From Nitrospira sp. (GTDB lineage: Bacteria; Nitrospirota; Nitrospiria; Nitrospirales; Nitrospiraceae): DNA of 64,000 nt. Location: positions 248,001-312,000 of the forward strand of contig JAUYAO010000058.1 in assembly GCA_030692565.1 (NCBI GenBank), in the 5' to 3' direction. A program made the translations under genes and the position numbers. Below, one piece after another: positions 1 to 64,000 of this stretch; the stretch's first letter is position 1, and each line of letters starts with the position of its first letter. Under the pieces are notes generated by a model. It saw only the letters and a list, made by a program, of their open reading frames with translations. It did not search any database and had not been told where the DNA came from.

Positions 1-88
1 CAATCCTACAAGCGACGTGGTGCAACCGGTTCCTACTCCGGCTGAGCCCACACCTTAACAGTGTCGTCCTGCGGAAAACCCACGCAGA

Positions 89-160
89 CCCCGTCGCCCA
101 AGCCCACTGGAAGTTAAAGCCGCCGATCCGCCCATCGCAACTGAGGATTTCTTCCACAAG
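89..160 (-). pseudogene. remnant of HI0933-type flavoprotein C-terminus
   Basis: The first about 64 bases match the 3' part of the intact flavoprotein gene at about 24086-24149 with only a handful of substitutions. Read on the minus strand they encode EILSCDGRIGGFNFQWAWAT, against EILDCDGRIGGFNFQWAWAT in the intact gene. Similarity is lost on both sides and no open frame of useful length continues. I infer a decayed partial copy left by an old duplication, or a remnant of a related gene. Confidence 0.65.
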
Positions 161-168
161 AAGGTTGA

Positions 169-450
169 GATCTGGACGTTCTCATCACCGCTAACACTTA
201 TGCAGCTCGCGTCTACCGAAACTCTGAACCCCACTTGAGAATAGAGTTAATCGCTCATGTACCAGAAAGTTCGCCGCGTACACTGTTCCAGATTGGAGGG
301 GATCCGACAATCCGAGACTAACTCGCACGAGTGAACGTCCAAACACGCTTCATTACACCGGGGGAATCTCTTGGGAAACAGCTTATTGCTTTGTTAGGTC
401 CAGAGCGGACTCAGATATTCTGCAAGGCAAAGGCACTTGCGGAACGCTGA
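169..450 (+). pseudogene. broken reading frame, possibly host-attachment-like
   Basis: One plus-strand frame reads in a protein-like way (it contains LITANTYAARVYRNSEPH and HVPESSPR), meets an in-frame TAA at 319-321, continues through LGKQLIALLGPERTQIF and ends at TGA 448-450. There is no start codon or ribosome site, and a TGA lies directly upstream at 166-168. The opening loosely recalls the 'host attachment' / baeRF-like fold start (W-[IV]-L-V-A-x6-A-R-[IV]-[FY]), but this is a weak guess. I treat it as a gene fragment. Bases 451-604 that follow hold nothing I recognise. Confidence 0.3.
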
Positions 451-604
451 CGAGAGACCTAGAAGGGTACTGACCGCAAAGAGCCCTAGTCTATCGTCTC
501 CCGCAGCTGAATTGTGCCGTTGAGCGATGTGTAACCCATATTACGGTAGGCAGACTACAGAAGGATGGTGGGTCAGTATAGTTTCCTTCGTTCCAAGTCT
601 CGCG

Positions 605-1192
605 CTAGTCCACACCCAGATCAGCCATGAATGAAAATCGCGTCTTCATAGAGACACGAGCGCTCGCTGTGTAGTTGGGATGGTCAATGCTGATGGCCAC
701 TGGCACATACGGATTCCGCATCGGCTCAATGAGTTCCTCCGGTATCTGAAAGCGCACATAGTGAACGGCACTGATCTTTTCCTCGCTACTCCGCCCCCCT
801 TCGAAAACACCGTTGATCCTGTACGGTCCAATGCATATCGCGACCCACTGGCCTTGATCAATGCCGCGAAGCGCATCGAGGGACTCTTTGACCTTTTCAG
901 AATCCGTAATTTCGATGAACATCGTGGCGCTCAATTCGCCCGCCGCCGGCAAGAGCGCATTGTAAGCATCTACCTCTTCCTGAATCCGCTTAAGATCCAC
1001 AATCCCTTCCGCCCGGAGGATCTCATGAATTTGAAAGAGCAGTGTGTCGCGATTCTCAAACACAAGCGAAATACTTTCGCCGACCGTGATTCGGCGATAC
1101 TCCTTTAGTTCAATCACTCGACGTCGGACGAGCGTGCGCTCACGCTCATACTCCTCGCAAGCTTTCACATCTTCGATCCCTAAGGGCTGCAT
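605..1192 (-). CDS. DUF3501 family protein
   Basis: 195 residues, the usual length for DUF3501. Function is unknown. It is soluble, with no signal peptide and no metal-binding cysteine cluster. The ATG at 1192 is preferred over an upstream in-frame start because GAGGTG sits 6 bases before it and because it leaves only a 10-base gap after the Fe-S oxidoreductase stop. It is the last gene of a run rubrerythrin - Fe-S oxidoreductase - DUF3501, an arrangement that recurs in many bacteria and suggests a shared role in peroxide or oxygen handling. The family match rests on overall sequence character and context. Confidence 0.8.
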   Translation of the reverse strand: MQPLGIEDVKACEEYERERTLVRRRVIELKEYRRITVGESISLVFENRDTLLFQIHEILRAEGIVDLKRIQEEVDAYNALLPAAGELSATMFIEITDSEKVKESLDALRGIDQGQWVAICIGPYRINGVFEGGRSSEEKISAVHYVRFQIPEELIEPMRNPYVPVAISIDHPNYTASARVSMKTRFSFMADLGVD

Positions 1193-1202
1193 AATTGCAC
1201 CT

Positions 1203-2474
1203 CTACAATCCATATGCCTGCTGAATAACTTGAATGGGGTGAAGCGTCGGGGTCTTCCTGCCGCTAGCCTGATCAAGCTGGAGCGCGGCGAGGGGACAGT
1301 CAGACACGAAGAGATCCGGTTCGTTTTCAGACAACTGCCGAACCGCCTTGGACGCGATCTTCATGGACAAATCGAAAAACTCTACCTTGACGCCCCAGGT
1401 ACCATCATGTCCGGAACATCGCTCCACAAGCTCGACCGACGCCCCCGTGAGCTCCATCAGTTCTTTGGATTTAAAACCGATGTTTTGGTCTCGAAGATGG
1501 CAGGGCACCTGATATGAGATCTTCAAAGGCCGATGCTGAAACTCCATATTGAGAGCCCCTTGCCGTTTCATTCTCATGAGATACTCGCAGACATCGAACG
1601 TCCGTTCCGCAACCGCCTTGGCAAGATCACTTTTCAGCAGATGCGGGTATTCTCGCTTCAGCATGAGGCTGCAACTAGGGATCGGGGCGATGACGTCATA
1701 CCCCTGCAGAACCCACGGTTCTAGTTTCCGAAGATTTGCTTCCGCCTTCTTCTTAATCATGGCGATGTCACCCGTATCGAAGAAGGGCATGCCGCAACAT
1801 TCTTGCTCCGGCAACACCACTTCCACACCGTTCTTTTCCAAGACCTTGACTGTTGCCTGCCCAATCTCAGTGCAGTGGTAATTCACCGTGCAGGTGGAAA
1901 AGAGCGCGACCTTCCCCGTCGGCTGACGTGCGCCAGCAGAGCGGCCGTGAGCTGTACGCGTGCGACTCCACCAGCGAGAGAACGTTTCCGATTGAAACTG
2001 AACGAGGTGCCGATCGCGATGGATTCCCAGCAACGTATGCATGAGACGACGGATAAGCGGATTACCGTTCGCCCAATTCATCAACGGCGCCAAGAATGAT
2101 CCGACCTTCCCTATCAGATCTGTTCGAATAAGGATTCGGTCTCTCAAGGATGGCGATCGTTCCTCAGCATAAATCCGCTTCCACGTTACCATCAGCTGGG
2201 GAAAGTCGAGATCAAACTGATGCGGCGGCGTATAAGGACAGTGATTGAAGCAGAGTTTACAATAATAGCATTCGTCAACAACCTGTTGGGTATCCTGTGC
2301 GGTGAGTTTCTTGATGTCGCTATCAACGAGGTCCAATCGATCTAAGAGCGTGTTGAAGGAGGGACAGAGGTTGATGCATCGGCGACATCCGTCGCAAATA
2401 TCGAAGACCCGGAAGGTCTCTTTTTCAACAAGGGACCGGTCCAGCTTGAGGTCAGCGAAATCAAAACCCTTCAT
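1203..2474 (-). CDS. GlpC/HdrD-like Fe-S oxidoreductase
   Basis: 423 residues. The N-terminal half carries two 4Fe-4S ferredoxin motifs (CDGCRRCINLCP and CYYCKLCFNHCP). The C-terminal half has two cysteine-rich modules typical of GlpC/HdrD: a standard ECCGMPFFDTGD, and a second module (VPCHLRDQ ... CSGHDGTWG) where the usual CCG is CSG. No transmembrane segment is visible, so it is probably a cytoplasmic or peripheral electron carrier. A GTG five codons upstream is possible, but the ATG at 2474 has AAGGGG at good distance. It sits between rubrerythrin and DUF3501 and may pass electrons to rubrerythrin (inference). Confidence 0.85.
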   Translation of the reverse strand: MKGFDFADLKLDRSLVEKETFRVFDICDGCRRCINLCPSFNTLLDRLDLVDSDIKKLTAQDTQQVVDECYYCKLCFNHCPYTPPHQFDLDFPQLMVTWKRIYAEERSPSLRDRILIRTDLIGKVGSFLAPLMNWANGNPLIRRLMHTLLGIHRDRHLVQFQSETFSRWWSRTRTAHGRSAGARQPTGKVALFSTCTVNYHCTEIGQATVKVLEKNGVEVVLPEQECCGMPFFDTGDIAMIKKKAEANLRKLEPWVLQGYDVIAPIPSCSLMLKREYPHLLKSDLAKAVAERTFDVCEYLMRMKRQGALNMEFQHRPLKISYQVPCHLRDQNIGFKSKELMELTGASVELVERCSGHDGTWGVKVEFFDLSMKIASKAVRQLSENEPDLFVSDCPLAALQLDQASGRKTPTLHPIQVIQQAYGL

Positions 2475-2537
2475 CTCATCCCCTTCCACTCGAACGGGAT
2501 GGCATCCGTCATGCCATTCCCGTCCGTCGGTCAGCCA

Positions 2538-2960
2538 TTACCGTATCGACTCGAGTCCCTTGGTAAAGCGATTAGCATGAGACCGCTCAGCCTTCGCAAG
2601 GGTTTCAAACCACTCGCCCAGTTCAGGAAATCCCTCTTCGCGCGCCGTTTTCGCCATACCAGGGTACATTTGCGTATATTCGTAAGTCTCCCCTTCAATG
2701 GCAGATTTAAGGTTCGCGTCCGTATTGCCGATCGGAACTCCTGTTACCGGATCGCCAACATCTTTGAGAAAGTCAAGATGGCCAAAGGCATGGCCGGTTT
2801 CCGCCTCGGAAGTGTCTCGGAACAGTCCGCCCACATCCGGAAACCCTTCAATATCAGCGCGCCGCGCGAAGTAGAGGTACCGCCGGTTGGCTTGCGACTC
2901 CCCTGCAAAGGCTTCTTTCAGATTCTCGAAACTTTTGGTTTCTTTTAAAGTCTTTCCCAT
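2538..2960 (-). CDS. rubrerythrin (no rubredoxin domain)
   Basis: 140 residues with the ferritin-like diiron four-helix core: ExxR-type ligands in [31 protein letters not shown] and AERSHANRF. The C-terminal rubredoxin domain of classical rubrerythrin is missing, so an external electron donor is needed. The Fe-S oxidoreductase gene 63 bases downstream is a plausible source. Rubrerythrins reduce hydrogen peroxide in the cytoplasm. GGAGGAG lies 8 bases before the ATG. The katG and PerR-type genes upstream on the same strand support a peroxide-defence block. Confidence 0.9.
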
Positions 2961-3037
2961 GGCTCACTCCTCCTCATAATGGTGGTAAGGGGTCTCCTGA
3001 CACAGCTTCTTCACGACACTTCTTATGCTCTCACGGC

Positions 3038-3178
3038 CTAGGCCTTTCCCGAACGCAACGCTTCTACGGTCTCACTCAGCCGTCGCCCTTGGTCGGCATC
3101 CGCACTCCGAAAATAGCTCACCCTGCATTGCAGGACGTCGTCTCGATTGAGTTTCCCGGCAAGTGATCGCAAAGGCAT
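3038..3178 (-). CDS. possible 46-residue hypothetical protein
   Basis: An open frame begins MPLRSLAGKLNRDDVLQCRV and ends RSGKA-stop. An AGAGGA sequence stands 7 bases before the ATG. The protein is basic, with one cysteine and no signal peptide or recognised family. It fills the gap between katG and rubrerythrin on the same strand, 60 bases after the katG stop, so it could belong to the same transcript. Support is only the ribosome site, position and plausible composition. Confidence 0.4.
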   Translation of the reverse strand: MPLRSLAGKLNRDDVLQCRVSYFRSADADQGRRLSETVEALRSGKA

Positions 3179-3238
3179 TTCTTTTCCTCTGCGCTCCGCA
3201 ATCGCTAGAAATCCATTTCCTGGACGGCGACGTTATCC

Positions 3239-5467
<2,229 letters not shown>

Positions 5468-5615
5468 TTAATCGTCTGTTTCCCCGTTCAGCGTAGACGA
5501 ATTCCCCCGACGTACGTGGCACTTTTTGCCGAGACCGGCCCTTTCGATACCGCCACTTGAGAGTTCGAATGAGCGGGTGCGACTGCGCCTGCCTCTTTAC
5601 CCTGCTGGCTTGCGA

Positions 5616-6065
5616 CTAGACTGACCTCCCCTTGGATCGACATGACGCGCAGTACCCATGAAACTCCACGCGGTGCGAGCGAATTTCATACCCTTGCACG
5701 ATGCCGCCAGATGGCGTGAGTCGGTCTAACGCCTCGTCGTAGAAGTCATCGATTTTCCCGCATGCTAGACAGACTAAGTGATGATGGTACTCCATATTGG
5801 CATCGTATCGTGAAGGGCCGTGCTCAACGGGGACCTCCCATGCGAGGCCTGCCTCTTTCAGCGACGATAAGGTGTAGTACACGGTATTGAGAGACAGCAT
5901 TGGAAAGGTCGGCTTGATGGCTTGGTAGATTTCATCGGCTGTGGGATGCGTTTCCGTGCTCGTGAGCATCTGGTAGATAGCAAATCGCTGAGGGGTCAGC
6001 TTCATCCCCTTTTCCTGGAGCTGTCGGTGGAGCGCCTCAGGTTTTATATCTTGTCCCGATTTCAT
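5616..6065 (-). CDS. Fur-family regulator, PerR-like
   Basis: 149 residues. A winged-helix DNA-binding half (KLTPQRFAIYQML, DEIYQAIKPTFPMLSLNTVY) is followed by the metal-binding and dimerisation half with HHHLVCLACGKI and YCASC, the two CxxC pairs that hold structural zinc. Its place 172 bases upstream of katG, with rubrerythrin beyond, suggests a peroxide-sensing PerR rather than an iron-sensing Fur. Sequence alone does not prove which metal it senses. AGAGGAAAGG lies before the ATG. Two short inverted repeats stand upstream at 6093-6132 and may be its own operator. Confidence 0.85.
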   Translation of the reverse strand: MKSGQDIKPEALHRQLQEKGMKLTPQRFAIYQMLTSTETHPTADEIYQAIKPTFPMLSLNTVYYTLSSLKEAGLAWEVPVEHGPSRYDANMEYHHHLVCLACGKIDDFYDEALDRLTPSGGIVQGYEIRSHRVEFHGYCASCRSKGRSV

Positions 6066-6092
6066 AGAACCTTTCCTCTGGCACAGGACTAG

Positions 6093-6106
6093 TTCCTAAA
6101 CAGGAA
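6093..6106. promoter_or_regulatory. inverted repeat upstream of perR-like gene
   Basis: TTCCT-aaac-AGGAA is a perfect 5-4-5 inverted repeat 28 bases upstream of the PerR-like start codon. Position and symmetry fit an operator. No protein can be assigned from sequence. Confidence 0.35.
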
Positions 6107-6118
6107 TCGTCCTTGGTT

Positions 6119-6132
6119 TATTCCCGTGAATA
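6119..6132. promoter_or_regulatory. TATTC-N4-GAATA dyad, copy 1
   Basis: Reads TATTCACGGGAATA on the minus strand. The identical 14-mer occurs at 7331-7344 upstream of the next minus-strand operon. Both copies are in front of genes near the PerR-like regulator, so a shared operator is likely. The binding protein is unknown. Confidence 0.45.
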
Positions 6133-6146
6133 GGCTTGGCCAGGTA

Positions 6147-6175
6147 GCCTCACGGGGCGCAACGCCCCGTGAGGC
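6147..6175 (-). terminator. strong hairpin after exported-protein operon
   Basis: A perfect 13-bp stem (GCCTCACGGGGCG with CGCCCCGTGAGGC) closes a CAA loop, starting 6 bases after the stop codon of the minus-strand gene ending at 6182. The T-run beyond it is poor, so termination strength is uncertain. It separates this operon from the PerR-like gene. Confidence 0.65.
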
Positions 6176-6181
6176 AGGCCG

Positions 6182-6595
6182 TTACGATTGCGGCCATAAG
6201 GGCCACATCCTCAAGTCCGGCTCTGACCGAACATATTTCGTCGGCCGATCAGAATCCTCTTCGTTCGCAAAGAACTCCAATGGTTCACCTCCTTGCGGTT
6301 GAAATACATACGGCCACAAGTTGATCGACGATTCTTGGGGCTGTCTCCGTACAACAATGGGCGACTTCGGCCCTTTCTCAGCGCACCCTGAGAGGTCTTG
6401 CGTGCGCAAGGGCCAGCGATTCAAATCTTCCGCCCACCCTGATCGACAGGTGCTCGGCTGAGCAGCTCCCGATGTTTCGGCCTGCGCCATCATCGGCGCA
6501 ACCACCAACGTCGTGAGCGCGAGACCCATCAAGAACCGACCTGGCCCGTTTGTCCGTTGATTGGCACGACTGGCATGATGCTGCATCGTGTTCAT
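6182..6595 (-). CDS. exported hypothetical protein
   Basis: 137 residues. A long N-region is followed by a hydrophobic stretch and AQA cleavage site (FLMGLALTTLVVAPMMAQAE), a Sec signal peptide. The mature part, about 90 residues, is rich in Trp, Pro and Arg with two cysteines (CRSGWAEDLNRWPL, LSGCAEKG) that could form a disulfide. I recognise no family. The ATG at 6595 is chosen because GGAGGGAG precedes it. It is second in a two-gene operon with the histidine-rich exported protein at 6682-7140, and a strong hairpin follows it. Confidence 0.7.
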   Translation of the reverse strand: MNTMQHHASRANQRTNGPGRFLMGLALTTLVVAPMMAQAETSGAAQPSTCRSGWAEDLNRWPLRTQDLSGCAEKGPKSPIVVRRQPQESSINLWPYVFQPQGGEPLEFFANEEDSDRPTKYVRSEPDLRMWPLWPQS

Positions 6596-6681
6596 ATTCT
6601 CCCTCCGCACCGGAAGTGACCGTCGGTATTTGCCCCCACCGTTAAGTTCACCCGCCCGCGTTACTGATCCACGGGCGCATT

Positions 6682-7140
6682 TCATGAGCGATGTGGTCTT
6701 ATCAGCATGCTCGACTGCCGGCCAGGTTGGTCGGTTCGCAGCATCAACTCGTTACGTGACTCGGCCAGTGCATCCGAGAGATTCATGATCAGCTTGAGCA
6801 AATCGCTGATCTGTTGGGTCAGCACGGTGACGCACTCCTTGAGCCCTTCAAGGTCCGCCTGATCCGTCACCTGCGGACAGGAATCAAGTTGGGCGGAGCC
6901 GTGCTGGTGGGTGCGCCTCGTCACGTTCTCGGCGTCCAAGTCCATAGCCGGTCCATGGGGCTGTACCCCTTGAGGGACGACATGTTGCTCAGGAGTCTGA
7001 CTCGCGTGCCCCCTAAGAGAAGCTTCCTGCGTTGCGTGCTCGTCATGTCCCCAAGCAGAAGTGCCGGACAGGCTCCCAACCACAGCCGCTAAAGCAAGAG
7101 TCCGACGAATAGCTTGCGACTTGCTCAACAGAATGGTCAT
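6682..7140 (-). CDS. histidine-rich exported hypothetical protein
   Basis: 152 residues with a Sec signal peptide (TLALAAVVGSLSGTSAWG). The mature N-terminus is histidine-rich (GHDEHATQ, RGHASQTPEQH, THQHGSAQ), then come two cysteines (DSCPQV, KECVTVL) and a helical C-terminal half likely to be coiled coil. Metal binding in the periplasm is plausible but unproven, and I recognise no family. AAGGAGTG precedes the ATG at 7140. A promoter with a dyad in its spacer lies at 7197-7226, and the TATTC-N4-GAATA element lies further upstream, so expression is probably controlled. Confidence 0.7.
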   Translation of the reverse strand: MTILLSKSQAIRRTLALAAVVGSLSGTSAWGHDEHATQEASLRGHASQTPEQHVVPQGVQPHGPAMDLDAENVTRRTHQHGSAQLDSCPQVTDQADLEGLKECVTVLTQQISDLLKLIMNLSDALAESRNELMLRTDQPGRQSSMLIRPHRS

Positions 7141-7196
7141 TGTGTCACTCCTTCCTAATCTAGTATGCCTGATCACATAACTAAGTAATGTATAAT

Positions 7197-7226
7197 CTTA
7201 TATAGTAATAGATACTATTTAGTCAA
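7197..7226 (-). promoter_or_regulatory. sigma-70-like promoter with dyad in the spacer
   Basis: On the minus strand TTGACT (7221-7226) and TATAAG (7197-7202) are 18 bases apart, in an AT-rich tract (about 7165-7290) that contrasts with the surrounding DNA. The spacer holds an inverted repeat ATAGTA/TACTAT (about 7202-7218). This would drive the two exported-protein genes ending at 6182. A symmetrical site between -35 and -10 suggests a repressor or a MerR-type activator. Confidence 0.5.
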
Positions 7227-7544
7227 TAGTTAGATATAATTTTCATTCCGACATGCCAATTAAAAATATAAGTACTTGATTGTTAATGAACTTTGTGGCC
7301 GTAAAGGCTTTGTTTGAACGGTCGATTAATTATTCACGGGAATATTTACAGGATGCTGCCTGTTTAACGACCAGTGGGATCACCCTGTATTGCGAGCTAC
7401 TTGTCCTGCGGGAAGTTGTCCTAAGTTACGTACTTTGAGTAGCTCGAGGATGAGGGTTTGACAAGTTTCTGTTTTCTTTGTCCCCGCCAGCCGATCGATG
7501 ATGACCGGCTTGTGTGGGTCGCTTGACGGTCAACAGCGTATCCT
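7227..7544. other. non-coding stretch between divergent operons
   Basis: No convincing gene. It holds the end of the AT-rich tract, the 14-base dyad at 7331-7344, an ACAGG/CCTGT inverted repeat at 7348-7363, and a 9-bp inverted repeat CGAGCTACT/AGTAGCTCG (7393-7401 and 7438-7446). A TTGACA at 7458-7463 has no matching -10 box, so the promoter of the plus-strand nitrite operon remains unidentified. Confidence 0.5.
7331..7344. promoter_or_regulatory. TATTC-N4-GAATA dyad, copy 2
   Basis: TATTCACGGGAATA, identical to the copy upstream of the PerR-like gene at 6119-6132. It lies about 190 bases upstream of the histidine-rich exported gene and about 200 bases upstream of the nitrite-operon leader, so it could serve either side. 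Confidence 0.45.
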
Positions 7545-7591
7545 GGGGCTGGACAAGGTTGTCAGCCCCGTAACCTGGCAAAGGCGCCGGT
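7545..7591 (+). promoter_or_regulatory. tandem hexaloop hairpins, ANTAR-type RNA target
   Basis: Two adjacent hairpins three bases apart. P1 (7545-7569) has a 7-bp stem, a bulged G, two more pairs and a loop AAGGTT. P2 (7573-7591) has a 3-bp stem, a bulged T, three more pairs and a loop AAAGGC. Both loops are six bases with A at position 1 and G at position 4, the known signature of RNA bound by ANTAR-domain antiterminators (for example NasR in nitrate assimilation). The 3' part of P2 is also the 5' arm of the terminator at 7580-7650, so the two structures exclude each other. No ANTAR protein is encoded in the window. Confidence 0.6.
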
Positions 7592-7650
7592 GTTGGTTTC
7601 GAGGAGGAGGCCCCTCCTTGAAGTCGATGCTATGGCGCCTTTCTTATTTT
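7580..7650 (+). terminator. leader terminator (attenuator) of the nitrite operon
   Basis: AAAGGCGCC (7580-7588) pairs with GGCGCCTTT (7634-7642), followed by TTTCTTATTTT. A smaller AGGAGG/CCTCCT hairpin (7602-7618) folds inside. The element ends 18 bases before the first possible start codon of the operon. It competes with hairpin P2, so transcription past it is probably conditional. Confidence 0.6.
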
Positions 7651-7667
7651 GACTTGGAGGGATCTCA

Positions 7668-7964
7668 ATGCTGCATCGCAACACGGCGAATTTCGCTCAA
7701 CCGGCACAGGTCTCAACCGCCGACCGTGATTCGATATTCGACGGCATGCGGCTTTCACCGCACTGGCCGTGGCATACCGAGACCGCCTCAGGGCGCTCAT
7801 GCGCCCAATCAGGAGCGGCTCTGGGCTTGGGAGAAGTGAAAGGGCTCATGCGTTGGCGGGGGGGATCGAGACTGCGCCCACGATTGTTACAGGAGCAGGC
7901 CATGTCATCGGCATCGATACCACGTGGTGCGTTTGATCGCCATCGACGTGAGGGCCAGGCATGA
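7668..7964 (+). CDS. possible leader-proximal hypothetical protein
   Basis: 98 residues, rich in Arg, Ser and Trp, resembling no family I know. The case for it is positional: GGAGGG stands 7 bases before the ATG, the frame begins right after the leader terminator, and its stop overlaps the next start (ATGA at 7961-7964), suggesting translational coupling. The case against it is an unconvincing composition and the absence of a domain. It could instead be untranslated leader. Confidence 0.4.
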   Translation: MLHRNTANFAQPAQVSTADRDSIFDGMRLSPHWPWHTETASGRSCAQSGAALGLGEVKGLMRWRGGSRLRPRLLQEQAMSSASIPRGAFDRHRREGQA

Positions 7965-9097
7965 AACGAGAGGGAATCAACTATCCAAAATTCGCAGACC
8001 GGTTCGCGGCGATGAACTTCGAGGCGGAACCTCTGCCGGTGCTGTCCTTGTATCCGCCTCCAGCCCCGGTGAGTCTTCGCGAACTTACACTTGAGATCTG
8101 CGGACTGGATCAGCATCCTCGACGAACCACCTGGAACGATTTGGCGGAGCTGCCCCACGTCTCGTTCCAATCACCGCTGATCTGCCAGATTTTCAATTGG
8201 TCTGAAACCGTTGAGTGGGGCGGCATCAGGCTGGTAGACGTACTCGATCACCTCACGGTCGACACTCATGCAGAGGGGTACTATGCCCTGATGTCCCGTG
8301 ACGGGATGTATTTCGAAGCCCTCTCACGAGATGAAGCGCGGGACCCACGAGTTCTGCTGGCCACCACGCTGAATGGCGCCCCGCTTCCGGAGGAGTACGG
8401 AGGGCCGCTGCGATTGGTGGTGCCGTTTCTGCAGGGCTATAAGAGCGTCAAATGGATCGGGGCCATCAAGGCCTACCGTCACAATCCTGTGGGGATCAAG
8501 CGTCTCCTCGGGCAGAGTCGAACCGGCCAGCTTAGCGCGGCATGGAAAAAGCGGTTCGGGATAGAACCGCCAGCCGGCCAGACGGGCGACCTCCCTCCGG
8601 AGTCTTCCGCTGCGCCTGCCGGTCAGACTCGGCCCGACTCCACATTAGCGAGCGCAGAAGCTGGATTCGTCTTCGCCGGCACTCCGGCCGAGTCCCTCAT
8701 GTCGTCGCCGCCTGACGACAGCGCCAGCTGCGGCGAGCTCTGTGAAATCACGGCGATTGTCCGTCCGGAAAACCGCTTGCCGACTTATCGTGTACTGGAA
8801 GAACTCGGCGTGCTGACATACAGCGTGCATCCGGTATTGGGACGAAGCCGACAGCGTGGGCTCCGTTATCCGTGCGATGGAGATCGAAACGGAAACCGCC
8901 CGACGATCCGATTTCTCCCGAAACTGCTTGCCACGATCGTCGTCGAGCGGCCGATGGTCGAGACGGTGATCCAGGCCTTGATTCGGGCGAACCGCAGCGG
9001 GCCTGGTCACTTTGGAGATGGGAAGATATTCGTGATGGACGTTGCTGACACCACCCGCATCAACGCAGCCGAGTCTGGCGATGTGGTTATACGCTGA
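7961..9097 (+). CDS. molybdopterin-domain / P-II fusion protein
   Basis: 378 residues. Residues about 25-175 resemble the sulfite-oxidase-type molybdopterin domain, with a possible Mo-ligand cysteine at Cys75 in SPLICQIFNWSETVEWGG and the conserved GGPLRLVVPFLQGYKSVKWI. A Pro/Ala/Ser-rich linker (about 200-258) leads to a P-II (GlnB/NifI-like) domain at about 261-375, with its start (CEITAIVRPENRL), RFLPKLLATIVVERPMVETV and the C-terminal GDGKIFVMDVADTTRI. The uridylylation Tyr of GlnB is not seen in the T-loop region (GLRYPCDGDRN). No signal peptide is visible, so it is probably cytoplasmic. I infer that the P-II part senses 2-oxoglutarate or nucleotides and controls the partner domain or the neighbouring transporter and NirA. 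Confidence 0.8.
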   Translation: MKREGINYPKFADRFAAMNFEAEPLPVLSLYPPPAPVSLRELTLEICGLDQHPRRTTWNDLAELPHVSFQSPLICQIFNWSETVEWGGIRLVDVLDHLTVDTHAEGYYALMSRDGMYFEALSRDEARDPRVLLATTLNGAPLPEEYGGPLRLVVPFLQGYKSVKWIGAIKAYRHNPVGIKRLLGQSRTGQLSAAWKKRFGIEPPAGQTGDLPPESSAAPAGQTRPDSTLASAEAGFVFAGTPAESLMSSPPDDSASCGELCEITAIVRPENRLPTYRVLEELGVLTYSVHPVLGRSRQRGLRYPCDGDRNGNRPTIRFLPKLLATIVVERPMVETVIQALIRANRSGPGHFGDGKIFVMDVADTTRINAAESGDVVIR

Positions 9098-9120
9098 GTT
9101 CCTCGGGAGGACAGATTGTT

Positions 9121-9438
9121 ATGAAAAGGGTCATCGCCATTCTGAGGCCCGAGAAGGAAAACGATGTGATTGCGGCGTTGGAGAAAGAGAACTTCTACGC
9201 CTTGACCAAGTTTCCAGTGACCGGGCGCGGGCGGCAAGGTGGCGTGCAGGTTGGGTCGGTGACGTATCCTGAATTGGCCAAATCGATGGTCATGCTGGTG
9301 GTCGAGGATCAGGACTATCTCAGGGCAGTGCGGACGATCAAGGAGAGCGCCTATACCAGCCATCCGGGCGACGGCAAGATCTTCATCCAGGACGTGCAGG
9401 AAGTCTATACGATCCGAACCGGACAGCGGGGATTATGA
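9121..9438 (+). CDS. P-II family nitrogen regulator, NifI1-like
   Basis: 105 residues. It begins MKRVIAILRPEKENDVIAAL and has the P-II C-terminal signature GDGKIFIQDVQEVYTIRTGQ. The T-loop segment (GRGRQGGVQVGS) is short and lacks the modified tyrosine of GlnB, which places it nearer the NifI1 branch. P-II trimers bind ATP/ADP and 2-oxoglutarate and control transporters or enzymes by contact. It lies 23 bases after the fusion protein that carries another P-II domain, so the two may form mixed trimers (inference). GGGAGGA precedes the start. Confidence 0.9.
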   Translation: MKRVIAILRPEKENDVIAALEKENFYALTKFPVTGRGRQGGVQVGSVTYPELAKSMVMLVVEDQDYLRAVRTIKESAYTSHPGDGKIFIQDVQEVYTIRTGQRGL

Positions 9439-9460
9439 ACTGCAGGGAGGAACTCCACCG

Positions 9461-10705
9461 ATGAAAAAACTGATCGCGGGCATCCGAAGCGGGCACCCCG
9501 GCTCTCTCTTGGCCGCTTTCCTCTACTTCGATGTGAGCTTCATGGTTTGGGTGTTGCTTGGTGCGTTGGGCGTGCTGATCGCCGAGGATTTGAGATTGTC
9601 CCCATCCCAGAAGGGTCTGATGGTGGCCATCCCGCTCCTCAGCGGAGCGGCGATGCGGATCCTCGTGGGAGTCCTGACGGATCGGTTCGGCGCGAAACGC
9701 ACCGGTCTATGGAGTCTGTCGGTGGTACTTATTCCGTTGGGGTGGGGCTGGTGGGGCGCGGAGAGCTTTCCCGAACTGTTGGGGATTGGCTTCCTTCTGG
9801 GAGTCGCAGGGGCGAGCTTTGCCGTCGCGCTTCCGCTGGCCAGTCGGTGGTATCCGCCTGAACATCAGGGGCTCGCCATGGGCATCGCCGGAGCCGGTAA
9901 CAGCGGGACGGTCATTGCCGTCTTGGCGGCGCCGCGCGTGGCTCAGCTCGACGGCATCGGTTGGCATGGCGTATTCGGGCTCGCCATGCTTCCGGTGTTG
10001 GCGATCCTCATCGCCTTTTCGTACCTGGCTCGAGAAGTGCCTCCGCGCTTGCCTCAGCGGGCAGCCACGGTTCTCCGGGAAGCTGCCCTGTGGTGGTTTT
10101 GCGGTTTCTACGCCATCACGTTCGGTGGGTTCGTCGGTCTGGCAAGTTTTCTCGGTATGTTCTTTCACGATCAATATGGTGTCGGCGCCGTCGCCGCCGG
10201 GACATTGACCGGGCTCTGCGTCTTCGCCGGAAGTCTGATCAGGCCAGTCGGAGGGCTCCTCGCCGATCGAGCAGGCGGGCTGAGACTCTTGGCGGTCATT
10301 TACGGACTCATCGCCGTATTATTCGGATTGGTCGGCCTCTTGCCATCGCTGTATCCGGTCGTGGGGCTCTTGTTTCTCGGGATGCTGGCGTTGGGGATGG
10401 GAAACGGCGTGATTTTTCAGTTGGTACCGCAGCGGTTCGCCGACCAGATCGGCGTCGTCACCGGAATCGTCGGGGCGGCGGGTGGAGTCGGAGGGTTCTT
10501 TCTTCCCTCGATCCTCGGCATTCTGAAAGATCTCAGCGGTTCCTACGGCACTGGATTTCTCGTGTTTGCGCTTCTTGCGCTTGGAGGCCTCCTCGTTATC
10601 ACGGCGCACCAACACCGGTGGGCGTTGGCGTGGGCGCAGCAGGTGGACCAGTTCCCCGAAGACCACCCGAATCGGGTCCGCATGGAAGTGGTCTTCGGAG
10701 GCTGA
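9461..10705 (+). CDS. narK: NarK/NasA-type nitrate/nitrite MFS transporter
   Basis: 414 residues, about 12 hydrophobic segments. Motifs of the nitrate/nitrite porter branch of MFS are visible: RILVGVLTDRFGAKRT after TM2, the glycine-rich GIAGAGNSGTVIAVLAAPR in TM5 and GIVGAAGGVGGFFLPSILG in TM11 (nitrate signature type). It probably imports nitrite or nitrate for assimilation by NirA downstream. GGGAGGA lies before the ATG. A cytoplasmic P-II protein encoded just upstream is a natural candidate regulator of its activity. Confidence 0.9.
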   Translation: MKKLIAGIRSGHPGSLLAAFLYFDVSFMVWVLLGALGVLIAEDLRLSPSQKGLMVAIPLLSGAAMRILVGVLTDRFGAKRTGLWSLSVVLIPLGWGWWGAESFPELLGIGFLLGVAGASFAVALPLASRWYPPEHQGLAMGIAGAGNSGTVIAVLAAPRVAQLDGIGWHGVFGLAMLPVLAILIAFSYLAREVPPRLPQRAATVLREAALWWFCGFYAITFGGFVGLASFLGMFFHDQYGVGAVAAGTLTGLCVFAGSLIRPVGGLLADRAGGLRLLAVIYGLIAVLFGLVGLLPSLYPVVGLLFLGMLALGMGNGVIFQLVPQRFADQIGVVTGIVGAAGGVGGFFLPSILGILKDLSGSYGTGFLVFALLALGGLLVITAHQHRWALAWAQQVDQFPEDHPNRVRMEVVFGG

Positions 10706-10783
10706 TTGCAACCACGATCGTCCTGCAGGTGGCCGTCGTCGCATGGCGGACGCCTGCCGCCGTGTGTGTGAGGAGATGATGAC

Positions 10784-10882
10784 ATGGCGTTTCCGGGCCT
10801 CGCGACAAGGCCCGTTCGCCTCCAGCAAGAGTGCCCCCTGTTGATTCCGTCACGTGGAGCGATCCGATGCCTAAAGCGGTGA
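10784..10882 (+). CDS. possible 32-residue leader peptide
   Basis: A short frame (MAFPGLATRPVRLQQECPLL ... to TGA at 10880) starts 8 bases after a clear AGGAG and overlaps the start of the receiver-domain gene out of frame. It could couple translation of the next gene. A 7-bp hairpin (CGGGCCT/AGGCCCG, 10794-10814) lies inside it. Evidence is only the ribosome site and position. Confidence 0.22.
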   Translation: MAFPGLATRPVRLQQECPLLIPSRGAIRCLKR

Positions 10883-11301
10883 GTGGGTTGCGCGTTTTGG
10901 TAGTCGATGACGACGCAGACATGCGAATGGCTCTCGCCGACGCCCTGATCGACGCCGGTTATGCCGTCTGCACAGCAGGCGACGGATTGCAAGCTCTCGA
11001 GCAACTCGCAAAGCGGCGCTTCGATGTGATCGTCACCGACTATCAGATGCCGAGGATGAACGGGGCCGAGCTCCTGGCGGCGAGCAGGAAACGGTTCCCC
11101 ATCACTCCGGTAATCATCGTCTCCGGAGCAGGTCCGGCGCTGGAGCAGGTCGCCCGTGAGCGCGGCGCGTTCGCCTTCCTCCGGAAACCGTGTACCCCAC
11201 AGACGGTGGTGGACATGGTGCGGCTCGCGATGCAGTTGGAGAAGGATCGTGTCAACCACCCGGTCCCATCCGATTCCCGATCGAGCTGTGAACGCACATG
11301 A
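10867..11301 (+). CDS. CheY-like response-regulator receiver protein
   Basis: 144 residues forming one receiver domain: acidic pair in VLVVDDDADM, phospho-acceptor Asp in DVIVTDYQMPRMNG, Ser/Thr switch in PVIIVSGAG and Lys in AFLRKPCTPQ. No output domain is present (neither ANTAR nor DNA-binding), so it acts through protein contacts or in a phosphorelay. It sits between the transporter and nirA in the nitrite operon, and its partner kinase is not in the window. The ATG at 10867 has GGAG upstream. A GTG at 10831 is a possible longer start without a good ribosome site. Confidence 0.9.
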   Translation: MPKAVSGLRVLVVDDDADMRMALADALIDAGYAVCTAGDGLQALEQLAKRRFDVIVTDYQMPRMNGAELLAASRKRFPITPVIIVSGAGPALEQVARERGAFAFLRKPCTPQTVVDMVRLAMQLEKDRVNHPVPSDSRSSCERT

Positions 11302-11325
11302 CTTGTCCATTCGCCCGAGCGACTG

Positions 11326-12882
11326 ATGAACAAGATTGAGCGGATCAAACAGGAGCGCGACGGTCTCGATGTCAGAGAGATGATCGCGCACTACGCCGAG
11401 ACCGGATGGGAGGCCATCTCGGAAGACAATATCCAGCGGCTCAAGTGGTATGGCCTCTTTCTGCGCAATCCGACACCCGGCTTTTTCATGATTCGGGTCA
11501 GGATTCCTGGCGGCAGAACCGCCTCGTATCAGATGCGCGCACTGGCCGAGATTGCCTCCACGTTCGGGAACGGCTTGCTGGACCTGACGACTCGCCAACA
11601 ACTGCAGCTCCGCCACATCCGGATCAACGACGTTCCGGCCGTCTTTACAAAAATGAAGGACGTCGGACTGACATCGTTGCAAACCGGCATGGATACGGTC
11701 CGTAACATCATGACCTGTCCGGTGGCTGGGCTGAGCCCTGACGAAATCCTGGATGCCACAACTGTCGTGACAAGCCTTACGCAGGACATCCTGGAGAACC
11801 GCGCGTACTCGAACCTCCCCAGAAAATTCAACATCGCCATCACGGGGTGTCCGGATAATTGCCTTCACTTGGAGACACAGGATTTGGCGCTTGTTCCGGC
11901 CTATCAGGAGCGCGATCAGGATAAAGTCTGGGGCTTCAATGTCCTCGCCGGAGGCAAGCTGGGCTCGGGAGGCTACCGAATCGCCGACCCCCTCGATATC
12001 TTCGTGACGCCGGACGAGGTTCTGGACGTCTGTCGCACAGTCATCCAACTGTATCGCGATTTCGGACCACGCGAGAGCCGGAACGCGACGCGGCTGGCCT
12101 TCCTTTTGGATGACTGGGGCGAACCTCGCTTTCGCCGGGAGATTGAAGGCCGCCTCGGGCGATCGCTGAAGGCCGCGGGCGTCGACGCCCGCCGAACCGC
12201 CAAGACAGATCACGTGGGGATCTACCGACAAAAGCAAGGTGGCTTCAACTATGTAGGGCTCAAGCTGACCGTCGGTCGGATTACCGCGGACGATCTTCGG
12301 AACATCGCTGCGCTCGCCGAGCGGTACGGCACAGGGGAGATGCGGCTCGCTCCTTCACAGGCGCTCATCATTCCCAATGTGGCCGATCGGAAAGTGGGAG
12401 CCCTCGCGGAAGAGCCGCTGATCGCGCAATTTGCCTACAATCCGTCACCCCTCTACAAGGGACTCGTCAGTTGTGTCGGCAATGATTATTGCAACTTGGC
12501 TGTGATCGAAACGAAGCGTCGGGCGATTGACACAGCGCGGGCGTTGGAAGCCGCCGTGGGGGATCGGATCAAGCCGATCTCGATGCACTGGTCCGGCTGC
12601 CCGGCCGGCTGCGGCAATCACCTGGTCGCCGACGTGGGACTGCTCGGAAAGAAGGCGAAGATCGACGGACAAGTCGTGGATGCGGTGGATCTCTATGTGG
12701 GCGGCTGCTCCGGGCCTCACCCCAAACTGGCCGTCAAGATCATGGAAGACGTCCCTTGCGATCAACTTCCTCGCGTCTTGGAAGGACTTGTCCTCTATCA
12801 CACTCGAGAGAAGATGCATCGGGCGAGGGGAAGCGAGCCGAGGAAATCCGCCAACGAGTCCAACGCCAGGCTTCGGTCATAG
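11326..12882 (+). CDS. nirA: ferredoxin-nitrite reductase (siroheme)
   Basis: 518 residues, two-repeat nitrite/sulfite reductase. The 4Fe-4S and siroheme ligands are Cys383 and Cys389 (SCVGNDYC) plus Cys425 and Cys429 (GCPAGC), spaced Cx5C ... Cx3C as in the family. The first repeat shows NLPRKFNIAITGCPDNC and LLDLTTRQQLQLRHI. It reduces nitrite to ammonium with ferredoxin in the cytoplasm. The ribosome site is weak (GAGCGA). With the transporter and the two P-II proteins upstream this is assimilation, not respiration. The tail after about residue 495 is charged and non-conserved. Sulfite reductase is the alternative, made less likely by the context. Confidence 0.9.
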   Translation: MNKIERIKQERDGLDVREMIAHYAETGWEAISEDNIQRLKWYGLFLRNPTPGFFMIRVRIPGGRTASYQMRALAEIASTFGNGLLDLTTRQQLQLRHIRINDVPAVFTKMKDVGLTSLQTGMDTVRNIMTCPVAGLSPDEILDATTVVTSLTQDILENRAYSNLPRKFNIAITGCPDNCLHLETQDLALVPAYQERDQDKVWGFNVLAGGKLGSGGYRIADPLDIFVTPDEVLDVCRTVIQLYRDFGPRESRNATRLAFLLDDWGEPRFRREIEGRLGRSLKAAGVDARRTAKTDHVGIYRQKQGGFNYVGLKLTVGRITADDLRNIAALAERYGTGEMRLAPSQALIIPNVADRKVGALAEEPLIAQFAYNPSPLYKGLVSCVGNDYCNLAVIETKRRAIDTARALEAAVGDRIKPISMHWSGCPAGCGNHLVADVGLLGKKAKIDGQVVDAVDLYVGGCSGPHPKLAVKIMEDVPCDQLPRVLEGLVLYHTREKMHRARGSEPRKSANESNARLRS

Positions 12883-13028
12883 TCGTACTCCAATCCAACG
12901 CTTTCACCGTTGGGACTGTCATCGGCTTAGTCGTTCATCTCGGACGATGCTTGTCCTGTGATAAGGCTGCATCGATGGAGCCTGCAATCCTGAAAACCGT
13001 AGAGGTTACGGGCTGAGTACGCCAGTTT

Positions 13029-13373
13029 TTAGCAGAGGTGTGTCGTCCAACTGCGCAGGATCTTTTCCCTATTGAATGTCAGATGATAGGCGGTACATTC
13101 CTGCTTGCCACGCACACAATCACTGGCAGGAATATCCCGGCAGACCGGGATCGGACGGTTCACCCGATATTCATAAATCCATACCGTGTTTCCGTTTGCA
13201 TCTGTTCGTTCCGTCACAGGCGGACCCACCCGCTCCGCAATGTCATTTTGCGTCGCCTGATCGAGCGTGACTTGGAGGTATTCCTCGAATTCCTGGGCAC
13301 AAGACGCCAGCATTAACACCCCTGGCACAAGCACCGTAAGGGTAACCCGGACGATGAAAAAGATATTGGGCAT
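13029..13373 (-). CDS. small lipoprotein, SmpA/OmlA-like
   Basis: 114 residues with a lipoprotein signal (VLVPGVLMLASC, Cys at 25). The mature part carries a pattern shared with the protein at 34527-34958: an acidic LDQATQNDIAERVGPP segment like the BamE/OmlA start, a W-Y strand (TVWIYEYRV), then C-x-A-Y-H-L-T-F-N with KILRSW near the end. Four cysteines could form two disulfides. It is probably an outer- or inner-membrane lipoprotein of unknown role, 46 bases downstream of another lipoprotein gene. Confidence 0.75.
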   Translation of the reverse strand: MPNIFFIVRVTLTVLVPGVLMLASCAQEFEEYLQVTLDQATQNDIAERVGPPVTERTDANGNTVWIYEYRVNRPIPVCRDIPASDCVRGKQECTAYHLTFNREKILRSWTTHLC

Positions 13374-13419
13374 CGCTCTGTCACGACGTTGAGGATGAGT
13401 AGAATGCGGCGGTCGGCTG

Positions 13420-14406
13420 TTACGGAGACGAGGATTTGCGCTGCCGGTCGGATGGCTTCACCTGCCCCTTCAGCGTGCGGATCTCTTCGTCACGCGCGGT
13501 GAGCGCCCTGTTGGACTCGGCCAGTTCCTTCGTGAGTTGTTTGACCACCCCCAGCAGATCGTTGACTTGAGCCTCCAATATTTTCACGCGCTCACTCGCC
13601 GCCTGGACATCCACTGGAGGTGCAGTTGGGGCAGGAGTGGCAGAGAGAGCTGCGCTAGAAGCCATGGCGGTCCCTGACGAGTCTTGGTTACGAGTGGACG
13701 GATTCAACTCCGCTCCGCCTCGGCGTGCATCAGAAAGAAATCGGCGGTAATCGATCACGACATGGGCATGAGGGTTCCCAAACAATTGGGTGGCCACTGT
13801 TGGCTCCATGGCAATGACGTATTCTGGATAAGAAAACACTACGTTTAAATCTCCAGGCAAATCGCGAGACACGCCAGGTCCTCGACTCGCTCCTCCCTGA
13901 AGGGCCGCCGTCAATTCAGACCGCTGATGATCCATGACAAGCTCGTGACGCGTAAGCCACATATGCAAATTTCCACCCTGAACCCATATCGCCCACTCTA
14001 AGGTTTCAGGGTTCTTCGCACTTACTGCCCGCGATACAGCCAGCAATACTCGGTCTTCCGACGAGGCCCGCGACAGTGCGGTAGAAATATGGGGGGCCAG
14101 TACGGCTACTTCATCCCGAGAAAAGGCAGGCTCATGCTGAGGGCCCAACACCATCGATACAAGTAAGCCGCGCGAACGCTCGACCCCGATTTGGCTGAGA
14201 ATACGCACGACATGGTCCGGTTTGATTTGAGCAGGATGGTCATGCAATGTGGAAAATGTAGAAGTATCGACGGTCGGATCCGGCGCTATGCTGACAGCGA
14301 GCTTAGCATCCTGGTAGACAATAGCGTTGTTCGATGCAAGCGTGGCACAGCCCGAAAGCCCTACCAGGAGACAGTAAACAGTCGTCAGGTTTCGAAACGC
14401 GCTCAC
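13420..14406 (-). CDS. hypothetical lipoprotein with C-terminal coiled coil
   Basis: About 328 residues from the GTG at 14406, chosen because it gives a compact lipoprotein signal (LTTVYCLLVGLSGC) and has GGAG ten bases upstream; an ATG five codons earlier is also in frame. The middle (about 50-235) is a globular domain I do not recognise. A Ser/Ala/Pro-rich linker follows, then a coiled coil (ERVKILEAQVNDLLGVVKQL) and a basic tail. Possibly an envelope structural or scaffold protein (inference). Confidence 0.7.
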   Translation of the reverse strand: MSAFRNLTTVYCLLVGLSGCATLASNNAIVYQDAKLAVSIAPDPTVDTSTFSTLHDHPAQIKPDHVVRILSQIGVERSRGLLVSMVLGPQHEPAFSRDEVAVLAPHISTALSRASSEDRVLLAVSRAVSAKNPETLEWAIWVQGGNLHMWLTRHELVMDHQRSELTAALQGGASRGPGVSRDLPGDLNVVFSYPEYVIAMEPTVATQLFGNPHAHVVIDYRRFLSDARRGGAELNPSTRNQDSSGTAMASSAALSATPAPTAPPVDVQAASERVKILEAQVNDLLGVVKQLTKELAESNRALTARDEEIRTLKGQVKPSDRQRKSSSP

Positions 14407-14622
14407 GATAGTCCACTCCATATGACTGCGAAAAAGCTACCATGCGAAACGCCACAAAAGCGAGGAGCTATCCCCGCGCCACAGATCCTTGCTGCCCTCA
14501 CCAAGGAGTCCAACCACCACTTTGAAATAACCCAGGGCATGAAAACTAGCAAAAATGACCCGATGGGTCCCGTACGATAACTCGGCTTGCCTGGGATATC
14601 GGATATCGCCTGACTCGGCCGT

Positions 14623-15534
14623 TCACGCATACGCATGGAGACCAGACAACAGAAAATTTACGCCCCAAAAACAAAACACCACCATCAACACCCCGAAAAT
14701 TGCATAGAGCGCGGCTCTTCTCCCCTCCCAGCCCCGATTCATTCTGGCATGAATGTATGCCCCGTAAATCAGCCAGACAATGAGCGACCAGGTTTCCTTG
14801 GGGTCCCAGCTCCAATAACCGCCCCAGGCATAATTGGCCCACATAGCGCCGAGAATGATTCCGAAAGCCAAGAGAGGAAATCCTACCGTAATCGCCTTGT
14901 AGCCGAGCTCATCAATCGTCTCCAAATCTGGCAAGATCGCGACAATTCTGGATTGAGCTCCTCGCCGCTCCGCCCGCTCCCGCACCAAATACATCACACC
15001 AAGACCACCGGCCGCGGCAAAAGCGGCGTAGCTGCTGAGCGTGACAGACACATGGATGTAGATCCAGTAACTGTTCAGCGCCGGCACCAGCGGTTCAGCC
15101 GTCTGATACCGATATGGCAACAATGAAGCGGCGCCCATGGCGATAAATCCGATGCCGACGACAAACGCGCCGATCGCTTTAAGCTGATACGCGAATTCAA
15201 GGAGCATGTAGCCAAGAATGATGGCCCATGACACATAGGCCATCGCTTCAAATTGATTGGACCAGGGCGCGAAGGTGCCGGAGAGTTGCAGTCGTTCCTG
15301 CGCCCGGGCCACAAGGGCCAGCGTATTCACCAGCCATCCGATAGCCGTCACGACTGTGGCGACCTGGCCGATCTGACCCGCCCATCCAACATCGGCAATA
15401 CCCGATTCGAACGACGGTCCGGCAGCGGCGAATTGGCTCGTGGGGCGTCTGATGAGGACATAGGCCACGTAGAGGGCAAAAGAGGCCAGATACAGCCAAA
15501 AGGTCATATCGAACAGAAATAAAGATCGCATCAT
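14623..15534 (-). CDS. ccsA: CcsA/ResC-type cytochrome c assembly protein
   Basis: 303 residues, about 8 membrane segments. The tryptophan-rich haem-handling loop WWD is present as WGGYWSWDPKETWSLIVW, with haem-ligand histidines in YIHVSVTL and YIHARMNR. CcsA exports haem and, with CcsB/ResB, attaches it to CxxCH proteins on the outer face of the membrane (System II). No ResB partner is encoded here. The window encodes at least two c-type cytochromes that would need it. Its start lies 30 bases after the glycosyltransferase stop. Bases 14407-14622 downstream hold nothing I recognise. Confidence 0.9.
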   Translation of the reverse strand: MMRSLFLFDMTFWLYLASFALYVAYVLIRRPTSQFAAAGPSFESGIADVGWAGQIGQVATVVTAIGWLVNTLALVARAQERLQLSGTFAPWSNQFEAMAYVSWAIILGYMLLEFAYQLKAIGAFVVGIGFIAMGAASLLPYRYQTAEPLVPALNSYWIYIHVSVTLSSYAAFAAAGGLGVMYLVRERAERRGAQSRIVAILPDLETIDELGYKAITVGFPLLAFGIILGAMWANYAWGGYWSWDPKETWSLIVWLIYGAYIHARMNRGWEGRRAALYAIFGVLMVVFCFWGVNFLLSGLHAYA

Positions 15535-15564
15535 GATGGTGATATCCAGATCACTGCCTCGGCT

Positions 15565-16485
15565 TCACCTTACTTCCGAATAGGGGCCATCGGCTCGCTG
15601 GACAATCCTAAGCCGATGGCGAAGGACAACTTCTACTTGCCACATCACGGCCTCGGGCAACACCGGTACAGACTCTCTCCGCCTGCTCGACGAAGCAAGA
15701 CGTACCGTGGGTATGCCCATCGCGTCAGCCAACAAGAGGGACTCGTCATCCGCCGACACGAAGACGTCACATTCAACCAGGATCGAAATCCATTCACGTA
15801 ATGAGAGTTTATCGAGCAGGTTCAGCACCCCACGTTCAACCCACTGGGAAAGAGATTGCCGTGGGCTGGCCTGCGCTTCCAGGCCCGCAAGCACAAGACT
15901 CCATCTAGAATCTAGCAGGCCCAGCGAGCCAATCAGGGCTGACGGATGGACGAGCACGCGCGGCCGTGATGCGCGGCAAAGCCGACGATGCGCTCGCCGC
16001 TTTTCCCTCTGCGCAAGGACAATCCAGGGACGCCCCGGCAGCTGAGGCGGTAATCCCAAAGAGCGCAGCATTCCCGATATGGCGATTCCATCGAAGGAGT
16101 GACGGGACCGAGAAAGTCTCTTCGGGATAAGTCCTTTACACCATCCCAGCATGCCGGCACCATCAACGATGCGCGTGGGAACATGTGCGACAAACGCCGC
16201 GAGTAATCCGGCGAAGCATGGAGAGAAAACGAATACAGCAGTGGGAGGCTGACGGCGAAAATATTTCACCAGTGACACATATCCAGGATCGCAGACAACG
16301 GCATCCACAGCCGATTGATGCTGCAGCACCTCCGTCGTAGTCGCACGGATCACACAGGTAACTCGACAATCAGGCCAATGAGTCTTCAGCGTCAGTGCAA
16401 CCGGTAGTGCGGCAACCGCACCCACATTTCCGGGCCGACAGATTACAACTACATGTTTCCAGCCTGTAGGCTTCGCCACCATCAT
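15565..16485 (-). CDS. glycosyltransferase family 9 (heptosyltransferase-like)
   Basis: 306 residues. The N-terminal Rossmann half starts VVVICRPGNVGAVAALPVAL, where heptosyltransferases carry a similar R-x-G-x-[IL]-G-D loop. The C-terminal half holds VLVHPSALIGS and FVSADDESLLLADAMGIPTV, matching the GT9 end motif ([FV]-[IV]-[SG]-x-D-[TS]-[GA]-x-x-H-[LI]-A) loosely. Likely transfers a sugar to lipopolysaccharide core at the inner membrane. Divergence in key positions makes the donor unknown. It precedes the ccsA-like gene on the same strand. The 240 bases before it contain no recognisable gene. Confidence 0.65.
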   Translation of the reverse strand: MMVAKPTGWKHVVVICRPGNVGAVAALPVALTLKTHWPDCRVTCVIRATTTEVLQHQSAVDAVVCDPGYVSLVKYFRRQPPTAVFVFSPCFAGLLAAFVAHVPTRIVDGAGMLGWCKGLIPKRLSRSRHSFDGIAISGMLRSLGLPPQLPGRPWIVLAQREKRRAHRRLCRASRPRVLVHPSALIGSLGLLDSRWSLVLAGLEAQASPRQSLSQWVERGVLNLLDKLSLREWISILVECDVFVSADDESLLLADAMGIPTVRLASSSRRRESVPVLPEAVMWQVEVVLRHRLRIVQRADGPYSEVR

Positions 16486-16726
16486 GCGCCACCTTGTCTA
16501 TTCGGTTCACCACTCGATCGAACGGACTCCTTTCAGAGGCACACCTGTGCAACCTGGCACAATGGGGGGAGAGCCAGTCGATCCATCCGACAGTGCAAGA
16601 AGACAGGAGGAACGCCTGAAACCTCTTGGGCGCCGAAATCCGGAGCGCTGGCTCTCCCTTTTCCACCTGATCTATGCCTTGGCCTCTCCCATCATCACCG
16701 TCCAACCCGTCAGAGATACACCAGCC

Positions 16727-17215
16727 TTAATCAACGAAAATAAACCCTCCGACTTGAATATCCTTGTGCGTAGGGCAAAAGTATGGATAGCGCGCACCGA
16801 GATTCCGTGGGCCTTCCAGCCCGGTCAGTGCTACCCGAATTTTCTTGGTTTCCCCCGCCTTGATCATGACACGAATCGGGGCCATGATCTGAGCCGGCGG
16901 CACAGCCCCAGTAAATGCGTCCGGCCGTAGGGCGCTCATCACCTCCTCCGACAGAATCATGAGAAGCCCGCCCACGGCAAACTCATGATTGGTCGGAGTG
17001 GGATTTTGCAACACAAAATACAACGGCTCCCCGAGATCGGCTTTCTGGTCTATGACGACCGAGCTGGGTAACCAGATTTCCCCTTTGCCGCCAGACCCGC
17101 CCAACTCTTGAGCTCGAAACGTGAACTCTTTGGCCAATGCCACTCCGTGGACGGCCACCATCAGCACGAACACGGTGAGCGCAACGATTGACCGACGTAA
17201 TTGCGATGTCATCAT
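16727..17215 (-). CDS. periplasmic cupredoxin-like protein
   Basis: 162 residues with a Sec signal peptide (TVFVLMVAVHGVALA). One cupredoxin domain: the first copper histidine is in PTNHEFAVGG and the loop YFCPTHKDIQVGG supplies Cys and the second His. The position where plastocyanins carry the axial Met appears to be Gln or empty. Two adjacent ATGs (17215 and 17212) follow GGAGCAGGAG. It lies 72 bases after the porin gene, so the two are probably cotranscribed. It could carry electrons or bind copper in the periplasm. Confidence 0.8.
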   Translation of the reverse strand: MMTSQLRRSIVALTVFVLMVAVHGVALAKEFTFRAQELGGSGGKGEIWLPSSVVIDQKADLGEPLYFVLQNPTPTNHEFAVGGLLMILSEEVMSALRPDAFTGAVPPAQIMAPIRVMIKAGETKKIRVALTGLEGPRNLGARYPYFCPTHKDIQVGGFIFVD

Positions 17216-17287
17216 TCTCCTGCTCCTTTCCTCTCTAGACTCGATACCCCGCTGCAAGGGCAGGGGTACGAGCACAGCCAGTCCTGA

Positions 17288-18856
17288 TCAGAATCGATAG
17301 TTCATTTCGATCAATCCCACTTGCATATTGTCAGCTTTCTGCGTCACCGGATTATTCCCCACACCCACCGTGGCCGCGGTCGGAGCTTCAAAGTAGTTCC
17401 CGGTAAAGAGGCATCCATAGGCCAGCACCGCCGAGAGGTCCTTGAGAATCTGGTAGCGGACAAAGATGTCAAGCTCCGTGCCGATAAAGTTTCCGCCCTT
17501 GGTAAACTGGGAGCCGCCGGCCGTGCTCTGGATCGCGCGATCGCGAGCGCTCCACACCGGCAAGACATCGCCCTCGATATTGAGCTTCGGCATGGTCGGC
17601 GGTGTGTAGTTGGCCGACACCTTGATGGCGGTCAGTCCCGATCCTCCGTAACACCCAGGCCGTCCCCCGAGCCCCCGTGCATCGGCCCAGCTTGGACAGG
17701 TCCCATCGATCGGGGCAGGCGAGCGCGCGCCCACGTTCATGGTGATGATACCCATGGTGTAGTTCCCGTTGATGCCGTTCATGTTCGCCCGCTTGCCGGA
17801 GCTCAAATCTCCTGCATCCTGGCCGGAGCTGTGCAGAAACGTGGCGCCCGCGTTAAGCCCTCCTCCCAAGTCCACATCTCCACTGAGCAGCAGGTTATAC
17901 CCTTGTAGAAGCGGAGCAGGACCGTTCGGGTTCTGCACCGTGCCCCGAATCAAATCCGCTTCAAAGGTGCTGTGAAAGTTTCCGCGCCGCAGTTCACCAG
18001 CCACTCCGTAGAGGCCGGCTTGCGCAGTCGCCGACCCGCCGAATCCCGCCAGGTTGGGATTCAATTGACTGATAAACGACGGGCCACGATCTTTGTACAA
18101 ACCGGCAAAGACATCGATCCGGAAATCTTTGTCCGGACTATATCGATAGTTTGCGATGTACAGATCCGTATCCCCTCCGGGCCCGCCGGCCGATCCGTTC
18201 CCGACAAACACGCCACCGACGCCTGCCGCACGCGTTGAATCCAGGATCTTCAGATTCGCCACGGTAACGGTGGAGGAGGAATCGAGCGGCACGTCCAAAC
18301 GGAATGCGTCGACCGCGTCTTGGACCAACAGCGCGTTGCCGATAGTAAAGATCTGCCGGCCTACCCTCAGGCTCACCTTGTTAAAATTGACTTGCAGGTA
18401 CGCCTGCAACATCGAGAATGTGTTTTGGGTACACCCCGTCCCGGTCCCTTCGTTTCCAACTCCGGTACAGCTGGTTGAGGCACTGCTGTCTGGGCCGAAG
18501 GCGACTTTCCCAAGGCGAGATTGCCCAGTTCCGTTGGAGCTGGTGAGAAACGGAGTAACGTGGCCTTCAACACTGATGGGTCCTTCTCCGCTGACGACGC
18601 TGACATCGAGCACATACCGCTGGATGTTGAACGCATTCGTATCTTTTCGTGAGTTGCTCGCGTCCGTCAGGTTATTGTTGTAGAAACCACGAATCCGATA
18701 ATCGCCGTTGATGGTGAATTTGGGGCTTAAACTGGAAGGACCGGAGAATTTTGGACCCGCACGGAAAGTGTCTTCCCATTCTTCGGCAAAGACCACTCCT
18801 CCCATACACCCGCTCACAATCAGAACGCCCAATGCGAAGCTCATTAACCTTTTCAT
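17288..18856 (-). CDS. outer-membrane beta-barrel protein (porin-like)
   Basis: 522 residues. Signal peptide MSFALGVLIVSGCMGGVVFA, then many alternating strands (RIRGFYNNN, VSLRVGRQIF, LDIFVRYQIL) with Gly/Ser/Asn-rich loops, ending in an aromatic strand LIEMNYRF as expected for barrel assembly. VGRQIFTIGN followed by an AVDAFRL-type stretch resembles alginate-export/anion porin families, but the substrate is unknown. A cysteine pair (CTGVGNEGTGTGC) lies in one loop and another (CPSWADARGLGGRPGC) further on. GAGGAGGG precedes the ATG at 18856. It is followed by the cupredoxin gene. Confidence 0.75.
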   Translation of the reverse strand: MKRLMSFALGVLIVSGCMGGVVFAEEWEDTFRAGPKFSGPSSLSPKFTINGDYRIRGFYNNNLTDASNSRKDTNAFNIQRYVLDVSVVSGEGPISVEGHVTPFLTSSNGTGQSRLGKVAFGPDSSASTSCTGVGNEGTGTGCTQNTFSMLQAYLQVNFNKVSLRVGRQIFTIGNALLVQDAVDAFRLDVPLDSSSTVTVANLKILDSTRAAGVGGVFVGNGSAGGPGGDTDLYIANYRYSPDKDFRIDVFAGLYKDRGPSFISQLNPNLAGFGGSATAQAGLYGVAGELRRGNFHSTFEADLIRGTVQNPNGPAPLLQGYNLLLSGDVDLGGGLNAGATFLHSSGQDAGDLSSGKRANMNGINGNYTMGIITMNVGARSPAPIDGTCPSWADARGLGGRPGCYGGSGLTAIKVSANYTPPTMPKLNIEGDVLPVWSARDRAIQSTAGGSQFTKGGNFIGTELDIFVRYQILKDLSAVLAYGCLFTGNYFEAPTAATVGVGNNPVTQKADNMQVGLIEMNYRF

Positions 18857-18908
18857 CGGCACCCTCCTCTCGGTCACAATGATCTCTGGTCTTGACGGCA
18901 GAATACAA

Positions 18909-18943
18909 AAGCCCATCCTCGGGTATCACTCCGGGATGGGCTT
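18909..18943 (-). terminator. hairpin between Zn-ribbon gene and porin gene
   Basis: AAGCCCATCC (18909-18918) pairs perfectly with GGATGGGCTT (18934-18943). It follows the minus-strand operon that ends at 19013 and precedes the porin start at 18856. The downstream T-run on the minus strand is short (TTTTGTATT), enough to support a Rho-independent terminator. Confidence 0.7.
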
Positions 18944-19012
18944 CTGAGCCTCGACGGGCTTCTGAGTCTCAATGGGTCAGGTGCAAGTTACCGATTGGCA
19001 TATCTACGTCGG

Positions 19013-19210
19013 CTATGAACCTCTTCCTTGCTCCAGCTTCAAAAGGTTCAACTGCTGGCATCGTGGACATTTGACTTCGACTTGAGACGATCCGCTCATC
19101 TCCCATCGCAAGAGCAGACGCCCGCACCGCATGCATCGCACTTCCTTGAAGGCGAGGCCAGGCGTGGGTCTTGTGCCGTCCGCTTGAGGAGGTCCGGCCC
19201 CGCTGGCCAT
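19013..19210 (-). CDS. small Com-like zinc-ribbon protein
   Basis: 65 residues with one zinc ribbon: VRCMRCGRLLLRW ... VEVKCPRCQQLNLL, a CxxC-CxxC pair spaced and flanked as in the Mu Com family. Such proteins bind RNA or protein partners; the role here is unknown. GGGAGA precedes the ATG. It is the last gene of a five-gene operon, two bases after the coiled-coil gene, and a terminator follows. Confidence 0.75.
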   Translation of the reverse strand: MASGAGPPQADGTRPTPGLAFKEVRCMRCGRLLLRWEMSGSSQVEVKCPRCQQLNLLKLEQGRGS

Positions 19211-19212
19211 GG

Positions 19213-19497
19213 TTATTTCTCCCGAGCCTGATGCTCGAATGGATGCGTTCCCACCTGTGGCGCCACAGCCGAAGAGCCATAGCGATACCTACAGCCAAGC
19301 TGCTTCGACATCCGCTCTTCATACCTCTTGATCAAGTCGTCAAGTTCCCGCTGCATCCGTTTCAGATCGATCATGTCCCAGTCGTACCCCTTCGCTTCGA
19401 CCAATTGCCGCATATCATTGAAGCGGCGCTCAGCCATTTCAATCTTATACTTCAGTTCCAAGGTCTCCGAAGACACGCCGACTGGTCGGTTTGCCAC
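19213..19497 (-). CDS. small coiled-coil protein
   Basis: 94 residues. Almost the whole N-terminal two-thirds is charged amphipathic helix (SSETLELKYKIEMAERRFND and RMQRELDDLIKRYEERMSKQ), probably a coiled coil. No signal peptide, no family recognised. The GTG at 19497 is favoured since GGAGGAG lies 7 bases upstream; a TTG two codons earlier is too close to it. It lies two bases after the exported protein and two before the Zn-ribbon gene, so it is clearly cotranscribed. Confidence 0.65.
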   Translation of the reverse strand: MANRPVGVSSETLELKYKIEMAERRFNDMRQLVEAKGYDWDMIDLKRMQRELDDLIKRYEERMSKQLGCRYRYGSSAVAPQVGTHPFEHQAREK

Positions 19498-19499
19498 GA

Positions 19500-20141
19500 T
19501 CAACTCCTCCCTCTCTGTACCCGTAACCAGAAATTACCATCCGGAAACTTTCCCCCGTAGTACAGGTCCGTAGCGGAAGGGGACGGAACTCCCGGAGTTC
19601 GGAACGAGAATTCCGCCTTCAAGTTGCCGTCCCGCGATGCAACTTCGTACAGATCATAGGGCGGCTCCTGGTGGTGGGTCATGTTGGTAACTCTCCACCC
19701 CTGATGATCCAATGCGGTAAGAAACTGCTGAAATTGGTCTGTCGTGAGCGATGTGAATAGGTTTTCAAAGTCGCTGCGTAAGTCATCCCACATTGCATGG
19801 GATTCGCCCTGCTTGATTCGCTTTAACACAGAATCCCGGTCAAACCGAAACGACGCCACCACCCGGCCTTCGAGTTCCAAAGGCAATGCCAGGGGATGGT
19901 ACTTAGTCTGGAACCACACCACCAAGACAGAGGGCGATTTTCCGGCTTGAAATCCAGCTTTAGGCGGGAGCTCGATCGAGCCCGGCAAAGCGGGCGGGCC
20001 ATGCTTCATGATCATTTCCATTCCCGTATCTCCGGGGAAGGCCGCTGCCCTGGAGGGAAATCCCCCCAAAGCAGCGATGAGCCCTATAACCAAAAACCAA
20101 CTGATACGCGGCTTGTCGCTCTGTGATTCTGGCAGTTCCAT
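19500..20141 (-). CDS. exported hypothetical protein
   Basis: 213 residues. Signal sequence FLVIGLIAALGGFPSRAAAF after a charged N-region. The mature protein contains VLVVWFQTKYHPLALPLELE, a helical stretch around DDLRSDFENLFTSLTTDQFQ and a C-terminal region with FSFRTPGVPSPSATDLYYGG. There is no cysteine, haem motif or known domain. GAGGAG precedes the ATG at 20141. Third gene of the operon with metallophosphoesterase and cytochrome c, so a periplasmic partner of those is likely (inference). Confidence 0.65.
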   Translation of the reverse strand: MELPESQSDKPRISWFLVIGLIAALGGFPSRAAAFPGDTGMEMIMKHGPPALPGSIELPPKAGFQAGKSPSVLVVWFQTKYHPLALPLELEGRVVASFRFDRDSVLKRIKQGESHAMWDDLRSDFENLFTSLTTDQFQQFLTALDHQGWRVTNMTHHQEPPYDLYEVASRDGNLKAEFSFRTPGVPSPSATDLYYGGKFPDGNFWLRVQRGRS

Positions 20142-20209
20142 ATGGCGATCTCCTCGTTGTCCAATGCTCAGAAAAGATACAATGGCGCAGACTGTGCCCG
20201 CCATCTGCG

Positions 20210-20722
20210 TCAAGAATTCGAAGGCGCAGCCCCAATCTCCATCACCTGACCCCTGTTGTTCCAGTTCATATAGGCTTCAAGGGCATTCATTTCCTTGCTG
20301 CCTAAGGCATACGGTTTCCCCTGATTCGGAATCGCAATACACCAGCCCATCATCTGCTGGATGGTGGCAACCTGCCCAATCTGCGGCTTATACTTCGGGT
20401 ACGTTTCCGGATGTGTCACCGAGCCATCCGCGTGACACATGTTGCAGGCTTGACCATTTCCACTCATCGGTAAGTCACGGCTGTGCCAGAGCTTGTCGCC
20501 CAGCGCGATCATTTCCTGCAATTCTTTCGTGCCGGTTTCAACCGTCTTACGGTCAAGAATCTCCCCGCTTTGAGCGTCTTTTCGCTGTCCCTCAGACGAG
20601 AGTCCCGGCAACGCTTGCACATCCATGGCCCGCTGGGCATAGACCCACATCGGGACCGACATGACACAGGCTCCGATCGCCATCAACGCGATCTGCTTCA
20701 CTGATACACTTTTTTTCATCAT
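20210..20722 (-). CDS. monoheme c-type cytochrome
   Basis: 170 residues. Signal peptide IALMAIGACVMSVPMWVYAQ, one haem-binding CNMCH (Cys93, Cys96, His97), with several Met residues after it (QQMMGWCIAIPN) available as axial ligand. Fold resembles a class I cytochrome c with KEMNALEAYMNWNNRG near the end, similar to SoxX-like or DHH-type small cytochromes. GGGGAGG precedes the ATG. It starts 16 bases after the metallophosphoesterase stop. Its partner and electron route are unknown. Confidence 0.85.
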   Translation of the reverse strand: MMKKSVSVKQIALMAIGACVMSVPMWVYAQRAMDVQALPGLSSEGQRKDAQSGEILDRKTVETGTKELQEMIALGDKLWHSRDLPMSGNGQACNMCHADGSVTHPETYPKYKPQIGQVATIQQMMGWCIAIPNQGKPYALGSKEMNALEAYMNWNNRGQVMEIGAAPSNS

Positions 20723-20738
20723 CACACCTCCCCTTCAA

Positions 20739-21755
20739 TCAGGCCTTCGTCCGTGACCACTCTTCATACTTAATGCCTACTTCGCCTTGGTCGTCGACGC
20801 CCATCGTGTCCCAGCCCAGGCCCCCGAAGACATTGCCTGGATTGGCACGCGGCATCTTCGGTGAACCCGCCGGCAATCCGCTCGATGGATAGGGATGCGG
20901 CCAGCCCGTCGAGAGGCTGCTGGCGAATTTGATGTTGCCAATCTGGTTCTTCACGATGTGATGCACATGCCCGTGAATCACCTGGACGTGTTCGTACCCA
21001 TCCAACAACAGGTGGACTTCACCGGCGTCTTCAGTCCAGAAGTTCCAGGGCTTGTAGTAGTAGTACAAGGGAGAATGCGAGAAGATGATAATGGGCGTGT
21101 TTTTCTTGACGCTCTTAAGATCGTCGCGCAACCAAAGCAATTGCTTTTCCCCCACATGAAAAGGACCAGGCAACGGGTGATTCAACGTACCGGCAATATC
21201 CATGCGCTCTTGGGCCGACAGCCCTCTGGCTGTCCAGAAGTCCCGAAGCACGACGGTGTTCAACGCCACGAAATGCACGCCGTTGTGATTCCACGAGTAG
21301 GTCGTCTTGCCATAATGTTTCCCGTAGGATTCCCCCATATCGAGGTACCAATCGTGCTCTCCCGTGATGTACTTCACCGGCGCCTTCAGCGGGGCAATCA
21401 GCTCATCGAAGTACTTCATTTGTTCATCCGAACCATCATGCACCACATCTCCAAGTGACATGATGAAATCGGGCTTAACGCTTAAATTATTGATCTCTTG
21501 CACGCACCGCTCAACCCGCATCTTCATGTAGTTATTTTTCGGCCCCATCGTATGGTGATCCGCCATCACCGCAAAGGTGAATGGCTTCCCCATTCCCGCT
21601 CCCACGCTTTGAGCCTGCACAGTGGAAGGAGACAGGAAATCCAACGACACGAGCCCGCCAAGCGATGCCGCAAGGCCGGTAAACGCAGACATCTTCATAA
21701 AATCCCGGCGAGAGAGTCCGTCTCCCACAAGGTCTTCTTCATGTTGTTTCTTCAT
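20739..21755 (-). CDS. Tat-exported metallophosphoesterase
   Basis: 338 residues. Twin-arginine signal (GLSRRDFMKMSAFTGLAASL), then a calcineurin-like fold with metal-site motifs ADHHTMG, SLGDVVHDGS, GEHDWYLD (Glu in place of the usual Asn of GNHD), FSHSPLYYY and HGHVHHIV. Tat export implies folding with metal bound before reaching the periplasm. The substrate is unknown; purple-acid-type phosphatases and nucleotidases are relatives. GGAGGG precedes the ATG at 21755. It is the first gene of an operon with cytochrome c and is preceded by an ECF-type promoter at 22001-22028. Confidence 0.88.
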   Translation of the reverse strand: MKKQHEEDLVGDGLSRRDFMKMSAFTGLAASLGGLVSLDFLSPSTVQAQSVGAGMGKPFTFAVMADHHTMGPKNNYMKMRVERCVQEINNLSVKPDFIMSLGDVVHDGSDEQMKYFDELIAPLKAPVKYITGEHDWYLDMGESYGKHYGKTTYSWNHNGVHFVALNTVVLRDFWTARGLSAQERMDIAGTLNHPLPGPFHVGEKQLLWLRDDLKSVKKNTPIIIFSHSPLYYYYKPWNFWTEDAGEVHLLLDGYEHVQVIHGHVHHIVKNQIGNIKFASSLSTGWPHPYPSSGLPAGSPKMPRANPGNVFGGLGWDTMGVDDQGEVGIKYEEWSRTKA

Positions 21756-22000
21756 AGGTCCCTCCAATTCTCCCCACCTACACCTTACGATTGGATTCGA
21801 GCGTTGCCATTAACGACACCGACTCACCGCATCAATGCACTCGACGGTCCGACACTATGCGTGCGATTTCCTCCTTTCGTTGAAACATCGGCCGCCATGA
21901 TTCGTCTCCATCCATCTTGACTTCTCACATCCACACGCCTGTGACGTTCGCGGAATGACTCGTAGTGTGCACCCTCCGCTCACAGGCGCGTAATATACCC
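21756..22000 (-). other. 5' leader between ECF promoter and metallophosphoesterase
   Basis: About 240 bases without a clear gene. A 27-codon frame (ATG at 21915, MDGDESWRPMFQRKEEIARI, stop at 21832) with a GAGAAG upstream could be a short translated leader, but support is slight. Confidence 0.25.
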
Positions 22001-22028
22001 GTAACAGACAAGGTCCGTGTTTTATTCC
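22001..22028 (-). promoter_or_regulatory. ECF-type promoter of the metallophosphoesterase operon
   Basis: On the minus strand GGAATAAAAC (22019-22028), 13 bases, then GTTAC (22001-22005). The same elements with the same spacing occur upstream of the ECF sigma gene at 23909-23936. GGAAT-type -35 boxes are typical for ECF sigma factors. It lies about 245 bases upstream of the first gene of the operon. Bases 22029-22243 beyond it hold no recognisable gene. Confidence 0.65.
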
Positions 22029-22243
22029 TGTTCAACGAGCAGAATGGATGCGGGACAAATCTTTCAGCGGCAGATCGGATAGGTGGAGGACAAGTGCGGC
22101 AAGGAATGCGGCATACCGCTCCCTTCTACTTTCCTGACATTCATCGCGCCACACGATGTCCTTGCGCCATGGTAAGGCAGCGAAAAAAGGAAACCGTTGT
22201 GGAGACTGAAGAAGTGGGGTACGGAGGCAAAGAGGAAACGAGG

Positions 22244-23074
22244 CTACATGGACCGCACGGCAGAGTGGCCGCCAGAAGACTTCAAATCCCTACTGCTGGT
22301 ATGGCAAATTAGGCAAGCTTGCTTGTTCAACTCCTGGGCATCGGACACAAAGACGTAGGCCATTCCTTCGAGCGACCAACTCAGCGTCTGGAGTCCATGG
22401 TAAGAGGACTGGTAGAAGCGAACGTCTTTGTCCACCATTTCCTGACCGCCAAAAAGCTTTACGCCCTGCGCAGCCGTGATGACCAGAGAGAGGGGATGCC
22501 CTCCCACGTCATACGCGACAAATACGGCTTTTTGGCCATTCACTTCAACCAATCTTCCTCCCAAGAGATTCAGATTCTTCACCGGGGCCTGAGTGAGTGA
22601 CACTGTAAATCCAGCTTGTTCTTGAAGCCAGCGAGATACTTCAGCTGGCTCATGGCTGTGGATGTTCAATTGAAGACTTTTAGATGCATAGCGCTCATGC
22701 GTTGCCACAGCCGCGCCAACAATATCCGGCACAACTGGGTTGCCAACAAACAGCTGCATCGCTACAACGACTACGCCAGCCAGCACGGCAACCGCTGACG
22801 CCGGAACAGCGATCCGCCTGAACCATGCTCGCGGTTTTTCCCGCCGACAGACCGTGTCTAAAGCCTGCTTCACTTTTGCCTCGAGCCCGATCGGCGCATG
22901 CGAGCGCGGGATCGATTTTCTCAGCAAATCAAGAAACAGCTTTTCGTTCCGATACAACGCCGTACAGGCGGAACAGTTATCCAGATGAGACTGAATCTCC
23001 ACCGCATCTCGTGTGAACAACTCTCCGTCCAGATACGAGTGAAGAAATCGCTGCATTTCCTGACAATCAAGCAT
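22244..23074 (-). CDS. membrane anti-sigma factor with C-terminal CxxCH
   Basis: 276 residues. N-terminal zinc-finger anti-sigma domain: Cys4, His30, Cys34, Cys37 (HLDNCSAC). One membrane helix at about 88-110 (VPASAVAVLAGVVVVAMQLF). The periplasmic domain (about 111-276) has no family I recognise and ends with KQACLICHTSSRD: Cys254, Cys257 and His258 make a CxxCH, the covalent haem c attachment motif. This is unusual for an anti-sigma factor and suggests redox or haem sensing. The gene overlaps the ECF sigma gene by 8 bases, so the two are translated together and it most likely holds that sigma factor inactive. Confidence 0.85.
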   Translation of the reverse strand: MLDCQEMQRFLHSYLDGELFTRDAVEIQSHLDNCSACTALYRNEKLFLDLLRKSIPRSHAPIGLEAKVKQALDTVCRREKPRAWFRRIAVPASAVAVLAGVVVVAMQLFVGNPVVPDIVGAAVATHERYASKSLQLNIHSHEPAEVSRWLQEQAGFTVSLTQAPVKNLNLLGGRLVEVNGQKAVFVAYDVGGHPLSLVITAAQGVKLFGGQEMVDKDVRFYQSSYHGLQTLSWSLEGMAYVFVSDAQELNKQACLICHTSSRDLKSSGGHSAVRSM

Positions 23075-23723
23075 CGTGACTAAGCCTCTTCACATCCGAC
23101 TTCACACGTGGTCCTTGGTTCGTATAAGCGCACAGTATCTGTCGCAGAATATCCCTTCCTCGCGAGAGCCTGGACATTACCGTTCCTATTGGACAGTCCA
23201 ACATCTGAGCCATCTCACTGTAACTAAATCCTTCCACATCACACAGCAAGACCACGACTCGAAACGAATCGGGAAGCAGGTCTAGCGCTTTCACAACATC
23301 CTGTCGGAAAACCTCATCCCTCCCGCCGAAGGTATTATCAACCAGAACAGAATGGTACTCAAGAAATTCACTGCCCCCCCCTCCTTCCTGATCTTCTCGG
23401 TCCGGACACAACACCTCCCGAGCCCGCTGCGGAATCTGGTTCAGGAAAATTCTCTTCATGATCGTAAATAACCAAGCTTTGCAATTTGTTCCTTCCTGAT
23501 ACCGGTGATAAAACTGCAACGCCCTGACGTACGTGTCCTGGACCAAGTCTTCCGCTTCGTTCGGTCGGCCCGTGAGCACAAGGGCGAACCCATACAGCGC
23601 ATCCAGGTACAAAAGTGCGGACGACTCAAAGGCTGCTCGCTGCTTTTCGAGGTCCATGGAGACCTTACCCAATGATTCTGATAAGCTCCGCTCGTCCAAT
23701 GTGTCTGGCAGCCCTTCATTCAT
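23067..23723 (-). CDS. ECF-family RNA polymerase sigma factor
   Basis: 218 residues from the ATG at 23723; a GTG at 23735 is an alternative and neither has a clear ribosome site. Region 2 (LYGFALVLTGRPNEAEDLVQ, then DTYVRALQFYHRY) and region 4 (LDLLPDSFRVVVLLCDVEGF, YSEMAQMLDCPIGTVMSRLS) are complete. Between them is a glycine-rich linker (REDQEGGGGSEF). Overlaps the anti-sigma gene. An element identical to that of the metallophosphoesterase operon lies upstream, implying autoregulation and control of that operon. Confidence 0.92.
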   Translation of the reverse strand: MNEGLPDTLDERSLSESLGKVSMDLEKQRAAFESSALLYLDALYGFALVLTGRPNEAEDLVQDTYVRALQFYHRYQEGTNCKAWLFTIMKRIFLNQIPQRAREVLCPDREDQEGGGGSEFLEYHSVLVDNTFGGRDEVFRQDVVKALDLLPDSFRVVVLLCDVEGFSYSEMAQMLDCPIGTVMSRLSRGRDILRQILCAYTNQGPRVKSDVKRLSHDA

Positions 23724-23908
23724 TCGCCAGCGCACCCGCGATCTACGCCGATAGCCTGATTCAAAACCTCCACTCTCAAATTAGCAATACGACCGTATGC
23801 AGGGACTACATAACAGGAAAGCGCCACAACCATGTCCGTGTCCAGATGCAACTTAGCCCCCAACCCTTTGCGCGACAGGCCATAGCCCATAACACTTTCC
23901 TTACACTT

Positions 23909-23936
23909 GTAACAGTTGAGAGCAGAGTTTTATTCC
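23909..23936 (-). promoter_or_regulatory. ECF-type promoter of the sigma/anti-sigma operon
   Basis: Minus strand: GGAATAAAAC (23927-23936), 13 bases, GTTAC (23909-23913), the same as at 22001-22028. It lies about 185 bases upstream of the sigma start. The remaining bases between 23724 and 24045 show no gene. Confidence 0.65.
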
Positions 23937-24045
23937 ATGGCCATAACTCCACCGTGTATTCAATATCTTGCGCGGTCTAGCCCTGCCAGAAATACCTTGC
24001 AGCGTGACTACACCATGGCCTCCCAACCAATCGTATGGGAGGTTT

Positions 24046-25329
24046 TCACTCGCCCCCTGAGCCAGCTGTTCGACCGGCAAGATGCCCCGTAGCCCAAGCC
24101 CATTGGAAGTTGAAGCCGCCGATCCGCCCATCGCAATCGAGGATTTCTCCGGCCAGATAGAAACCCGGCACCAGCTTCGATTCCATTGTGCGGAAATTTA
24201 CTTCTTCTAACGGCACCCCGCCGGCTGTCACCTCGGCATAGTTCCATCCTCGATCCTGTACGATGGGAAACAGAAATTTCGTCAGGAGAGGCAGGAGGTG
24301 GTCCCGATCTTTTCTCGGCAGTTGCGCAATGGCCGTCTGCCCATCGCAACCGGCATGCTGAATGAGAGAATCGGTGAATCGCTGAGGTAGCCGCTGGGCA
24401 AGGGTCTTCCCAAGAGAGCGACGGGGATGGTCTCTCGTCTGTTCCATAAACCACTGCCGTACCTGCTCCTGATTCTTCCCAGGGAAAAAGTTACCGTGGA
24501 CCTCGGCTGGTTCTCCCTGCTCCTGCGCCAAACACCAGAATCGACTGACATCCATCACAACCGGCCCACTGATCCCGAAGTGAGTCCAGAGCAAGCTGCC
24601 GTTCCGAACATCGAGCGTTTTCCCCTTCACAACCGTGGTGAGTTCGACCTCTTGCGAGAGACCGGAGAGATTCTTGTGAAACATGCGGTCATCCAGCACG
24701 AGTGGCGCAAGCGCCGGGACCGTCGGCGTGACATGGTGCCCCAGCCGCCGGGCCAGCTCATAGCCCAACCCGTCGCTCCCCGACTTGGGAATCGATCGAC
24801 CTCCCGTGGCCAAAATCACCCGACTCGCCGCGAGAGCTCCGTGACTATGGTGAACGACAAATCCCGCCGGCGAATCAGGAACGCGGGCGATCTTGGTCAC
24901 GCGATGATCTGAAAGAATAGCGATGCCGAGTTCGCGACAGCGCTCAACGAGCGCGTTCAGGACGGTTCGCGATCTATCAGTGACAGGAAACAACTTGCCG
25001 GTCTCTTCCCGCTTAAGTTCAACACCCATCGAGGCGAACCACGTGATGGTGGCGTCAACAGAAAATGCGGCCAGCACATTCTTGATAATGCGGCGATTGC
25101 CGAAGAAGTCGGTCGGCGCCACCACCTCATGCGTGACGTTGCAGCGGCCTCCACCGGACACGAGAAGTTTTGCTCCGATGGTCTTGGCCCCATCAAGGAG
25201 CACGATCGATCGTGACCCGGATGGCTCGGCCGTTTCTCCAGCAAAAATCGCAGCGGCGAGGCCGGCCGCACCTGCGCCGATGATGGCGACATCGGCCGTG
25301 GCCATCGGATCAATTACTGGACCGGACAT
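24046..25329 (-). CDS. HI0933-family FAD-dependent oxidoreductase
   Basis: 427 residues. N-terminal dinucleotide fold VAIIGAGAAGLAAAIFAGE, the family signature KLLVSGGGRCNVTH, a second nucleotide motif RVILATGGRSIPKSGSDGLG, and the C-terminal FAD closure GEILDCDGRIGGFNFQWAWA. Members are of uncertain function (YhiN/BaiN-like). No membrane segment. A decayed stretch of the same C-terminal coding sequence lies at 89-160. Start could be M1 or the ATG eight codons later; neither has a strong ribosome site. Confidence 0.9.
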   Translation of the reverse strand: MSGPVIDPMATADVAIIGAGAAGLAAAIFAGETAEPSGSRSIVLLDGAKTIGAKLLVSGGGRCNVTHEVVAPTDFFGNRRIIKNVLAAFSVDATITWFASMGVELKREETGKLFPVTDRSRTVLNALVERCRELGIAILSDHRVTKIARVPDSPAGFVVHHSHGALAASRVILATGGRSIPKSGSDGLGYELARRLGHHVTPTVPALAPLVLDDRMFHKNLSGLSQEVELTTVVKGKTLDVRNGSLLWTHFGISGPVVMDVSRFWCLAQEQGEPAEVHGNFFPGKNQEQVRQWFMEQTRDHPRRSLGKTLAQRLPQRFTDSLIQHAGCDGQTAIAQLPRKDRDHLLPLLTKFLFPIVQDRGWNYAEVTAGGVPLEEVNFRTMESKLVPGFYLAGEILDCDGRIGGFNFQWAWATGHLAGRTAGSGGE

Positions 25330-25498
25330 GAAAATACCTTAGAGCCGTCAATGCAGTTGGATTTCACAGGGGAATCGTCGCGCGTGGCAACTCTAAGTGG
25401 CAACTCTAACAGGATTGACGGTACCGGTCGAGCGATCGGTGGGGGGGCCACGTCGCATACGCGCGACAGACGGCAGGAGATCGAGATCGCTTCTGAGC

Positions 25499-25939
25499 CT
25501 ATTGCGAACGTTCGGAGGCCGCAATCAGCTGCTCGACCCGCTCTTTGAGAAAGAAGAAAGCACGGTCGAATGCCGCTTGAGTGTCGACCTCATTCCCGAC
25601 CACTTTAGCAGGATCGGGCGTCCCCCAATGAAGCTTCGTCGGCTTGCCGGGAAAAATCGGACAAGTCTCACCGGCGGCCTGATCACAGACCGTAATCACC
25701 AAGTCGAGGGGTTGAGCGGCAAACTCGTTCCAGGATTTGCTGTAGGGCTGGCCGGGATCTATGCCATGGCGCTTGAGGGTTTCAATGGATCGCGGATGTA
25801 CGTACCCGGTCGGGAAACTCCCGGCACTCCATGCGTGGAAGCGTCCCTGCCCCAATTCATTCAAGAGGGCCTCGGCCATGATCGAGCGGCATGAATTCCC
25901 GGTACAGAGAATGAGAGCCTTGATGGGATCCGTCGGCAT
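25499..25939 (-). CDS. arsC: arsenate reductase, low-MW phosphatase type
   Basis: 146 residues. P-loop LILCTGNSCRSIMAEALL, and downstream VITVCDQAAGETCPIFPG with the cysteines used for disulfide relay in thioredoxin-linked ArsC enzymes. It reduces arsenate to arsenite, which the Acr3 pump encoded upstream exports. Starts 5 bases after the ArsI-like stop; GGGAGGG lies somewhat far (about 14 bases) upstream. Last gene of the ars operon. Confidence 0.93.
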   Translation of the reverse strand: MPTDPIKALILCTGNSCRSIMAEALLNELGQGRFHAWSAGSFPTGYVHPRSIETLKRHGIDPGQPYSKSWNEFAAQPLDLVITVCDQAAGETCPIFPGKPTKLHWGTPDPAKVVGNEVDTQAAFDRAFFFLKERVEQLIAASERSQ

Positions 25940-25944
25940 GAGTC

Positions 25945-26412
25945 TCAGCACCCTCCCTTGCTGGGTGAGGGGTTCAAAGTGATGCGCTGCGCCGGCACGT
26001 CCGGAACACAGCAAGCCCCGTCAGCATCGCCTGCGCCTTCTGAAAAGAACTGAGCATCTTCCATCGTGCGATAGGTCTCCCAGGGAATACCTGCCGGGTC
26101 TTGTATCCAGGACTTATCCGATCGCGCGTAGCAGCAGGTCGTGGTTCCCTCCTCCAGAAGCTTCATATCCCCCCTCTCAAGACGGCTGCGCAACTCGTTT
26201 AATTCACCCTCCTCCTCGACCTGAATTCCGAGATGATCTACGCCATTCTTTTTCGCGCGGGTAGAAATTGCAAAATTGACACGCGGGTCTTCGAGCATCC
26301 ACTTCGCATAATCCGGCTTGGTTTTCACCGGAGCCGCGCCAAACAGGGCACTATAGAAGCGGATCGCCTCTTCGAGCTTCTCGACTCCGATATGGATATG
26401 AAAACGTTTCAT
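25945..26412 (-). CDS. arsI: ArsI/CadI-type VOC family protein
   Basis: 155 residues, glyoxalase/VOC fold. Metal-ligand candidates are the early His in MKRFHIHIGV, His in VDHLGIQVEEE and Glu in DPAGIPWETY. A vicinal cysteine pair lies in EGTTTCCYARSDKSW, the arrangement that binds trivalent organoarsenicals in ArsI C-As lyases, and another CC (ACCVPDVP) near the C-terminus. Could demethylate methylarsenite or act as a cadmium/arsenic-induced binding protein. GAGGAG precedes the ATG. Its place inside the ars operon supports ArsI. Confidence 0.8.
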   Translation of the reverse strand: MKRFHIHIGVEKLEEAIRFYSALFGAAPVKTKPDYAKWMLEDPRVNFAISTRAKKNGVDHLGIQVEEEGELNELRSRLERGDMKLLEEGTTTCCYARSDKSWIQDPAGIPWETYRTMEDAQFFSEGAGDADGACCVPDVPAQRITLNPSPSKGGC

Positions 26413-26462
26413 GGTCTCTCCTCTATATTCCCTCAATCAACATTCAACCGGTCACAGATCCT

Positions 26463-27551
26463 TCAGGCTACCGCCTCTTTGGGGAACCAATGCCTCGTAC
26501 GATTGCAGACGTGGCAGACGGACAACATCACCGGCACTTCAACCAGCACGCCGACCACGGTCGCCAGCGCCGCTCCCGATTCAGGTCCGAATAAGGCGAT
26601 GGCGGTCGCCACCGCGAGTTCAAAGAAATTGCTTGCTCCAATGAGGGCGCCAGGCGCGGCCACCGCATACGGCACCCGAAGCCACCGCATCAGCCCATAG
26701 GCCAGGGAGGCATTCATATAGACCTGGAAGAGAATCGGAATCGCGATCAACGCCACATGCCAAGGTTTGGCCACGATGTTGTCTGCTTGAAAGGCAAAAA
26801 TGAACACGAGCGTCAGGAGCAGCGCCGCTATCGTGACCGGAGCAAAACGCGGCAGAAGTTCCTGTTCGAACCAGGTTTTGCCATGTCGGGTAATGAACCA
26901 CGCCCGAACCAGCGTACCGGTCACCAGAGGGATCACAATAAAGGCCACCACAGAATACAGCAGGACACCGAACGGGACCGTCAACGAGGACGCCCCGCTC
27001 ACCAGGAACCCGATAATCGGGGCGAACAGGATCAGCATCAGCAGATCGTTCACTGTCACTTGGACTAACGTGTAGGCCGGATCGCCATCTGTCAAATAGC
27101 TCCAGACAAATACCATGGCAGTACAGGGAGCCGCGGCCAAGATAATGCAGCCGGCAATATATTGATCAGCTTCCGCTGAAGACATCCATGACGCAAAGAC
27201 GAACCGAAAGCACAGCCAAGCGAAGAAGGCCATGGAGAACGGCTTGACGAGCCAATTGACGATAAGTGTGACGAACAGTCCTTGCGGCCGGCGACCTACA
27301 TTTCGCAGAGCCGTGAGGTCAACTTTCATCATCATCGGAATAATCATCAGCCATATAAGGACGGCGATGGGAAGGTTGATATGGCTTCCCTCCCCGAGCT
27401 CCCAGCTCCGAAATGTGCGCGCCAACGACGGGAATGCCTGCCCGATAAGGACTCCAGCAACGATGCACAACCCAACCCAGACGGTCAGGTAGCGCTCGAA
27501 TACGTTCAGCCGTTTTTCAGAGGGAGCCGATGCTTTGATCGCTGAACCCAT
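26463..27551 (-). CDS. acr3: Acr3-type arsenite efflux permease
   Basis: About 362 residues with ten hydrophobic segments. The Acr3 hallmark is present: CIILAAAPCTAMVFVWSYLT, with the essential Cys of APC, and later GASNFFELAVATAIALFG. It exports arsenite across the inner membrane. Start is placed at the ATG preceded by GAGGGC (27551); one five codons upstream lacks a ribosome site. A second ArsR-type operator lies between arsR and this gene (27584-27599), suggesting an internal regulated promoter. Confidence 0.93.
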   Translation of the reverse strand: MGSAIKASAPSEKRLNVFERYLTVWVGLCIVAGVLIGQAFPSLARTFRSWELGEGSHINLPIAVLIWLMIIPMMMKVDLTALRNVGRRPQGLFVTLIVNWLVKPFSMAFFAWLCFRFVFASWMSSAEADQYIAGCIILAAAPCTAMVFVWSYLTDGDPAYTLVQVTVNDLLMLILFAPIIGFLVSGASSLTVPFGVLLYSVVAFIVIPLVTGTLVRAWFITRHGKTWFEQELLPRFAPVTIAALLLTLVFIFAFQADNIVAKPWHVALIAIPILFQVYMNASLAYGLMRWLRVPYAVAAPGALIGASNFFELAVATAIALFGPESGAALATVVGVLVEVPVMLSVCHVCNRTRHWFPKEAVA

Positions 27552-27583
27552 TACGAGTGCCCTCATGGCAACACGCCATACTA

Positions 27584-27599
27584 ATCAAGAAATGTTGAT
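27584..27599. promoter_or_regulatory. ArsR-type operator, internal
   Basis: ATCAA-gaaatg-TTGAT, 5-6-5 inverted repeat, 33 bases before the acr3 start. Identical half-sites and spacing occur upstream of arsR. Confidence 0.65.
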
Positions 27600-27619
27600 G
27601 CTAAATCCACAACAATGGG

Positions 27620-27934
27620 CTACTCGCATTGCTTTGAAGACCCGGGATGCGTGATTGCCTTCTTGAGTTCGCCGATAAAGTCCTCAAGGTCTTCTAATCC
27701 CTCTCGACTCAACGAGTAATACATCCAACGCCCTTCGGGACGGTCCTGAATCAATCCGGCTTCTTTCAATACCCTGAGATGAAACGACAGTCTCGACTGC
27801 CCGGCCTGAAGAGCGGCCGTTAATTCGCAAACGCATTGCTCTCCCCGCTTCAGCCTATTGAGAACCTCAAGCCGCGTCTCATCGGATAGAGCATGAAAGA
27901 GGGCCGCGGCTTTGACTCGTCGCTTCGTCGACAT
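27620..27934 (-). CDS. arsR: ArsR-family arsenite-responsive repressor
   Basis: 104 residues, winged helix. Sensor cysteines in GEQCVCELTAAL at the position of the ELCVCDL arsenite site, and recognition helix AGQSRLSFHLRVLKEAGLIQ. The ATG at 27934 is preferred; an upstream TTG is in frame. An inverted repeat ATCAA-N6-TTGAT lies 15 bases upstream and another in front of acr3, fitting autoregulation and control of the whole operon. C-terminal SSKQCE adds another cysteine. Confidence 0.92.
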   Translation of the reverse strand: MSTKRRVKAAALFHALSDETRLEVLNRLKRGEQCVCELTAALQAGQSRLSFHLRVLKEAGLIQDRPEGRWMYYSLSREGLEDLEDFIGELKKAITHPGSSKQCE

Positions 27935-27948
27935 TGGAGGCAATATAC

Positions 27949-27964
27949 ATCAACAAATATTGAT
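27949..27964. promoter_or_regulatory. ArsR-type operator upstream of arsR
   Basis: ATCAA-caaata-TTGAT, a 5-6-5 inverted repeat immediately upstream of arsR. Matches the half-sites of the internal operator at 27584-27599. Confidence 0.7.
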
Positions 27965-28093
27965 TAATCAAACAAGCAAAGATTAGACACTTTTAACTAC
28001 CGGTTAACATGGGATTAATCTGCGGATGTTAAGTTTCCTCCCGAGCATTGATCGCACTCTCGCACTCGTCGGTATCAAGAGGAGGATAGATTG

Positions 28094-28264
28094 ATGAATT
28101 GTCAAAAGTGCAAAGGATTGATGATCGAGGAACAGCGACCGGAACTCGCACCTAAATCGGTCGTGCATCGATGCATCAATTGCGGATTGGTCTTGGATCC
28201 ATTGATTCAGCAGAATCGCCTCAGCAGCCGACCGAGAAAAGACTCGTTCATGCGGGCTGCGTGA
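28094..28264 (+). CDS. small zinc-ribbon protein
   Basis: 56 residues: MNCQKCKGLMIEEQ ... HRCINCGLVLDP, two CxxC pairs forming a zinc ribbon, then a basic C-terminal tail (RLSSRPRKDS). AGAGGAGGA lies 8 bases before the ATG. Role unknown; similar small ribbon proteins bind nucleic acid or partner proteins. It is transcribed alone, divergent from the ars operon. Confidence 0.8.
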   Translation: MNCQKCKGLMIEEQRPELAPKSVVHRCINCGLVLDPLIQQNRLSSRPRKDSFMRAA

Positions 28265-28352
28265 GACTCACGCTGTTGATCTGCTCCCATCCGGCGGTAG
28301 GGAGGACTTGCCCTGCTACCGGATCGGGCGGGTGTGGACGTCGCGCATGTGG

Positions 28353-29126
28353 TTAGACCGAAAACTCTGCCCAGAGAAACGTATGATCTGATGGGTCTTT
28401 CGCTCGCCGCGGCTCGACGTCCACGTCAACCCTCGTGCACTTCTTCACTAGCGGTGCCGTCGCCAGGATATGATCGATGCGCCAGCCTTTATTCGCCTCT
28501 AACGAACTCGGCGCCCGATAATCCCAAAATGTATATTGCTGCCGGTCTGGGTACAGCTTCACAAACACGTCCTGAAATCCCCACGCCAGTGTTCGCTCGT
28601 AGGCCTTCCGCGCATCCTCGTGATAACAGACATGTTTGAGGTGCTTCTCCGGACTGTGCACGTCCATGGGACGCGGCGCCACGTTCATGTCGCCGCACCA
28701 GATGGCCGGCTCGCCGGGAGACAGATGTTTCTCGAAATACTTTCTCAGCCGGTCATACCACCCCAGCTTGTATTGATACTTGGGCGAATCGATTTCAAAG
28801 CCCTGAGGCACGTACGTATTGACGATCGGAATTCCGTCGATCACGACTCTGAGCAGCCGGGCATCCTCCGATTCACCGCCATCGTCGAATCCATGGAACA
28901 CCGCCTCCGGCTGCTTCCGGCTCAAGATGGCCACGCCGTTGTACGATTTCATCCCACGAAACGTGATCTGATAACCAGAGGGGGCCAGACCCAACAACGG
29001 GAACTCGCTGTCCTGCACTTTGGTTTCTTGGAGGCACAAGACATCAGGCTTCTGCTGGGCAAGCCAATCCAACACGATCGGAAGCCGTTTGCGGAGCGAG
29101 TTGACGTTGAACGTTGCGATTTTCAT
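28353..29126 (-). CDS. xth: exodeoxyribonuclease III / AP endonuclease
   Basis: 257 residues, full ExoIII length. Motifs: MKIATFNVNSLRKRL, LCLQETKVQD (metal-binding Glu), NTYVPQGFEI, WCGDMNVAPRPMDV, and the C-terminal RIDHILAT and DPSDHTFLWAEF (catalytic Asp-His). Repairs abasic sites in DNA; also 3' to 5' exonuclease. The start at 29126 gives the canonical N-terminus although no clear ribosome site is visible. Confidence 0.95.
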   Translation of the reverse strand: MKIATFNVNSLRKRLPIVLDWLAQQKPDVLCLQETKVQDSEFPLLGLAPSGYQITFRGMKSYNGVAILSRKQPEAVFHGFDDGGESEDARLLRVVIDGIPIVNTYVPQGFEIDSPKYQYKLGWYDRLRKYFEKHLSPGEPAIWCGDMNVAPRPMDVHSPEKHLKHVCYHEDARKAYERTLAWGFQDVFVKLYPDRQQYTFWDYRAPSSLEANKGWRIDHILATAPLVKKCTRVDVDVEPRRAKDPSDHTFLWAEFSV

Positions 29127-29264
29127 AGTAGGGGTCAATTGACCGGCGAGGATGCTAGCAGAAGCACGAAGAGGGAACAAGCTGGACAGATCGAAACTTG
29201 TTTATCAGAAGATGAAGGAGACTTGCTCTCCGGCAGGCCATACCGTGCCGTGTCGCATAAACAC

Positions 29265-29295
29265 AACGGCCTCTGGCAATCTGCCAGAGGCCGTT
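29265..29295 (-). terminator. strong hairpin after Lys/Ala-rich protein gene
   Basis: A 14-bp perfect stem (AACGGCCTCTGGCA with TGCCAGAGGCCGTT) and 3-base loop, starting 24 bases after the minus-strand stop at 29319, followed on that strand by GTGTTTATG. Confidence 0.8.
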
Positions 29296-29318
29296 CCAAC
29301 TAGGCTCCAAGGAAGGAG

Positions 29319-29732
29319 TTATTTCCCCATCGCGCCGACAGCATCCTTCATCTCCTGCCCGGCGGCTTTGGCATCGCTGCCCATCTGCTGACCAGCCGCT
29401 TTCATATCTTGCGCTTGGGTTTGCACCGCATCGCCTTGTCCTTTGACTCCTTCCTTCTTCGCCTTCATCTTATCTTTCATAGCGGCCCGCTTGGCCTTGG
29501 CCTCTTCGCGATGGGCCTTCATCTTGCTCTTCATTTCCTCTTTTTTGGCCTTCATATCAGCTTTCACCTGATCCTTGTCGGCCTTCATCTTCTCGGGAGC
29601 CGCTTTCACATCGGCCTTTATCTGGTCCTTCATCGCTCCCATTTCACTCTTCATCGCATCGTCAGCCAGCGCCAATGAACCGGCACCGACCAGATACACT
29701 GCCGCGATTGCAGCCAATACTATCTTTTGCAT
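29319..29732 (-). CDS. Lys/Ala/Met-rich exported helical protein
   Basis: 137 residues. Signal peptide VLAAIAAVYLVGAGSLALAD. The mature chain is almost entirely Lys, Ala, Met, Glu and Asp with repeating units such as MKADKDQVKADMKAKKEEMK, suggesting one long amphipathic helix or coiled coil, ending GQQMGSDAKAAGQEMKDAVG. No cysteines. It resembles apolipoprotein/LEA-like helical proteins in composition only. GAGGAG precedes the ATG, and a strong terminator follows. Low-complexity composition makes homology calls unreliable. Confidence 0.75.
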   Translation of the reverse strand: MQKIVLAAIAAVYLVGAGSLALADDAMKSEMGAMKDQIKADVKAAPEKMKADKDQVKADMKAKKEEMKSKMKAHREEAKAKRAAMKDKMKAKKEGVKGQGDAVQTQAQDMKAAGQQMGSDAKAAGQEMKDAVGAMGK

Positions 29733-29859
29733 AATGCTTCTCCTCTATATACGAATAGGTGGACAAACAGAAATTCCCTAGGCGAGGCTTCTCGCATCCT
29801 GCCCCGAAACGAGACCGGTGTCAAATACGTCCAGCATGAACGCTCCTCAGACCGCTTGA

Positions 29860-30777
29860 TCATCGTCCCTCCGACGCCACACGCTTCAGGCCTGGTATCT
29901 TCAGTGCCCGCACGGCATCTGAAACCGCATCAACCGCCTGAGGACGAGTAAATCCTCTCCGCCAGGCCAATCCGATCCGCCGGCCGGGGACCGGCTTCGC
30001 CAAATCGATCGCAACCAGCCGCTTGTTCTCGTGTTTCGTTGTCAACGCGCTACACGGCAACACGGTAATTCCCAGCCCTGAGGCAACCATTTGGCGAATC
30101 GTCTCCAGAGAATTCCCTTGCCATCCCTCAGCATCGGATCGGCTCAGCTCGGGACAAGTATCCAGCACCTGCTGCCGGAAGCAATGCCCGGCATGCGGCA
30201 AGAGGACTTTCTCCGCCCCCAGTTGGCGCGAATCGATTGACTTCTTTTTCTGCCACGGATGGCCGACAGGGACGAGGGCTTTAAACGGTTCATCATACAA
30301 GGCCCGCGTGACGATCCCGGGCTCCTCCAACGGCAGCGCGATCATAATCACATCGAGCTTCCCGCTCTTCAGCATGGCCACCAGATGAAGCGTCAAATTT
30401 TCTTCGATTTCCAGCGGCATCAGTGGGGCACGCTTGTTCAGCAGAGGGACAAGATCCGGCAGGACGTAGGGCCCGACCGTTGCAATGGCCCCGAAACGGA
30501 GCGGGCCGACCAGCTGATCTTTCCCCTGAGCGGCAATCACTCGAATCTGATCGGCTTCTTCCAACACGCGCTGGGCTTGATGAACAATTCGCTCACCCAA
30601 GACAGTCAACGTGAGGTGATGCTTGCGCCGCTCAAAGATCATCGTCCCGAGCTCGTCCTCCAGCTTCTGGATCGCCAAGCTCAGAGCAGGTTGACTCACG
30701 CAGCATCGTTCGGAAGCGCGGCCAAAATGCCGATCCTGAGCCAGCGCGACAAGATAGCGAAGTTCTGTGAACGTCAT
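29860..30777 (-). CDS. oxyR: OxyR-type LysR regulator
   Basis: 305 residues. LysR helix-turn-helix (HFGRASERCCVSQPALSLAI) then the sensor domain with GHCFRQQVLDTC: the cysteines fall at residues 199 and 208, exactly the redox pair of E. coli OxyR. It senses hydrogen peroxide by disulfide formation and activates transcription. It is divergent from a cytochrome c peroxidase gene, the likely target, and the shared upstream region has an ATCGAT-flanked dyad. Confidence 0.92.
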   Translation of the reverse strand: MTFTELRYLVALAQDRHFGRASERCCVSQPALSLAIQKLEDELGTMIFERRKHHLTLTVLGERIVHQAQRVLEEADQIRVIAAQGKDQLVGPLRFGAIATVGPYVLPDLVPLLNKRAPLMPLEIEENLTLHLVAMLKSGKLDVIMIALPLEEPGIVTRALYDEPFKALVPVGHPWQKKKSIDSRQLGAEKVLLPHAGHCFRQQVLDTCPELSRSDAEGWQGNSLETIRQMVASGLGITVLPCSALTTKHENKRLVAIDLAKPVPGRRIGLAWRRGFTRPQAVDAVSDAVRALKIPGLKRVASEGR

Positions 30778-30790
30778 AGCCTTTCCTCGA

Positions 30791-30813
30791 TCGATAAGAA
30801 TTATAAATCGATA
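30791..30813. promoter_or_regulatory. candidate OxyR/LysR site
   Basis: ATCGAT half-sites at 30791-30796 and 30808-30813 flank an AT-rich centre, between the divergent oxyR and peroxidase genes. This is the usual position for LysR-type autoregulation; the match to the E. coli OxyR consensus is only partial. Confidence 0.4.
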
Positions 30814-30830
30814 CCCTCAATACAATCAAT

Positions 30831-30860
30831 TGGACTAATTTATAGCCATGACCTAGCATT
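30831..30860 (+). promoter_or_regulatory. candidate promoter of the peroxidase gene
   Basis: TTGGAC (30831-30836) and TAGCAT (30855-30860), 18 bases apart, 35 bases before the ATG and just downstream of the candidate OxyR dyad. Confidence 0.4.
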
Positions 30861-30894
30861 CAAATAGTCGCTCGTTCACGAAAGGAGTCTCCTC

Positions 30895-31968
30895 ATGAAG
30901 AAACACACATCGTATTTCTCTTTGTTCGTTGTTTCGTTCCTGGCACTCAGCGGGGTCGGAGGGTCGGGGGTGTCGCAGTTCGCCTACGCTGAAGCCGGAC
31001 CCGGTTCTGGTACGGATTACAAACTCCCTCAGATCCAAGGCTTGGAGGATCCCAACACCTTTGTACCGGCGGACAACCCTCTGACCGCTAAGAAAGTCGA
31101 ATTGGGCCGCCTACTGTTTTTCGACAAGCGCCTTTCGAAAAACGACACAATCGCCTGCGCCAGCTGCCACCTGCCAGGCAACGGCTTCACCGACGGCAAA
31201 GCCGTTTCGACCGGCATCAACGGATTGAAAGGCGGGCGTAGCGCACCCTCTTCCTTCAACCGGGTATTTAGCAAGGCACAATTCTGGGATGGCCGTGCCG
31301 AAACACTCGAGGAGCAATCCATTGGGCCGTTCGTCAGCCCGGTCGAGCATGGGTTCAACAACCATGACGAAATGATCGTAAAGATGAAGAAGAACCCGGG
31401 ATACCGAAAACTCTTTCAAGAAGTATTCGGCCGCGAGATCGTGATCGAGGATGTGGGCAAGGCCATCGCGAGCTTTCAACGGACCATTCTCTCCGGCAAC
31501 AGCGCCGTCGACCGATTCGATCTTGGCGGTGATGAGAAGGCCTTGTCGGAATCGGCGAAGCGCGGATTAGAGCTGTTCCGCGGCAAAGCCCGTTGCACTC
31601 GCTGCCATTCGGGCTTCAACTTCACGGACGAGAAATTCCATAATCTTGGCATCGGCTGGGACACCAACACCGTGGATCTCGGCCGCTATATGGTCACGAA
31701 GAATCCGGAAGACATCGGCGCCTTCAAGACACCGACGCTGCGGGAGATCGCGAGAACAGCCCCCTATATGCACGATGGGCGGTTCAAGACGCTGGAAGCC
31801 GTGGTGAAGTTTTATAACCAGGGGGGCATCAAGAACCCGCATCAGGACAACACGATCATTCCACTCGAACTGACCGAGCAGGAACAACAGGACGTCGTGG
31901 CGTTACTGAAATCGCTGAACGGCGAAGGCTGGCAGCAGGTCACGGCCCCGAAGACATTCCCGAAGTAA
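30895..31968 (+). CDS. ccpA: diheme cytochrome c peroxidase
   Basis: 357 residues. Signal peptide, then two haem c motifs: CASCH (Cys88, Cys91, His92) and CTRCH (Cys234, Cys237, His238), with CcpA/MauG features FFDKRLSKNDTIACASCH, FVSPVEHGF and TPTLREIARTAPYMHDGRF. It reduces periplasmic hydrogen peroxide with electrons from small cytochromes or cupredoxins. AAAGGAG precedes the ATG. A terminator follows. OxyR encoded divergently is the likely activator. Confidence 0.94.
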   Translation: MKKHTSYFSLFVVSFLALSGVGGSGVSQFAYAEAGPGSGTDYKLPQIQGLEDPNTFVPADNPLTAKKVELGRLLFFDKRLSKNDTIACASCHLPGNGFTDGKAVSTGINGLKGGRSAPSSFNRVFSKAQFWDGRAETLEEQSIGPFVSPVEHGFNNHDEMIVKMKKNPGYRKLFQEVFGREIVIEDVGKAIASFQRTILSGNSAVDRFDLGGDEKALSESAKRGLELFRGKARCTRCHSGFNFTDEKFHNLGIGWDTNTVDLGRYMVTKNPEDIGAFKTPTLREIARTAPYMHDGRFKTLEAVVKFYNQGGIKNPHQDNTIIPLELTEQEQQDVVALLKSLNGEGWQQVTAPKTFPK

Positions 31969-31991
31969 CTCTTGGCGTACGGCAGTTCCGG

Positions 31992-32025
31992 AAGGGCCTC
32001 GCGATGTTTCATCGACGAGGCCCTT
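31992..32025 (+). terminator. terminator after cytochrome c peroxidase
   Basis: AAGGGCCTCG (31992-32001) pairs with CGAGGCCCTT (32016-32025), with extra CGATG/ATCG pairing in the loop, followed by CTATTGTTT. Lies between convergent genes and may serve both. Confidence 0.8.
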
Positions 32026-32038
32026 CTATTGTTTCAAG

Positions 32039-32875
32039 CTACGACTGATTCATCTCGACGAGGTATCGGCGAAGAATGGCTTGCTCCACTCGCGAGCGGC
32101 CCCGATCGGGAGCCGGGAACCGGAGCACCAACTGAATCTTCCCCGGCTCGGGAAGCTGAATGGTAATACGGGGTTCCGGCGAGGGAGCTTCCAAGAGATT
32201 GGCCTGTTCCAGCAGTTTCATCTGTCGCGCAGCTTCTTCCATAAACGGCCCACACTCGGCCTTTGCCGCACCCAACAACGCCTGCTCAGCTCGTTGCCAT
32301 TCTCCCTCCGACCTCAAGGGCACGACGAGTGTATAGAGGCCATATTCCTGTCCCGGGTTTTCTTTGACGAGCGCATTCGTAAACAGAAGACTATTCGGAA
32401 ACACCGTCACTCGTCCGGTATACAAATGTGCAGATTGGCCGGGGCCGATCTCCAACAATTTTGTGGCGAACAGATCGTGATCCAGCACCACCCCCCGGTG
32501 TCCGGCAATCTGAATGCGGTCGCCAACGCCGTACACCTTGCCGCCCACGCGTAACGCCGCTCCGCTCAAACAGAGAATCAACTCCTTCGTCGCCAAGACC
32601 AACGCAGCCGCCAACGCGACAATCGAGACGGCGAAGGCCTCGAGCTCATGCGCCCAGATAACGACGAAGCCGATCAGGATGACGAAGACCATCGAGTTTC
32701 TGGTCGTCACGACCCAGCGACGCTTGTCCTCCATCGACAAGGCCTGGTTGCGCGAGATCCCCCGTACGACCAACGTCCGGATCAGAATGACCGACACCAG
32801 CAGAATCAACGACTTGAGCCCATCCAAGACGACGGAACTATCAACAGTCATCCAGCCAAGCTGCATACCAATCAT
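32039..32875 (-). CDS. MscS-family mechanosensitive channel-like protein
   Basis: 278 residues. Three or so membrane helices (LILLVSVILIRTLVV, FVILIGFVVIWA, FAVSIVALAAALVLATKELI), then the MscS beta domain: LRVGGKVYGVGDRIQIAGHR, VLDHDLFATKLLEIG and VFPNSLLFTNALVKEN (the N/S-rich PN[SA] motif). The C-terminal half is soluble. Releases solutes on osmotic down-shock in the inner membrane. It converges with the peroxidase gene across a shared terminator. Confidence 0.85.
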   Translation of the reverse strand: MIGMQLGWMTVDSSVVLDGLKSLILLVSVILIRTLVVRGISRNQALSMEDKRRWVVTTRNSMVFVILIGFVVIWAHELEAFAVSIVALAAALVLATKELILCLSGAALRVGGKVYGVGDRIQIAGHRGVVLDHDLFATKLLEIGPGQSAHLYTGRVTVFPNSLLFTNALVKENPGQEYGLYTLVVPLRSEGEWQRAEQALLGAAKAECGPFMEEAARQMKLLEQANLLEAPSPEPRITIQLPEPGKIQLVLRFPAPDRGRSRVEQAILRRYLVEMNQS

Positions 32876-32956
32876 CCTCAGTCTTTTCTTCTGTACCGGT
32901 TAAGATTCAGGGCCATTCCTCCGATACAACTCGTGGGATTTTTTGGAAGGAGCCCC

Positions 32957-34504
32957 ATGTCATCGTCGTCCACATCGTCGGAGTCGGCCCTTGCCGAATC
33001 CCTTCGTCCCCGTCTGCACAATACGTTGCAGCCACTCCTCAACCAGGCTAGCCCTTGCTTACCAGCCCTGGAGAAAACCTGCCAGAAAATTCTCAGTCTG
33101 GCCGGAGGGCTCACCGGAGCCGATCGCCTCGCTCAGATTATCAGTCGTGATCCGGCCCTGTCCTGCCGGGTCCTGCAAATCTCAAATAGCATTGCCTACA
33201 GTCCGCAACAAGTCATTACCTCGATCCCCCACGCCGTCAGTTGGCTCGGGTTGGATACGGTCCGTTCCATTGTCACCGCCTCCCAACTCGTAGAACAGCT
33301 CAATCAATGGCCGAATCAGCAACAGATCGTCAGCGGCGTCATCGCTCGGGCCCTCGTCGCAGCCGTGCATGCCAATGAATTGGGCATGGCGCTCGAATAT
33401 CCATCGTTGAGCCAGCTCTTTAGCGCCACCTTGCTCTATTCCATCGGTGACCTCGCCATCGCCAGTCAAGCTCAGGATCTCTACGTCTCGTACCGCAAAA
33501 TCCCCCTGACAGCCAAGACGCCCGCGGCGCGCATCATCGAAGAAACGCAACTCTATGGAGTCCCCCGCCTCCGGATTGCGCAAGCTCTCGGGCAGATGTG
33601 GGCGCTGCCACCCTTTGTCGTGGAGTTATTTTCAATCGAAGGGCATCAGAGCCAGGAGCGGTGGGGTTCCAGTCAGGAGATGTTCAAGGGCCTCGTCATC
33701 GGCTGCTCTTCATTGATCGATGTCATGACTGGTCCCCCCTCCCCAGCCATCATGGAGGCCACCAAGCGGGGGCTCCTCACAGGGAGCGGTCTGCCATCTC
33801 ACTTGTTCGGCGAAATCCTGGCGCGCGCACTGGATCGGGGCAAGCAATTGGTCCATTCCGCAGGCTTGTCGTTCGATCTTTGGGGAGATCCCGCGGAACC
33901 GGAAACCAGCTGCCCGATTCCCGTACCCCCTCCGGTGGAAATTCCCGCCGTCACGGCGGCGCCACAGAAACGCGGGCCGAGTGCGATTGAGACGAATCCG
34001 CTCGAGACGCTGCAATTGCTGCAAACCGCCTTGCGCGAGGCGAAAGATATCAACACGCTCCTGAGCACGCTGGTGCATGCCCTGCACCGGGACGGCGGCT
34101 TTGCCCGGGTGGCCCTGGCGTTGCTGAACCCGAACAATACCGATCATCTGGTGGGGCGCTTGCTACTCGGAGTGGAAGAATCGGCTCCCTATATCGCCAG
34201 TCTGTCCGGCTCGCTGACGAAGGAGCATCCGCACTTTTTACAGCTCATGAAGCGGTCCGATGCCGTGTGGATCGAGGATTTCACCGTCCCTCTCGGAGAC
34301 CCCATCAATCCCAAATTTCTCCGAACGTGGAACCCCGGATCGGCCATCGTCGCACCCCTCCGAGTCGGAACCCGGCCCATCGGCATGCTGTATTGCGACA
34401 ACGGCCCACTCCCCCGGCAGGTGCAGCAAAAGGACTACCACGCCTTCCAGCTGTTCTTTGGCCAGACGACACTGAGTATCAATCGATTGGCGGGAGTCCT
34501 CTAG
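32957..34504 (+). CDS. HDOD domain protein with C-terminal GAF domain
   Basis: 515 residues. HDOD at about 30-230: LSLAGGLTGADRLAQIISRD, SCRVLQISNSIAYSP and SIPHAVSWLGLDTVRSIV. Then a Pro-rich linker (about 315-340) and a GAF-like domain (about 355-505) with KRSDAVWIEDFTVPLG and GSAIVAPLRVGTRPIGMLYC. No membrane segment. HDOD proteins act in signal transduction, often linked to cyclic-nucleotide or stress signalling; they lack HD phosphohydrolase residues. The ATG at 32957 has GGAAGGAG upstream. Confidence 0.85.
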   Translation: MSSSSTSSESALAESLRPRLHNTLQPLLNQASPCLPALEKTCQKILSLAGGLTGADRLAQIISRDPALSCRVLQISNSIAYSPQQVITSIPHAVSWLGLDTVRSIVTASQLVEQLNQWPNQQQIVSGVIARALVAAVHANELGMALEYPSLSQLFSATLLYSIGDLAIASQAQDLYVSYRKIPLTAKTPAARIIEETQLYGVPRLRIAQALGQMWALPPFVVELFSIEGHQSQERWGSSQEMFKGLVIGCSSLIDVMTGPPSPAIMEATKRGLLTGSGLPSHLFGEILARALDRGKQLVHSAGLSFDLWGDPAEPETSCPIPVPPPVEIPAVTAAPQKRGPSAIETNPLETLQLLQTALREAKDINTLLSTLVHALHRDGGFARVALALLNPNNTDHLVGRLLLGVEESAPYIASLSGSLTKEHPHFLQLMKRSDAVWIEDFTVPLGDPINPKFLRTWNPGSAIVAPLRVGTRPIGMLYCDNGPLPRQVQQKDYHAFQLFFGQTTLSINRLAGVL

Positions 34505-34526
34505 TCCGTGGCGCCGCCCCACACGG

Positions 34527-34958
34527 CTATTGCGCCATCAGAGTTTCGCGGGTGCCTGGCACGCACTCCTCGCGCTTCCAGGACTTGAGGACTTTCTGCT
34601 CGTTGAACGTCAGCGTATACCGATAACAATACAATGTCGGTTTCGGCCCCTCTCCCGGCTTTCCCAAGAGCGCGCCGACCGATTCGCCCGCGCCGCTGAT
34701 CCCAGGGGAGGTGATCGACTCCAACTCTTTGTCGCCCATCGGGACCCGGTACGTCCAGGTACTGTCCCCTCCCAACGCCGGCGTCTTGGTGGTATGGGGA
34801 TTGCCCAACCTCTCACGAACATCGTCCTGGGTGAGTCGATCCACGCCCTTCTTGAAATAGGTGTCACGCCAGGGCCCGCCGCAGGCGGTACACGTGAGAA
34901 CGAGGGCCATGACAAGCCCCCAGATAGCGGTGCGAAGAGCTGACCGGTAACGCATCAT
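34527..34958 (-). CDS. small lipoprotein, paralogue of 13029-13373
   Basis: 143 residues. Lipoprotein signal IWGLVMALVLTCTACGGPW. Mature pattern matches the protein at 13029: VDRLTQDDVRERLGNPHTTK, STWTYRV, then YRYTLTFNEQKVLKSWKREE, a BamE/OmlA-like layout. An insert (SPGISGAGESVGALLGKPG) separates the two halves. Two start codons in tandem overlap the stop of the upstream membrane protein, implying coupled translation; no ribosome site is evident. Function unknown. Confidence 0.75.
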   Translation of the reverse strand: MMRYRSALRTAIWGLVMALVLTCTACGGPWRDTYFKKGVDRLTQDDVRERLGNPHTTKTPALGGDSTWTYRVPMGDKELESITSPGISGAGESVGALLGKPGEGPKPTLYCYRYTLTFNEQKVLKSWKREECVPGTRETLMAQ

Positions 34959-35191
34959 GATTGGGAATTCAGTTGCTGCATGCGTTTGATCGAGCAGTAT
35001 AGGGCATAGCCTTGCGCCAGCATGCCGGTAGTGAGGAGGCCCAGCGCCGTGTGCAGCCAATGGGAGGCGGGATCGTCGAGTCCGTGCATACCAAATACAA
35101 ATCCGAGGGCAATGGCCACGATACCGACCGCTCGTGCGATCATGCCCTGCATTCGCCAATTGATCTCTGTCTCATGTCTCTGCACCGTCAT
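34955..35191 (-). CDS. small two-helix membrane protein
   Basis: 78 residues with two hydrophobic helices (ARAVGIVAIALGFVFGMHGL and WLHTALGLLTTGMLAQGYAL). No family recognised. Its stop overlaps the start of the lipoprotein gene at 34958, and this overlap is the best evidence that it is real. It has a weak ribosome site. Confidence 0.6.
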   Translation of the reverse strand: MTVQRHETEINWRMQGMIARAVGIVAIALGFVFGMHGLDDPASHWLHTALGLLTTGMLAQGYALYCSIKRMQQLNSQS

Positions 35192-35223
35192 ACGAGTACG
35201 CTACACTGGACAGGAACCGGACT

Positions 35224-35913
35224 TCAACTCCGCCGTTGCTTGATCGCCGACAGCCGTTTCTCCAACGGCGTCGCATCGGCGTCGCGATGCAATTTCTGCA
35301 AGACGCCGATGAGCTCGCCCAGGCTCTTTTCCACATCCCGGTGTGTCTCTCCAAGCGCCTTCTCGCGAATGGCCAACGCGCGCCGATAGAGCGGTTCCGC
35401 CTTCTCCAGAACCCCTTGCGACACATAGACCAGTCCCAGGTTGTGCAGGGTAAGGGCGACATCGGGATGGTCCGGGCCATGAAGACGCTCTTTGATCGCG
35501 AGCGCCCGCATGAGTAATGGTTCCGCCTCCGCATATTGTCCGTGCATCCGATGCAAGACGCCGAGGTTATTCAACGTCGCCGCCACATCGACATGATGCT
35601 CTCCATGCGCATCCTGGTAAATCTTCAAGGCCTGAAGATAGGCCGGTTCCGCTTCCACATACTTGCCCTGCGCCGTGAAAGCTTGCGCCTCACTCGACAG
35701 CGCGACGGCCACATGCCGATCCAAGAGTCCATACTCGGACTCGGCTTTTTTCACGGCCGCAGCAAAGATATGCTCCGCCTCAGGGTAATCCCCCTTCTGG
35801 AGCGCGCGCTGCCCCGCCGCCATCGCCGACTCCCAGGATTGTTGCTCGCAGGAGCACACCAAGGCCATCGCAAGCACCAGCGTGACAACGCGTAGCGAGA
35901 CTCGAAGGCTCAT
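35224..35913 (-). CDS. TPR repeat lipoprotein
   Basis: 229 residues. Signal with lipobox (LVLAMALVCSC). Four kinesin-light-chain-like TPR units follow (GQYAEAEPLLMRALAIKERL, VLEKAEPLYRRALAIREKAL and two weaker ones at the N-terminal side). TPR arrays mediate protein contacts; it probably faces the periplasm. Its start overlaps the stop of the flavoprotein disulfide reductase by 4 bases (35910-35913), so the two are translated together. Confidence 0.85.
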   Translation of the reverse strand: MSLRVSLRVVTLVLAMALVCSCEQQSWESAMAAGQRALQKGDYPEAEHIFAAAVKKAESEYGLLDRHVAVALSSEAQAFTAQGKYVEAEPAYLQALKIYQDAHGEHHVDVAATLNNLGVLHRMHGQYAEAEPLLMRALAIKERLHGPDHPDVALTLHNLGLVYVSQGVLEKAEPLYRRALAIREKALGETHRDVEKSLGELIGVLQKLHRDADATPLEKRLSAIKQRRS

Positions 35914-37301
35914 GACCGTCGCATCTGCTCAACAATGGATTCGGCCGGATAGGTCACGATCTCGGCCAGCGTCGGATGGTAGTGCGGGATTCGAAGAAGG
36001 TCCTGTACGGTCCCGTGATAGTACATCACCGCAATCAGCTCATGAATCAGCTCTCCGGATTCCGGCCCGACAATCTCGGCACCCAGGACAGTCCCGCTTG
36101 CGCGGTCTGCCATCAATTTCACAAACCCTTGTGTGCTCCCGAGACACATGGCCTTTCCATGGTCGGCAAACGGATAGGTTCCGGTGAGGCAGGAGAGGCC
36201 GCGAGCACGGCAGGCTTTTTCCGTCAGACCCACCGCAGCGACTTGCGGCTCGGTAAAGATGACTTCCGCCACCAGCCGATCGTCGAAACGTCTGGGAGAA
36301 TCGGCCGGATGGCAGGCATTCCACCCCGCCAGCTCCCCCTGTTGAATGGCGATGTGGACAACATCATAGAGATTCGTGACGTCCCCGACGGCAAAGATGT
36401 GGGGCTGCGATGTCCGCATTCCGTCATCCACGACCACACGACCGGCATCGACCGTCACGTGGGCCGCCGACAGATTCAGCCCGGCGATGTTCGGAACCCG
36501 GCCAAGCGCGTTGAGCACGAGATCGCCAACCAGGACCTCTTCCTCCCCTTTATGCAGGACAGACACCGCCATCTTCTTTCCGTCTCTCTGTACACGGAGC
36601 GCCTGCGTGTCGGTCATGACACGAAGGCCTTCGGCGGCGAGTGCCTGTCCGAGTGCAACTCCGACGTCGGCATCAAGATGGGACAGGACATGAGACGCCC
36701 GCTGCACGAGAGTGACCCGTGTGCCGATGCGCGCGAAGAACTGGGCAAACTCCAATCCGACGGGTCCGGCCCCCAGTACGATGAGCGATTCCGGCTGCTC
36801 CCGTCGATCCAGCAGACTGTCGCTGGTGACACAACCCGCCTCCGTCAGACCCGGAATCGCCACCTCGCGCGGAACCGATCCGGTGGCAATGATGAAGGAT
36901 TTCGCGGCCAGACTCGTCGAACCGACCTGCAGCCGATCGGGGGAAAGAAAAGTCGCCGGCGCTTCGTAGAGCGCAAAGGCCGGATCGCGCAATTGCTGAA
37001 TCCGGTAGTCGGCGAACTCACGGACCAAGCGGTTCTTTCGATCGACAATGGCTGAGAGGCTGGGGCGTACCTCGACCGGCGATAGGCCGAATTCTGGGGC
37101 TCGCCGCATCACCGCGGCAATCTCAGCCGATCGCAAGATGGTCTTCGTCGGCATGCAGCCCCGCAGAATGCAGAGTCCTCCGAGCGGGCCCTGATCAACG
37201 ATCGCCACGTCTGCTCCCGCCTCACGGGCCGTCCGTGCCGCCGCATAACCGGCTGAACCGCCGCCGATCACGATCACGTCATGTGTCCGTTGAGTTGTCA
37301 T
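35910..37301 (-). CDS. class I pyridine nucleotide-disulfide oxidoreductase
   Basis: 463 residues. FAD-binding start VIVIGGGSAGYAAARTAREA, redox-active CILRGCMPTK (C-x4-C), NAD(P)-binding LIVLGAGPVGLEFAQFFARI, FAD motif HIFAVGDVT and dimer-interface PHYHPTLAEIVTYPAE. Resembles mercuric reductase/dihydrolipoamide dehydrogenase relatives such as SthA or MerA-like enzymes without the N-terminal HMA domain or the C-terminal vicinal cysteines of MerA. Substrate unknown. AAGG precedes the ATG at 37301. Followed by a TPR lipoprotein. Confidence 0.88.
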   Translation of the reverse strand: MTTQRTHDVIVIGGGSAGYAAARTAREAGADVAIVDQGPLGGLCILRGCMPTKTILRSAEIAAVMRRAPEFGLSPVEVRPSLSAIVDRKNRLVREFADYRIQQLRDPAFALYEAPATFLSPDRLQVGSTSLAAKSFIIATGSVPREVAIPGLTEAGCVTSDSLLDRREQPESLIVLGAGPVGLEFAQFFARIGTRVTLVQRASHVLSHLDADVGVALGQALAAEGLRVMTDTQALRVQRDGKKMAVSVLHKGEEEVLVGDLVLNALGRVPNIAGLNLSAAHVTVDAGRVVVDDGMRTSQPHIFAVGDVTNLYDVVHIAIQQGELAGWNACHPADSPRRFDDRLVAEVIFTEPQVAAVGLTEKACRARGLSCLTGTYPFADHGKAMCLGSTQGFVKLMADRASGTVLGAEIVGPESGELIHELIAVMYYHGTVQDLLRIPHYHPTLAEIVTYPAESIVEQMRRS

Positions 37302-37340
37302 ACACCTTCCCTTTATAGTCGATCCACGAAAGGATACACC

Positions 37341-37625
37341 ATGATCCGACCAGGCCGCTATCGACACTACAAGGGAAACGACTACGAAGTCGTGGGTGTG
37401 GCAAAACACTCCGAAACGGAAGAGGAGGTCGTCGTCTACCGCGCGCTCTATGGAGAAAAGGGGCTCTGGGTGAGACCGCTGGTCATGTTTCTTGACACCG
37501 TGGTGGTCGAGGGTCGACCGCAACCCCGTTTCCAATTCGTGGCGGAATGCCCCATTCCACCCAAGGCCTACCCCCCCCCAGCTCCACCTCGATCCTCATC
37601 CTCCTCAACTATTCAGCTTTCTTAG
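37341..37625 (+). CDS. DUF1653 family protein
   Basis: 94 residues. Core MIRPGRYRHYKGNDYEVVGV, VVYRALYGEKGLWVRPL and FLDTVVVEG is typical of DUF1653, a small soluble family of unknown function often annotated beside nucleotide-related genes. A Pro/Ser-rich tail extends beyond the domain. AAAGGA precedes the ATG at 37341. Divergent from the disulfide reductase with a 39-base gap, so they share a promoter region. Confidence 0.85.
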   Translation: MIRPGRYRHYKGNDYEVVGVAKHSETEEEVVVYRALYGEKGLWVRPLVMFLDTVVVEGRPQPRFQFVAECPIPPKAYPPPAPPRSSSSSTIQLS

Positions 37626-37675
37626 CTTAAGTATTTCCCGCAGTCCACCGATACTACGGGCGAGGAGAGACTTCC

Positions 37676-38290
37676 ATGGCAGTCGTCCAAGCCATCACTG
37701 GAGTTGCCGAAACCTATCCGGTCAAACCGGTGACGCCCCGAGCTCCGCTGGTCGACGCCGTGGATAGCCAGGCCGGCGAGGATCCCCGCCACCCGGCCGG
37801 GGATCGAACGAAGTTGGCGGCGCAGCAGGCCTATCAAGAACAGACCAAGCAGACGCGGCCTCCAAAGCCGGCCATCCTGGCCAGAGATTTGATGACGACC
37901 CCGGTCATCACCTTGCCCTCCGACGCCACCCTTGTCGAAGCGTGGACCTTGATGACGCGCCGATCCTTCCGTCATCTGCCGATTTCCTCAGTCCATGGCA
38001 CGCTGGTTGGAATGGTCTCGGACCGGGATCTGATCCGCCACGCTCCCGATCTCGTCATTGCCGGAGTGCAGAGCACCGCGGCCCATAGACGGTTGGCAGA
38101 AATCATGAGCCCTCGCGTGCTTTCCGCGGCACCCACGACCGACATTCGGGAAATCGCCCGGGTCATGATGGACGAGCGGGTCGGGGCATTGCCGATCCTC
38201 GATGCCAATCGGCAGCCGATCGGCATCATCTCCAAGCAGGACTTGCTCCGCGGTCTGGCCAACCACGGCCCCATAGAACTCTGGACCTAG
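37676..38290 (+). CDS. CBS-domain pair protein
   Basis: 204 residues. After an N-terminal 70-residue low-complexity part, two CBS domains: LMTTPVITLPSDATLVEAWT ... GMVSDRDLIRH and IMSPRVLSAAPTTDIREIAR ... GIISKQDLLRGL. CBS pairs bind adenosine nucleotides and regulate partner proteins. No other domain or membrane segment. GAGGAG lies before the ATG, 50 bases after the DUF1653 gene on the same strand. Confidence 0.9.
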   Translation: MAVVQAITGVAETYPVKPVTPRAPLVDAVDSQAGEDPRHPAGDRTKLAAQQAYQEQTKQTRPPKPAILARDLMTTPVITLPSDATLVEAWTLMTRRSFRHLPISSVHGTLVGMVSDRDLIRHAPDLVIAGVQSTAAHRRLAEIMSPRVLSAAPTTDIREIARVMMDERVGALPILDANRQPIGIISKQDLLRGLANHGPIELWT

Positions 38291-38371
38291 CCGCGAGTCT
38301 CGTTCCCCTCCCACCGCGCGCATCACGTCACCGCCGATGCGACTCCCGGGAATCGGTCCAACTGAGCCACG

Positions 38372-38842
38372 CTATTCCATCATTGTCCAACGAGCGAATG
38401 TGGCGGCCTGGCCCGCTCGAATCCCCCGATCATCGACGACATTCCACACGGTGGCATCTTCGACCAGGAACCGCTTACCAGTAGAAGAGATTCTGATTCC
38501 ACGATAGCCGGAATAATATCCCTGCCGCTCAGCCGCCGCCAACATGCGGGCGCGCTCATCTCGGTTCATGGCCTCCGCGGTGAGGCGGGAGGGCGTGCTC
38601 GTCAATTGTGCCCACGACAACTCCCACAGATCGAGAGCCTGCCGGTTGCCGTAATTCAACATCGGATCGGTCTGTGTGTCATGCGATACCACCACGAAGG
38701 GCGCGGCAAATAGCGCTTGCGCCTGCGCGTCTGGGGTGCCGGTTCGGATCAGCAAGTCCCGCCCGGTCCAGCGCCGAAAGCTATCCAGGAGCAGCTGCGA
38801 CCATGTAACCAAAAAGCGGTGGGACACGTCATCGGTCGACAT
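38372..38842 (-). CDS. MEKHLA-domain protein
   Basis: 156 residues covering one PAS-like MEKHLA domain: LFAAPFVVVSHDTQTDPMLN, YGNRQALDLWELSWAQLTST, PSRLTAEAM and YSGYRGIRISSTGKRFLVED. In bacteria these stand-alone domains are small-molecule sensors of unknown role. No start-proximal signal peptide. Probably a single-gene unit. Confidence 0.8.
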   Translation of the reverse strand: MSTDDVSHRFLVTWSQLLLDSFRRWTGRDLLIRTGTPDAQAQALFAAPFVVVSHDTQTDPMLNYGNRQALDLWELSWAQLTSTPSRLTAEAMNRDERARMLAAAERQGYYSGYRGIRISSTGKRFLVEDATVWNVVDDRGIRAGQAATFARWTMME

Positions 38843-38886
38843 GCCATGCTGCTATCACGTCTGAACGGGCAAGACAAGCGAGGGAA

Positions 38887-39102
38887 TTAGGGCTTGGCGG
38901 AATTGGCCTTGCGGGGGGTCGGTTTCGGGAGCAGGCGGTATTCGACGAGCCGACAGCTACAGAACGCCACTTGCCGGGTATCGGTTGTCACGCGCACGAT
39001 GATGGAATGGCAGAACACACAGCCCAGCGAGCGGGTATCCCGGGCAATGGTCCAGCGAGGGATCGAGATATGATCGGGATTGAGTGTGTGGTCGCTCATC
39101 AT
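38887..39102 (-). CDS. small cysteine-containing hypothetical protein
   Basis: 71 residues. Four cysteines in LGCVFCHSIIV and AFCSCRLVEY could bind zinc, followed by a Lys/Pro-rich tail. CVFCH looks like a haem motif, but there is no signal peptide, so haem attachment is unlikely. Ribosome site is weak. Composition looks protein-like, family unknown. Confidence 0.5.
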   Translation of the reverse strand: MMSDHTLNPDHISIPRWTIARDTRSLGCVFCHSIIVRVTTDTRQVAFCSCRLVEYRLLPKPTPRKANSAKP

Positions 39103-39235
39103 AATCCGTATCGGCAGTCCTGGAAAATTCTGAAGTCTACCGATGTCATGCGCCCCTCCCTGGCATGCCGCCTGAGCCCTATGTATAATGACGGTCCTTT
39201 ACACTCCACTGGTACCGGTTAGTGAGGAGCACGTC

Positions 39236-40639
39236 ATGGCAGGCAAGACACTATTCGATAAGATTTGGGACACGCATCTCGTACGGGAGGAACCGGACGG
39301 GACGACACTGTTGTATATCGATCGGCAGCTGGTCCATGAAGTCACTTCGCCGCAGGCCTTCGAAGGGTTAAAGCTCTCCGGTCGCCGTCCGCGACGCCCA
39401 GCCGCGACGCTCGCGGTCCCGGACCACAATGTCCCGACGACGGATCGCCGTCTCGGTATTGCCGATGCCATCAGCGCCAAACAAATCCAGACACTGGAAG
39501 ACAACTGCCGGGACTTCAATATTACGTTGTTCGGGATGAACGACATCCGCCAGGGGGTCGTCCACGTCATCGGCCCGGAACAAGGATTTACGCTCCCCGG
39601 CACGACGATCGTCTGCGGCGATTCGCACACCTCCACCCACGGCGCGTTCGGCGCTCTGGCCTTCGGCATCGGCACCAGCGAAGTCGAGCATGTGCTGGCG
39701 ACGCAATGCCTGGTTCAGAAGCGGCCTAAGACGATGGAAATCCGCGTCGACGGCGTCCTTTCAGATCGCTGCTCTGCCAAGGACATCATTCTCGCCATCA
39801 TCGGCAAGATCGGCACGGCCGGCGGGACCGGGTATGTCATCGAATATACGGGATCGGCCATTCGCGCCTTGAGCATGGAAGGCCGTATGACCCTGTGCAA
39901 CATGTCGATCGAAGGCGGAGCCCGCGCCGGCATGGTCGCTCCGGATGAAAAGACCACCGCCTATATTCAAGGGCGTCCCTTGGCCCCGAAGGACGCGCTG
40001 TTCGAACAGGCCGTGCGGGCATGGGAACAATTGAAGACGGATCCCGACGCGACATACGACGCCACGCTGGTCATGCGCGCCGAGGACATTGCCCCGCAAG
40101 TCAGCTGGGGAACCAGCCCCGGGATGGTGCTCGGAGTGGATCAGCGGGTCCCGGACCCGGCCACGATGACCGACGACAATACCCGCAAGGCCACCGAGCG
40201 CGCGCTGGAATACATGGGACTCGCCGCGAACATGCCGATCGCGGACATCAGAATCGACAAGGTATTTATCGGGTCCTGCACGAATTCGCGCATTGAGGAC
40301 TTGCGTCTCGCCGCGTCGCTGGCCAAAGGCAAGCAGGTCGCCAAGACGGTGCATGCGATGGTGGTGCCCGGCTCCGGTCTCGTGAAGCAGCAGGCGGAGC
40401 AGGAAGGACTCGACAAGATTTTCCGCGAAGCGGGGTTCGAGTGGCGGGAGGCCGGATGCAGCATGTGCCTGGCGATGAACGCCGATGTGCTCAAGCCGGG
40501 GGAACGCTGCGCCTCAACCAGCAATCGAAATTTCGAAGGGCGACAGGGAGCAGGCGGACGCACGCACCTGGTATCCCCGGCCATGGCCGTCGCCGCCGCC
40601 GTCGAGGGACACTTTATCGATATTCGTCATTGGAGTTAG
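39236..40639 (+). CDS. leuC: 3-isopropylmalate dehydratase large subunit
   Basis: 467 residues. Aconitase-type: [13 protein letters not shown] start, [20 protein letters not shown], 4Fe-4S ligand cysteines in [13 protein letters not shown] and [11 protein letters not shown], and [19 protein letters not shown]. Isomerises 2-isopropylmalate to 3-isopropylmalate in leucine synthesis. GTGAGGAG precedes the ATG at 39236. leuD follows 8 bases later. Confidence 0.97.
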
Positions 40640-40647
40640 AGGACATC

Positions 40648-41271
40648 ATGCAAGCCTTTACCACGCTCACCGGCTTAGTCGCCCCCTTGGACCGGGTCAA
40701 TGTCGACACGGACCAGATCATTCCGAAGCAGTACTTGAAGACGATCAAGCGCACGGGACTGCGCGAGGGATTGTTCTTCGACTGGAAGAAGCAGAAAGAC
40801 GGGTCGCCGGATCCACAGTTTTTCCTGAACCAAGCCCGCTACCAAGGCGCCACGATTCTATTGACCCGCGACAACTTCGGCTGCGGCTCGTCCCGCGAAC
40901 ACGCCCCCTGGGCCCTGCTCGATCAGGGATTCCGTTGCGTGATTGCGCCGAGCTTCGCGGACATCTTCTACAATAATTGTTTTCAAAACGGCATCCTGCC
41001 CGTAGTCCTCACGGCCGACGAGGTCCTGGCGATGATGCACGAGGTCCTGGCCGCGCCCGGCTACCAGCTGACGGTGGATCTCGGCAAGCAAACCGTCACC
41101 ACGCCAACCGGCAAGATCTGCACATTTGCGATTGATCCGTTCCGCAAAGACTGTTTGTATCGCGGGCTCGATTCGATCGGCCTGACGCTGCAACACGAGT
41201 CCGCTATTTCCTCCTACGAACAAAAGCGGAAAACCGAAGCGCCCTGGCTGTTCGCCGATATTCCGTCATGA
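40648..41271 (+). CDS. leuD: 3-isopropylmalate dehydratase small subunit
   Basis: 207 residues. [20 protein letters not shown] near the start and [20 protein letters not shown] are LeuD hallmarks, with [15 protein letters not shown]. Forms the isomerase with LeuC. AGAGGA precedes the ATG. Operon leuC-leuD then the small membrane-anchored protein 16 bases on. Confidence 0.97.
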
Positions 41272-41287
41272 ACTGAGGACCTAGCCC

Positions 41288-41644
41288 ATGAAGTTCTTGC
41301 GTCCCACATTCCTGCTGACCATCGTCCTCTTTCTCGGTGCAGCCTATCTCCTCATCGCCTTCAACCTGAGTTACTCCGACGGGAGTCGAGCGGGTTATAT
41401 CCAGAAGTTCTCTCAAAAGGGATGGGTCTGCAAAACGTATGAGGGCGAGCTGGCCATGACGACGGTGCCGGGCGTCGCTCCGGTACTTTGGAGCTTCACC
41501 GTCCGAGACGAACGGGTCGCCGCCGAGCTCGATAAAGTCCTGGGCAAGCGCGTGATCCTCCACTACAAGGAATACCGCTACCTCCCCACGACTTGCTTCG
41601 GAGAGACCGACTATTTTGTGGATCGGGTCGAAATCCAGGAGTAG
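41288..41644 (+). CDS. membrane-anchored hypothetical protein
   Basis: 118 residues. One N-terminal membrane helix (FLLTIVLFLGAAYLLIAFNL) and a small exported domain with conserved GYIQKFSQKGWVCKTYEGEL and GKRVILHYKEYRYLPTTCFG; two cysteines could pair. Members of this family are often mislabelled 6-phosphogluconate dehydrogenase, which the sequence does not support. GAGGAC precedes the ATG; 16 bases after leuD. Confidence 0.75.
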   Translation: MKFLRPTFLLTIVLFLGAAYLLIAFNLSYSDGSRAGYIQKFSQKGWVCKTYEGELAMTTVPGVAPVLWSFTVRDERVAAELDKVLGKRVILHYKEYRYLPTTCFGETDYFVDRVEIQE

Positions 41645-41680
41645 GCAGCGACCTGCAAACAGGCTGTTTCAACGGCTCTG

Positions 41681-42736
41681 CTAGAGCCAGCGCCGTTGGC
41701 GGAACGCCATCAGCATCCCTGCGGCAATCAGCCCCATCGCTCCCAGCACCGCCGGATAGCCCCACTCCGATTTCAGCTCCGGCATGTGCTCGAAGTTCAT
41801 ACCGTAAATGCTTGCGATAAAGCTCAGCGGCATGAAGATCGTTGTGATGACGGTCAACACACGCATGACCGTGTTGAGACGGTAACTGACGCTGGACAAG
41901 TAAATATCGAGGCTGGCCGAGACCATCTCGCGCAAGGTTTCGATCGTATCGACGATCTGCACGACATGATCGTACACATCCCTGAAAAAAACCTTGGTCG
42001 GTTCATGCAGATAGGGGCAATCGGAACGGGAGAGGCCGTTCGTCGCTTCCCGCAGCGGCCACACCGCCCGGCGAAGGAAGAGCAACTGTCGTTTGAGGGC
42101 GTGAACTTCCCTCAGCGTGTCCGGCCTCGGATCCGCCACTACTTTCTCTTGTAATAATTCAATTTTTTCGCCCAGAGATTCGAGGACCAGGAAGTACTGG
42201 TCGACGATCGCATCCACCAAGGCATACAGCAGATAGTCGGCGCCGCTCTGCCGCAGACGGCCCTTGCCCCCGCGCAACCGTTCCCGCACCGGCTTGAAGA
42301 CGTCGGTCCCGTTCTCCTGAAATGACAAGACGAAATTCCGTCCGATGACGAAACTCACCTGCTCGACCAGTAAATCGTGCGTCTCCGTGACGGACAACAC
42401 CTTCATGACCAGAAACAGGTAGGACTCATAGTCATCCAGCTTCGGGCGTTGATCGGTGTTGGCAATGTCTTCGAGCAGCAGGGGATGGAGCGAGAATTGT
42501 TTTCCGAAGGCTTCGAGCAGATCCAGCTTATGAACCCCGCCGATATCCACCCAGGTGACGGACTCATCGGCGGGCGGCTGCAACTCTTCCGGATCGGTCA
42601 CAATCCGCTCATCGCAGCGCGCGCCGGCATAATCGAAGACCGTCATGGTCACCGTGTCGGCTTTTTTCTCACCGATGTGGACCAGCGTCCCCGGCGGCAA
42701 CCCGGTTTTCTTCGAACGTTTTTGGACCAGTTTCAT
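41681..42736 (-). CDS. corA: CorA-family Mg2+/Co2+ transporter
   Basis: 351 residues. Cytoplasmic N-terminal domain, long helix (YFLVLESLGEKIELLQEKVV), then two C-terminal membrane helices separated by YGMNFEHMPEL, the GMN selectivity loop. Imports Mg2+ (or Co2+/Ni2+) as a pentamer in the inner membrane. Start at 42736 gives the usual N-terminus. Divergent from the CysQ-like gene. Confidence 0.94.
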   Translation of the reverse strand: MKLVQKRSKKTGLPPGTLVHIGEKKADTVTMTVFDYAGARCDERIVTDPEELQPPADESVTWVDIGGVHKLDLLEAFGKQFSLHPLLLEDIANTDQRPKLDDYESYLFLVMKVLSVTETHDLLVEQVSFVIGRNFVLSFQENGTDVFKPVRERLRGGKGRLRQSGADYLLYALVDAIVDQYFLVLESLGEKIELLQEKVVADPRPDTLREVHALKRQLLFLRRAVWPLREATNGLSRSDCPYLHEPTKVFFRDVYDHVVQIVDTIETLREMVSASLDIYLSSVSYRLNTVMRVLTVITTIFMPLSFIASIYGMNFEHMPELKSEWGYPAVLGAMGLIAAGMLMAFRQRRWL

Positions 42737-42827
42737 AGGTGCTCTGCTTGTACGCAGATTCTCCCGGGAGGTCAAGCCATCGAATGAGCCGGCTTCCAAT
42801 CTCAGCGCGACCTTGCTACTCTGCACT

Positions 42828-43622
42828 ATGTCTTGGGAACAGGAATATCGCGTCCTCACCGCCGCGATTCGCGAAGCCGGCGCCGAAGCCTTGCGGCTTG
42901 CCGCAGAGGGATTTCAGATCTATACCAAACCGGACGATTCTCCGGTCACCTCGGCCGACCATGCCGTCAATGACATTCTCATGGATCGTCTGCTCGGACA
43001 ATTTCCGCACGACGGATGGCTGTCTGAAGAAACCCCCGATACCGACGCCCGGCTGACCAAACCCCGCGTCTGGGTCATCGATCCCATCGACGGAACCAAA
43101 GCCTTCATCCGGCACGAGCCGGAATATTGCATCTCCGTGGCGCTGCTGGAAGGCACACAGCCGGTGCTGGCGGCGATCTTTAATCCGTCGACCAACGAAC
43201 TCTATACCGCGATCCGCGGCCAGGGCCTCCATCTGAATGGCGCACCGGCCCCACGCCACGAGTCGGAGGCCGGCCAACTGCTGACGATCGCGCTCAGTCC
43301 GTGGGAACTCCATGTCGGGCGCTTCAAATCGATCGAGTCGCACATGACGAGTCGCCCGATGCGCTCCATCGCCTGGGCGCTGGCGCAGGCAGCCCGTGGG
43401 ACGATTCACGGCGTCATCACCTTCGAGCCGGAAAATGAGTGGGATGTGGCGGCCGGAACGCTCTTGCTCGAAGAAGCCGGCGGATCAGCGCACGATGGCG
43501 CGGGACAGCCGCTCCGATACAACCAACCGCTTCCCCGTTTTGGGGGATTCATCGCAACCGTGCAGGGATTTCCCGATCACCTCACAGCCCAGGTACGACA
43601 ACTCCCGAGATCAGCCCGCTGA
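42828..43622 (+). CDS. cysQ: inositol-monophosphatase family (CysQ-like) phosphatase
   Basis: 264 residues. Metal-site motifs DDSPVTSADHAVND, GWLSEETPD (Glu), WVIDPIDGTKAFIRHEPEYC (DPxDGT) and NEWDVAAGTLLLEEAGG. Probably a 3'(2'),5'-bisphosphate nucleotidase acting on PAP, or an inositol/histidinol phosphatase; the sequence does not decide. No clear ribosome site before the ATG at 42828. The next gene starts 21 bases on. Confidence 0.85.
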   Translation: MSWEQEYRVLTAAIREAGAEALRLAAEGFQIYTKPDDSPVTSADHAVNDILMDRLLGQFPHDGWLSEETPDTDARLTKPRVWVIDPIDGTKAFIRHEPEYCISVALLEGTQPVLAAIFNPSTNELYTAIRGQGLHLNGAPAPRHESEAGQLLTIALSPWELHVGRFKSIESHMTSRPMRSIAWALAQAARGTIHGVITFEPENEWDVAAGTLLLEEAGGSAHDGAGQPLRYNQPLPRFGGFIATVQGFPDHLTAQVRQLPRSAR

Positions 43623-43643
43623 CAGAGGAAAGACGACGGCCTC

Positions 43644-44510
43644 ATGCGCGTAGCAATTGTAGGGATTGGCTTACTCGGACGAGCCGTTGCAGAACGGCTG
43701 CACGACTCGGGACATGCCGTCACGGTCCATAACCGCACGGCTTCCAAGACGGATCCCCTCCGCGCGCAGGGCATCACGGTGGCCGCGACCGTTGATGACG
43801 CGGTGGCCTCCACGGACTGTACGTTGCTCTTCTTGACCGATGCGGCCGCCATTCACGCTGTGCTGTTCCCTCCCACCGGACCGGTAGATCTCCGAGGTCG
43901 AACCATTATTCAAATGGGGACCATCAGCCCGGATGAAAGCCGTGCATTCCAACGCGCGGTGGCCGATGGCGGAGGAGACTACTTCGAAGCGCCTGTCCTG
44001 GGCAGCCTCCCTGAGGCCAAGGCCGGCACCTTACTCGTTTTGGGCGGGGGCACAGCTGACCAGCTCCGTCGCTGGGAGCCGATATTCTCATCATTATTGA
44101 CGCCGGCCCCATCCCTTATCGGGCCCGTCGGACAGGCCGCCGCCCTCAAGCTGGCGCTGAATCATCTGATCGCCGCGGAGCTTTCCGCCTTCGCCCTGAG
44201 CCTGGGGCTTATCCAACGAGCCGGAATCTCCGTCGACCAGTTCATGGCCGTTCTCAAATCCAGCGCGCTGTTTGCGCCGGCCTTCGAGAAAAAGCTCCCC
44301 CGACTGCTGACACGCCGGTACGACAAGCCGAACTTTCCCACCAGCCATCTACTCAAAGACGTGAACCTGTTTGCCGATGAAGCGCGGCATCAGGGACTGA
44401 ACGTGGCCGGCCTAGCAGGTGTGCGCGCCCTCCTCGAGCAAGCCATCCAGGAGGGACACCGGGATGAGGACTATTCGGCGCTGTTTGAATCGATTAACCC
44501 GAGAAATTAA
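43644..44510 (+). CDS. 3-hydroxyisobutyrate dehydrogenase-family reductase
   Basis: 288 residues. N-terminal NAD(P) fold VAIVGIGLLGRAVAERLHDS and helical C-terminal domain with the family substrate and catalytic stretch DYFEAPVLGSLPEAKAGTLL and GQAAALKLALNHLIAAELSA (catalytic Lys). Probably a beta-hydroxyacid or succinic-semialdehyde-type reductase; the preferred cofactor is not clear. Its stop overlaps that of the convergent lipoprotein gene by 4 bases. Confidence 0.88.
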   Translation: MRVAIVGIGLLGRAVAERLHDSGHAVTVHNRTASKTDPLRAQGITVAATVDDAVASTDCTLLFLTDAAAIHAVLFPPTGPVDLRGRTIIQMGTISPDESRAFQRAVADGGGDYFEAPVLGSLPEAKAGTLLVLGGGTADQLRRWEPIFSSLLTPAPSLIGPVGQAAALKLALNHLIAAELSAFALSLGLIQRAGISVDQFMAVLKSSALFAPAFEKKLPRLLTRRYDKPNFPTSHLLKDVNLFADEARHQGLNVAGLAGVRALLEQAIQEGHRDEDYSALFESINPRN

Positions 44511-44977
44511 GGAGCGGGAGGCGTATCGCTGGCGGCTACACTGGACGTCTTTCGCGAGAGATGGAAGGTCCCCCCTTTTGCCGTCGGAGCTCGATCATCG
44601 CCGATGCGTGTATACCACCAGCGGCCATCACCCTCGGAAATATCCGGGCTCAATTCCACGACGAAGTGACCCTCTCGGTCATTCTCTTCCTGCAGCCAGG
44701 TGCCCTCCCAATGGAAACCACTGAAAGCGACGGTTCGAAGCTGCCCCTTCTTCCACCCGTAGGTCCCGTTGCCCGTCTCATCGAGCGTGAGCAGCACCAC
44801 CGCCAGCTCTTCGTAGTCCCACTCGCCGGCGAGGACGCGGCGATCGCCCGAATCATGCGCGGCCGATCCGGCAGGCGATGAGCTCGTAAGAAGGTGTGAG
44901 GCTTGCGGATGACTGCACGCGGCCAGCAGCAGCATTCCCACGATCAGCGCGGGACTCCGAGATAGCATCAGACGCAT
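44507..44977 (-). CDS. hypothetical lipoprotein
   Basis: 156 residues. Lipobox in ALIVGMLLLAACSH. The mature domain contains GEWDYEELAVVLLTLDETGN, FSGFHWEGTWLQEENDREGH and GRWWYTRIGDD, rich in Trp and acidic residues, perhaps a small beta-barrel or lipocalin-like fold (inference). No family recognised. GGGAGT precedes the ATG at 44977. Confidence 0.7.
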   Translation of the reverse strand: MRLMLSRSPALIVGMLLLAACSHPQASHLLTSSSPAGSAAHDSGDRRVLAGEWDYEELAVVLLTLDETGNGTYGWKKGQLRTVAFSGFHWEGTWLQEENDREGHFVVELSPDISEGDGRWWYTRIGDDRAPTAKGGTFHLSRKTSSVAASDTPPAP

Positions 44978-45065
44978 AAACAGACAGACTCCCCGATGTT
45001 TCACCCTATCTACCATGCAGCGGCGCGATGGACAAGCGCTTCAAGAAAATCGGAACCGACCGGCC

Positions 45066-46226
45066 TTACAGATGGAGCCTCGCCACCCGCCGACAAGCCT
45101 CGTCAAAATCAGACTCGGTTTTCGCATAGCTGAAACGCACAAACCGCGCGCCTTCCGGACCCGAGAAGAAGGCTTCTCCTGGAACGGCGGCTACGCCAGC
45201 CATCTCCAATAGCGCCATCGCGCGAGCCTTGCCAGTGCTCCCTGGAAGCCGGCTCGCGTCCGCCAGAACGTAGTAGGCGCCCTGGGGAACAGACGGCGTG
45301 AGCCCCGCCTGCAAGAGCGCCTCGCAAAAGCGGTCCCGCTTGCGTTGAAACTCCCGAGTCATCTCCCGGTAGAAGGAGTCCGGCAGCTCGCGAATGCCGG
45401 CCGCCACACCCATTTGCAATGGCGCAGGCGCACAGACATACAACAGATCATTCATCGCCCCGATGAGATGCGCCCAGCGCTCCGCCGCGACGCTGTAGCC
45501 GATGCGCCACCCGGTAATGCTGAATGTCTTGGAGTAGCCTCCGATTGTGATCGTCCGCTCGGCCATATCAGGCAAGGTCGCGAGACTCACGTGTTGTCGG
45601 CCATCATACAAAACGTACTCGTAGATTTCGTCGGTGAAGACGAACAAGTCGTGGCGCGTCGCGATCTCGGCAATCCCTTCCAGCTCCGCACGCGAAAACA
45701 CTTTACCCGATGGATTGCCGGGGCTATTCACCACAATCGCTCTGGTGCGGTTCGTAACGGCCCTTTCCACCTCGGCGAGCGAGAAAGTCCAATCAGGTGG
45801 TTGCATCCGCACCGGCACAGGAACGGTATCGACCGACTTCAGCGCCGTCGCATGGTACTGGTAGTAGGGTTCGAAGAGAATGACCTCATCGCCGGGGTTC
45901 AACAGGGCGGCGCACGCGCAATGAAACGAGCCCGTCGCCCCGGCACTCACCGTGATGTGGCGTTCAGGATCGGCCTGAATGCCATTGTAGCGAGCCAGCT
46001 TCGTGGCCAGCGCCTGCCGCAATTCAGCGAGACCGTCGAATCGCGTATAGGTATTGAATCCCTGGTCCATGGCGCGCTTGGCACCCTCCAAGACCGGCAG
46101 TGGGACGGGCGTGTCACAGACCCCTTGGGCCATGTTCACCCCCTTGGCGTTCACACAGGCCTGAGTCATGGCTCGGATTTCCGACGGTCCGAGCTGCGCC
46201 ATCCTGAGATTCCCCGTTCGCTTCAT
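45066..46226 (-). CDS. class I/II PLP-dependent aminotransferase
   Basis: 386 residues. Fold type I aminotransferase: VVNSPGNPSGKVFSRAELEG, the PLP lysine in ITIGGYSKTFSITGWRIGY, and C-terminal RFVRFSYAKTESDFDEACRR. Amino-acid substrate is not clear; aspartate or aromatic/alanine-type. GAGGAGGAG precedes the ATG at 46226; a longer in-frame start lacks support. Upstream 46227-46504 (278 bases) holds nothing recognisable. Confidence 0.92.
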   Translation of the reverse strand: MKRTGNLRMAQLGPSEIRAMTQACVNAKGVNMAQGVCDTPVPLPVLEGAKRAMDQGFNTYTRFDGLAELRQALATKLARYNGIQADPERHITVSAGATGSFHCACAALLNPGDEVILFEPYYQYHATALKSVDTVPVPVRMQPPDWTFSLAEVERAVTNRTRAIVVNSPGNPSGKVFSRAELEGIAEIATRHDLFVFTDEIYEYVLYDGRQHVSLATLPDMAERTITIGGYSKTFSITGWRIGYSVAAERWAHLIGAMNDLLYVCAPAPLQMGVAAGIRELPDSFYREMTREFQRKRDRFCEALLQAGLTPSVPQGAYYVLADASRLPGSTGKARAMALLEMAGVAAVPGEAFFSGPEGARFVRFSYAKTESDFDEACRRVARLHL

Positions 46227-46504
46227 CACTGCTCCTCCTCTCTCCCATTCCAATCCGATCTTTTTCGCAGAGACCTCGGCGAAGGTCAACTGCTTGTCGA
46301 GATCCCGCCACACCGCCACCCTTGATGGCACTCTAGTTACTTCTTAGTCGTTTGTACTTGCATTCGTGTGGGCCTCTGTTAGACATTCTCTGTGACGTCA
46401 GGATCTTTCCGGAGGCGTTGCCCCCCGTCCGAACTACACCATCTGGGGAAGGCGGAAAGACAGAACACGCGGTACAGTCAAGGCGGAGGAATTTCTGAGA
46501 GGAC

Positions 46505-46873
46505 ATGAGGGTTATGGAATTACGACCACAACCGCCTGCGAACCCGGACCCGGCAAGCGATCACCACAAGGATCGACGAGGAAGGCGGATGCCGCTCTCC
46601 TGCCGTCTGTTCTTCTTCGGCGAAGACGACTTCGAGGGTGAGGCCACGCTACTGGACATTTCCGCGAGCGGCTGTCGCGCGAGTTCGTCGATTCCACTCG
46701 AGATCGGAATGATTCTGCGACTGTCTCTTTTCCTGCCCGATCATCAATGGCCGCTACGCATCAATCAGGCGCTCATTCGCTGGATCGACCACAAGGAGAT
46801 CGGACTGGAGTTCATCGACATTACCATGGCCCAGCGGGAGCGGCTGCGGACGTTGGTGATGAAAGCACGATAA
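46505..46873 (+). CDS. PilZ-domain protein
   Basis: 122 residues. PilZ core: KDRRGRRMPLSCRLFFFGED supplies the RxxxR loop and LLDISASGCRASSS the D/NxSxxG motif; ending GLEFIDITMAQRERLR. Binds cyclic di-GMP and usually signals to motility or exopolysaccharide machinery. Start at 46505 or 46514. The next PilZ protein in the window lies at 60663. Confidence 0.88.
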   Translation: MRVMELRPQPPANPDPASDHHKDRRGRRMPLSCRLFFFGEDDFEGEATLLDISASGCRASSSIPLEIGMILRLSLFLPDHQWPLRINQALIRWIDHKEIGLEFIDITMAQRERLRTLVMKAR

Positions 46874-46979
46874 CGCCCCGTTGACATCACTCTGGGAGGG
46901 CTCCGACCTCACCGGTACCTCTTACGTTTGATCGCTCGGAGCAGCGGAAATTCTTCCCCCCGGATTTCCGAACGGTCTC

Positions 46980-47597
46980 CTACGATGGAGAGGGCAGCGA
47001 TATTGAAGGGGGCTTGGCTGAATGATCCGGCGGAGTCGCTTGGGGACTTCTGGATCGATACCTTTCGTAGTACTTGAGCACTTTGCGCACATAGTGCTGG
47101 GTTTCGCGAATACGTGGAATCCGGCCTCCCTTCACCCGATGTACCCCGGCATTGTAGGCGGCCAGCGTCAGCGAAAGATCCCCGTCGTAGAGATTCAGCA
47201 GATGCCGCAGCTGTTTCGCGCCACCACCGATGTTCTGAATGGGATCGTGGAGGTCTCCCACCCGTAAGGTGGCAGCGGTCTCGGGAGTCAATTGCATGAG
47301 CCCGACCGCTCCCTTCCGAGAGACCGCGTCCGGACGAAAATCAGACTCCGTCTTAATGACCGCACGCAAGAGCGCCGGATCGAGTCGGTACCGTTTAGCG
47401 TAGAACGCGATCGCCCGACGGATTTCCTGTGTGTCATATCGCGGGCGCCCGTCGAAATCCGACTTCGTGGGAACAGGAATCGCCCCGACCATCGCCATGG
47501 CCAATACAAGAATCCCCGCGTTGCGCAGAAACGCAACGGAGGGGCGAAACCGCTGTATGGAGATTGGAGTAGTCACGCAGTAACCTGGCCGACCCAT
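46980..47597 (-). CDS. lytic transglycosylase, SLT domain
   Basis: 205 residues. N-terminal hydrophobic signal anchor (AGILVLAMAMVGAIPVPTKS) then the SLT domain: catalytic Glu in LLRAVIKTESDFRPDAVSRK, GAVGLMQLTPETA, and NIGGGAKQLRHLL with SLTLAAYNAG. Cleaves peptidoglycan in the periplasm. Pro/Ser-rich tail. A GTG a few codons in is an alternative start. Possibly recombined with cell-envelope growth or secretion systems. Confidence 0.9.
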   Translation of the reverse strand: MGRPGYCVTTPISIQRFRPSVAFLRNAGILVLAMAMVGAIPVPTKSDFDGRPRYDTQEIRRAIAFYAKRYRLDPALLRAVIKTESDFRPDAVSRKGAVGLMQLTPETAATLRVGDLHDPIQNIGGGAKQLRHLLNLYDGDLSLTLAAYNAGVHRVKGGRIPRIRETQHYVRKVLKYYERYRSRSPQATPPDHSAKPPSISLPSPS

Positions 47598-47754
47598 TCA
47601 GCAGGGGTGGACCCGGGTTACCGAAGTATCTCCTCAAGAGCCGTGCCGTCCAGATCGATTCACAACTTACTGAAGACATTCAGGCTTTATCTTAATGGAT
47701 CCTGCGACGAGGATGCGCAGATCGAACAATCGTGACCATTTCTCGGCAAGAGAA

Positions 47755-48195
47755 CTACGGCAGGACTCTTGCCCCGTCACTTTTGGCCATGCCCCAATAG
47801 ACAAAGGCCTGGACGGTCGCCACCAGCACCACGAGCATCAACAGTATGAGAAGCGCCACGGCGATCCCGCCCATCACAGGAGCGTGATAGGCATGAAAAA
47901 TCACGGCTACAGGCTGGTCCGTGAAAGGACTGAAATGCGAGAGCCAGCCAAAAGCCAATCCACCCAACCCGATACCGGCCCAGAATCTCGGGCCCACTGT
48001 TCCTCGCCGGTAACCGATCAATCCCAGCCCTAACACGAGATAGATCGAGGCGATCACGACGATGAAGCCGATCGACTGGTCATCGATTGGCCAGTGGAAA
48101 TCGCCGCGCAGGACATGATCGACGGCATGGAGTCCGTTCAACACCGCAATCCCCTTGATCAGTCGTTCGAGCGTATCGGGCTGACGTACAGGCAT
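47755..48195 (-). CDS. four-helix membrane protein
   Basis: 146 residues with about four hydrophobic segments (IGFIVVIASIYLVLGLGLIG, WAGIGLGGLAFGWLSHFSP, PVMGGIAVALLILLMLVVLV and an N-terminal half helix). His-rich positions HAVDHVLRGDFHWP and VIFHAYHAPVMGG could bind a metal or quinone. No family recognised. Lies 3 bases after MsrA (stop at 48199) on the same strand. Confidence 0.65.
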   Translation of the reverse strand: MPVRQPDTLERLIKGIAVLNGLHAVDHVLRGDFHWPIDDQSIGFIVVIASIYLVLGLGLIGYRRGTVGPRFWAGIGLGGLAFGWLSHFSPFTDQPVAVIFHAYHAPVMGGIAVALLILLMLVVLVATVQAFVYWGMAKSDGARVLP

Positions 48196-48198
48196 CGC

Positions 48199-48822
48199 CT
48201 AGGGCTTCCCCCAAACCTCTTCCAGCCGTTGGGTCCGGCCGCAATTGAATTTATAGAACTTATAGCGCACGGGATTCTTTTTATAGAAATCCTGGTGATA
48301 CTCTTCGGCCGGGTAAAACGCCGTGGCCGCTACAATCTGCGTCACGATCGGGCTATGAAATCTTTTCGACTCTTCAAGTCGCTTTCTCGAGGCCTCTGCC
48401 AATTTCTGCTCTTCGGGAGTCGAAGGAAATATCGCGGCCCGATACTGATTGCCATGGTCACAGAATTGGGCGTTCGGGGTCAACGGATCCACATTGCGCC
48501 AGAACGCATCCAAGAGCTTCTCGTAACTCACTTTGGCGGGATCGTAGGTCACCTCAACCGATTCCGCGTGCCCGGTCCCGCCGGCTGACACCTGCTCATA
48601 GGTCGGATTGGCCAGGGTTCCGTCCATGTAGCCGGACACCGTCGAGAGGACACCGTCGACTTTCTCAAAGGCTTCCTCCATGCACCAGAAGCACCCGCCG
48701 GCAAAATAGGCCTTGGCTGGAGCGGTCGCGGCCGAGCGCTCCGGTTGGATCAGACTAAGGCCCAACCCCATCACCAGGACCATCCCTGCCAATGCTGCTT
48801 GTCCGAAATTCCGTCTTGTCAT
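48199..48822 (-). CDS. msrA: exported peptide methionine sulfoxide reductase A
   Basis: 207 residues. MsrA core with catalytic Cys in FAGGCFWCMEEAF, plus GYMDGTLANPTYEQVSAGGT and AEEYHQDFYKKNP. The N-terminus (MTRRNFGQAALAGMVLVMGL) looks like a Tat or Sec signal: two arginines, then a hydrophobic stretch and an Ala-rich cleavage region. Repairs oxidised methionine in periplasmic proteins, consistent with the oxidative-stress genes elsewhere here. Cys in FNCGRTQ may resolve the disulfide. Confidence 0.93.
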   Translation of the reverse strand: MTRRNFGQAALAGMVLVMGLGLSLIQPERSAATAPAKAYFAGGCFWCMEEAFEKVDGVLSTVSGYMDGTLANPTYEQVSAGGTGHAESVEVTYDPAKVSYEKLLDAFWRNVDPLTPNAQFCDHGNQYRAAIFPSTPEEQKLAEASRKRLEESKRFHSPIVTQIVAATAFYPAEEYHQDFYKKNPVRYKFYKFNCGRTQRLEEVWGKP

Positions 48823-48921
48823 TGCGAAGACCCTCCTCTGTGGTCAGTCGAGGCTGACGCGAAACTCTTACAGTCTACTACGGCGCTCGGTTTCCGATGG
48901 ATTTTCGGGTATGATGTCCAC

Positions 48922-49392
48922 ATGCATTTCTCGAAGCTTCTGCTCTTCGTTGCGACCCTCACTGCGCTGTCCGGTTGCGCCTCCTGGTTCGCGAAGGGGG
49001 AAATACCGGACGTGCTGGTCAGCAATATCACCCCTCTGGATAGCACGCCATTCGAGCAGCGGCTCAAAATCGATCTGCGCGTCCGGAATCCGAACGACTA
49101 CGAGCTCCAGGTGACCGGCATGGACATCCGATTGGATTTGAATGGAAAGCGGTTGGCCCGCGGTCTCGGGAACCAGGCGTTCACCGTCCCGCGTTTGAGC
49201 GATAGCGTCGTGTCGATTGAAACGACGACATCTACCCTCGATGTCGTGCGACAGGTTCTCGGGTTACGAAAAGTTCAGGCCCTGAGTTACGAGATCAGCG
49301 GCGTGCTGCATCTCAAAGAGGGCCGGCTCCCCTTCGAGAATAGCGGGGTGCTGGTAGAAAAAGGCGAGCTCTCCGGCGTTCTCGCTCCCTAA
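48922..49392 (+). CDS. LEA14/WHy-type lipoprotein
   Basis: 156 residues. Lipobox FVATLTALSGCASW. Mature LEA-2 (WHy) domain: TPFEQRLKIDLRVRNPNDYE, LQVTGMDIRLDLNGKRLARG and a GLRKVQALSYEISGVLHLKE end, with the NPNxY motif. Desiccation or stress-associated fold, here outside the cell membrane. GGGT precedes the ATG at 48922 only weakly. Divergent from msrA. Confidence 0.82.
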   Translation: MHFSKLLLFVATLTALSGCASWFAKGEIPDVLVSNITPLDSTPFEQRLKIDLRVRNPNDYELQVTGMDIRLDLNGKRLARGLGNQAFTVPRLSDSVVSIETTTSTLDVVRQVLGLRKVQALSYEISGVLHLKEGRLPFENSGVLVEKGELSGVLAP

Positions 49393-49399
49393 CGGACCC

Positions 49400-49942
49400 T
49401 CACAATGCCAGATCGCCGTATTCCGTCGGCTCTTCCGAATGAGACCGGCGCTTCCTGCCGCCCATTTGCTTCATAATGAGCTCGATCGCCTCTTCCGGAG
49501 AGCCGGCTGCAGAGACGAGGCGTTTGCCTAGCTTGCGGAAGAACGCCACATCGGCCGGAGCGGCATCTACAAGAATCACAGGCTTCCCGGCTTTCACCGC
49601 CAACGCGACTTCAGACACCGTGCCGGACCCACTTAGACCGCACGCCACCACCACATCACTCGTGAGCACATTGATGTTGTTACGGCCGCTGCCCATTTCC
49701 GTAATGATCGGCACATCGACATGACACGACACCCGGTCCTTCGCCGTGGGCAAAATTCCCACCGTCAGGCTCCCGCCGACTCGCTTCGCTCCCTCACAGG
49801 CGGCATCCATGACACCCAGGTCGCGTCCGCCGGTAAGCACCACCCAGCCGCGCCTGGCGATAAATTCGCCGAGTACCCGCGCGTTATCCAGATCTTTCTT
49901 CTTCGCCTTGGCCGGCCCCATTACACCCACTATGAATCGCAT
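49400..49942 (-). CDS. LOG-type (TIGR00725-like) Rossmann protein
   Basis: 180 residues. Nucleotide-binding fold: RFIVGVMGPAKAKKKDLDNA, GWVVLTGGRDLGVMDAACEG, EMGSGRNNINVLTSDVVVAC and the GSGTVSEVALAVKAGKPVIL, a variant of the LOG/lysine-decarboxylase family PGGxGT loop. May act on nucleotide-like substrates; biological role unknown. GGAGGAG precedes the ATG at 49942. Its start lies in a tandemly duplicated stretch shared with the next gene's 3' end. Confidence 0.8.
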   Translation of the reverse strand: MRFIVGVMGPAKAKKKDLDNARVLGEFIARRGWVVLTGGRDLGVMDAACEGAKRVGGSLTVGILPTAKDRVSCHVDVPIITEMGSGRNNINVLTSDVVVACGLSGSGTVSEVALAVKAGKPVILVDAAPADVAFFRKLGKRLVSAAGSPEEAIELIMKQMGGRKRRSHSEEPTEYGDLAL

Positions 49943-50166
49943 CGCTCCTCCGCTCCAGACTGCCCCGATTAAACTCGTGATGCTGTCAGTGTGACATCGG
50001 CAGAGATTCAATAGGCCCAGGCCGCCTTGACCTGCCCGTCGATCGTACGCCCACAATGAATCGACTCGCTCTTCCACTCCGGACTACTTGATTAAAATCG
50101 TGATGCCGTCAGTGTGACATCAGCATAGGTCCAGGCCGACTTGAACTGTCCGTCGGCCTTGTCCGC
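49924..50166. repeat. 123-bp diverged tandem duplication
   Basis: Copies at about 49924-50043 and 50047-50166 align with an offset of 123-124 bases. They share ATGAATCG..., GATTAAA.TCGTGATG, CAGTGTGACATC and CCAGGCCG.CTTGA. Copy 2 is the 3' end of the TPR gene (C-terminus ADVTLTASRF). Copy 1 encodes a decayed version (DGQVKAAWAY, stop, then ADVTLTASRV-stop) in front of the LOG-type gene's start codon, whose own coding start lies in copy 1. Likely an old tandem duplication across the gene junction. Confidence 0.7.
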
Positions 50167-51717
50167 GTCGCCCCCTTTATGCTGGGCGCGGAGGCTCTGG
50201 GTCAATCCCCAGAGACTCCACCCGTTCTGCGGGTGACGCCGAAGATCCTCCCGGTAGACCTGTTCGGCTTCGGCCGGCCGGCCGGCCGTCAGCAACGTCG
50301 CCCCCAGATAGTGGCGTACGGGAATCGGCCAATAGGGAGGCTCCGTGTAGGCCAGAGATTCTTCCAGTGCCACCCCTTCACGCAGAATCCTGATGGCCTC
50401 GTCATACTTCTGGCGGCGTGCGGCAATGTCTCCCGCCAGCAGCCGCTCTGCAATTTGTAACATGGTCCGCGCGGTCTTGTCCTCGGGACTCCGGTCGCGG
50501 CGGAACTGCTTCGCCAGGCCAGCCAGCACAAAATGCTCGCCTTCGGCCCCCGGAACTCTGCCTACTGCCGCCGAGGCAAGTCCCCGCCCCAGCCGCCACA
50601 TACCTTCTTGCACCCGTAATCCCTTCGGTGGGACCGGCTCGTGCAGCAGGTCCTCCCACCGGCCGAACCGGATCAGCGAAAATACCGGCGCCGGAAGATA
50701 GAACTCTTTCCACCTTTCCTTCCGTGCTTCCGCTTCGGTAATGGTCCCCGTCAATTCTCGGGCGGTCTTCAGCGCCTCCGCCTGTCGCCCTTCCATCATC
50801 AGTGAGGCCCAGAGAAAATGCAGATTGTGCGTGAAGTAGCCATCCGCATAGTCTCCGCTCAGCGCCCGTCCTGCCAGGTAGTCTTTGTCGACATGGACCG
50901 CGTGGGCGTTTCCTTCTGCCGCCTCATGATACTTGCCGAGGCGAAGATAGATATGCGCCGGCATATGCACCAGGTGTCCAGCCCCCGGCATGAGGCCGGC
51001 CAACCGTTCAGCACAGGCCAGAGCCCGCTCCGGCTTCGGCGACGCTTCGACGACATGGATGTAGTAATGGCAGGCGCCGGGGTGATCGGGATATCTGGCG
51101 AGGACCGCTTCCAGCATCGATACCATCTCGTCGGTCCCAGGATGCGGACGTCCGTCAGACATCCAGAAATCCCACGGCCGCAGATCCATCAACGCCTCGG
51201 CAAAGAGGACTCCGGCATCCGGATCATCCGGCGACTGCTGCCGGACAGTCCGCATCGCCGAGGCATAGGCCTTATCGAGCGCGACACGGGAGCCGCCTTT
51301 GGCGCTGTATCGTTTACCAAGCGCCTCAATGTATCGTTGCTCGGCGGAACTGACGCGGCCGGCCTGCGTCCGGGCTTTCTGCAGCGCCTCCCATGCCCGC
51401 CGTTCATCGGCCTTGGCCATCGGCGCATTGATATTCGGTCCCAAGGCCAGCGCAATCCCCCAATAGGCCATCGCGGCAGTCGGGTCGAGCCGAGCCGCCT
51501 CCTCGAACGAACGAATCGCCTCTTCATGATTGAACGCGTAGACCAGGCGCAAGCCCTGATCGAAATAGTGCTGCGCCTGGTCGGACGTGGTGGTGATCGG
51601 ATGGCGAAGCGTTCCGAGATCGGTAAACAGCGTGACGGATTCCGCCGCCTCAGCGGCGCCTCCCCACGACAGCAGGAGTGCGAGGCCCACAAAGGCAGCG
51701 CGACTCAGCCGGCTCAC
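50092..51717 (-). CDS. exported TPR-repeat protein
   Basis: About 541 residues from a GTG at 51717 that gives a compact signal peptide (SRAAFVGLALLLSWGGAAEA); an ATG at 51816 is the longer choice and overlaps the upstream lipoprotein gene. TPR units follow (FDQGLRLVYAFNHEEAIRSF, AARLDPTAAMAYWGIALALG), then the family hallmark CHYYIHVVEASPKPERALAC and GHLVHMPAHIYLRLGKYHEA, with conserved histidines in HYYIH and HMPAHIY. C-terminal TPRs end ADVTLTASRF. Role unknown; the histidine motif hints at a metal or enzymatic site. Confidence 0.85.
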   Translation of the reverse strand: MSRLSRAAFVGLALLLSWGGAAEAAESVTLFTDLGTLRHPITTTSDQAQHYFDQGLRLVYAFNHEEAIRSFEEAARLDPTAAMAYWGIALALGPNINAPMAKADERRAWEALQKARTQAGRVSSAEQRYIEALGKRYSAKGGSRVALDKAYASAMRTVRQQSPDDPDAGVLFAEALMDLRPWDFWMSDGRPHPGTDEMVSMLEAVLARYPDHPGACHYYIHVVEASPKPERALACAERLAGLMPGAGHLVHMPAHIYLRLGKYHEAAEGNAHAVHVDKDYLAGRALSGDYADGYFTHNLHFLWASLMMEGRQAEALKTARELTGTITEAEARKERWKEFYLPAPVFSLIRFGRWEDLLHEPVPPKGLRVQEGMWRLGRGLASAAVGRVPGAEGEHFVLAGLAKQFRRDRSPEDKTARTMLQIAERLLAGDIAARRQKYDEAIRILREGVALEESLAYTEPPYWPIPVRHYLGATLLTAGRPAEAEQVYREDLRRHPQNGWSLWGLTQSLRAQHKGGDADKADGQFKSAWTYADVTLTASRF

Positions 51718-51763
51718 CGAACGGCGAGAACGAGTGACAGCGCCGGCGACACGCTGTTGAGGG

Positions 51764-52123
51764 TTAGTCTGTGCGGTGGTCAATGTTGCGAATAAGGACT
51801 GCACGTCCGCTGTCATCCAAAAACGCTTCGACTCTGTCGCCGACATGAGCAGGCCGGTCGATGCGGGTGTTTTCATCCAACGCCACACGGCGCTCCGAAC
51901 CATCCAGAAGGCGAAGGACATACGCACCGCCTTCCAGCAACAGTACAGACCCCTGCACGGATTGCGTATCCGCCGGCCGCGCGAGCCGTATCTGCCCCTC
52001 GGGCTGAACGCCCAACGTTCCCCGGACAATACCGATCCCGAGGGACTCCTCGTGAGTCCCCGCGGTTGACGCACAACCGGTCAGCACACAGAAGAGTCCG
52101 CCCAGCATCACCGCTCTACGCAC
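51764..52123 (-). CDS. small hypothetical lipoprotein
   Basis: 119 residues. Lipobox MLGGLFCVLTGCAST; the mature protein is a small beta-rich domain (GSVLLLEGGAYVLRLLDGSE, RVEAFLDDSGRAVLIRNID), OB-like in character but unassigned. No family recognised. The stop lies 46 bases before the GTG chosen for the TPR gene, so probably one transcript. Confidence 0.7.
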   Translation of the reverse strand: MRRAVMLGGLFCVLTGCASTAGTHEESLGIGIVRGTLGVQPEGQIRLARPADTQSVQGSVLLLEGGAYVLRLLDGSERRVALDENTRIDRPAHVGDRVEAFLDDSGRAVLIRNIDHRTD

Positions 52124-52144
52124 AGAACCACCTCATAAATCATG

Positions 52145-52825
52145 TTACAAATTGAGTGACGGCTCGCGTGATACTTTCCGTGAAGCGGACAGCTCTTTCC
52201 CGCCGGACTTCGCCCGCATCACCCGGGATTTCTTCGCAGACGGAGCAGCTTGGGCCGCAGCCATGGCCATCGGCAACTGCTGCGCTTCCAACTCTTGCCC
52301 TAAATAGACCAAGACCTGCTGCTGCGACCCCACCATCGCCTTCAATTCTTGTAACTGAACCGATAGGCGGGCCACCTCTTGCTGATGAGCCAACAACTCC
52401 AGGCGCAATGCGACCACTTCATCACGCGGTGCTGATGTCACGGCTGGGACGGGCATGGACTCCGGCAGCCTCTCCGCTGATTCAATATGCGGGACCGTCG
52501 CATCCAGAAGGGCATTCCATCTGGCCAAGCGATCGTCGGACAGATATACCGTCCCCGTAGCAGGCTGAGGCTTCGCGCCTTCTGGTCCACCGGACTGGTC
52601 CAGTGAAACAGGCCCGGCCGGCTGGCGCTTCATAGGTGCGCCCGTCGATCGACCCAACCGGTGGAACTGCGCCACCATGTCGGCAATTCCGCGCGCACAG
52701 GTTGCTCCGGACTCCATCACCAGTTGGATGAAGGACCGCTGCTTCGGTCGCGCGGCGGACATCTGCGCAGGAGAAGGAATGCGTGCGATCAGGTTAATGG
52801 GTTGGTCGCTAAATCGACGGGACAT
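52145..52825 (-). CDS. hypothetical protein with coiled coil
   Basis: 226 residues. No signal peptide. The first half is Pro/Ala/Ser-rich and probably disordered; a coiled coil (VALRLELLAHQQEVARLSVQ, LQELKAMVGSQQQVLVYLGQ) follows, then a basic Lys/Arg/Ser tail. Similar low-complexity proteins bind DNA or polyphosphate granules, but nothing in sequence shows that here. GAGGAGG precedes the ATG at 52825. The 221 bases upstream hold no gene. Confidence 0.6.
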   Translation of the reverse strand: MSRRFSDQPINLIARIPSPAQMSAARPKQRSFIQLVMESGATCARGIADMVAQFHRLGRSTGAPMKRQPAGPVSLDQSGGPEGAKPQPATGTVYLSDDRLARWNALLDATVPHIESAERLPESMPVPAVTSAPRDEVVALRLELLAHQQEVARLSVQLQELKAMVGSQQQVLVYLGQELEAQQLPMAMAAAQAAPSAKKSRVMRAKSGGKELSASRKVSREPSLNL

Positions 52826-53046
52826 GACGGAACCTCCTCTATCAACTTCACCATCCAGACCGCAGTACATCGTGGAGCGGGTTGCGACGATCTGACTGGA
52901 GGGATTCGAACATCGTGCAGGCTCGAACAGGGACAGAGCCATATCTCCGAGCCACTACGTACTTGTCTACTCCGACCGGGAGGGTGAGTCAATCATTTTC
53001 CCAAACAAGGTGCGTGAGCACGCGTCACAATCAGAGCGACTGAGGC

Positions 53047-54390
53047 CTAGAATCTCGTGACGCTGGAGAAATGAAACTCCGGCAGGACCACGGCGGGCAC
53101 GAGCATCTTTCCCGTTTCAGAGGTCACCGCTTCCATCGGTGCCGTCCAAGACTCAACGTGTTGGAACGCCCGCAGAGGACTCTCATGAAACCGGAAGTTT
53201 TTCACGGCAGACACGATCTCCCCCTTCTCTACGAGGAACGTTCCGTCCCGGGTCATGCCGGTCAATGTCAGATCGGTCGGATTGACCGTGCGGAGATACC
53301 AGAAGTTGGTGACAAGAATCGCCCGGTCGGTTGATTTGATGAGTTGCGCCAAAGAACTTGCCGACGCCCCCTCCATCGAAAGGCGCGGCGCCTCGATAGT
53401 CGGGATCGGTGCGATCTGTTGTGCCTGGGCCGTAAACCGGTCGTAGAACAGTTGCTGCAGGAGGCCTTGATGAATCCATGCCGACGCCATGGACGGTAGC
53501 CCTTCGGCAGTAAAGCCGACACCGAGCAGATCGGCGTGCCCCGGACAATTCTCCAACGAGAGCCGTTTATCCAGAATCCGCTTCTGCAGTTTTCCGGCAA
53601 ATGGACTCGTGCCTTTCAGGTACGACTTCGCGTCCAGCATCCAGATGATCCACGCCCACAGGCCGGCCACCGCCGCCGGCTCGAGGATGACTCGATAGCG
53701 GCCGGGAGGCAGCTCCTGCGGCTCGGCCCCCACGGTGGCCTTGTGGATCGCGGACAGCGTGCGTTCCTGCACTTTCAGCCGATCGATGGATCGGTGCGCA
53801 GCCGAGGCCCACCCGGTCGCGTCACCGGCTTGCACGGTAATACTGAATCGCGCTTCCGTACGCTCTTCAAACGCAAGGAGTCCGGTGTCCGCCGCCACCC
53901 CGACCGACGCGCGGGATGAGGAGACAATGCCCGCAGCCGACATATTCTCCATACGGCATTGACCGATCGCTTCGTTCGCATATTCCAGCCGCAAGGCTGG
54001 TCCGGCTTTGAGCGTCTCGCTGCGCGCCGTGGGACAGGCCACACATGCCTGCGGTCCGACCGGCGGCAGATACTCCGGATCCTCGGGAGACACGCGCGCA
54101 ATGGCTTCAGCCCGTTTAACGGTCTCGCGCAGCGAACCGGCCGTGAAATCCGTCGTCGTCGCCGTGCCCTGTCTGGCACCGAATGCTACCGTCACCGTCA
54201 CGCCGCCCCGGCGCGTGTTGACGTTTTGGATCACCTGGTTGTTCGCGAATCGCGTCGTGCCGCCATCCTGATCATGCACTGTCACCAGAGTGTGGTCCGC
54301 CGTCGAACATTTAAGGACCAGTTCGGCGATAAACTGAAACTCCTCGCGGGTGGTCATCTTCGGCCAAGGCTTGGCGCCGGTGACAGTCAT
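53047..54390 (-). CDS. tldE: TldE/PmbA-type metalloprotease subunit
   Basis: 447 residues. Belongs to the TldD/TldE (PmbA) family: NNQVIQNVNTRRGGVTVTVA, YLPPVGPQACVACPTA, GRYRVILEPAAVAGLWAWII and TLTGMTRDGTFLVEKGEIVS. It lacks the HExxxH zinc site and so is the partner subunit of TldD encoded directly upstream, with a 4-base overlap. TldD/E pairs degrade or mature small peptides (microcins, pyrroloquinoline quinone). No precursor peptide gene is evident nearby. Confidence 0.88.
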   Translation of the reverse strand: MTVTGAKPWPKMTTREEFQFIAELVLKCSTADHTLVTVHDQDGGTTRFANNQVIQNVNTRRGGVTVTVAFGARQGTATTTDFTAGSLRETVKRAEAIARVSPEDPEYLPPVGPQACVACPTARSETLKAGPALRLEYANEAIGQCRMENMSAAGIVSSSRASVGVAADTGLLAFEERTEARFSITVQAGDATGWASAAHRSIDRLKVQERTLSAIHKATVGAEPQELPPGRYRVILEPAAVAGLWAWIIWMLDAKSYLKGTSPFAGKLQKRILDKRLSLENCPGHADLLGVGFTAEGLPSMASAWIHQGLLQQLFYDRFTAQAQQIAPIPTIEAPRLSMEGASASSLAQLIKSTDRAILVTNFWYLRTVNPTDLTLTGMTRDGTFLVEKGEIVSAVKNFRFHESPLRAFQHVESWTAPMEAVTSETGKMLVPAVVLPEFHFSSVTRF

Positions 54391-55844
54391 GATCGTCCCT
54401 CGCCACGAATCACCCGGATGTTGCGGAAACGGGCATGCGAAGCGGCGTGGGTCATCCAGCCGGACTGGCCGGGCTGGCCCTTGCCGCAGGTGATAAAACC
54501 GTAGCGTTGGCGATGCGACCGGTCGGCCACCCCGTCACAACTATTCCAAAATTCCGGCGTGATACCGTGGTAGATCACGTCGCGCAGCATGTGGGTCCGC
54601 CTGCCATTCTCGATCAGCCAGAAGGCATCCCCGCCGAATTGAAAATTATAGCGCCGCTGATCGATGCTATAGGAGCCGTGGCCTTCGATATAGATCCCGC
54701 GCTTCACATCCGCAATGAGCTCATCGACAGTCGCCTCGCCTGGCTCCAGCCCGATATTGGCGATGCGCACGATCGGGACAGTCCCCCAACTGTCGGCACG
54801 ATTCGACCCGCGCGAGCGGGCGTCGCCGATCTTCGGCGCGACTTCCCGATTCGTGCAGTAACCGACGAAGCGTCCCTCGCGCACAATGTCCCATTTCTGG
54901 CAGGCCACTCCGTCGTCATCGTACCCGGTAGCCGCCAAGGTCTCCGGCTCCGTGTTATCCGCCACCAGATTGACCTGCGGCGACCCGTACCGGAACGTGC
55001 CCAGTTTATCCGTCGTCAGAAAACTGGTCCCGGCATAGTTCGCTTCATAGCCGAGCGCCCGATCCAGCTCGCTCGGATGGCCGCAGGATTCATGCATGGT
55101 CAATGAGAGGTGTTCAGGATCGAGCACCAGATCGTACAGGCCTGCCTCCACGGCCGGCGCTCGCACCTTCTCGACCGCCTCACGCGCCACGCGCGGCGCG
55201 TGCCCAAGGAAGCCGGCCTCTTCGATCAATTCATAGCCGCGCCGCAGTTGCGGCGTATTGAAGGATCGACTCGCGAATCTCCCGTCGTGGAGGGCCGTCG
55301 CCGTACAGTCTCCGCTCGACGCGAGGAGATCGAATTCCAGTCGCGTCCCTTCAGTCGACGCAAAGAGCTTGCGGTCCCGCCTCGCCCAGAGCTCGGCACT
55401 GCTCCGGACGACTCCGGACTGCGCTTGAAGCGACTCCATTGTGGCCAAGAGCAACTCGGCTTTTTGCCCGAGCGGAACCGTGAAGGGGTCGATTCGAACT
55501 GGCGTGACGACCCGATCGCGATGGACCGGCTCTTTGGCCAAGATAACCTTTTCAATCGCGACCGACGCGGACCCTCTGGCGATTTCTATCGCCAGGTCAG
55601 TGACTCGCGGCACTTCCTCAAGGGAGAGAATCGAACTGGCCGCGAACCCCCATCCTCCATGATAGAGAACGCGCACGCCGAACCCGACGTCATCGGAATC
55701 CCGAATCGACGCGATCCGGCGATCCTCACCCCTGATACATTGCATAGAGCTGTGCACGATGCGGATGTCGCCGTATTCGGCGCCTGATGACGTGATGCGC
55801 TTCAGCGCGAGTTCAGCGAAATCATCCCACGTGGGAGCGCTCAT
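54387..55844 (-). CDS. tldD: TldD-type metalloprotease
   Basis: 485 residues. Zinc site HExxxH in LSLTMHESCGHPSELDRALG, followed by GYDDDGVACQKWDIVREGRF and the partner ligands in the C-terminal NIGLEPGEATVDELI region. Active subunit of the TldD/TldE protease in the cytoplasm. First of the pair; overlaps the tldE start. The upstream gene pair (TraT-like) is on the same strand about 105 bases away. Confidence 0.92.
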   Translation of the reverse strand: MSAPTWDDFAELALKRITSSGAEYGDIRIVHSSMQCIRGEDRRIASIRDSDDVGFGVRVLYHGGWGFAASSILSLEEVPRVTDLAIEIARGSASVAIEKVILAKEPVHRDRVVTPVRIDPFTVPLGQKAELLLATMESLQAQSGVVRSSAELWARRDRKLFASTEGTRLEFDLLASSGDCTATALHDGRFASRSFNTPQLRRGYELIEEAGFLGHAPRVAREAVEKVRAPAVEAGLYDLVLDPEHLSLTMHESCGHPSELDRALGYEANYAGTSFLTTDKLGTFRYGSPQVNLVADNTEPETLAATGYDDDGVACQKWDIVREGRFVGYCTNREVAPKIGDARSRGSNRADSWGTVPIVRIANIGLEPGEATVDELIADVKRGIYIEGHGSYSIDQRRYNFQFGGDAFWLIENGRRTHMLRDVIYHGITPEFWNSCDGVADRSHRQRYGFITCGKGQPGQSGWMTHAASHARFRNIRVIRGEGRS

Positions 55845-55949
55845 CGCGTGACCCTCTTTGAGAGGAGTGAACGAATCTCGAATGAAGTCAGTATAACAGG
55901 ATCAGAGGAGCGCACGTAGAGGATCGGAACGGATGGGAGCGAAGACCGG

Positions 55950-56702
55950 CTAGAACAGTCCGGCAATACCGGTGTTGACCTTGTCCTGAATAATCGGCGT
56001 GGCCTCAGGAATGTCGAGGTCCTTTTGTCGAACGTGACCCACCATACGCATCTGCTGCACTTTGGGGCTGCTCGCATGCTGGCCTCCGACCGGAGCACCG
56101 ATCGGCTTCCCGAGCTTGCGATCAGTGATTTGGACATCCGTCACGCACAAATACGTGATGCCATCCTCTTTCGGAGCCTGTTGCATCTGCATACCGGGAA
56201 AGCCGCCCCCCCCGGCCATGCCCTGCCTCATCATGGCGTTGAAGTCCGGCATGCCGCCCATTCCACCCATGCCCATCATGCCCGCACCCATTCCATCTCC
56301 AGACATATCACTGGCAGAGGCCATCGTCGTACCGCCGCTGCTGATGCCGGCGCCGGCCCCGGCTTTCGCCACGCTTTCCGGTGTGACCCCGTCTGCTGCT
56401 TTGTGGCAGTAAATGACCTTGGCCTGGATCCAATAGTTCGCCTGCTCCGGATCCTTGACCAGTTGATACCCCTTCGCCGTCAACTTGGCATTCAGCTCAT
56501 TCAACGTCACCTGCTGATTTTCTGACGCGTTACGGAGCTGCGTATAGACCGTCCGGTTGGTATTCGGATCCAGGAAGATGGTGTTGCTGTTCATGAGGCC
56601 GGAACGGATGATGTTAGAACAGCCGGTCGATAGCAGGAGAAGGAACAGGATCGTCGTCAGGCGTGAAACGGAAAGCGTGAGGCGATCAGACGAACAGCTC
56701 AT
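55950..56702 (-). CDS. traT: TraT-type outer-membrane lipoprotein, Met/Gly-rich
   Basis: 250 residues. Lipobox LFLLLLSTGCSNIIRS. TraT pattern: FLDPNTNRTVYTQLRNASEN, LNAKLTAKGYQLVKDPEQAN and EATPIIQDKVNTGIAGLF. A central insert (residues about 130-175) is rich in Met and Gly (DGMGAGMMGMGGMGGMPD), where TraT has its hydrophobic stretch. TraT blocks complement or surface exclusion in plasmids; chromosomal versions have unknown roles. Start overlaps the stop of the other TraT gene (TAATG). Confidence 0.85.
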   Translation of the reverse strand: MSCSSDRLTLSVSRLTTILFLLLLSTGCSNIIRSGLMNSNTIFLDPNTNRTVYTQLRNASENQQVTLNELNAKLTAKGYQLVKDPEQANYWIQAKVIYCHKAADGVTPESVAKAGAGAGISSGGTTMASASDMSGDGMGAGMMGMGGMGGMPDFNAMMRQGMAGGGGFPGMQMQQAPKEDGITYLCVTDVQITDRKLGKPIGAPVGGQHASSPKVQQMRMVGHVRQKDLDIPEATPIIQDKVNTGIAGLF

Positions 56703-57412
56703 TAGAAATTCCCCGCCACGGCGGCGCTCAGCTTCTGTTGCAATAGAGGAGTCGCTTCCGCCTCATCGAGCTTCTTTTGGTGTACATCAGCCGCGAGCCG
56801 GGCTTGATACACACCGGGCTGCTGTCCTGCTCCGGATTTCGCCGGGGCCGGGGTTGAAGCGGTCTGGCCCTGCTCGGTAATCTGGATATCCGCGATGCAG
56901 GCGTAATTCACATCTTCCGGCATCTTGGGAGAAGAGGAACTGAACAAACTCCCGACCGCACTACCGATACCTTCGATGGCATTCAGCCCCATCGAAGCCG
57001 CAGCCCCGGCCATGGCGCCCTGCGGTCCCGCCATGCTGGCCATGCCGGACAGGCCTTGCAGGCCGGACATCATCTTGGACCCGAATCCAGACCCGTAACC
57101 GCCCGCGACCATGGCTTCCACCGGCATCTCTGGTTTCGTAATGTTGCAGTAGACGATATTCGCCAGCACGATGTAGTGTGCGGCGCTGTGATCCTGCACG
57201 ACCTCGTACCCTTTCGCGGTCAACCGTGACACCAGGTCGTGAAATGAGACGCCCTGGTTATCGGATGAATTGCGGGCCTGAATGAAGACGGTCTTGTGCG
57301 TGCTCGGAGGCAGGAAGAACGTGTTGCTGGCGATGATATCGGTATCTTTGATATTGCCGGCGTAGGCGCTGAGGGGAAGCGCGATCAGGCTGAGCAGCAG
57401 GACGTATCGCAT
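56702..57412 (-). CDS. traT: TraT-type protein, second copy
   Basis: 236 residues. Sec signal LLSLIALPLSAYAGN, without an obvious lipid cysteine. TraT pattern parallels the downstream copy: FLPPSTHKTVFIQARNSSDN, SRLTAKGYEVVQDHSAAHYI, YACIADIQITEQG and EATPLLQQKLSAAVAGNF. The middle (GLQGLSGMASMAGPQGAMAG) is again Gly/Ala/Met-rich. GTGAGG precedes the ATG at 57412. Tandem paralogues, probably from duplication, forming one complex (inference). Confidence 0.82.
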   Translation of the reverse strand: MRYVLLLSLIALPLSAYAGNIKDTDIIASNTFFLPPSTHKTVFIQARNSSDNQGVSFHDLVSRLTAKGYEVVQDHSAAHYIVLANIVYCNITKPEMPVEAMVAGGYGSGFGSKMMSGLQGLSGMASMAGPQGAMAGAAASMGLNAIEGIGSAVGSLFSSSSPKMPEDVNYACIADIQITEQGQTASTPAPAKSGAGQQPGVYQARLAADVHQKKLDEAEATPLLQQKLSAAVAGNF

Positions 57413-57586
57413 CGATACCTCACACCAAGCGGGACGGATTTTACGCAATGGCCGCCTCGAATAGCAACAGAGAAATTAGGCAGATCCGTGAGCGTTTCCC
57501 CTTACGGACCGTATTGAAGAATTCCAACGCATGGGCTAGCATGGCGGCCATTCGAGCCATTGGCCATTCCTGTATGGGAGCCCCCG

Positions 57587-59764
57587 ATGTCAGCTCGCTT
57601 GTTTCTCCTTCTAAGCGTCGCGCTGTTGACCGCCAATTGTGGCGGCGGTGACAAGCACCTGCCGTCCGCGAATCCGCCTGAGTACGATCCGAAGAGAGTC
57701 TATACAACACCGGCTGCGCCACCCAGCGCGCCGGCCACGGTGGCCACACCGACCGAATTCGAACGGCTCAAGTCCAAACTTGAGTCGCTCGAAGCAGGCC
57801 AGAAAGCGAAGGGCGAGGGGAAAAAGGTCCCGTTCGATCAGAGCTTGCTTCCAAACTTCAAGGGAGTCACCACTCCCTGCGAGGCGTTATCGAGACTGAC
57901 GCCTGGTCTGGATAGTACCCAGCTCTTTGCGGGCACCGAGGGAGCGGCCTTAAAGAAGGCCCTCGGCCCGGATGCCGATGGCTTCGCGCGTCGAATGGAT
58001 GAACAAATGGCGGAGGGCCTCAAACGTTCGCTTGGCCCAGGTGCAGCCGATTGTCCGATCTCGGTACGGCCACGCAAGAACAGCGGCTTCATCGATCGGT
58101 CTCAATCGCCCCACCTCGTGCTGGCCCACACCACTCCCAGCCAACTGCTCTTCTTGGCGCAGAACACCATTCCTGACATGTCGCAGAATGATTACGATGT
58201 GGTGCCCAACCCTCCGCCTCCGCTACGTCGGGAAGATGCTCCTCCCGACTGGGTAGGCTGGAAGACGACCGATACCATGACGCGCATTGGCAGAACAGGT
58301 CGGCCCACGGAAGGCATTCGAGAAGATTATGAGATGGTCATTGCTCCCAAAGCGAAGCAGTGCCCTCATCTAGAGGGGCCTGACCTGAAGGGGATGGTAG
58401 ATGGGACATTTGAGTGGTCCTTCATGATGTTTCGGGCGACGCCAGGACCGCAGTCGGTGCTCTATCGCCGAACAATCCAGGCCACACTCAAGGGGGAAGT
58501 CGGCGATGATGCCCAGTTGAAAAAGGTGGTGAAATTTGATGCCGCGGTCACGCTTCAACATATCGGCTCAGAACTCCCACACCATTCTCAGACGATCGGC
58601 TTCCAAGGTGAATTCAGCATCGATCAGCGAACGGGGATTCTCCAAGATTTCAAGATCATCACCGTCTCAGGCTTTTCGGAAGGAGAGGCTCAGGCAAAAG
58701 ATGCACAACTTATTGCATGGCTCACGTCCATCATGGGCTGGTTTTCGGGTCCAGAGTATGTCCGCGCTCAGGCTATATGGAACACAGACAACACCTGCGT
58801 CGAGATCCTGTTCACGCCGCCCACCAAGACCAAAAAGTTTGTTCCAAGCGAATCGACTCAAGTGAAGACGGAACTTCGAACCAAGAAGGAGCAGTCGCTC
58901 GTGCCGGCGAAATTCAAGGAGGCGAAAGAGAAGCCAAGAGAGGGCAATGGCCGTGTGTCGCCGAGGGAGGACAAATCAGAGCTCAATAGGCCGGCGACGT
59001 TCACCTACCAGGCCCCGGCGACAAAGGTTCAGCACAGTGGATTTAGGTTGACGGCGGTTTCCCGCGCGGGAGTCGGCGAAGTGAAGGAAGGGGAATGGGA
59101 GTTAGCCCCTTCTGCGTATGTCCTTGAATTCAAGTCGCACATCGTTCAGGAACCGTTAAATCTTCCGAATCCGCCATTCGGCATGTTTATGAGTTCGAAT
59201 GGGTTCGATGCCCACGTCCAGGCGACAGTACCGCTCCGGCGCAGGGACGATGGCCAATGGGTTGGGGAAGACGTGATGCAGTATGCAACTCGTACATTGA
59301 CTCAGCCAGCCTCATGCGAAATCCGCATTCAGGGCGCCGGCACGACCACCTTTCATGTGAACGGAGGCTCGATCAGCAGTGATCCTGATCCATTTGCCGT
59401 GAACCTGATTATTCTTCCAGGCCAGTCAGGGGAAGTGGCAGAGACCCACTGTACCAGCGGTAATACGCCCCAAAAATTAAAGGAGCTGTTTGCATCACAA
59501 GGTGTCCAAGGCGGTGAGGCTCATGTCGCGTCAAAAGGTGGGGGATGGAGCGGGGCCTTCAACTTCACTCGCTTCAGGACATTCAATTGGGACAAGAAGG
59601 GTTACGAAATCGGAGGCTGGACCCAGGTGCTCAACTCCGATGTCGTGGCCAAAAAGACGGTGACGGTCAACTGCAGCATCGGACTGAGCACATGCCGGGA
59701 AGAGACGACGCTGACCTTGCGATTGGCCGATGAGCCAGATGCAGCAGCATCCCCGCCGAGATAG
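57587..59764 (+). CDS. large hypothetical lipoprotein
   Basis: 725 residues. Lipobox RLFLLLSVALLTANCGGG; then a Pro/Ala-rich linker (about 20-55) and a globular region without any family I can name. Cysteines appear in pairs (TTPCEALSRL, ADCPISVR, AKQCPHLEG, NTCVEILFT, ASCEIRIQ, AETHCTSG, TVNCSIGLSTCREET), fitting disulfides in an exported protein. A Lys/Glu-rich stretch lies near residues 410-465. GGGAG precedes the ATG at 57587. Transcribed alone, divergent from the TraT pair. Confidence 0.7.
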   Translation: MSARLFLLLSVALLTANCGGGDKHLPSANPPEYDPKRVYTTPAAPPSAPATVATPTEFERLKSKLESLEAGQKAKGEGKKVPFDQSLLPNFKGVTTPCEALSRLTPGLDSTQLFAGTEGAALKKALGPDADGFARRMDEQMAEGLKRSLGPGAADCPISVRPRKNSGFIDRSQSPHLVLAHTTPSQLLFLAQNTIPDMSQNDYDVVPNPPPPLRREDAPPDWVGWKTTDTMTRIGRTGRPTEGIREDYEMVIAPKAKQCPHLEGPDLKGMVDGTFEWSFMMFRATPGPQSVLYRRTIQATLKGEVGDDAQLKKVVKFDAAVTLQHIGSELPHHSQTIGFQGEFSIDQRTGILQDFKIITVSGFSEGEAQAKDAQLIAWLTSIMGWFSGPEYVRAQAIWNTDNTCVEILFTPPTKTKKFVPSESTQVKTELRTKKEQSLVPAKFKEAKEKPREGNGRVSPREDKSELNRPATFTYQAPATKVQHSGFRLTAVSRAGVGEVKEGEWELAPSAYVLEFKSHIVQEPLNLPNPPFGMFMSSNGFDAHVQATVPLRRRDDGQWVGEDVMQYATRTLTQPASCEIRIQGAGTTTFHVNGGSISSDPDPFAVNLIILPGQSGEVAETHCTSGNTPQKLKELFASQGVQGGEAHVASKGGGWSGAFNFTRFRTFNWDKKGYEIGGWTQVLNSDVVAKKTVTVNCSIGLSTCREETTLTLRLADEPDAAASPPR

Positions 59765-59937
59765 ATCGCGTCCAGGGTTTCAAGAGGTGCTTCTGATCGT
59801 CGAGTAGGAACCAGCGGCTACAGAAAACGAGGCCCTCTCTCTGGGGGAGACTCAAAGCAACAGTTCACCAAGAGAATAACTTTCGCATCGGCAAGATTCC
59901 GCTTTAACTCCATCGCCGACTCGCCTACGATAACCCC

Positions 59938-60309
59938 ATGCTCGTTCCTCCACGCACGCCTCGCCAGCGCATGATTGAACTGTTGATCGGCACGCGCCTG
60001 GCGACCCACCAGCTGGCCCAGATGCTCGGTATTCCCGAACGGCAGGTCGAGGATCATCTCGAACACGTCGTGAAATCCATCGCCCGTGACAAAACCCGTT
60101 GCTTCATCCTGGAACCATCACGCTGTCAGGATTGTGACTTCGTCTTTGGTGACCGGCGGCGGCTCACCAGGCCCAGTCGCTGCCCCCAATGCCACAGTGA
60201 AGATATCGCCCCACCGCGTTACGGCATCGACCTCGTAGAATCATCAGCCGTCGCACAACAACAAGTCCGCCGCGACTCAATAGGATGCGATGAGAAAGGA
60301 CCACGATGA
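59938..60309 (+). CDS. HTH / zinc-ribbon transcriptional regulator
   Basis: 123 residues. Winged-helix segment RMIELLIGTRLATHQLAQML, GIPERQVEDHLEHVVKSIAR, then a zinc ribbon CQDCDFVFGDRRRLTRPSRC with PQCHSEDI completing the second CxxC. Matches the COG3357-like layout of HTH fused to a Zn ribbon. Binds DNA probably in the cytoplasm; targets unknown. The stop overlaps the start of the next gene by 4 bases. The 170 bases before it hold no gene. Confidence 0.8.
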   Translation: MLVPPRTPRQRMIELLIGTRLATHQLAQMLGIPERQVEDHLEHVVKSIARDKTRCFILEPSRCQDCDFVFGDRRRLTRPSRCPQCHSEDIAPPRYGIDLVESSAVAQQQVRRDSIGCDEKGPR

Positions 60310-60530
60310 CTGTGACCCGCTTCCTACTCTGTGCCCTTTATTGCAGTCTTCTGCTGGGCTGCTCCGGCGATAAAGCCAAAGAACTGCTCGAGACCGCAGA
60401 ATTCGAAGAACGGCAGATGAACCTGCCGCACGCCAAGCAGCTCTACGACGACGTAATCCGCCTCTATCCCTCCAGCAAACAGGCAGAAATCGCCCGGGCC
60501 CGGCTGGCCCAATTACATACCAACCCATAA
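60306..60530 (+). CDS. small TPR-like lipoprotein
   Basis: 74 residues. Lipobox LLCALYCSLLLGCSGD, then one TPR-type helix pair ETAEFEERQMNLPHAKQLYD and DVIRLYPSSKQAEIARARLA. It looks like a single-repeat envelope lipoprotein (YbgF/BamD style) of unknown partner. ATGA overlap with the HTH/Zn-ribbon gene couples their translation. Confidence 0.75.
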   Translation: MTVTRFLLCALYCSLLLGCSGDKAKELLETAEFEERQMNLPHAKQLYDDVIRLYPSSKQAEIARARLAQLHTNP

Positions 60531-60662
60531 CCGGCCTGCGCGCAATCCTCTCCCCCCTTCAGAGGCTCCCACTCCCCCCTTTCGAGGCCCGCCAAATCAC
60601 CGTTCTGCGCGTACACTCAGGCCATGATTCAGAACAGGATTCACCCCGGTGAGGAGGCATTC

Positions 60663-60992
60663 ATGGTCAAGACGTACAGTGTCCGCAGCGCGACCCGCGT
60701 TCCGACCCAATGCACTTTCTTATATTTCTGGAACGGCACGCTCGAACAGGGAAAGGTCTGGGATCTCTCAGAATCAGGGTGGCGGACCAGCATGAAACAT
60801 CCCCTTCCCGCCGGATCGGAAACGACGGTCTACCTGGCGCTGCCGGATCGCGACGTCTACAAATACATGATCGTGAACATGGCGACGGTGTGCTGGTCGG
60901 ATGGAAAGACGGCCGGATGGAAAGTGTCGCACATCGATGAAGCCGCTAAGAACCGGCTCGATCAGTTTTTGAATGGCGCAGAAGAAGACTGA
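60663..60992 (+). CDS. PilZ-domain protein, second
   Basis: 109 residues. KTYSVRSATRVPTQCTFLYF provides a divergent RxxxR-like start (SATRVPTQ), followed by GKVWDLSESGWRTSMKHPLP (D-x-S-x-x-G) and WKVSHIDEAAKNRLDQFL. Cyclic di-GMP binding is less certain than in the protein at 46505 since the N-terminal arginines are reduced. GAGGAGG precedes the ATG at 60663. The 3' end overlaps the convergent DUF1295 gene. Confidence 0.7.
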   Translation: MVKTYSVRSATRVPTQCTFLYFWNGTLEQGKVWDLSESGWRTSMKHPLPAGSETTVYLALPDRDVYKYMIVNMATVCWSDGKTAGWKVSHIDEAAKNRLDQFLNGAEED

Positions 60993-61780
60993 CCCGTCTT
61001 CGGCCACCAGGGAATGAAGGCGTTCGTGGTTTCCTGATAGCGACGATAATCATCGCCGCGCGTTCGAATGGCCTGTTCCTCCGCCCAGGGAATGCCGGTG
61101 ATCTTAGTGAGGGACATCCCCATGACCAGCGGACCGATCCAGGTCAGAAGCCAACCGGGACTGCCGATCGCCATCACCACATAGGCCCACCAGTGCACCC
61201 ATTCGAAAAAATAGTTCGGATGGCGTGAGAAGAACCAGAGTCCGTCGCGGCAAACCCGATCGTGATTCCACGGTTTTGAGCGAAACCGGGCGAGCTGCAG
61301 ATCCGCAAGGGACTCCCCGGTAATCCCGATCAGCCACACGATCACGCCGGCCAACTCCCACAAGCCGAACGGCGGTCGAGGGTTCTGCATCACGGCCAGA
61401 AAGGGAAGGGAAAACAGCACGACGGCGGCCGCTTGCAGCTGAAAGTATCCGAACATTCTGAGCGGCTCCGACAAACGCCAGTCACGGCGCAACCGTTGAT
61501 ACCGCTGATCTTCGGTTTTCCCGATCACCCGATTGGAGAGGATGTACCAACCCAGACGCAAACCATAACCCGATGCCATGACGACCAGCAAAAGCTTCCG
61601 CTCACTCTCACCGGTCGCCAACCATCCGTACCCCGCCACGACCGCGACCAGGCCGAAGCACCACCCGACATCCGCAAGCGAGGCATTGCGCCGGGCGCGC
61701 TCGACCAGCCACCACAGAGCCATCCAGCCCGCCATCGCGATCCAGGCCCAAAGGAGCAACGTGAGTGGATCATGAGACAT
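60962..61780 (-). CDS. DUF1295 / steroid 5-alpha-reductase-like membrane protein
   Basis: 272 residues, about six membrane helices. The C-terminal half holds RHPNYFFEWVHWWAYVVMAI and GDDYRRYQETTNAFIPWWPK, hallmarks of the DUF1295/ICMT superfamily, with DVGWCFGLVAVVAGYGWLA near the start. Such enzymes methylate or reduce lipid substrates using a cytosolic cofactor; the exact reaction is unknown. Ends by overlapping the convergent PilZ gene by 31 bases. Confidence 0.85.
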   Translation of the reverse strand: MSHDPLTLLLWAWIAMAGWMALWWLVERARRNASLADVGWCFGLVAVVAGYGWLATGESERKLLLVVMASGYGLRLGWYILSNRVIGKTEDQRYQRLRRDWRLSEPLRMFGYFQLQAAAVVLFSLPFLAVMQNPRPPFGLWELAGVIVWLIGITGESLADLQLARFRSKPWNHDRVCRDGLWFFSRHPNYFFEWVHWWAYVVMAIGSPGWLLTWIGPLVMGMSLTKITGIPWAEEQAIRTRGDDYRRYQETTNAFIPWWPKTGQSSSAPFKN

Positions 61781-61805
61781 TGAGACCTCACGAAAAGACG
61801 CGTGC

Positions 61806-62681
61806 CTACGTCAGCCGATAGTCCCACACATCCGTATCCGGAGATGTGCGACTCATCAGCCATGAACGGAATCCGGGAATCGGAAACGAGAGAAGCCGCT
61901 GGAGCTTCTCGCAGCGCATCGACAGATCCGGTGGCCGCGACGGCCCATGATACGCGGCCACCGATCCCGGCTGAAGGCGCGACGCCAGCTCGGGATAGCT
62001 CATCGCCAGCGCCTCGCCGATCTCCATTCGCGACAGCCGTTCCGCCCCTCCAAGATGATAGAGACCGGACCGCTTCTGGCCGATCAATTCCCACACCGCG
62101 CGCGCAACGACTCCGGCCGGTACCGGACTGCGAAACTCATCGGTGAACAGCGTGAGGCGTTGATCCCGTCCGGCGCTTCGCCGCATGTCTTCCACAAAAC
62201 TCCGGTCGCCGGTCGCCGAGGTCCCGGCCGTCAGTGCCAGGCGGATCACGATGTGCCAGGGATTGCTCAGGACAATCTCCTCCGCGGCGGCTTTCGTCTC
62301 GCCATACCGATTGATCGGATTGGTCCGGTCCGTTTCGACATACCGGCCTTGCCGGCCGTCGAATACTTGATCGCTCGAAAAGAACAGCAGGGGCCGGTCT
62401 CCCGCGAGCGAGACGAAAAACGCTGTGGCATCGACGTTCACTTTCCTGGCCAACCCGGGATCTTGCTCGCAGACAGCGGGGCGGCTGATCGCCGCACAGT
62501 GGATCACCGCCGCCGGCTGATGCTCCTGCCAGAGGCGGCGAACTGCCATCTCGTCCGTGAGATCCACATCCTGTCTCGTCAGGCCGCGGACATCCCAGTC
62601 GGGCGCCCACCGGTCGGCGGTCCGCAGAAGATAGCTCCCGACCAATCCGCCCGCGCCGGTAATCCATACAAGCGGCTTCAA
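61806..62681 (-). CDS. RmlD-type SDR sugar-nucleotide reductase
   Basis: 291 residues. NAD(P) fold VWITGAGGLVGSYLLRTADR; RmlD-like core VDLTDEMAVRRLWQEHQPAA, VIHCAAISRPAVCEQDPGLA, LLFFSSDQVFDGRQGRY and the catalytic YxxxK in NPINRYGETKAAAEEIVLSN. Probably a dTDP-4-dehydrorhamnose reductase relative or other extended SDR. Overlaps by 4 bases (62678-62681) with the upstream SDR-like gene, so cotranscribed. Confidence 0.87.
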   Translation of the reverse strand: MKPLVWITGAGGLVGSYLLRTADRWAPDWDVRGLTRQDVDLTDEMAVRRLWQEHQPAAVIHCAAISRPAVCEQDPGLARKVNVDATAFFVSLAGDRPLLFFSSDQVFDGRQGRYVETDRTNPINRYGETKAAAEEIVLSNPWHIVIRLALTAGTSATGDRSFVEDMRRSAGRDQRLTLFTDEFRSPVPAGVVARAVWELIGQKRSGLYHLGGAERLSRMEIGEALAMSYPELASRLQPGSVAAYHGPSRPPDLSMRCEKLQRLLSFPIPGFRSWLMSRTSPDTDVWDYRLT

Positions 62682-63337
62682 GAAATGCCTCCTAGTCGAC
62701 GGATCTCGGGCACCTCGATCACCCGAATCGATTCAGACGGATATTCGATCGCCCAAAGAAGCGCCGCGAGCATGTCATCCATGCTGACCAGACCCAACCG
62801 CCGTGCGGCCTCGCATGTTGAGGGGATCATCTCCATCAGTCGATACACCGGTTGCAGCGCCAGGGGCCACCAGTGGCCGGGGCCCAGGATATACCAGGGC
62901 CTGAAGATTGTCGCGCGCAGGCGGCTGGCCCGCAGCCGGTCTTCGCACTCGCGCCGGACCGCGGTGTAGTCTTTCATGATCGGCGCCGGCTGCGCGACGC
63001 TGACATAGATGAAGTGATCGACAAGAGCCGCCTGCGCGGCATCGATCGAGGCCCGGCCGGCCACCAGATCGACGGCCCTGAATTGCGGACCTTTCCACGG
63101 AGCCGGCTTTGGCACACCCACAAGTTGCACGACCGTATCGCCGGCATGGAGATGGGGCTGAAGACAAGCCGCATCGAGTGGATCGGCTTGGACGATCCGA
63201 CAACCCGTTAGCTTACGTGCGCGCGACCCGGGTCGCACAATGGCCGTGACGGTATGACCACGTTCGATCAATTTCGGGATGAGCCGGGATCCCAGATACC
63301 CCGTGCTCCCGATCACGACGATATGACGTGACGGCAT
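62678..63337 (-). CDS. NAD(P)-binding atypical SDR protein
   Basis: 219 residues. Nucleotide fold HIVVIGSTGYLGSRLIPKLI, ERGHTVTAIVRPGSRARKLT, FIYVSVAQPAPIMKDYTAVR and RATIFRPWYILGPGHWWPLA. This is the complex I NDUFA9-like / atypical SDR layout with no catalytic YxxxK. Substrate unknown; may bind quinone-related or lipid substrates. AGGACC precedes the ATG at 63337. Followed directly by the RmlD-like gene. Confidence 0.8.
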   Translation of the reverse strand: MPSRHIVVIGSTGYLGSRLIPKLIERGHTVTAIVRPGSRARKLTGCRIVQADPLDAACLQPHLHAGDTVVQLVGVPKPAPWKGPQFRAVDLVAGRASIDAAQAALVDHFIYVSVAQPAPIMKDYTAVRRECEDRLRASRLRATIFRPWYILGPGHWWPLALQPVYRLMEMIPSTCEAARRLGLVSMDDMLAALLWAIEYPSESIRVIEVPEIRRLGGIS

Positions 63338-63341
63338 GGTC

Positions 63342-64000
63342 CTACCGATTCGTCGCGGTTTGGTTGCCGATATCGCGCAAGAATGCCGGACCAGCACCCT
63401 CGTCATGGAGGGTCTGGATCCCCTGCTCGATCAGGTGATGGGCGGCACGGATGAGGGCGTCTTGATCCGTCGATTCCAATCCGAAACTCGTCTTAATTCT
63501 GGTCACCCGGGCGCCCAGCGGATCGGTGTCCGGCAACTGCCGCAACGCGAGATGCCAGAACGTGCAGGCGCTCTGGCTTCCATTCACAGGAAACGTACTG
63601 AACATCCGGTGGTCCTGTTGAGCCGCAACGATCCCGACACCCTCCAACACTTCACGGCGCTGACTTTTCAGCAAGACGGTGGACGCGGACAAGGGTTGAT
63701 CCTGCTCGCCGGCGATGCGCGGTGTGGCATCCACGGAAATGATCAGACAGCCCCCGGGAAATCTCGCGGCGATCGGCGCGCCCTGATCGGCGTTCCGCAG
63801 GAGGTTCACCAGCGTCTTCACCCCCAGATTGTCGACGGGACCGCCGTCATAGGCTAAGACGGCGGGACGCGTGGCCGAGTCGGACGAGGATGTATTGCCA
63901 TACAACGGGACCGGATTGAACACGCCAGGATACGCGGCCGACATATATACCGCCCGAGCCACACTGAAGGACGGTAATGGTAACGCAAGCCCGGCAAAGC
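63342..64000 (-). CDS. patatin-like phospholipase (partial, cut by window end)
   Basis: The C-terminal 218 or so residues of a longer gene that runs past base 64000. The frame stays open to the edge (FAGLALPLPSFSVARAVYMS is the last window-start stretch before the usual AAYPGVFNP). The Asp of the Ser-Asp dyad is in AYDGGPVDNLGVKTLVNL (DGG motif). The GxSxG serine and the oxyanion glycine-rich motif are presumably upstream of the window. Likely an envelope or secreted lipase. Its stop lies 4 bases before the atypical SDR gene. Confidence 0.85.
   Translation of the reverse strand, partial: FAGLALPLPSFSVARAVYMSAAYPGVFNPVPLYGNTSSSDSATRPAVLAYDGGPVDNLGVKTLVNLLRNADQGAPIAARFPGGCLIISVDATPRIAGEQDQPLSASTVLLKSQRREVLEGVGIVAAQQDHRMFSTFPVNGSQSACTFWHLALRQLPDTDPLGARVTRIKTSFGLESTDQDALIRAAHHLIEQGIQTLHDEGAGPAFLRDIGNQTATNR

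Follow-up and report, generated by a model that had tools for sequence, protein, structure and literature searches.

A candidate c-heme anti-sigma factor and SigH/SigR-like ECF sigma factor linked to cytochrome and peroxide-defence genes in Nitrospira

Few signalling systems in bacteria are as common as the pairing of an ECF sigma factor with an anti-sigma factor. The described pairs that most resemble the one reported here are the ECF12-type oxidative-stress systems SigH-RshA of Mycobacterium and SigR-RsrA of Streptomyces, whose anti-sigma factors RshA and RsrA are soluble proteins. The likeness extends to the promoter, to a sigma factor that is closest to the actinobacterial SigH model, to a regulon of redox and peroxide genes, and to an anti-sigma domain with the zinc motif HxxxCxxC and an extra N-terminal cysteine. 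In contrast, the anti-sigma factor of the present locus is membrane-bound and has a periplasmic domain with a CxxCH motif, both the sigma and the anti-sigma factor score under the family cut-offs, and the apparent targets are cytochrome and metallophosphoesterase (MPE) genes together with those for a PerR-like regulator, KatG and rubrerythrin. The experimentally defined SigH consensus of M. tuberculosis is GGAAYR-N17/18-GTT (PMC4803200), and promoters of the SigH/SigR type have also been given as GGAAT/GTTG (PMC5005934).

A topology with one transmembrane (TM) segment, as found here, is also that of the anti-sigma factors in RsiW-SigW of Bacillus, RseA/RseB-RpoE and MucA/MucB-AlgU. RseA/RseB has its RseB-like part on a second polypeptide, unlike the fused domain of the present anti-sigma factor, and we know of no C-terminal CxxCH in RsiW, RseA/RseB or MucA/MucB. 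Gain of a c-type heme CxxCH by an extracytoplasmic domain has been described for sCache_heme (DUF3365/Tll0287) sensors, some of which bind NO and signal while others appear redox-related (PMC12889525). Those sensors differ from the anti-sigma factor described here in their Cache fold and in their outputs, which are kinases, chemoreceptors and cyclic-di-GMP enzymes, and the term sigma factor is absent from the main text of that report (PMC12889525). For the enzyme genes, the nearest relatives are clusters in anammox bacteria, Kryptonia and Methylomirabilota that encode a CCP/MauG-type protein, an MPE and a SoxA-like cytochrome. Their MPE and cytochrome are homologous to ours and occur in the same order, but most of these clusters include a diheme peroxidase (CCP) and lack sigma and anti-sigma genes. 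The CCP of the Nitrospira genome studied here is located apart, adjoining an OxyR-like gene (30895-31968). In the literature searched we found neither a c-heme anti-sigma factor, nor a description or name of the MPE-cytochrome module, nor any described system of the present composition, of which the initial annotation knew none either.

The window is a 64-kb stretch of a 4.17-Mb Nitrospira sp. genome, and all positions below refer to it. Its sigma and anti-sigma genes comprise the following features.

23909..23936, minus strand: putative ECF promoter of the sigma/anti-sigma operon, GGAATAAA-N14-TGTTAC (orthologous sites L019:7999 and L017:6895)
23067..23735, minus strand: ECF sigma factor, SigH/SigR-like (PF04542, 8.9e-14; PF08281, 9.3e-14)
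22244..23074, minus strand: membrane anti-sigma factor with a zinc anti-sigma domain, one TM segment, an RseB-C-like periplasmic domain and a C-terminal CxxCH (PF13490, 9e-8)
22964..22987, minus strand: anti-sigma zinc motif HxxxCxxC (H30, C34, C37; from translation and alignment)
22757..22813, minus strand: anti-sigma TM helix, residues 88-106 (Kyte-Doolittle maximum 2.51)
22301..22315, minus strand: codons for C-L-I-C-H, residues 254-258, where a c-type heme is putatively attached in the periplasm (CxxCH conserved)

The sigma gene has candidate starts at GTG 23735, ATG about 23720 and ATG 23657, of which one of the latter two is most likely. In the protein of 222 aa, no non-overlapping domains other than PF04542 and PF08281 exceed their cut-offs; it thus has regions 2 and 4 without region 1 or 3 and is an ECF factor (sigma-70 family group 4). 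With its best NCBIfam model, TIGR02947 (SigH_actino, cut-off 251), it scores 151 bits, so the protein resembles SigH and is not filed as SigH (ECF12). Orthologs in L017 and L019 share 61-69% identity with it. The predicted target operon is made up as follows.

22001..22028, minus strand: putative ECF promoter, GGAATAAA-N14-TGTTAC (orthologous sites L019:9800, L017:8777 and L020:494)
20739..21767, minus strand: Tat-exported MPE-fold protein, likely start 21755 (PF00149, 6.7e-16; TAT signal)
20210..20725, minus strand: SoxA/TsdA-type monoheme cytochrome c whose second cysteine is invariant (PF21342, 1.3e-10)
19500..20213, minus strand: exported protein without family, likely start 20141 (orthologs L017, L019, L020)
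19213..19503, minus strand: small charged coiled-coil-like protein, likely start 19497 (orthologs L017, L019, L020, order kept)
19013..19210, minus strand: Com-type zinc ribbon protein (PF10122, 1.1e-7; orthologs L017, L019, L020)
about 18905..18946, minus strand: intrinsic terminator (hairpin of -27.8 kcal/mol, z -4.9, then UUUU)
17288..18916, minus strand: outer-membrane porin-like protein beyond the terminator, start likely 18856, syntenic (orthologs L017, L019, L020, 50-82% identity)
16727..17275, minus strand: exported protein, cupredoxin-like by inspection, syntenic (55% identity in L017 and L019; no Pfam match)

The seven genes agree with their description in the initial annotation, and the gaps of 2-68 nt that it gave within the operon hold when the conserved start codons of the exported and coiled-coil proteins are used. 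The terminator it placed at the operon end is real as a fold, and a simple terminator scanner did not list it. In the MPE, which scores above the PF00149 cut-off, GEHDW replaces the usual GNHD/E in all seven aligned sequences; D, GD and SH are invariant, and GHxH is kept in six of the seven. The cytochrome has one CxxCH and scores 41.6 bits with PF21342 (cut-off 27). Its second cysteine aligns with a cysteine of SoxA (1h31) and TsdA (4wq7) that serves as heme ligand there, and with this axial cysteine and the score above threshold it has a SoxA/TsdA domain; it falls under the SoxA equivalog cut-off and is not called SoxA. The exported protein at 19500..20213 has no Pfam or NCBIfam match, and the translations of L173 and L174 contain an apparent homolog downstream of the MPE and cytochrome.

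The sigma/anti-sigma and MPE-cytochrome units had been reported to share GGAATAAAAC-N13-GTTAC. Both copies are perfect and are the only two in the genome, and the window contains three matches with up to three mismatches where shuffled sequences give 0.54. Footprinting favours GGAATAAA-N13-CTGTTW as the form of the conserved promoter, which equals the SigH consensus, with GGAATA-N17-GTT found at all three units in three genomes. As GGAATAAA-N14-TGTYW it occurs exactly three times in the genome, before the two operons named and before a third unit that the initial annotation had missed (6097-6124), encoding the PerR-like regulator, KatG and rubrerythrin. The same pattern occurs exactly three times in N. 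moscoviensis, upstream of the same three units (a control pattern occurs 0 times), and at two of the three in G002, where the sigma operon has GGAATATA-N14-TGTTA. Between orthologous promoters the core letters are 93-100% identical, the flanks are at the chance level of 26-34%, and the spacers are unconserved. Duplication could produce two copies of an upstream element, and the shared sequences might then be chance or inherited repeats devoid of regulatory meaning. Such an origin is barely conceivable and largely refuted by conservation confined to the promoter letters, by the genome-wide specificity, by agreement with the known SigH consensus and by the same element in Kryptonia.

It is strongly supported, through footprinting, the SigH-consensus match and synteny, that these sites are ECF promoters and that the ECF factor, their presumed reader, drives its own and the MPE-cytochrome operon. 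This had been proposed for the two operons, and the regulon so described was incomplete in leaving out the PerR-like, katG and rubrerythrin genes. A one-mismatch genome match to the first pattern (C52:18942) was dropped because it lacks the CTGTT part. The looser GGAATA-N16-TGTYW yields additional genome-wide matches near the control level, with a possible fourth site at 7339-7365 on the plus strand. The long leaders contain no RNA elements at Rfam gathering thresholds.

The third unit and the genes that follow it are these.

6097..6124, minus strand: third putative ECF promoter, upstream of the PerR-like gene, GGAATAAA-N14-TGTTTA (N. moscoviensis and G002 orthologs with the same site)
5616..6065, minus strand: PerR-like Fur-family regulator (PF01475, 6.6e-30)
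3239..5443, minus strand: KatG catalase-peroxidase (TIGR00198, 1218 bits)
2538..2960, minus strand: rubrerythrin (PF02915, 5.7e-30)
1203..2489, minus strand: Fe-S oxidoreductase with CCG domains (PF02754; order identical in L020)
605..1276, minus strand: DUF3501 protein (PF12007, 4.2e-57)

The regulator has PerR as its best NCBIfam model at 137.8 bits against a cut-off of 180, and we call it only PerR-like. Its upstream site overlaps, in the stretch CTGTTTAGGAA, a PerR-operator-like sequence common to relatives, and ATTCCTGTYTAGG is common to PerR-type genes in relatives without the sigma factor. The site could accordingly be a mere PerR operator, with the true regulon comprising the sigma and MPE operons. 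We consider this unlikely, because GGAATAAA stands at exactly 14 nt in three of three sigma-bearing Nitrospira-type genomes, whereas in a comparison with nearly 30 relatives that lack the sigma factor, most show a sigma70-like TATRTAGGAAT there. The NS_8 MAG has a sigma70-type promoter in place of the ECF site before its PerR gene.

The CxxCH of the anti-sigma factor is the most telling feature of the system. With PF13490 (zf-HC2) the N-terminal domain scores 32.5 bits (cut-off 22.2), and its HxxxCxxC and fold indicate a zinc anti-sigma (ZAS) protein; C4, H30, C34 and C37 are all kept in the Nitrospirota proteins aligned. The RsrA model TIGR03988 gives 46.3 bits, below its cut-off of 62.5, and with a TM segment present the protein is not an RsrA equivalog. 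A near-terminal CxxCH follows the TM segment in all 11 sequences of this type from Nitrospirota and Kryptonia, in a survey that covered the phylum Nitrospirota and MPE-bearing genomes. Anti-sigma factors with CxxCH cluster in the tree (support 83/89), and L166, a G265 paralog without the motif, falls among them. In anti-sigma relatives from Brocadia and Planctomycetota a CxxCH belongs to the zinc motif of the N terminus and does not lie at the C terminus; these were not counted. A conserved extracytoplasmic CxxCH is the mark of c-type cytochromes and heme c sensors, so the protein may well carry a heme. No invariant distal heme ligand is apparent in it besides H126, which is also present in anti-sigma factors without CxxCH.

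With the heme evidence at motif level only, the same regulon might instead be governed by a thiol or metal sensor, the CxxCH being a redox-active dithiol or a Zn or Cu site. The four zinc-domain residues would be compatible with an RsrA-like thiol switch, and a Com-type zinc ribbon gene and a cupredoxin-like gene lie nearby. Yet all 11 sequences keep the CxxCH histidine, for which a plain dithiol has no use, and the linked genes encode cytochromes and diheme peroxidases. The syntenic block also includes a gene for a cytochrome c assembly protein (PF01578). We therefore regard a dithiol or metal site as rather unlikely and favour a c-type heme.

The AF2 model of the anti-sigma factor has low overall confidence (pLDDT 60; 70-90 in the periplasmic core, 57 and less in the CxxCH helix). 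It resembles RsiW (5wuq) in the zinc domain with Z 7.0, and its periplasmic domain, which has no Pfam match, resembles the C-terminal domain of RseB/MucB (Foldseek probability 1.0, E 6e-3; Z 8.0, rated middling by the tool). By its topology the protein plausibly senses an envelope signal, as the initial annotation had supposed. Since RseB/MucB C-terminal domains are the best structural neighbours and a porin gene keeps synteny downstream of the operon, that signal could be envelope damage, such as mislocalised lipids or outer-membrane proteins, with regulated proteolysis freeing the sigma factor and the heme motif secondary or structural. This seems very unlikely: a Z of 8 lies, by the tool's own warning, in the range of unrelated matches, the CxxCH is invariant, and the regulon comprises cytochrome and peroxide-defence genes with no envelope chaperones or proteases.

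The co-conservation sought among relatives was found: N. moscoviensis, the NS_8 MAG and G002 keep the synteny of the system, and the promoter site stands before all three units in N. moscoviensis and in another genus. Among 345 Nitrospirota genomes, five have a CxxCH anti-sigma factor and eight the MPE, with four of the five having both (P 6e-7, uncorrected for kinship; about 0.008 when collapsed to families, the number of families being assumed). The exception, G290, has the anti-sigma factor and no MPE, and G265 and G273 have the MPE operon without the ECF element. A system widespread in Nitrospira was rejected, as just two of 147 family genomes, that of the window being one, have MPE and anti-sigma factor at high identity; beyond these, carriers located by name are N. 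moscoviensis and a basal MAG.

In four genomes of the distant phylum Kryptonia, GGAATAAA-N14-TGTC lies upstream of a CCP-MPE operon; the cytochrome gene is next in three, and the fourth contig stops in the MPE. In L038 and L039 the element adjoins divergent sigma and CxxCH-anti-sigma genes. A general tie between MPE-cytochrome genes and the sigma switch was discarded, since most genomes with these genes lack a CxxCH anti-sigma factor. The CCP-MPE-cytochrome genes of many genomes stand without one, and the enzyme module therefore does not require the switch.

The explanation we judge best, and probable on balance as a whole, is a c-heme anti-sigma switch of SigH/SigR promoter type over three units. 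A membrane protein composed of a cytoplasmic zinc domain, a TM segment and a periplasmic RseB/MucB-like domain ending in CxxCH would receive a signal on its heme, perhaps periplasmic redox or peroxide, or NO stress, and free the ECF factor. At GGAATAAA-N13-CTGTTW promoters the freed factor would transcribe its own operon, the operon for MPE, cytochrome c, exported protein, coiled coil and zinc ribbon, and the gene for the PerR-like regulator, whose transcription the downstream katG and rubrerythrin genes presumably follow. Envelope redox response and peroxide defence would thereby be combined, and the MPE and cytochrome would take part. The broader proposition is about evenly balanced: that Nitrospirota and Kryptonia possess an anti-sigma class with covalent c-type heme, in which one membrane protein directly links a periplasmic heme sensing peroxide, NO or redox state to the freeing of a SigH-type sigma factor in command of the cytochrome/MPE operon and peroxide defence.

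The locus offers the first regulatory context for a widespread, unnamed CCP-MPE-SoxA-like cytochrome module. N. moscoviensis carries the whole system, in which three promoters and one heme are testable predictions. If our reading is true, covalent heme would be one more cofactor through which sigma factors are controlled, and Nitrospira-type nitrite oxidisers, exposed to oxygen, nitrite and NO, would possess a periplasmic redox alarm.

The seven genes that the initial annotation placed under one ECF sigma factor, and the element shared by their two upstream regions, were recovered as described from the window sequence and by domain search. They encode the sigma factor, its anti-sigma factor, a Tat-exported metallophosphoesterase-fold protein (MPE), a cytochrome c, an exported protein, a coiled-coil protein, and a Com-type Zn ribbon. 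The predicted terminator was also found, as a hairpin 3′ of the Zn ribbon gene (folding: -27.8 kcal/mol, z -4.9), beyond which a porin-like and then a cupredoxin-like gene lie on the same strand. The 4.17-Mb genome contains two perfect copies of the upstream element.

Principal features of the proposed regulon in the window
605-6065 (-), PerR-like gene and the genes that follow it
6097-6124, third promoter site, before the Fur/PerR-like gene, an exact match to GGAATAAA-N14-TGTYW
20210-20725 (-), cytochrome c
20739-21767 (-), MPE
22244-23074 (-), anti-sigma factor, with CxxCH at residues 254-258
23067-23735 (-), ECF sigma factor

A genome-wide scan for exact GGAATAAA-N14-TGTYW returned three sites in this genome and three in N. 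moscoviensis, upstream of the sigma, MPE, and Fur/PerR-like genes. A Nitrospiraceae genome of another genus (G002) carries it upstream of MPE and PerR, with the variant GGAATATA-N14-TGTTA upstream of sigma. The control pattern had no matches in these three genomes, and the remaining Nitrospiraceae genomes average about 0.26 hits each. When the nine sites were compared in anchored form, identity fell from 93-100% in the core to 41-69% across spacers and 26-34% across flanks. Farther afield, GGAATAAA-N14-TGTC precedes an operon of a diheme peroxidase/MauG-type gene (CCP) and MPE in four Kryptonia genomes, and GGAATATT-N14-TGTTTA precedes the sigma/CxxCH-anti-sigma pair of G290, from another Nitrospiria family. 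A near-match, GGAATATT-N14-TGTTT, lies at window 7339-7365 (+) between exported-protein genes and a molybdopterin-oxidoreductase-like gene; judged by sequence, it may be a fourth promoter or a chance occurrence.

The experimentally derived consensus for M. tuberculosis SigH is GGAAYR-N17/18-GTT (PMC4803200), and the Nitrospira element written in this style is GGAATA-N17-GTT. The best family model for the sigma factor is SigH_actino, with a score below the curated cut-off; two independent lines of evidence, the type of promoter and the type of sigma factor, therefore point the same way.

Synteny in relatives, proposed earlier as a check, was borne out: in N. moscoviensis and G002 all nine genes are collinear with those of the window, sigma first and the cupredoxin-like gene last, and the NS_8 MAG retains the anti-sigma end, MPE, cytochrome, exported protein, coiled coil, Zn ribbon, and porin. 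Between genera, MPE and cytochrome are 86-89% identical, versus 57-69% for sigma and anti-sigma. The set is rare within Nitrospiraceae, where just two of 147 genomes (this one and G002) combine the anti-sigma with MPE at high identity. Among 345 Nitrospirota genomes, the CxxCH anti-sigma occurs in five, a full-length MPE in eight, and both in four (P = 6e-7, uncorrected for kinship; about 0.008 when collapsed to families, whose number is assumed). The MPE-cytochrome pair extends to Myxococcota, Planctomycetota/anammox bacteria, Kryptonia, Methylomirabilota, and Polaromonas, often preceded outside Nitrospirota by a diheme CCP/MauG gene. On two Kryptonia contigs (L038 and L039), a divergent sigma/anti-sigma pair adjoins CCP-MPE-cytochrome, and the anti-sigma likewise ends in CxxCH. 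We consider it highly probable that the sigma factor and the MPE operon form one regulon.

The window has its own diheme MauG/MbnH/CCP-type gene (30895-31968, +), divergent from an OxyR-like LysR gene (29860-30777, -) and 7 kb away from the sigma cluster. Kryptonia and anammox bacteria have the homologous diheme gene inside their MPE operon. Related ECF/anti-sigma pairs lacking CxxCH occur at L164:8912-10182 and L165:5984-7256 with 12-CxxCH cytochrome genes (G406, G338) close behind, which suggests a broader link of this ECF lineage to cytochromes.

MPE has GEHDW in all seven aligned sequences, versus the usual GNHD/E of calcineurin-like enzymes, and its enzymatic activity is uncertain because of this replacement. 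The family has many invariant Trp/Tyr residues, and MauG-type modification of MPE is conceivable because a MauG-like gene often adjoins it. The cytochrome has a SoxA/TsdA-type domain, with CxMCH...THPETxPK...WC invariant across phyla; its invariant second cysteine aligns with the cysteine that ligates the heme in SoxA and TsdA.

The third site introduces a unit in which the PerR-like gene is followed by katG, rubrerythrin, an Fe-S oxidoreductase, and DUF3501. N. moscoviensis has PerR-rubrerythrin, and NS_8 has PerR-rubrerythrin-Fe-S oxidoreductase on one contig with the MPE operon, its PerR gene having a sigma70-like promoter; katG is missing from both orthologous stretches. Nearly 30 PerR-type genes were compared from relatives without this sigma; in most, a TAGGAATCATTCCT palindrome is overlaid by a sigma70-like promoter. 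A TATRTAGGAATCATTCCTR palindrome over a sigma70-like promoter is conserved upstream of PerR-type genes in many Nitrospiraceae (e.g., L123-L150), and from its sequence is likely a PerR operator unlike the classical Bacillus PerR box. At the third site, TGTTTA partly coincides with the inherited operator, but GGAATAAA at exact spacing occurs upstream of PerR-type genes only in genomes with the sigma. The sigma factor likely controls the PerR-like gene itself, and from gene order we infer control of katG and rubrerythrin. We are fairly confident that the unit belongs to the regulon.

The anti-sigma factor begins with a zinc anti-sigma domain (PF13490; C4, H30, C34, C37) that is RsiW-like by structure comparison of the model (Z 7.0), followed by one transmembrane segment (residues 88-106) and a periplasmic domain. 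Model pLDDT is 60 overall and 70-90 in the periplasmic core, whose similarity to the RseB/MucB C-terminal domain (Foldseek E 6e-3, probability 1.0; Z 8.0) is suggestive only. In the model, CxxCH sits on the last helix. In every one of the 11 sequences it stands near the C-terminus; four of these come from Nitrospirota with this cluster (the NS_8 sequence is partial), three from G265, G273, and G290 of other Nitrospiria families, and four from Kryptonia. The near-terminal motif is absent from the anti-sigma relatives compared in other genomes, and in the tree the CxxCH anti-sigmas cluster at 83/89 support, with two exceptions, a paralog lacking the motif and a long branch. Heme attachment at this motif is probable.

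The system appears to work like SigH/SigR and RsiW-type systems, although the sigma falls below the SigH cut-off and the anti-sigma (46 bits) below that of RsrA. No membrane anti-sigma with a heme motif was found in the open-access papers searched. The closest conceptual precedent is sCache_heme, a Cache sensor that gained CxxCH and binds NO (PMC12889525).

In the mechanism we propose, the system is a redox or peroxide (or NO) alarm, in which heme on the periplasmic part of the anti-sigma would change state. We choose an oxidative signal over NO or the redox state of quinones or cytochromes only tentatively. The zinc domain would then release the sigma factor, which, once freed, would transcribe the MPE-cytochrome and PerR-like operons as well as the operon that encodes it.
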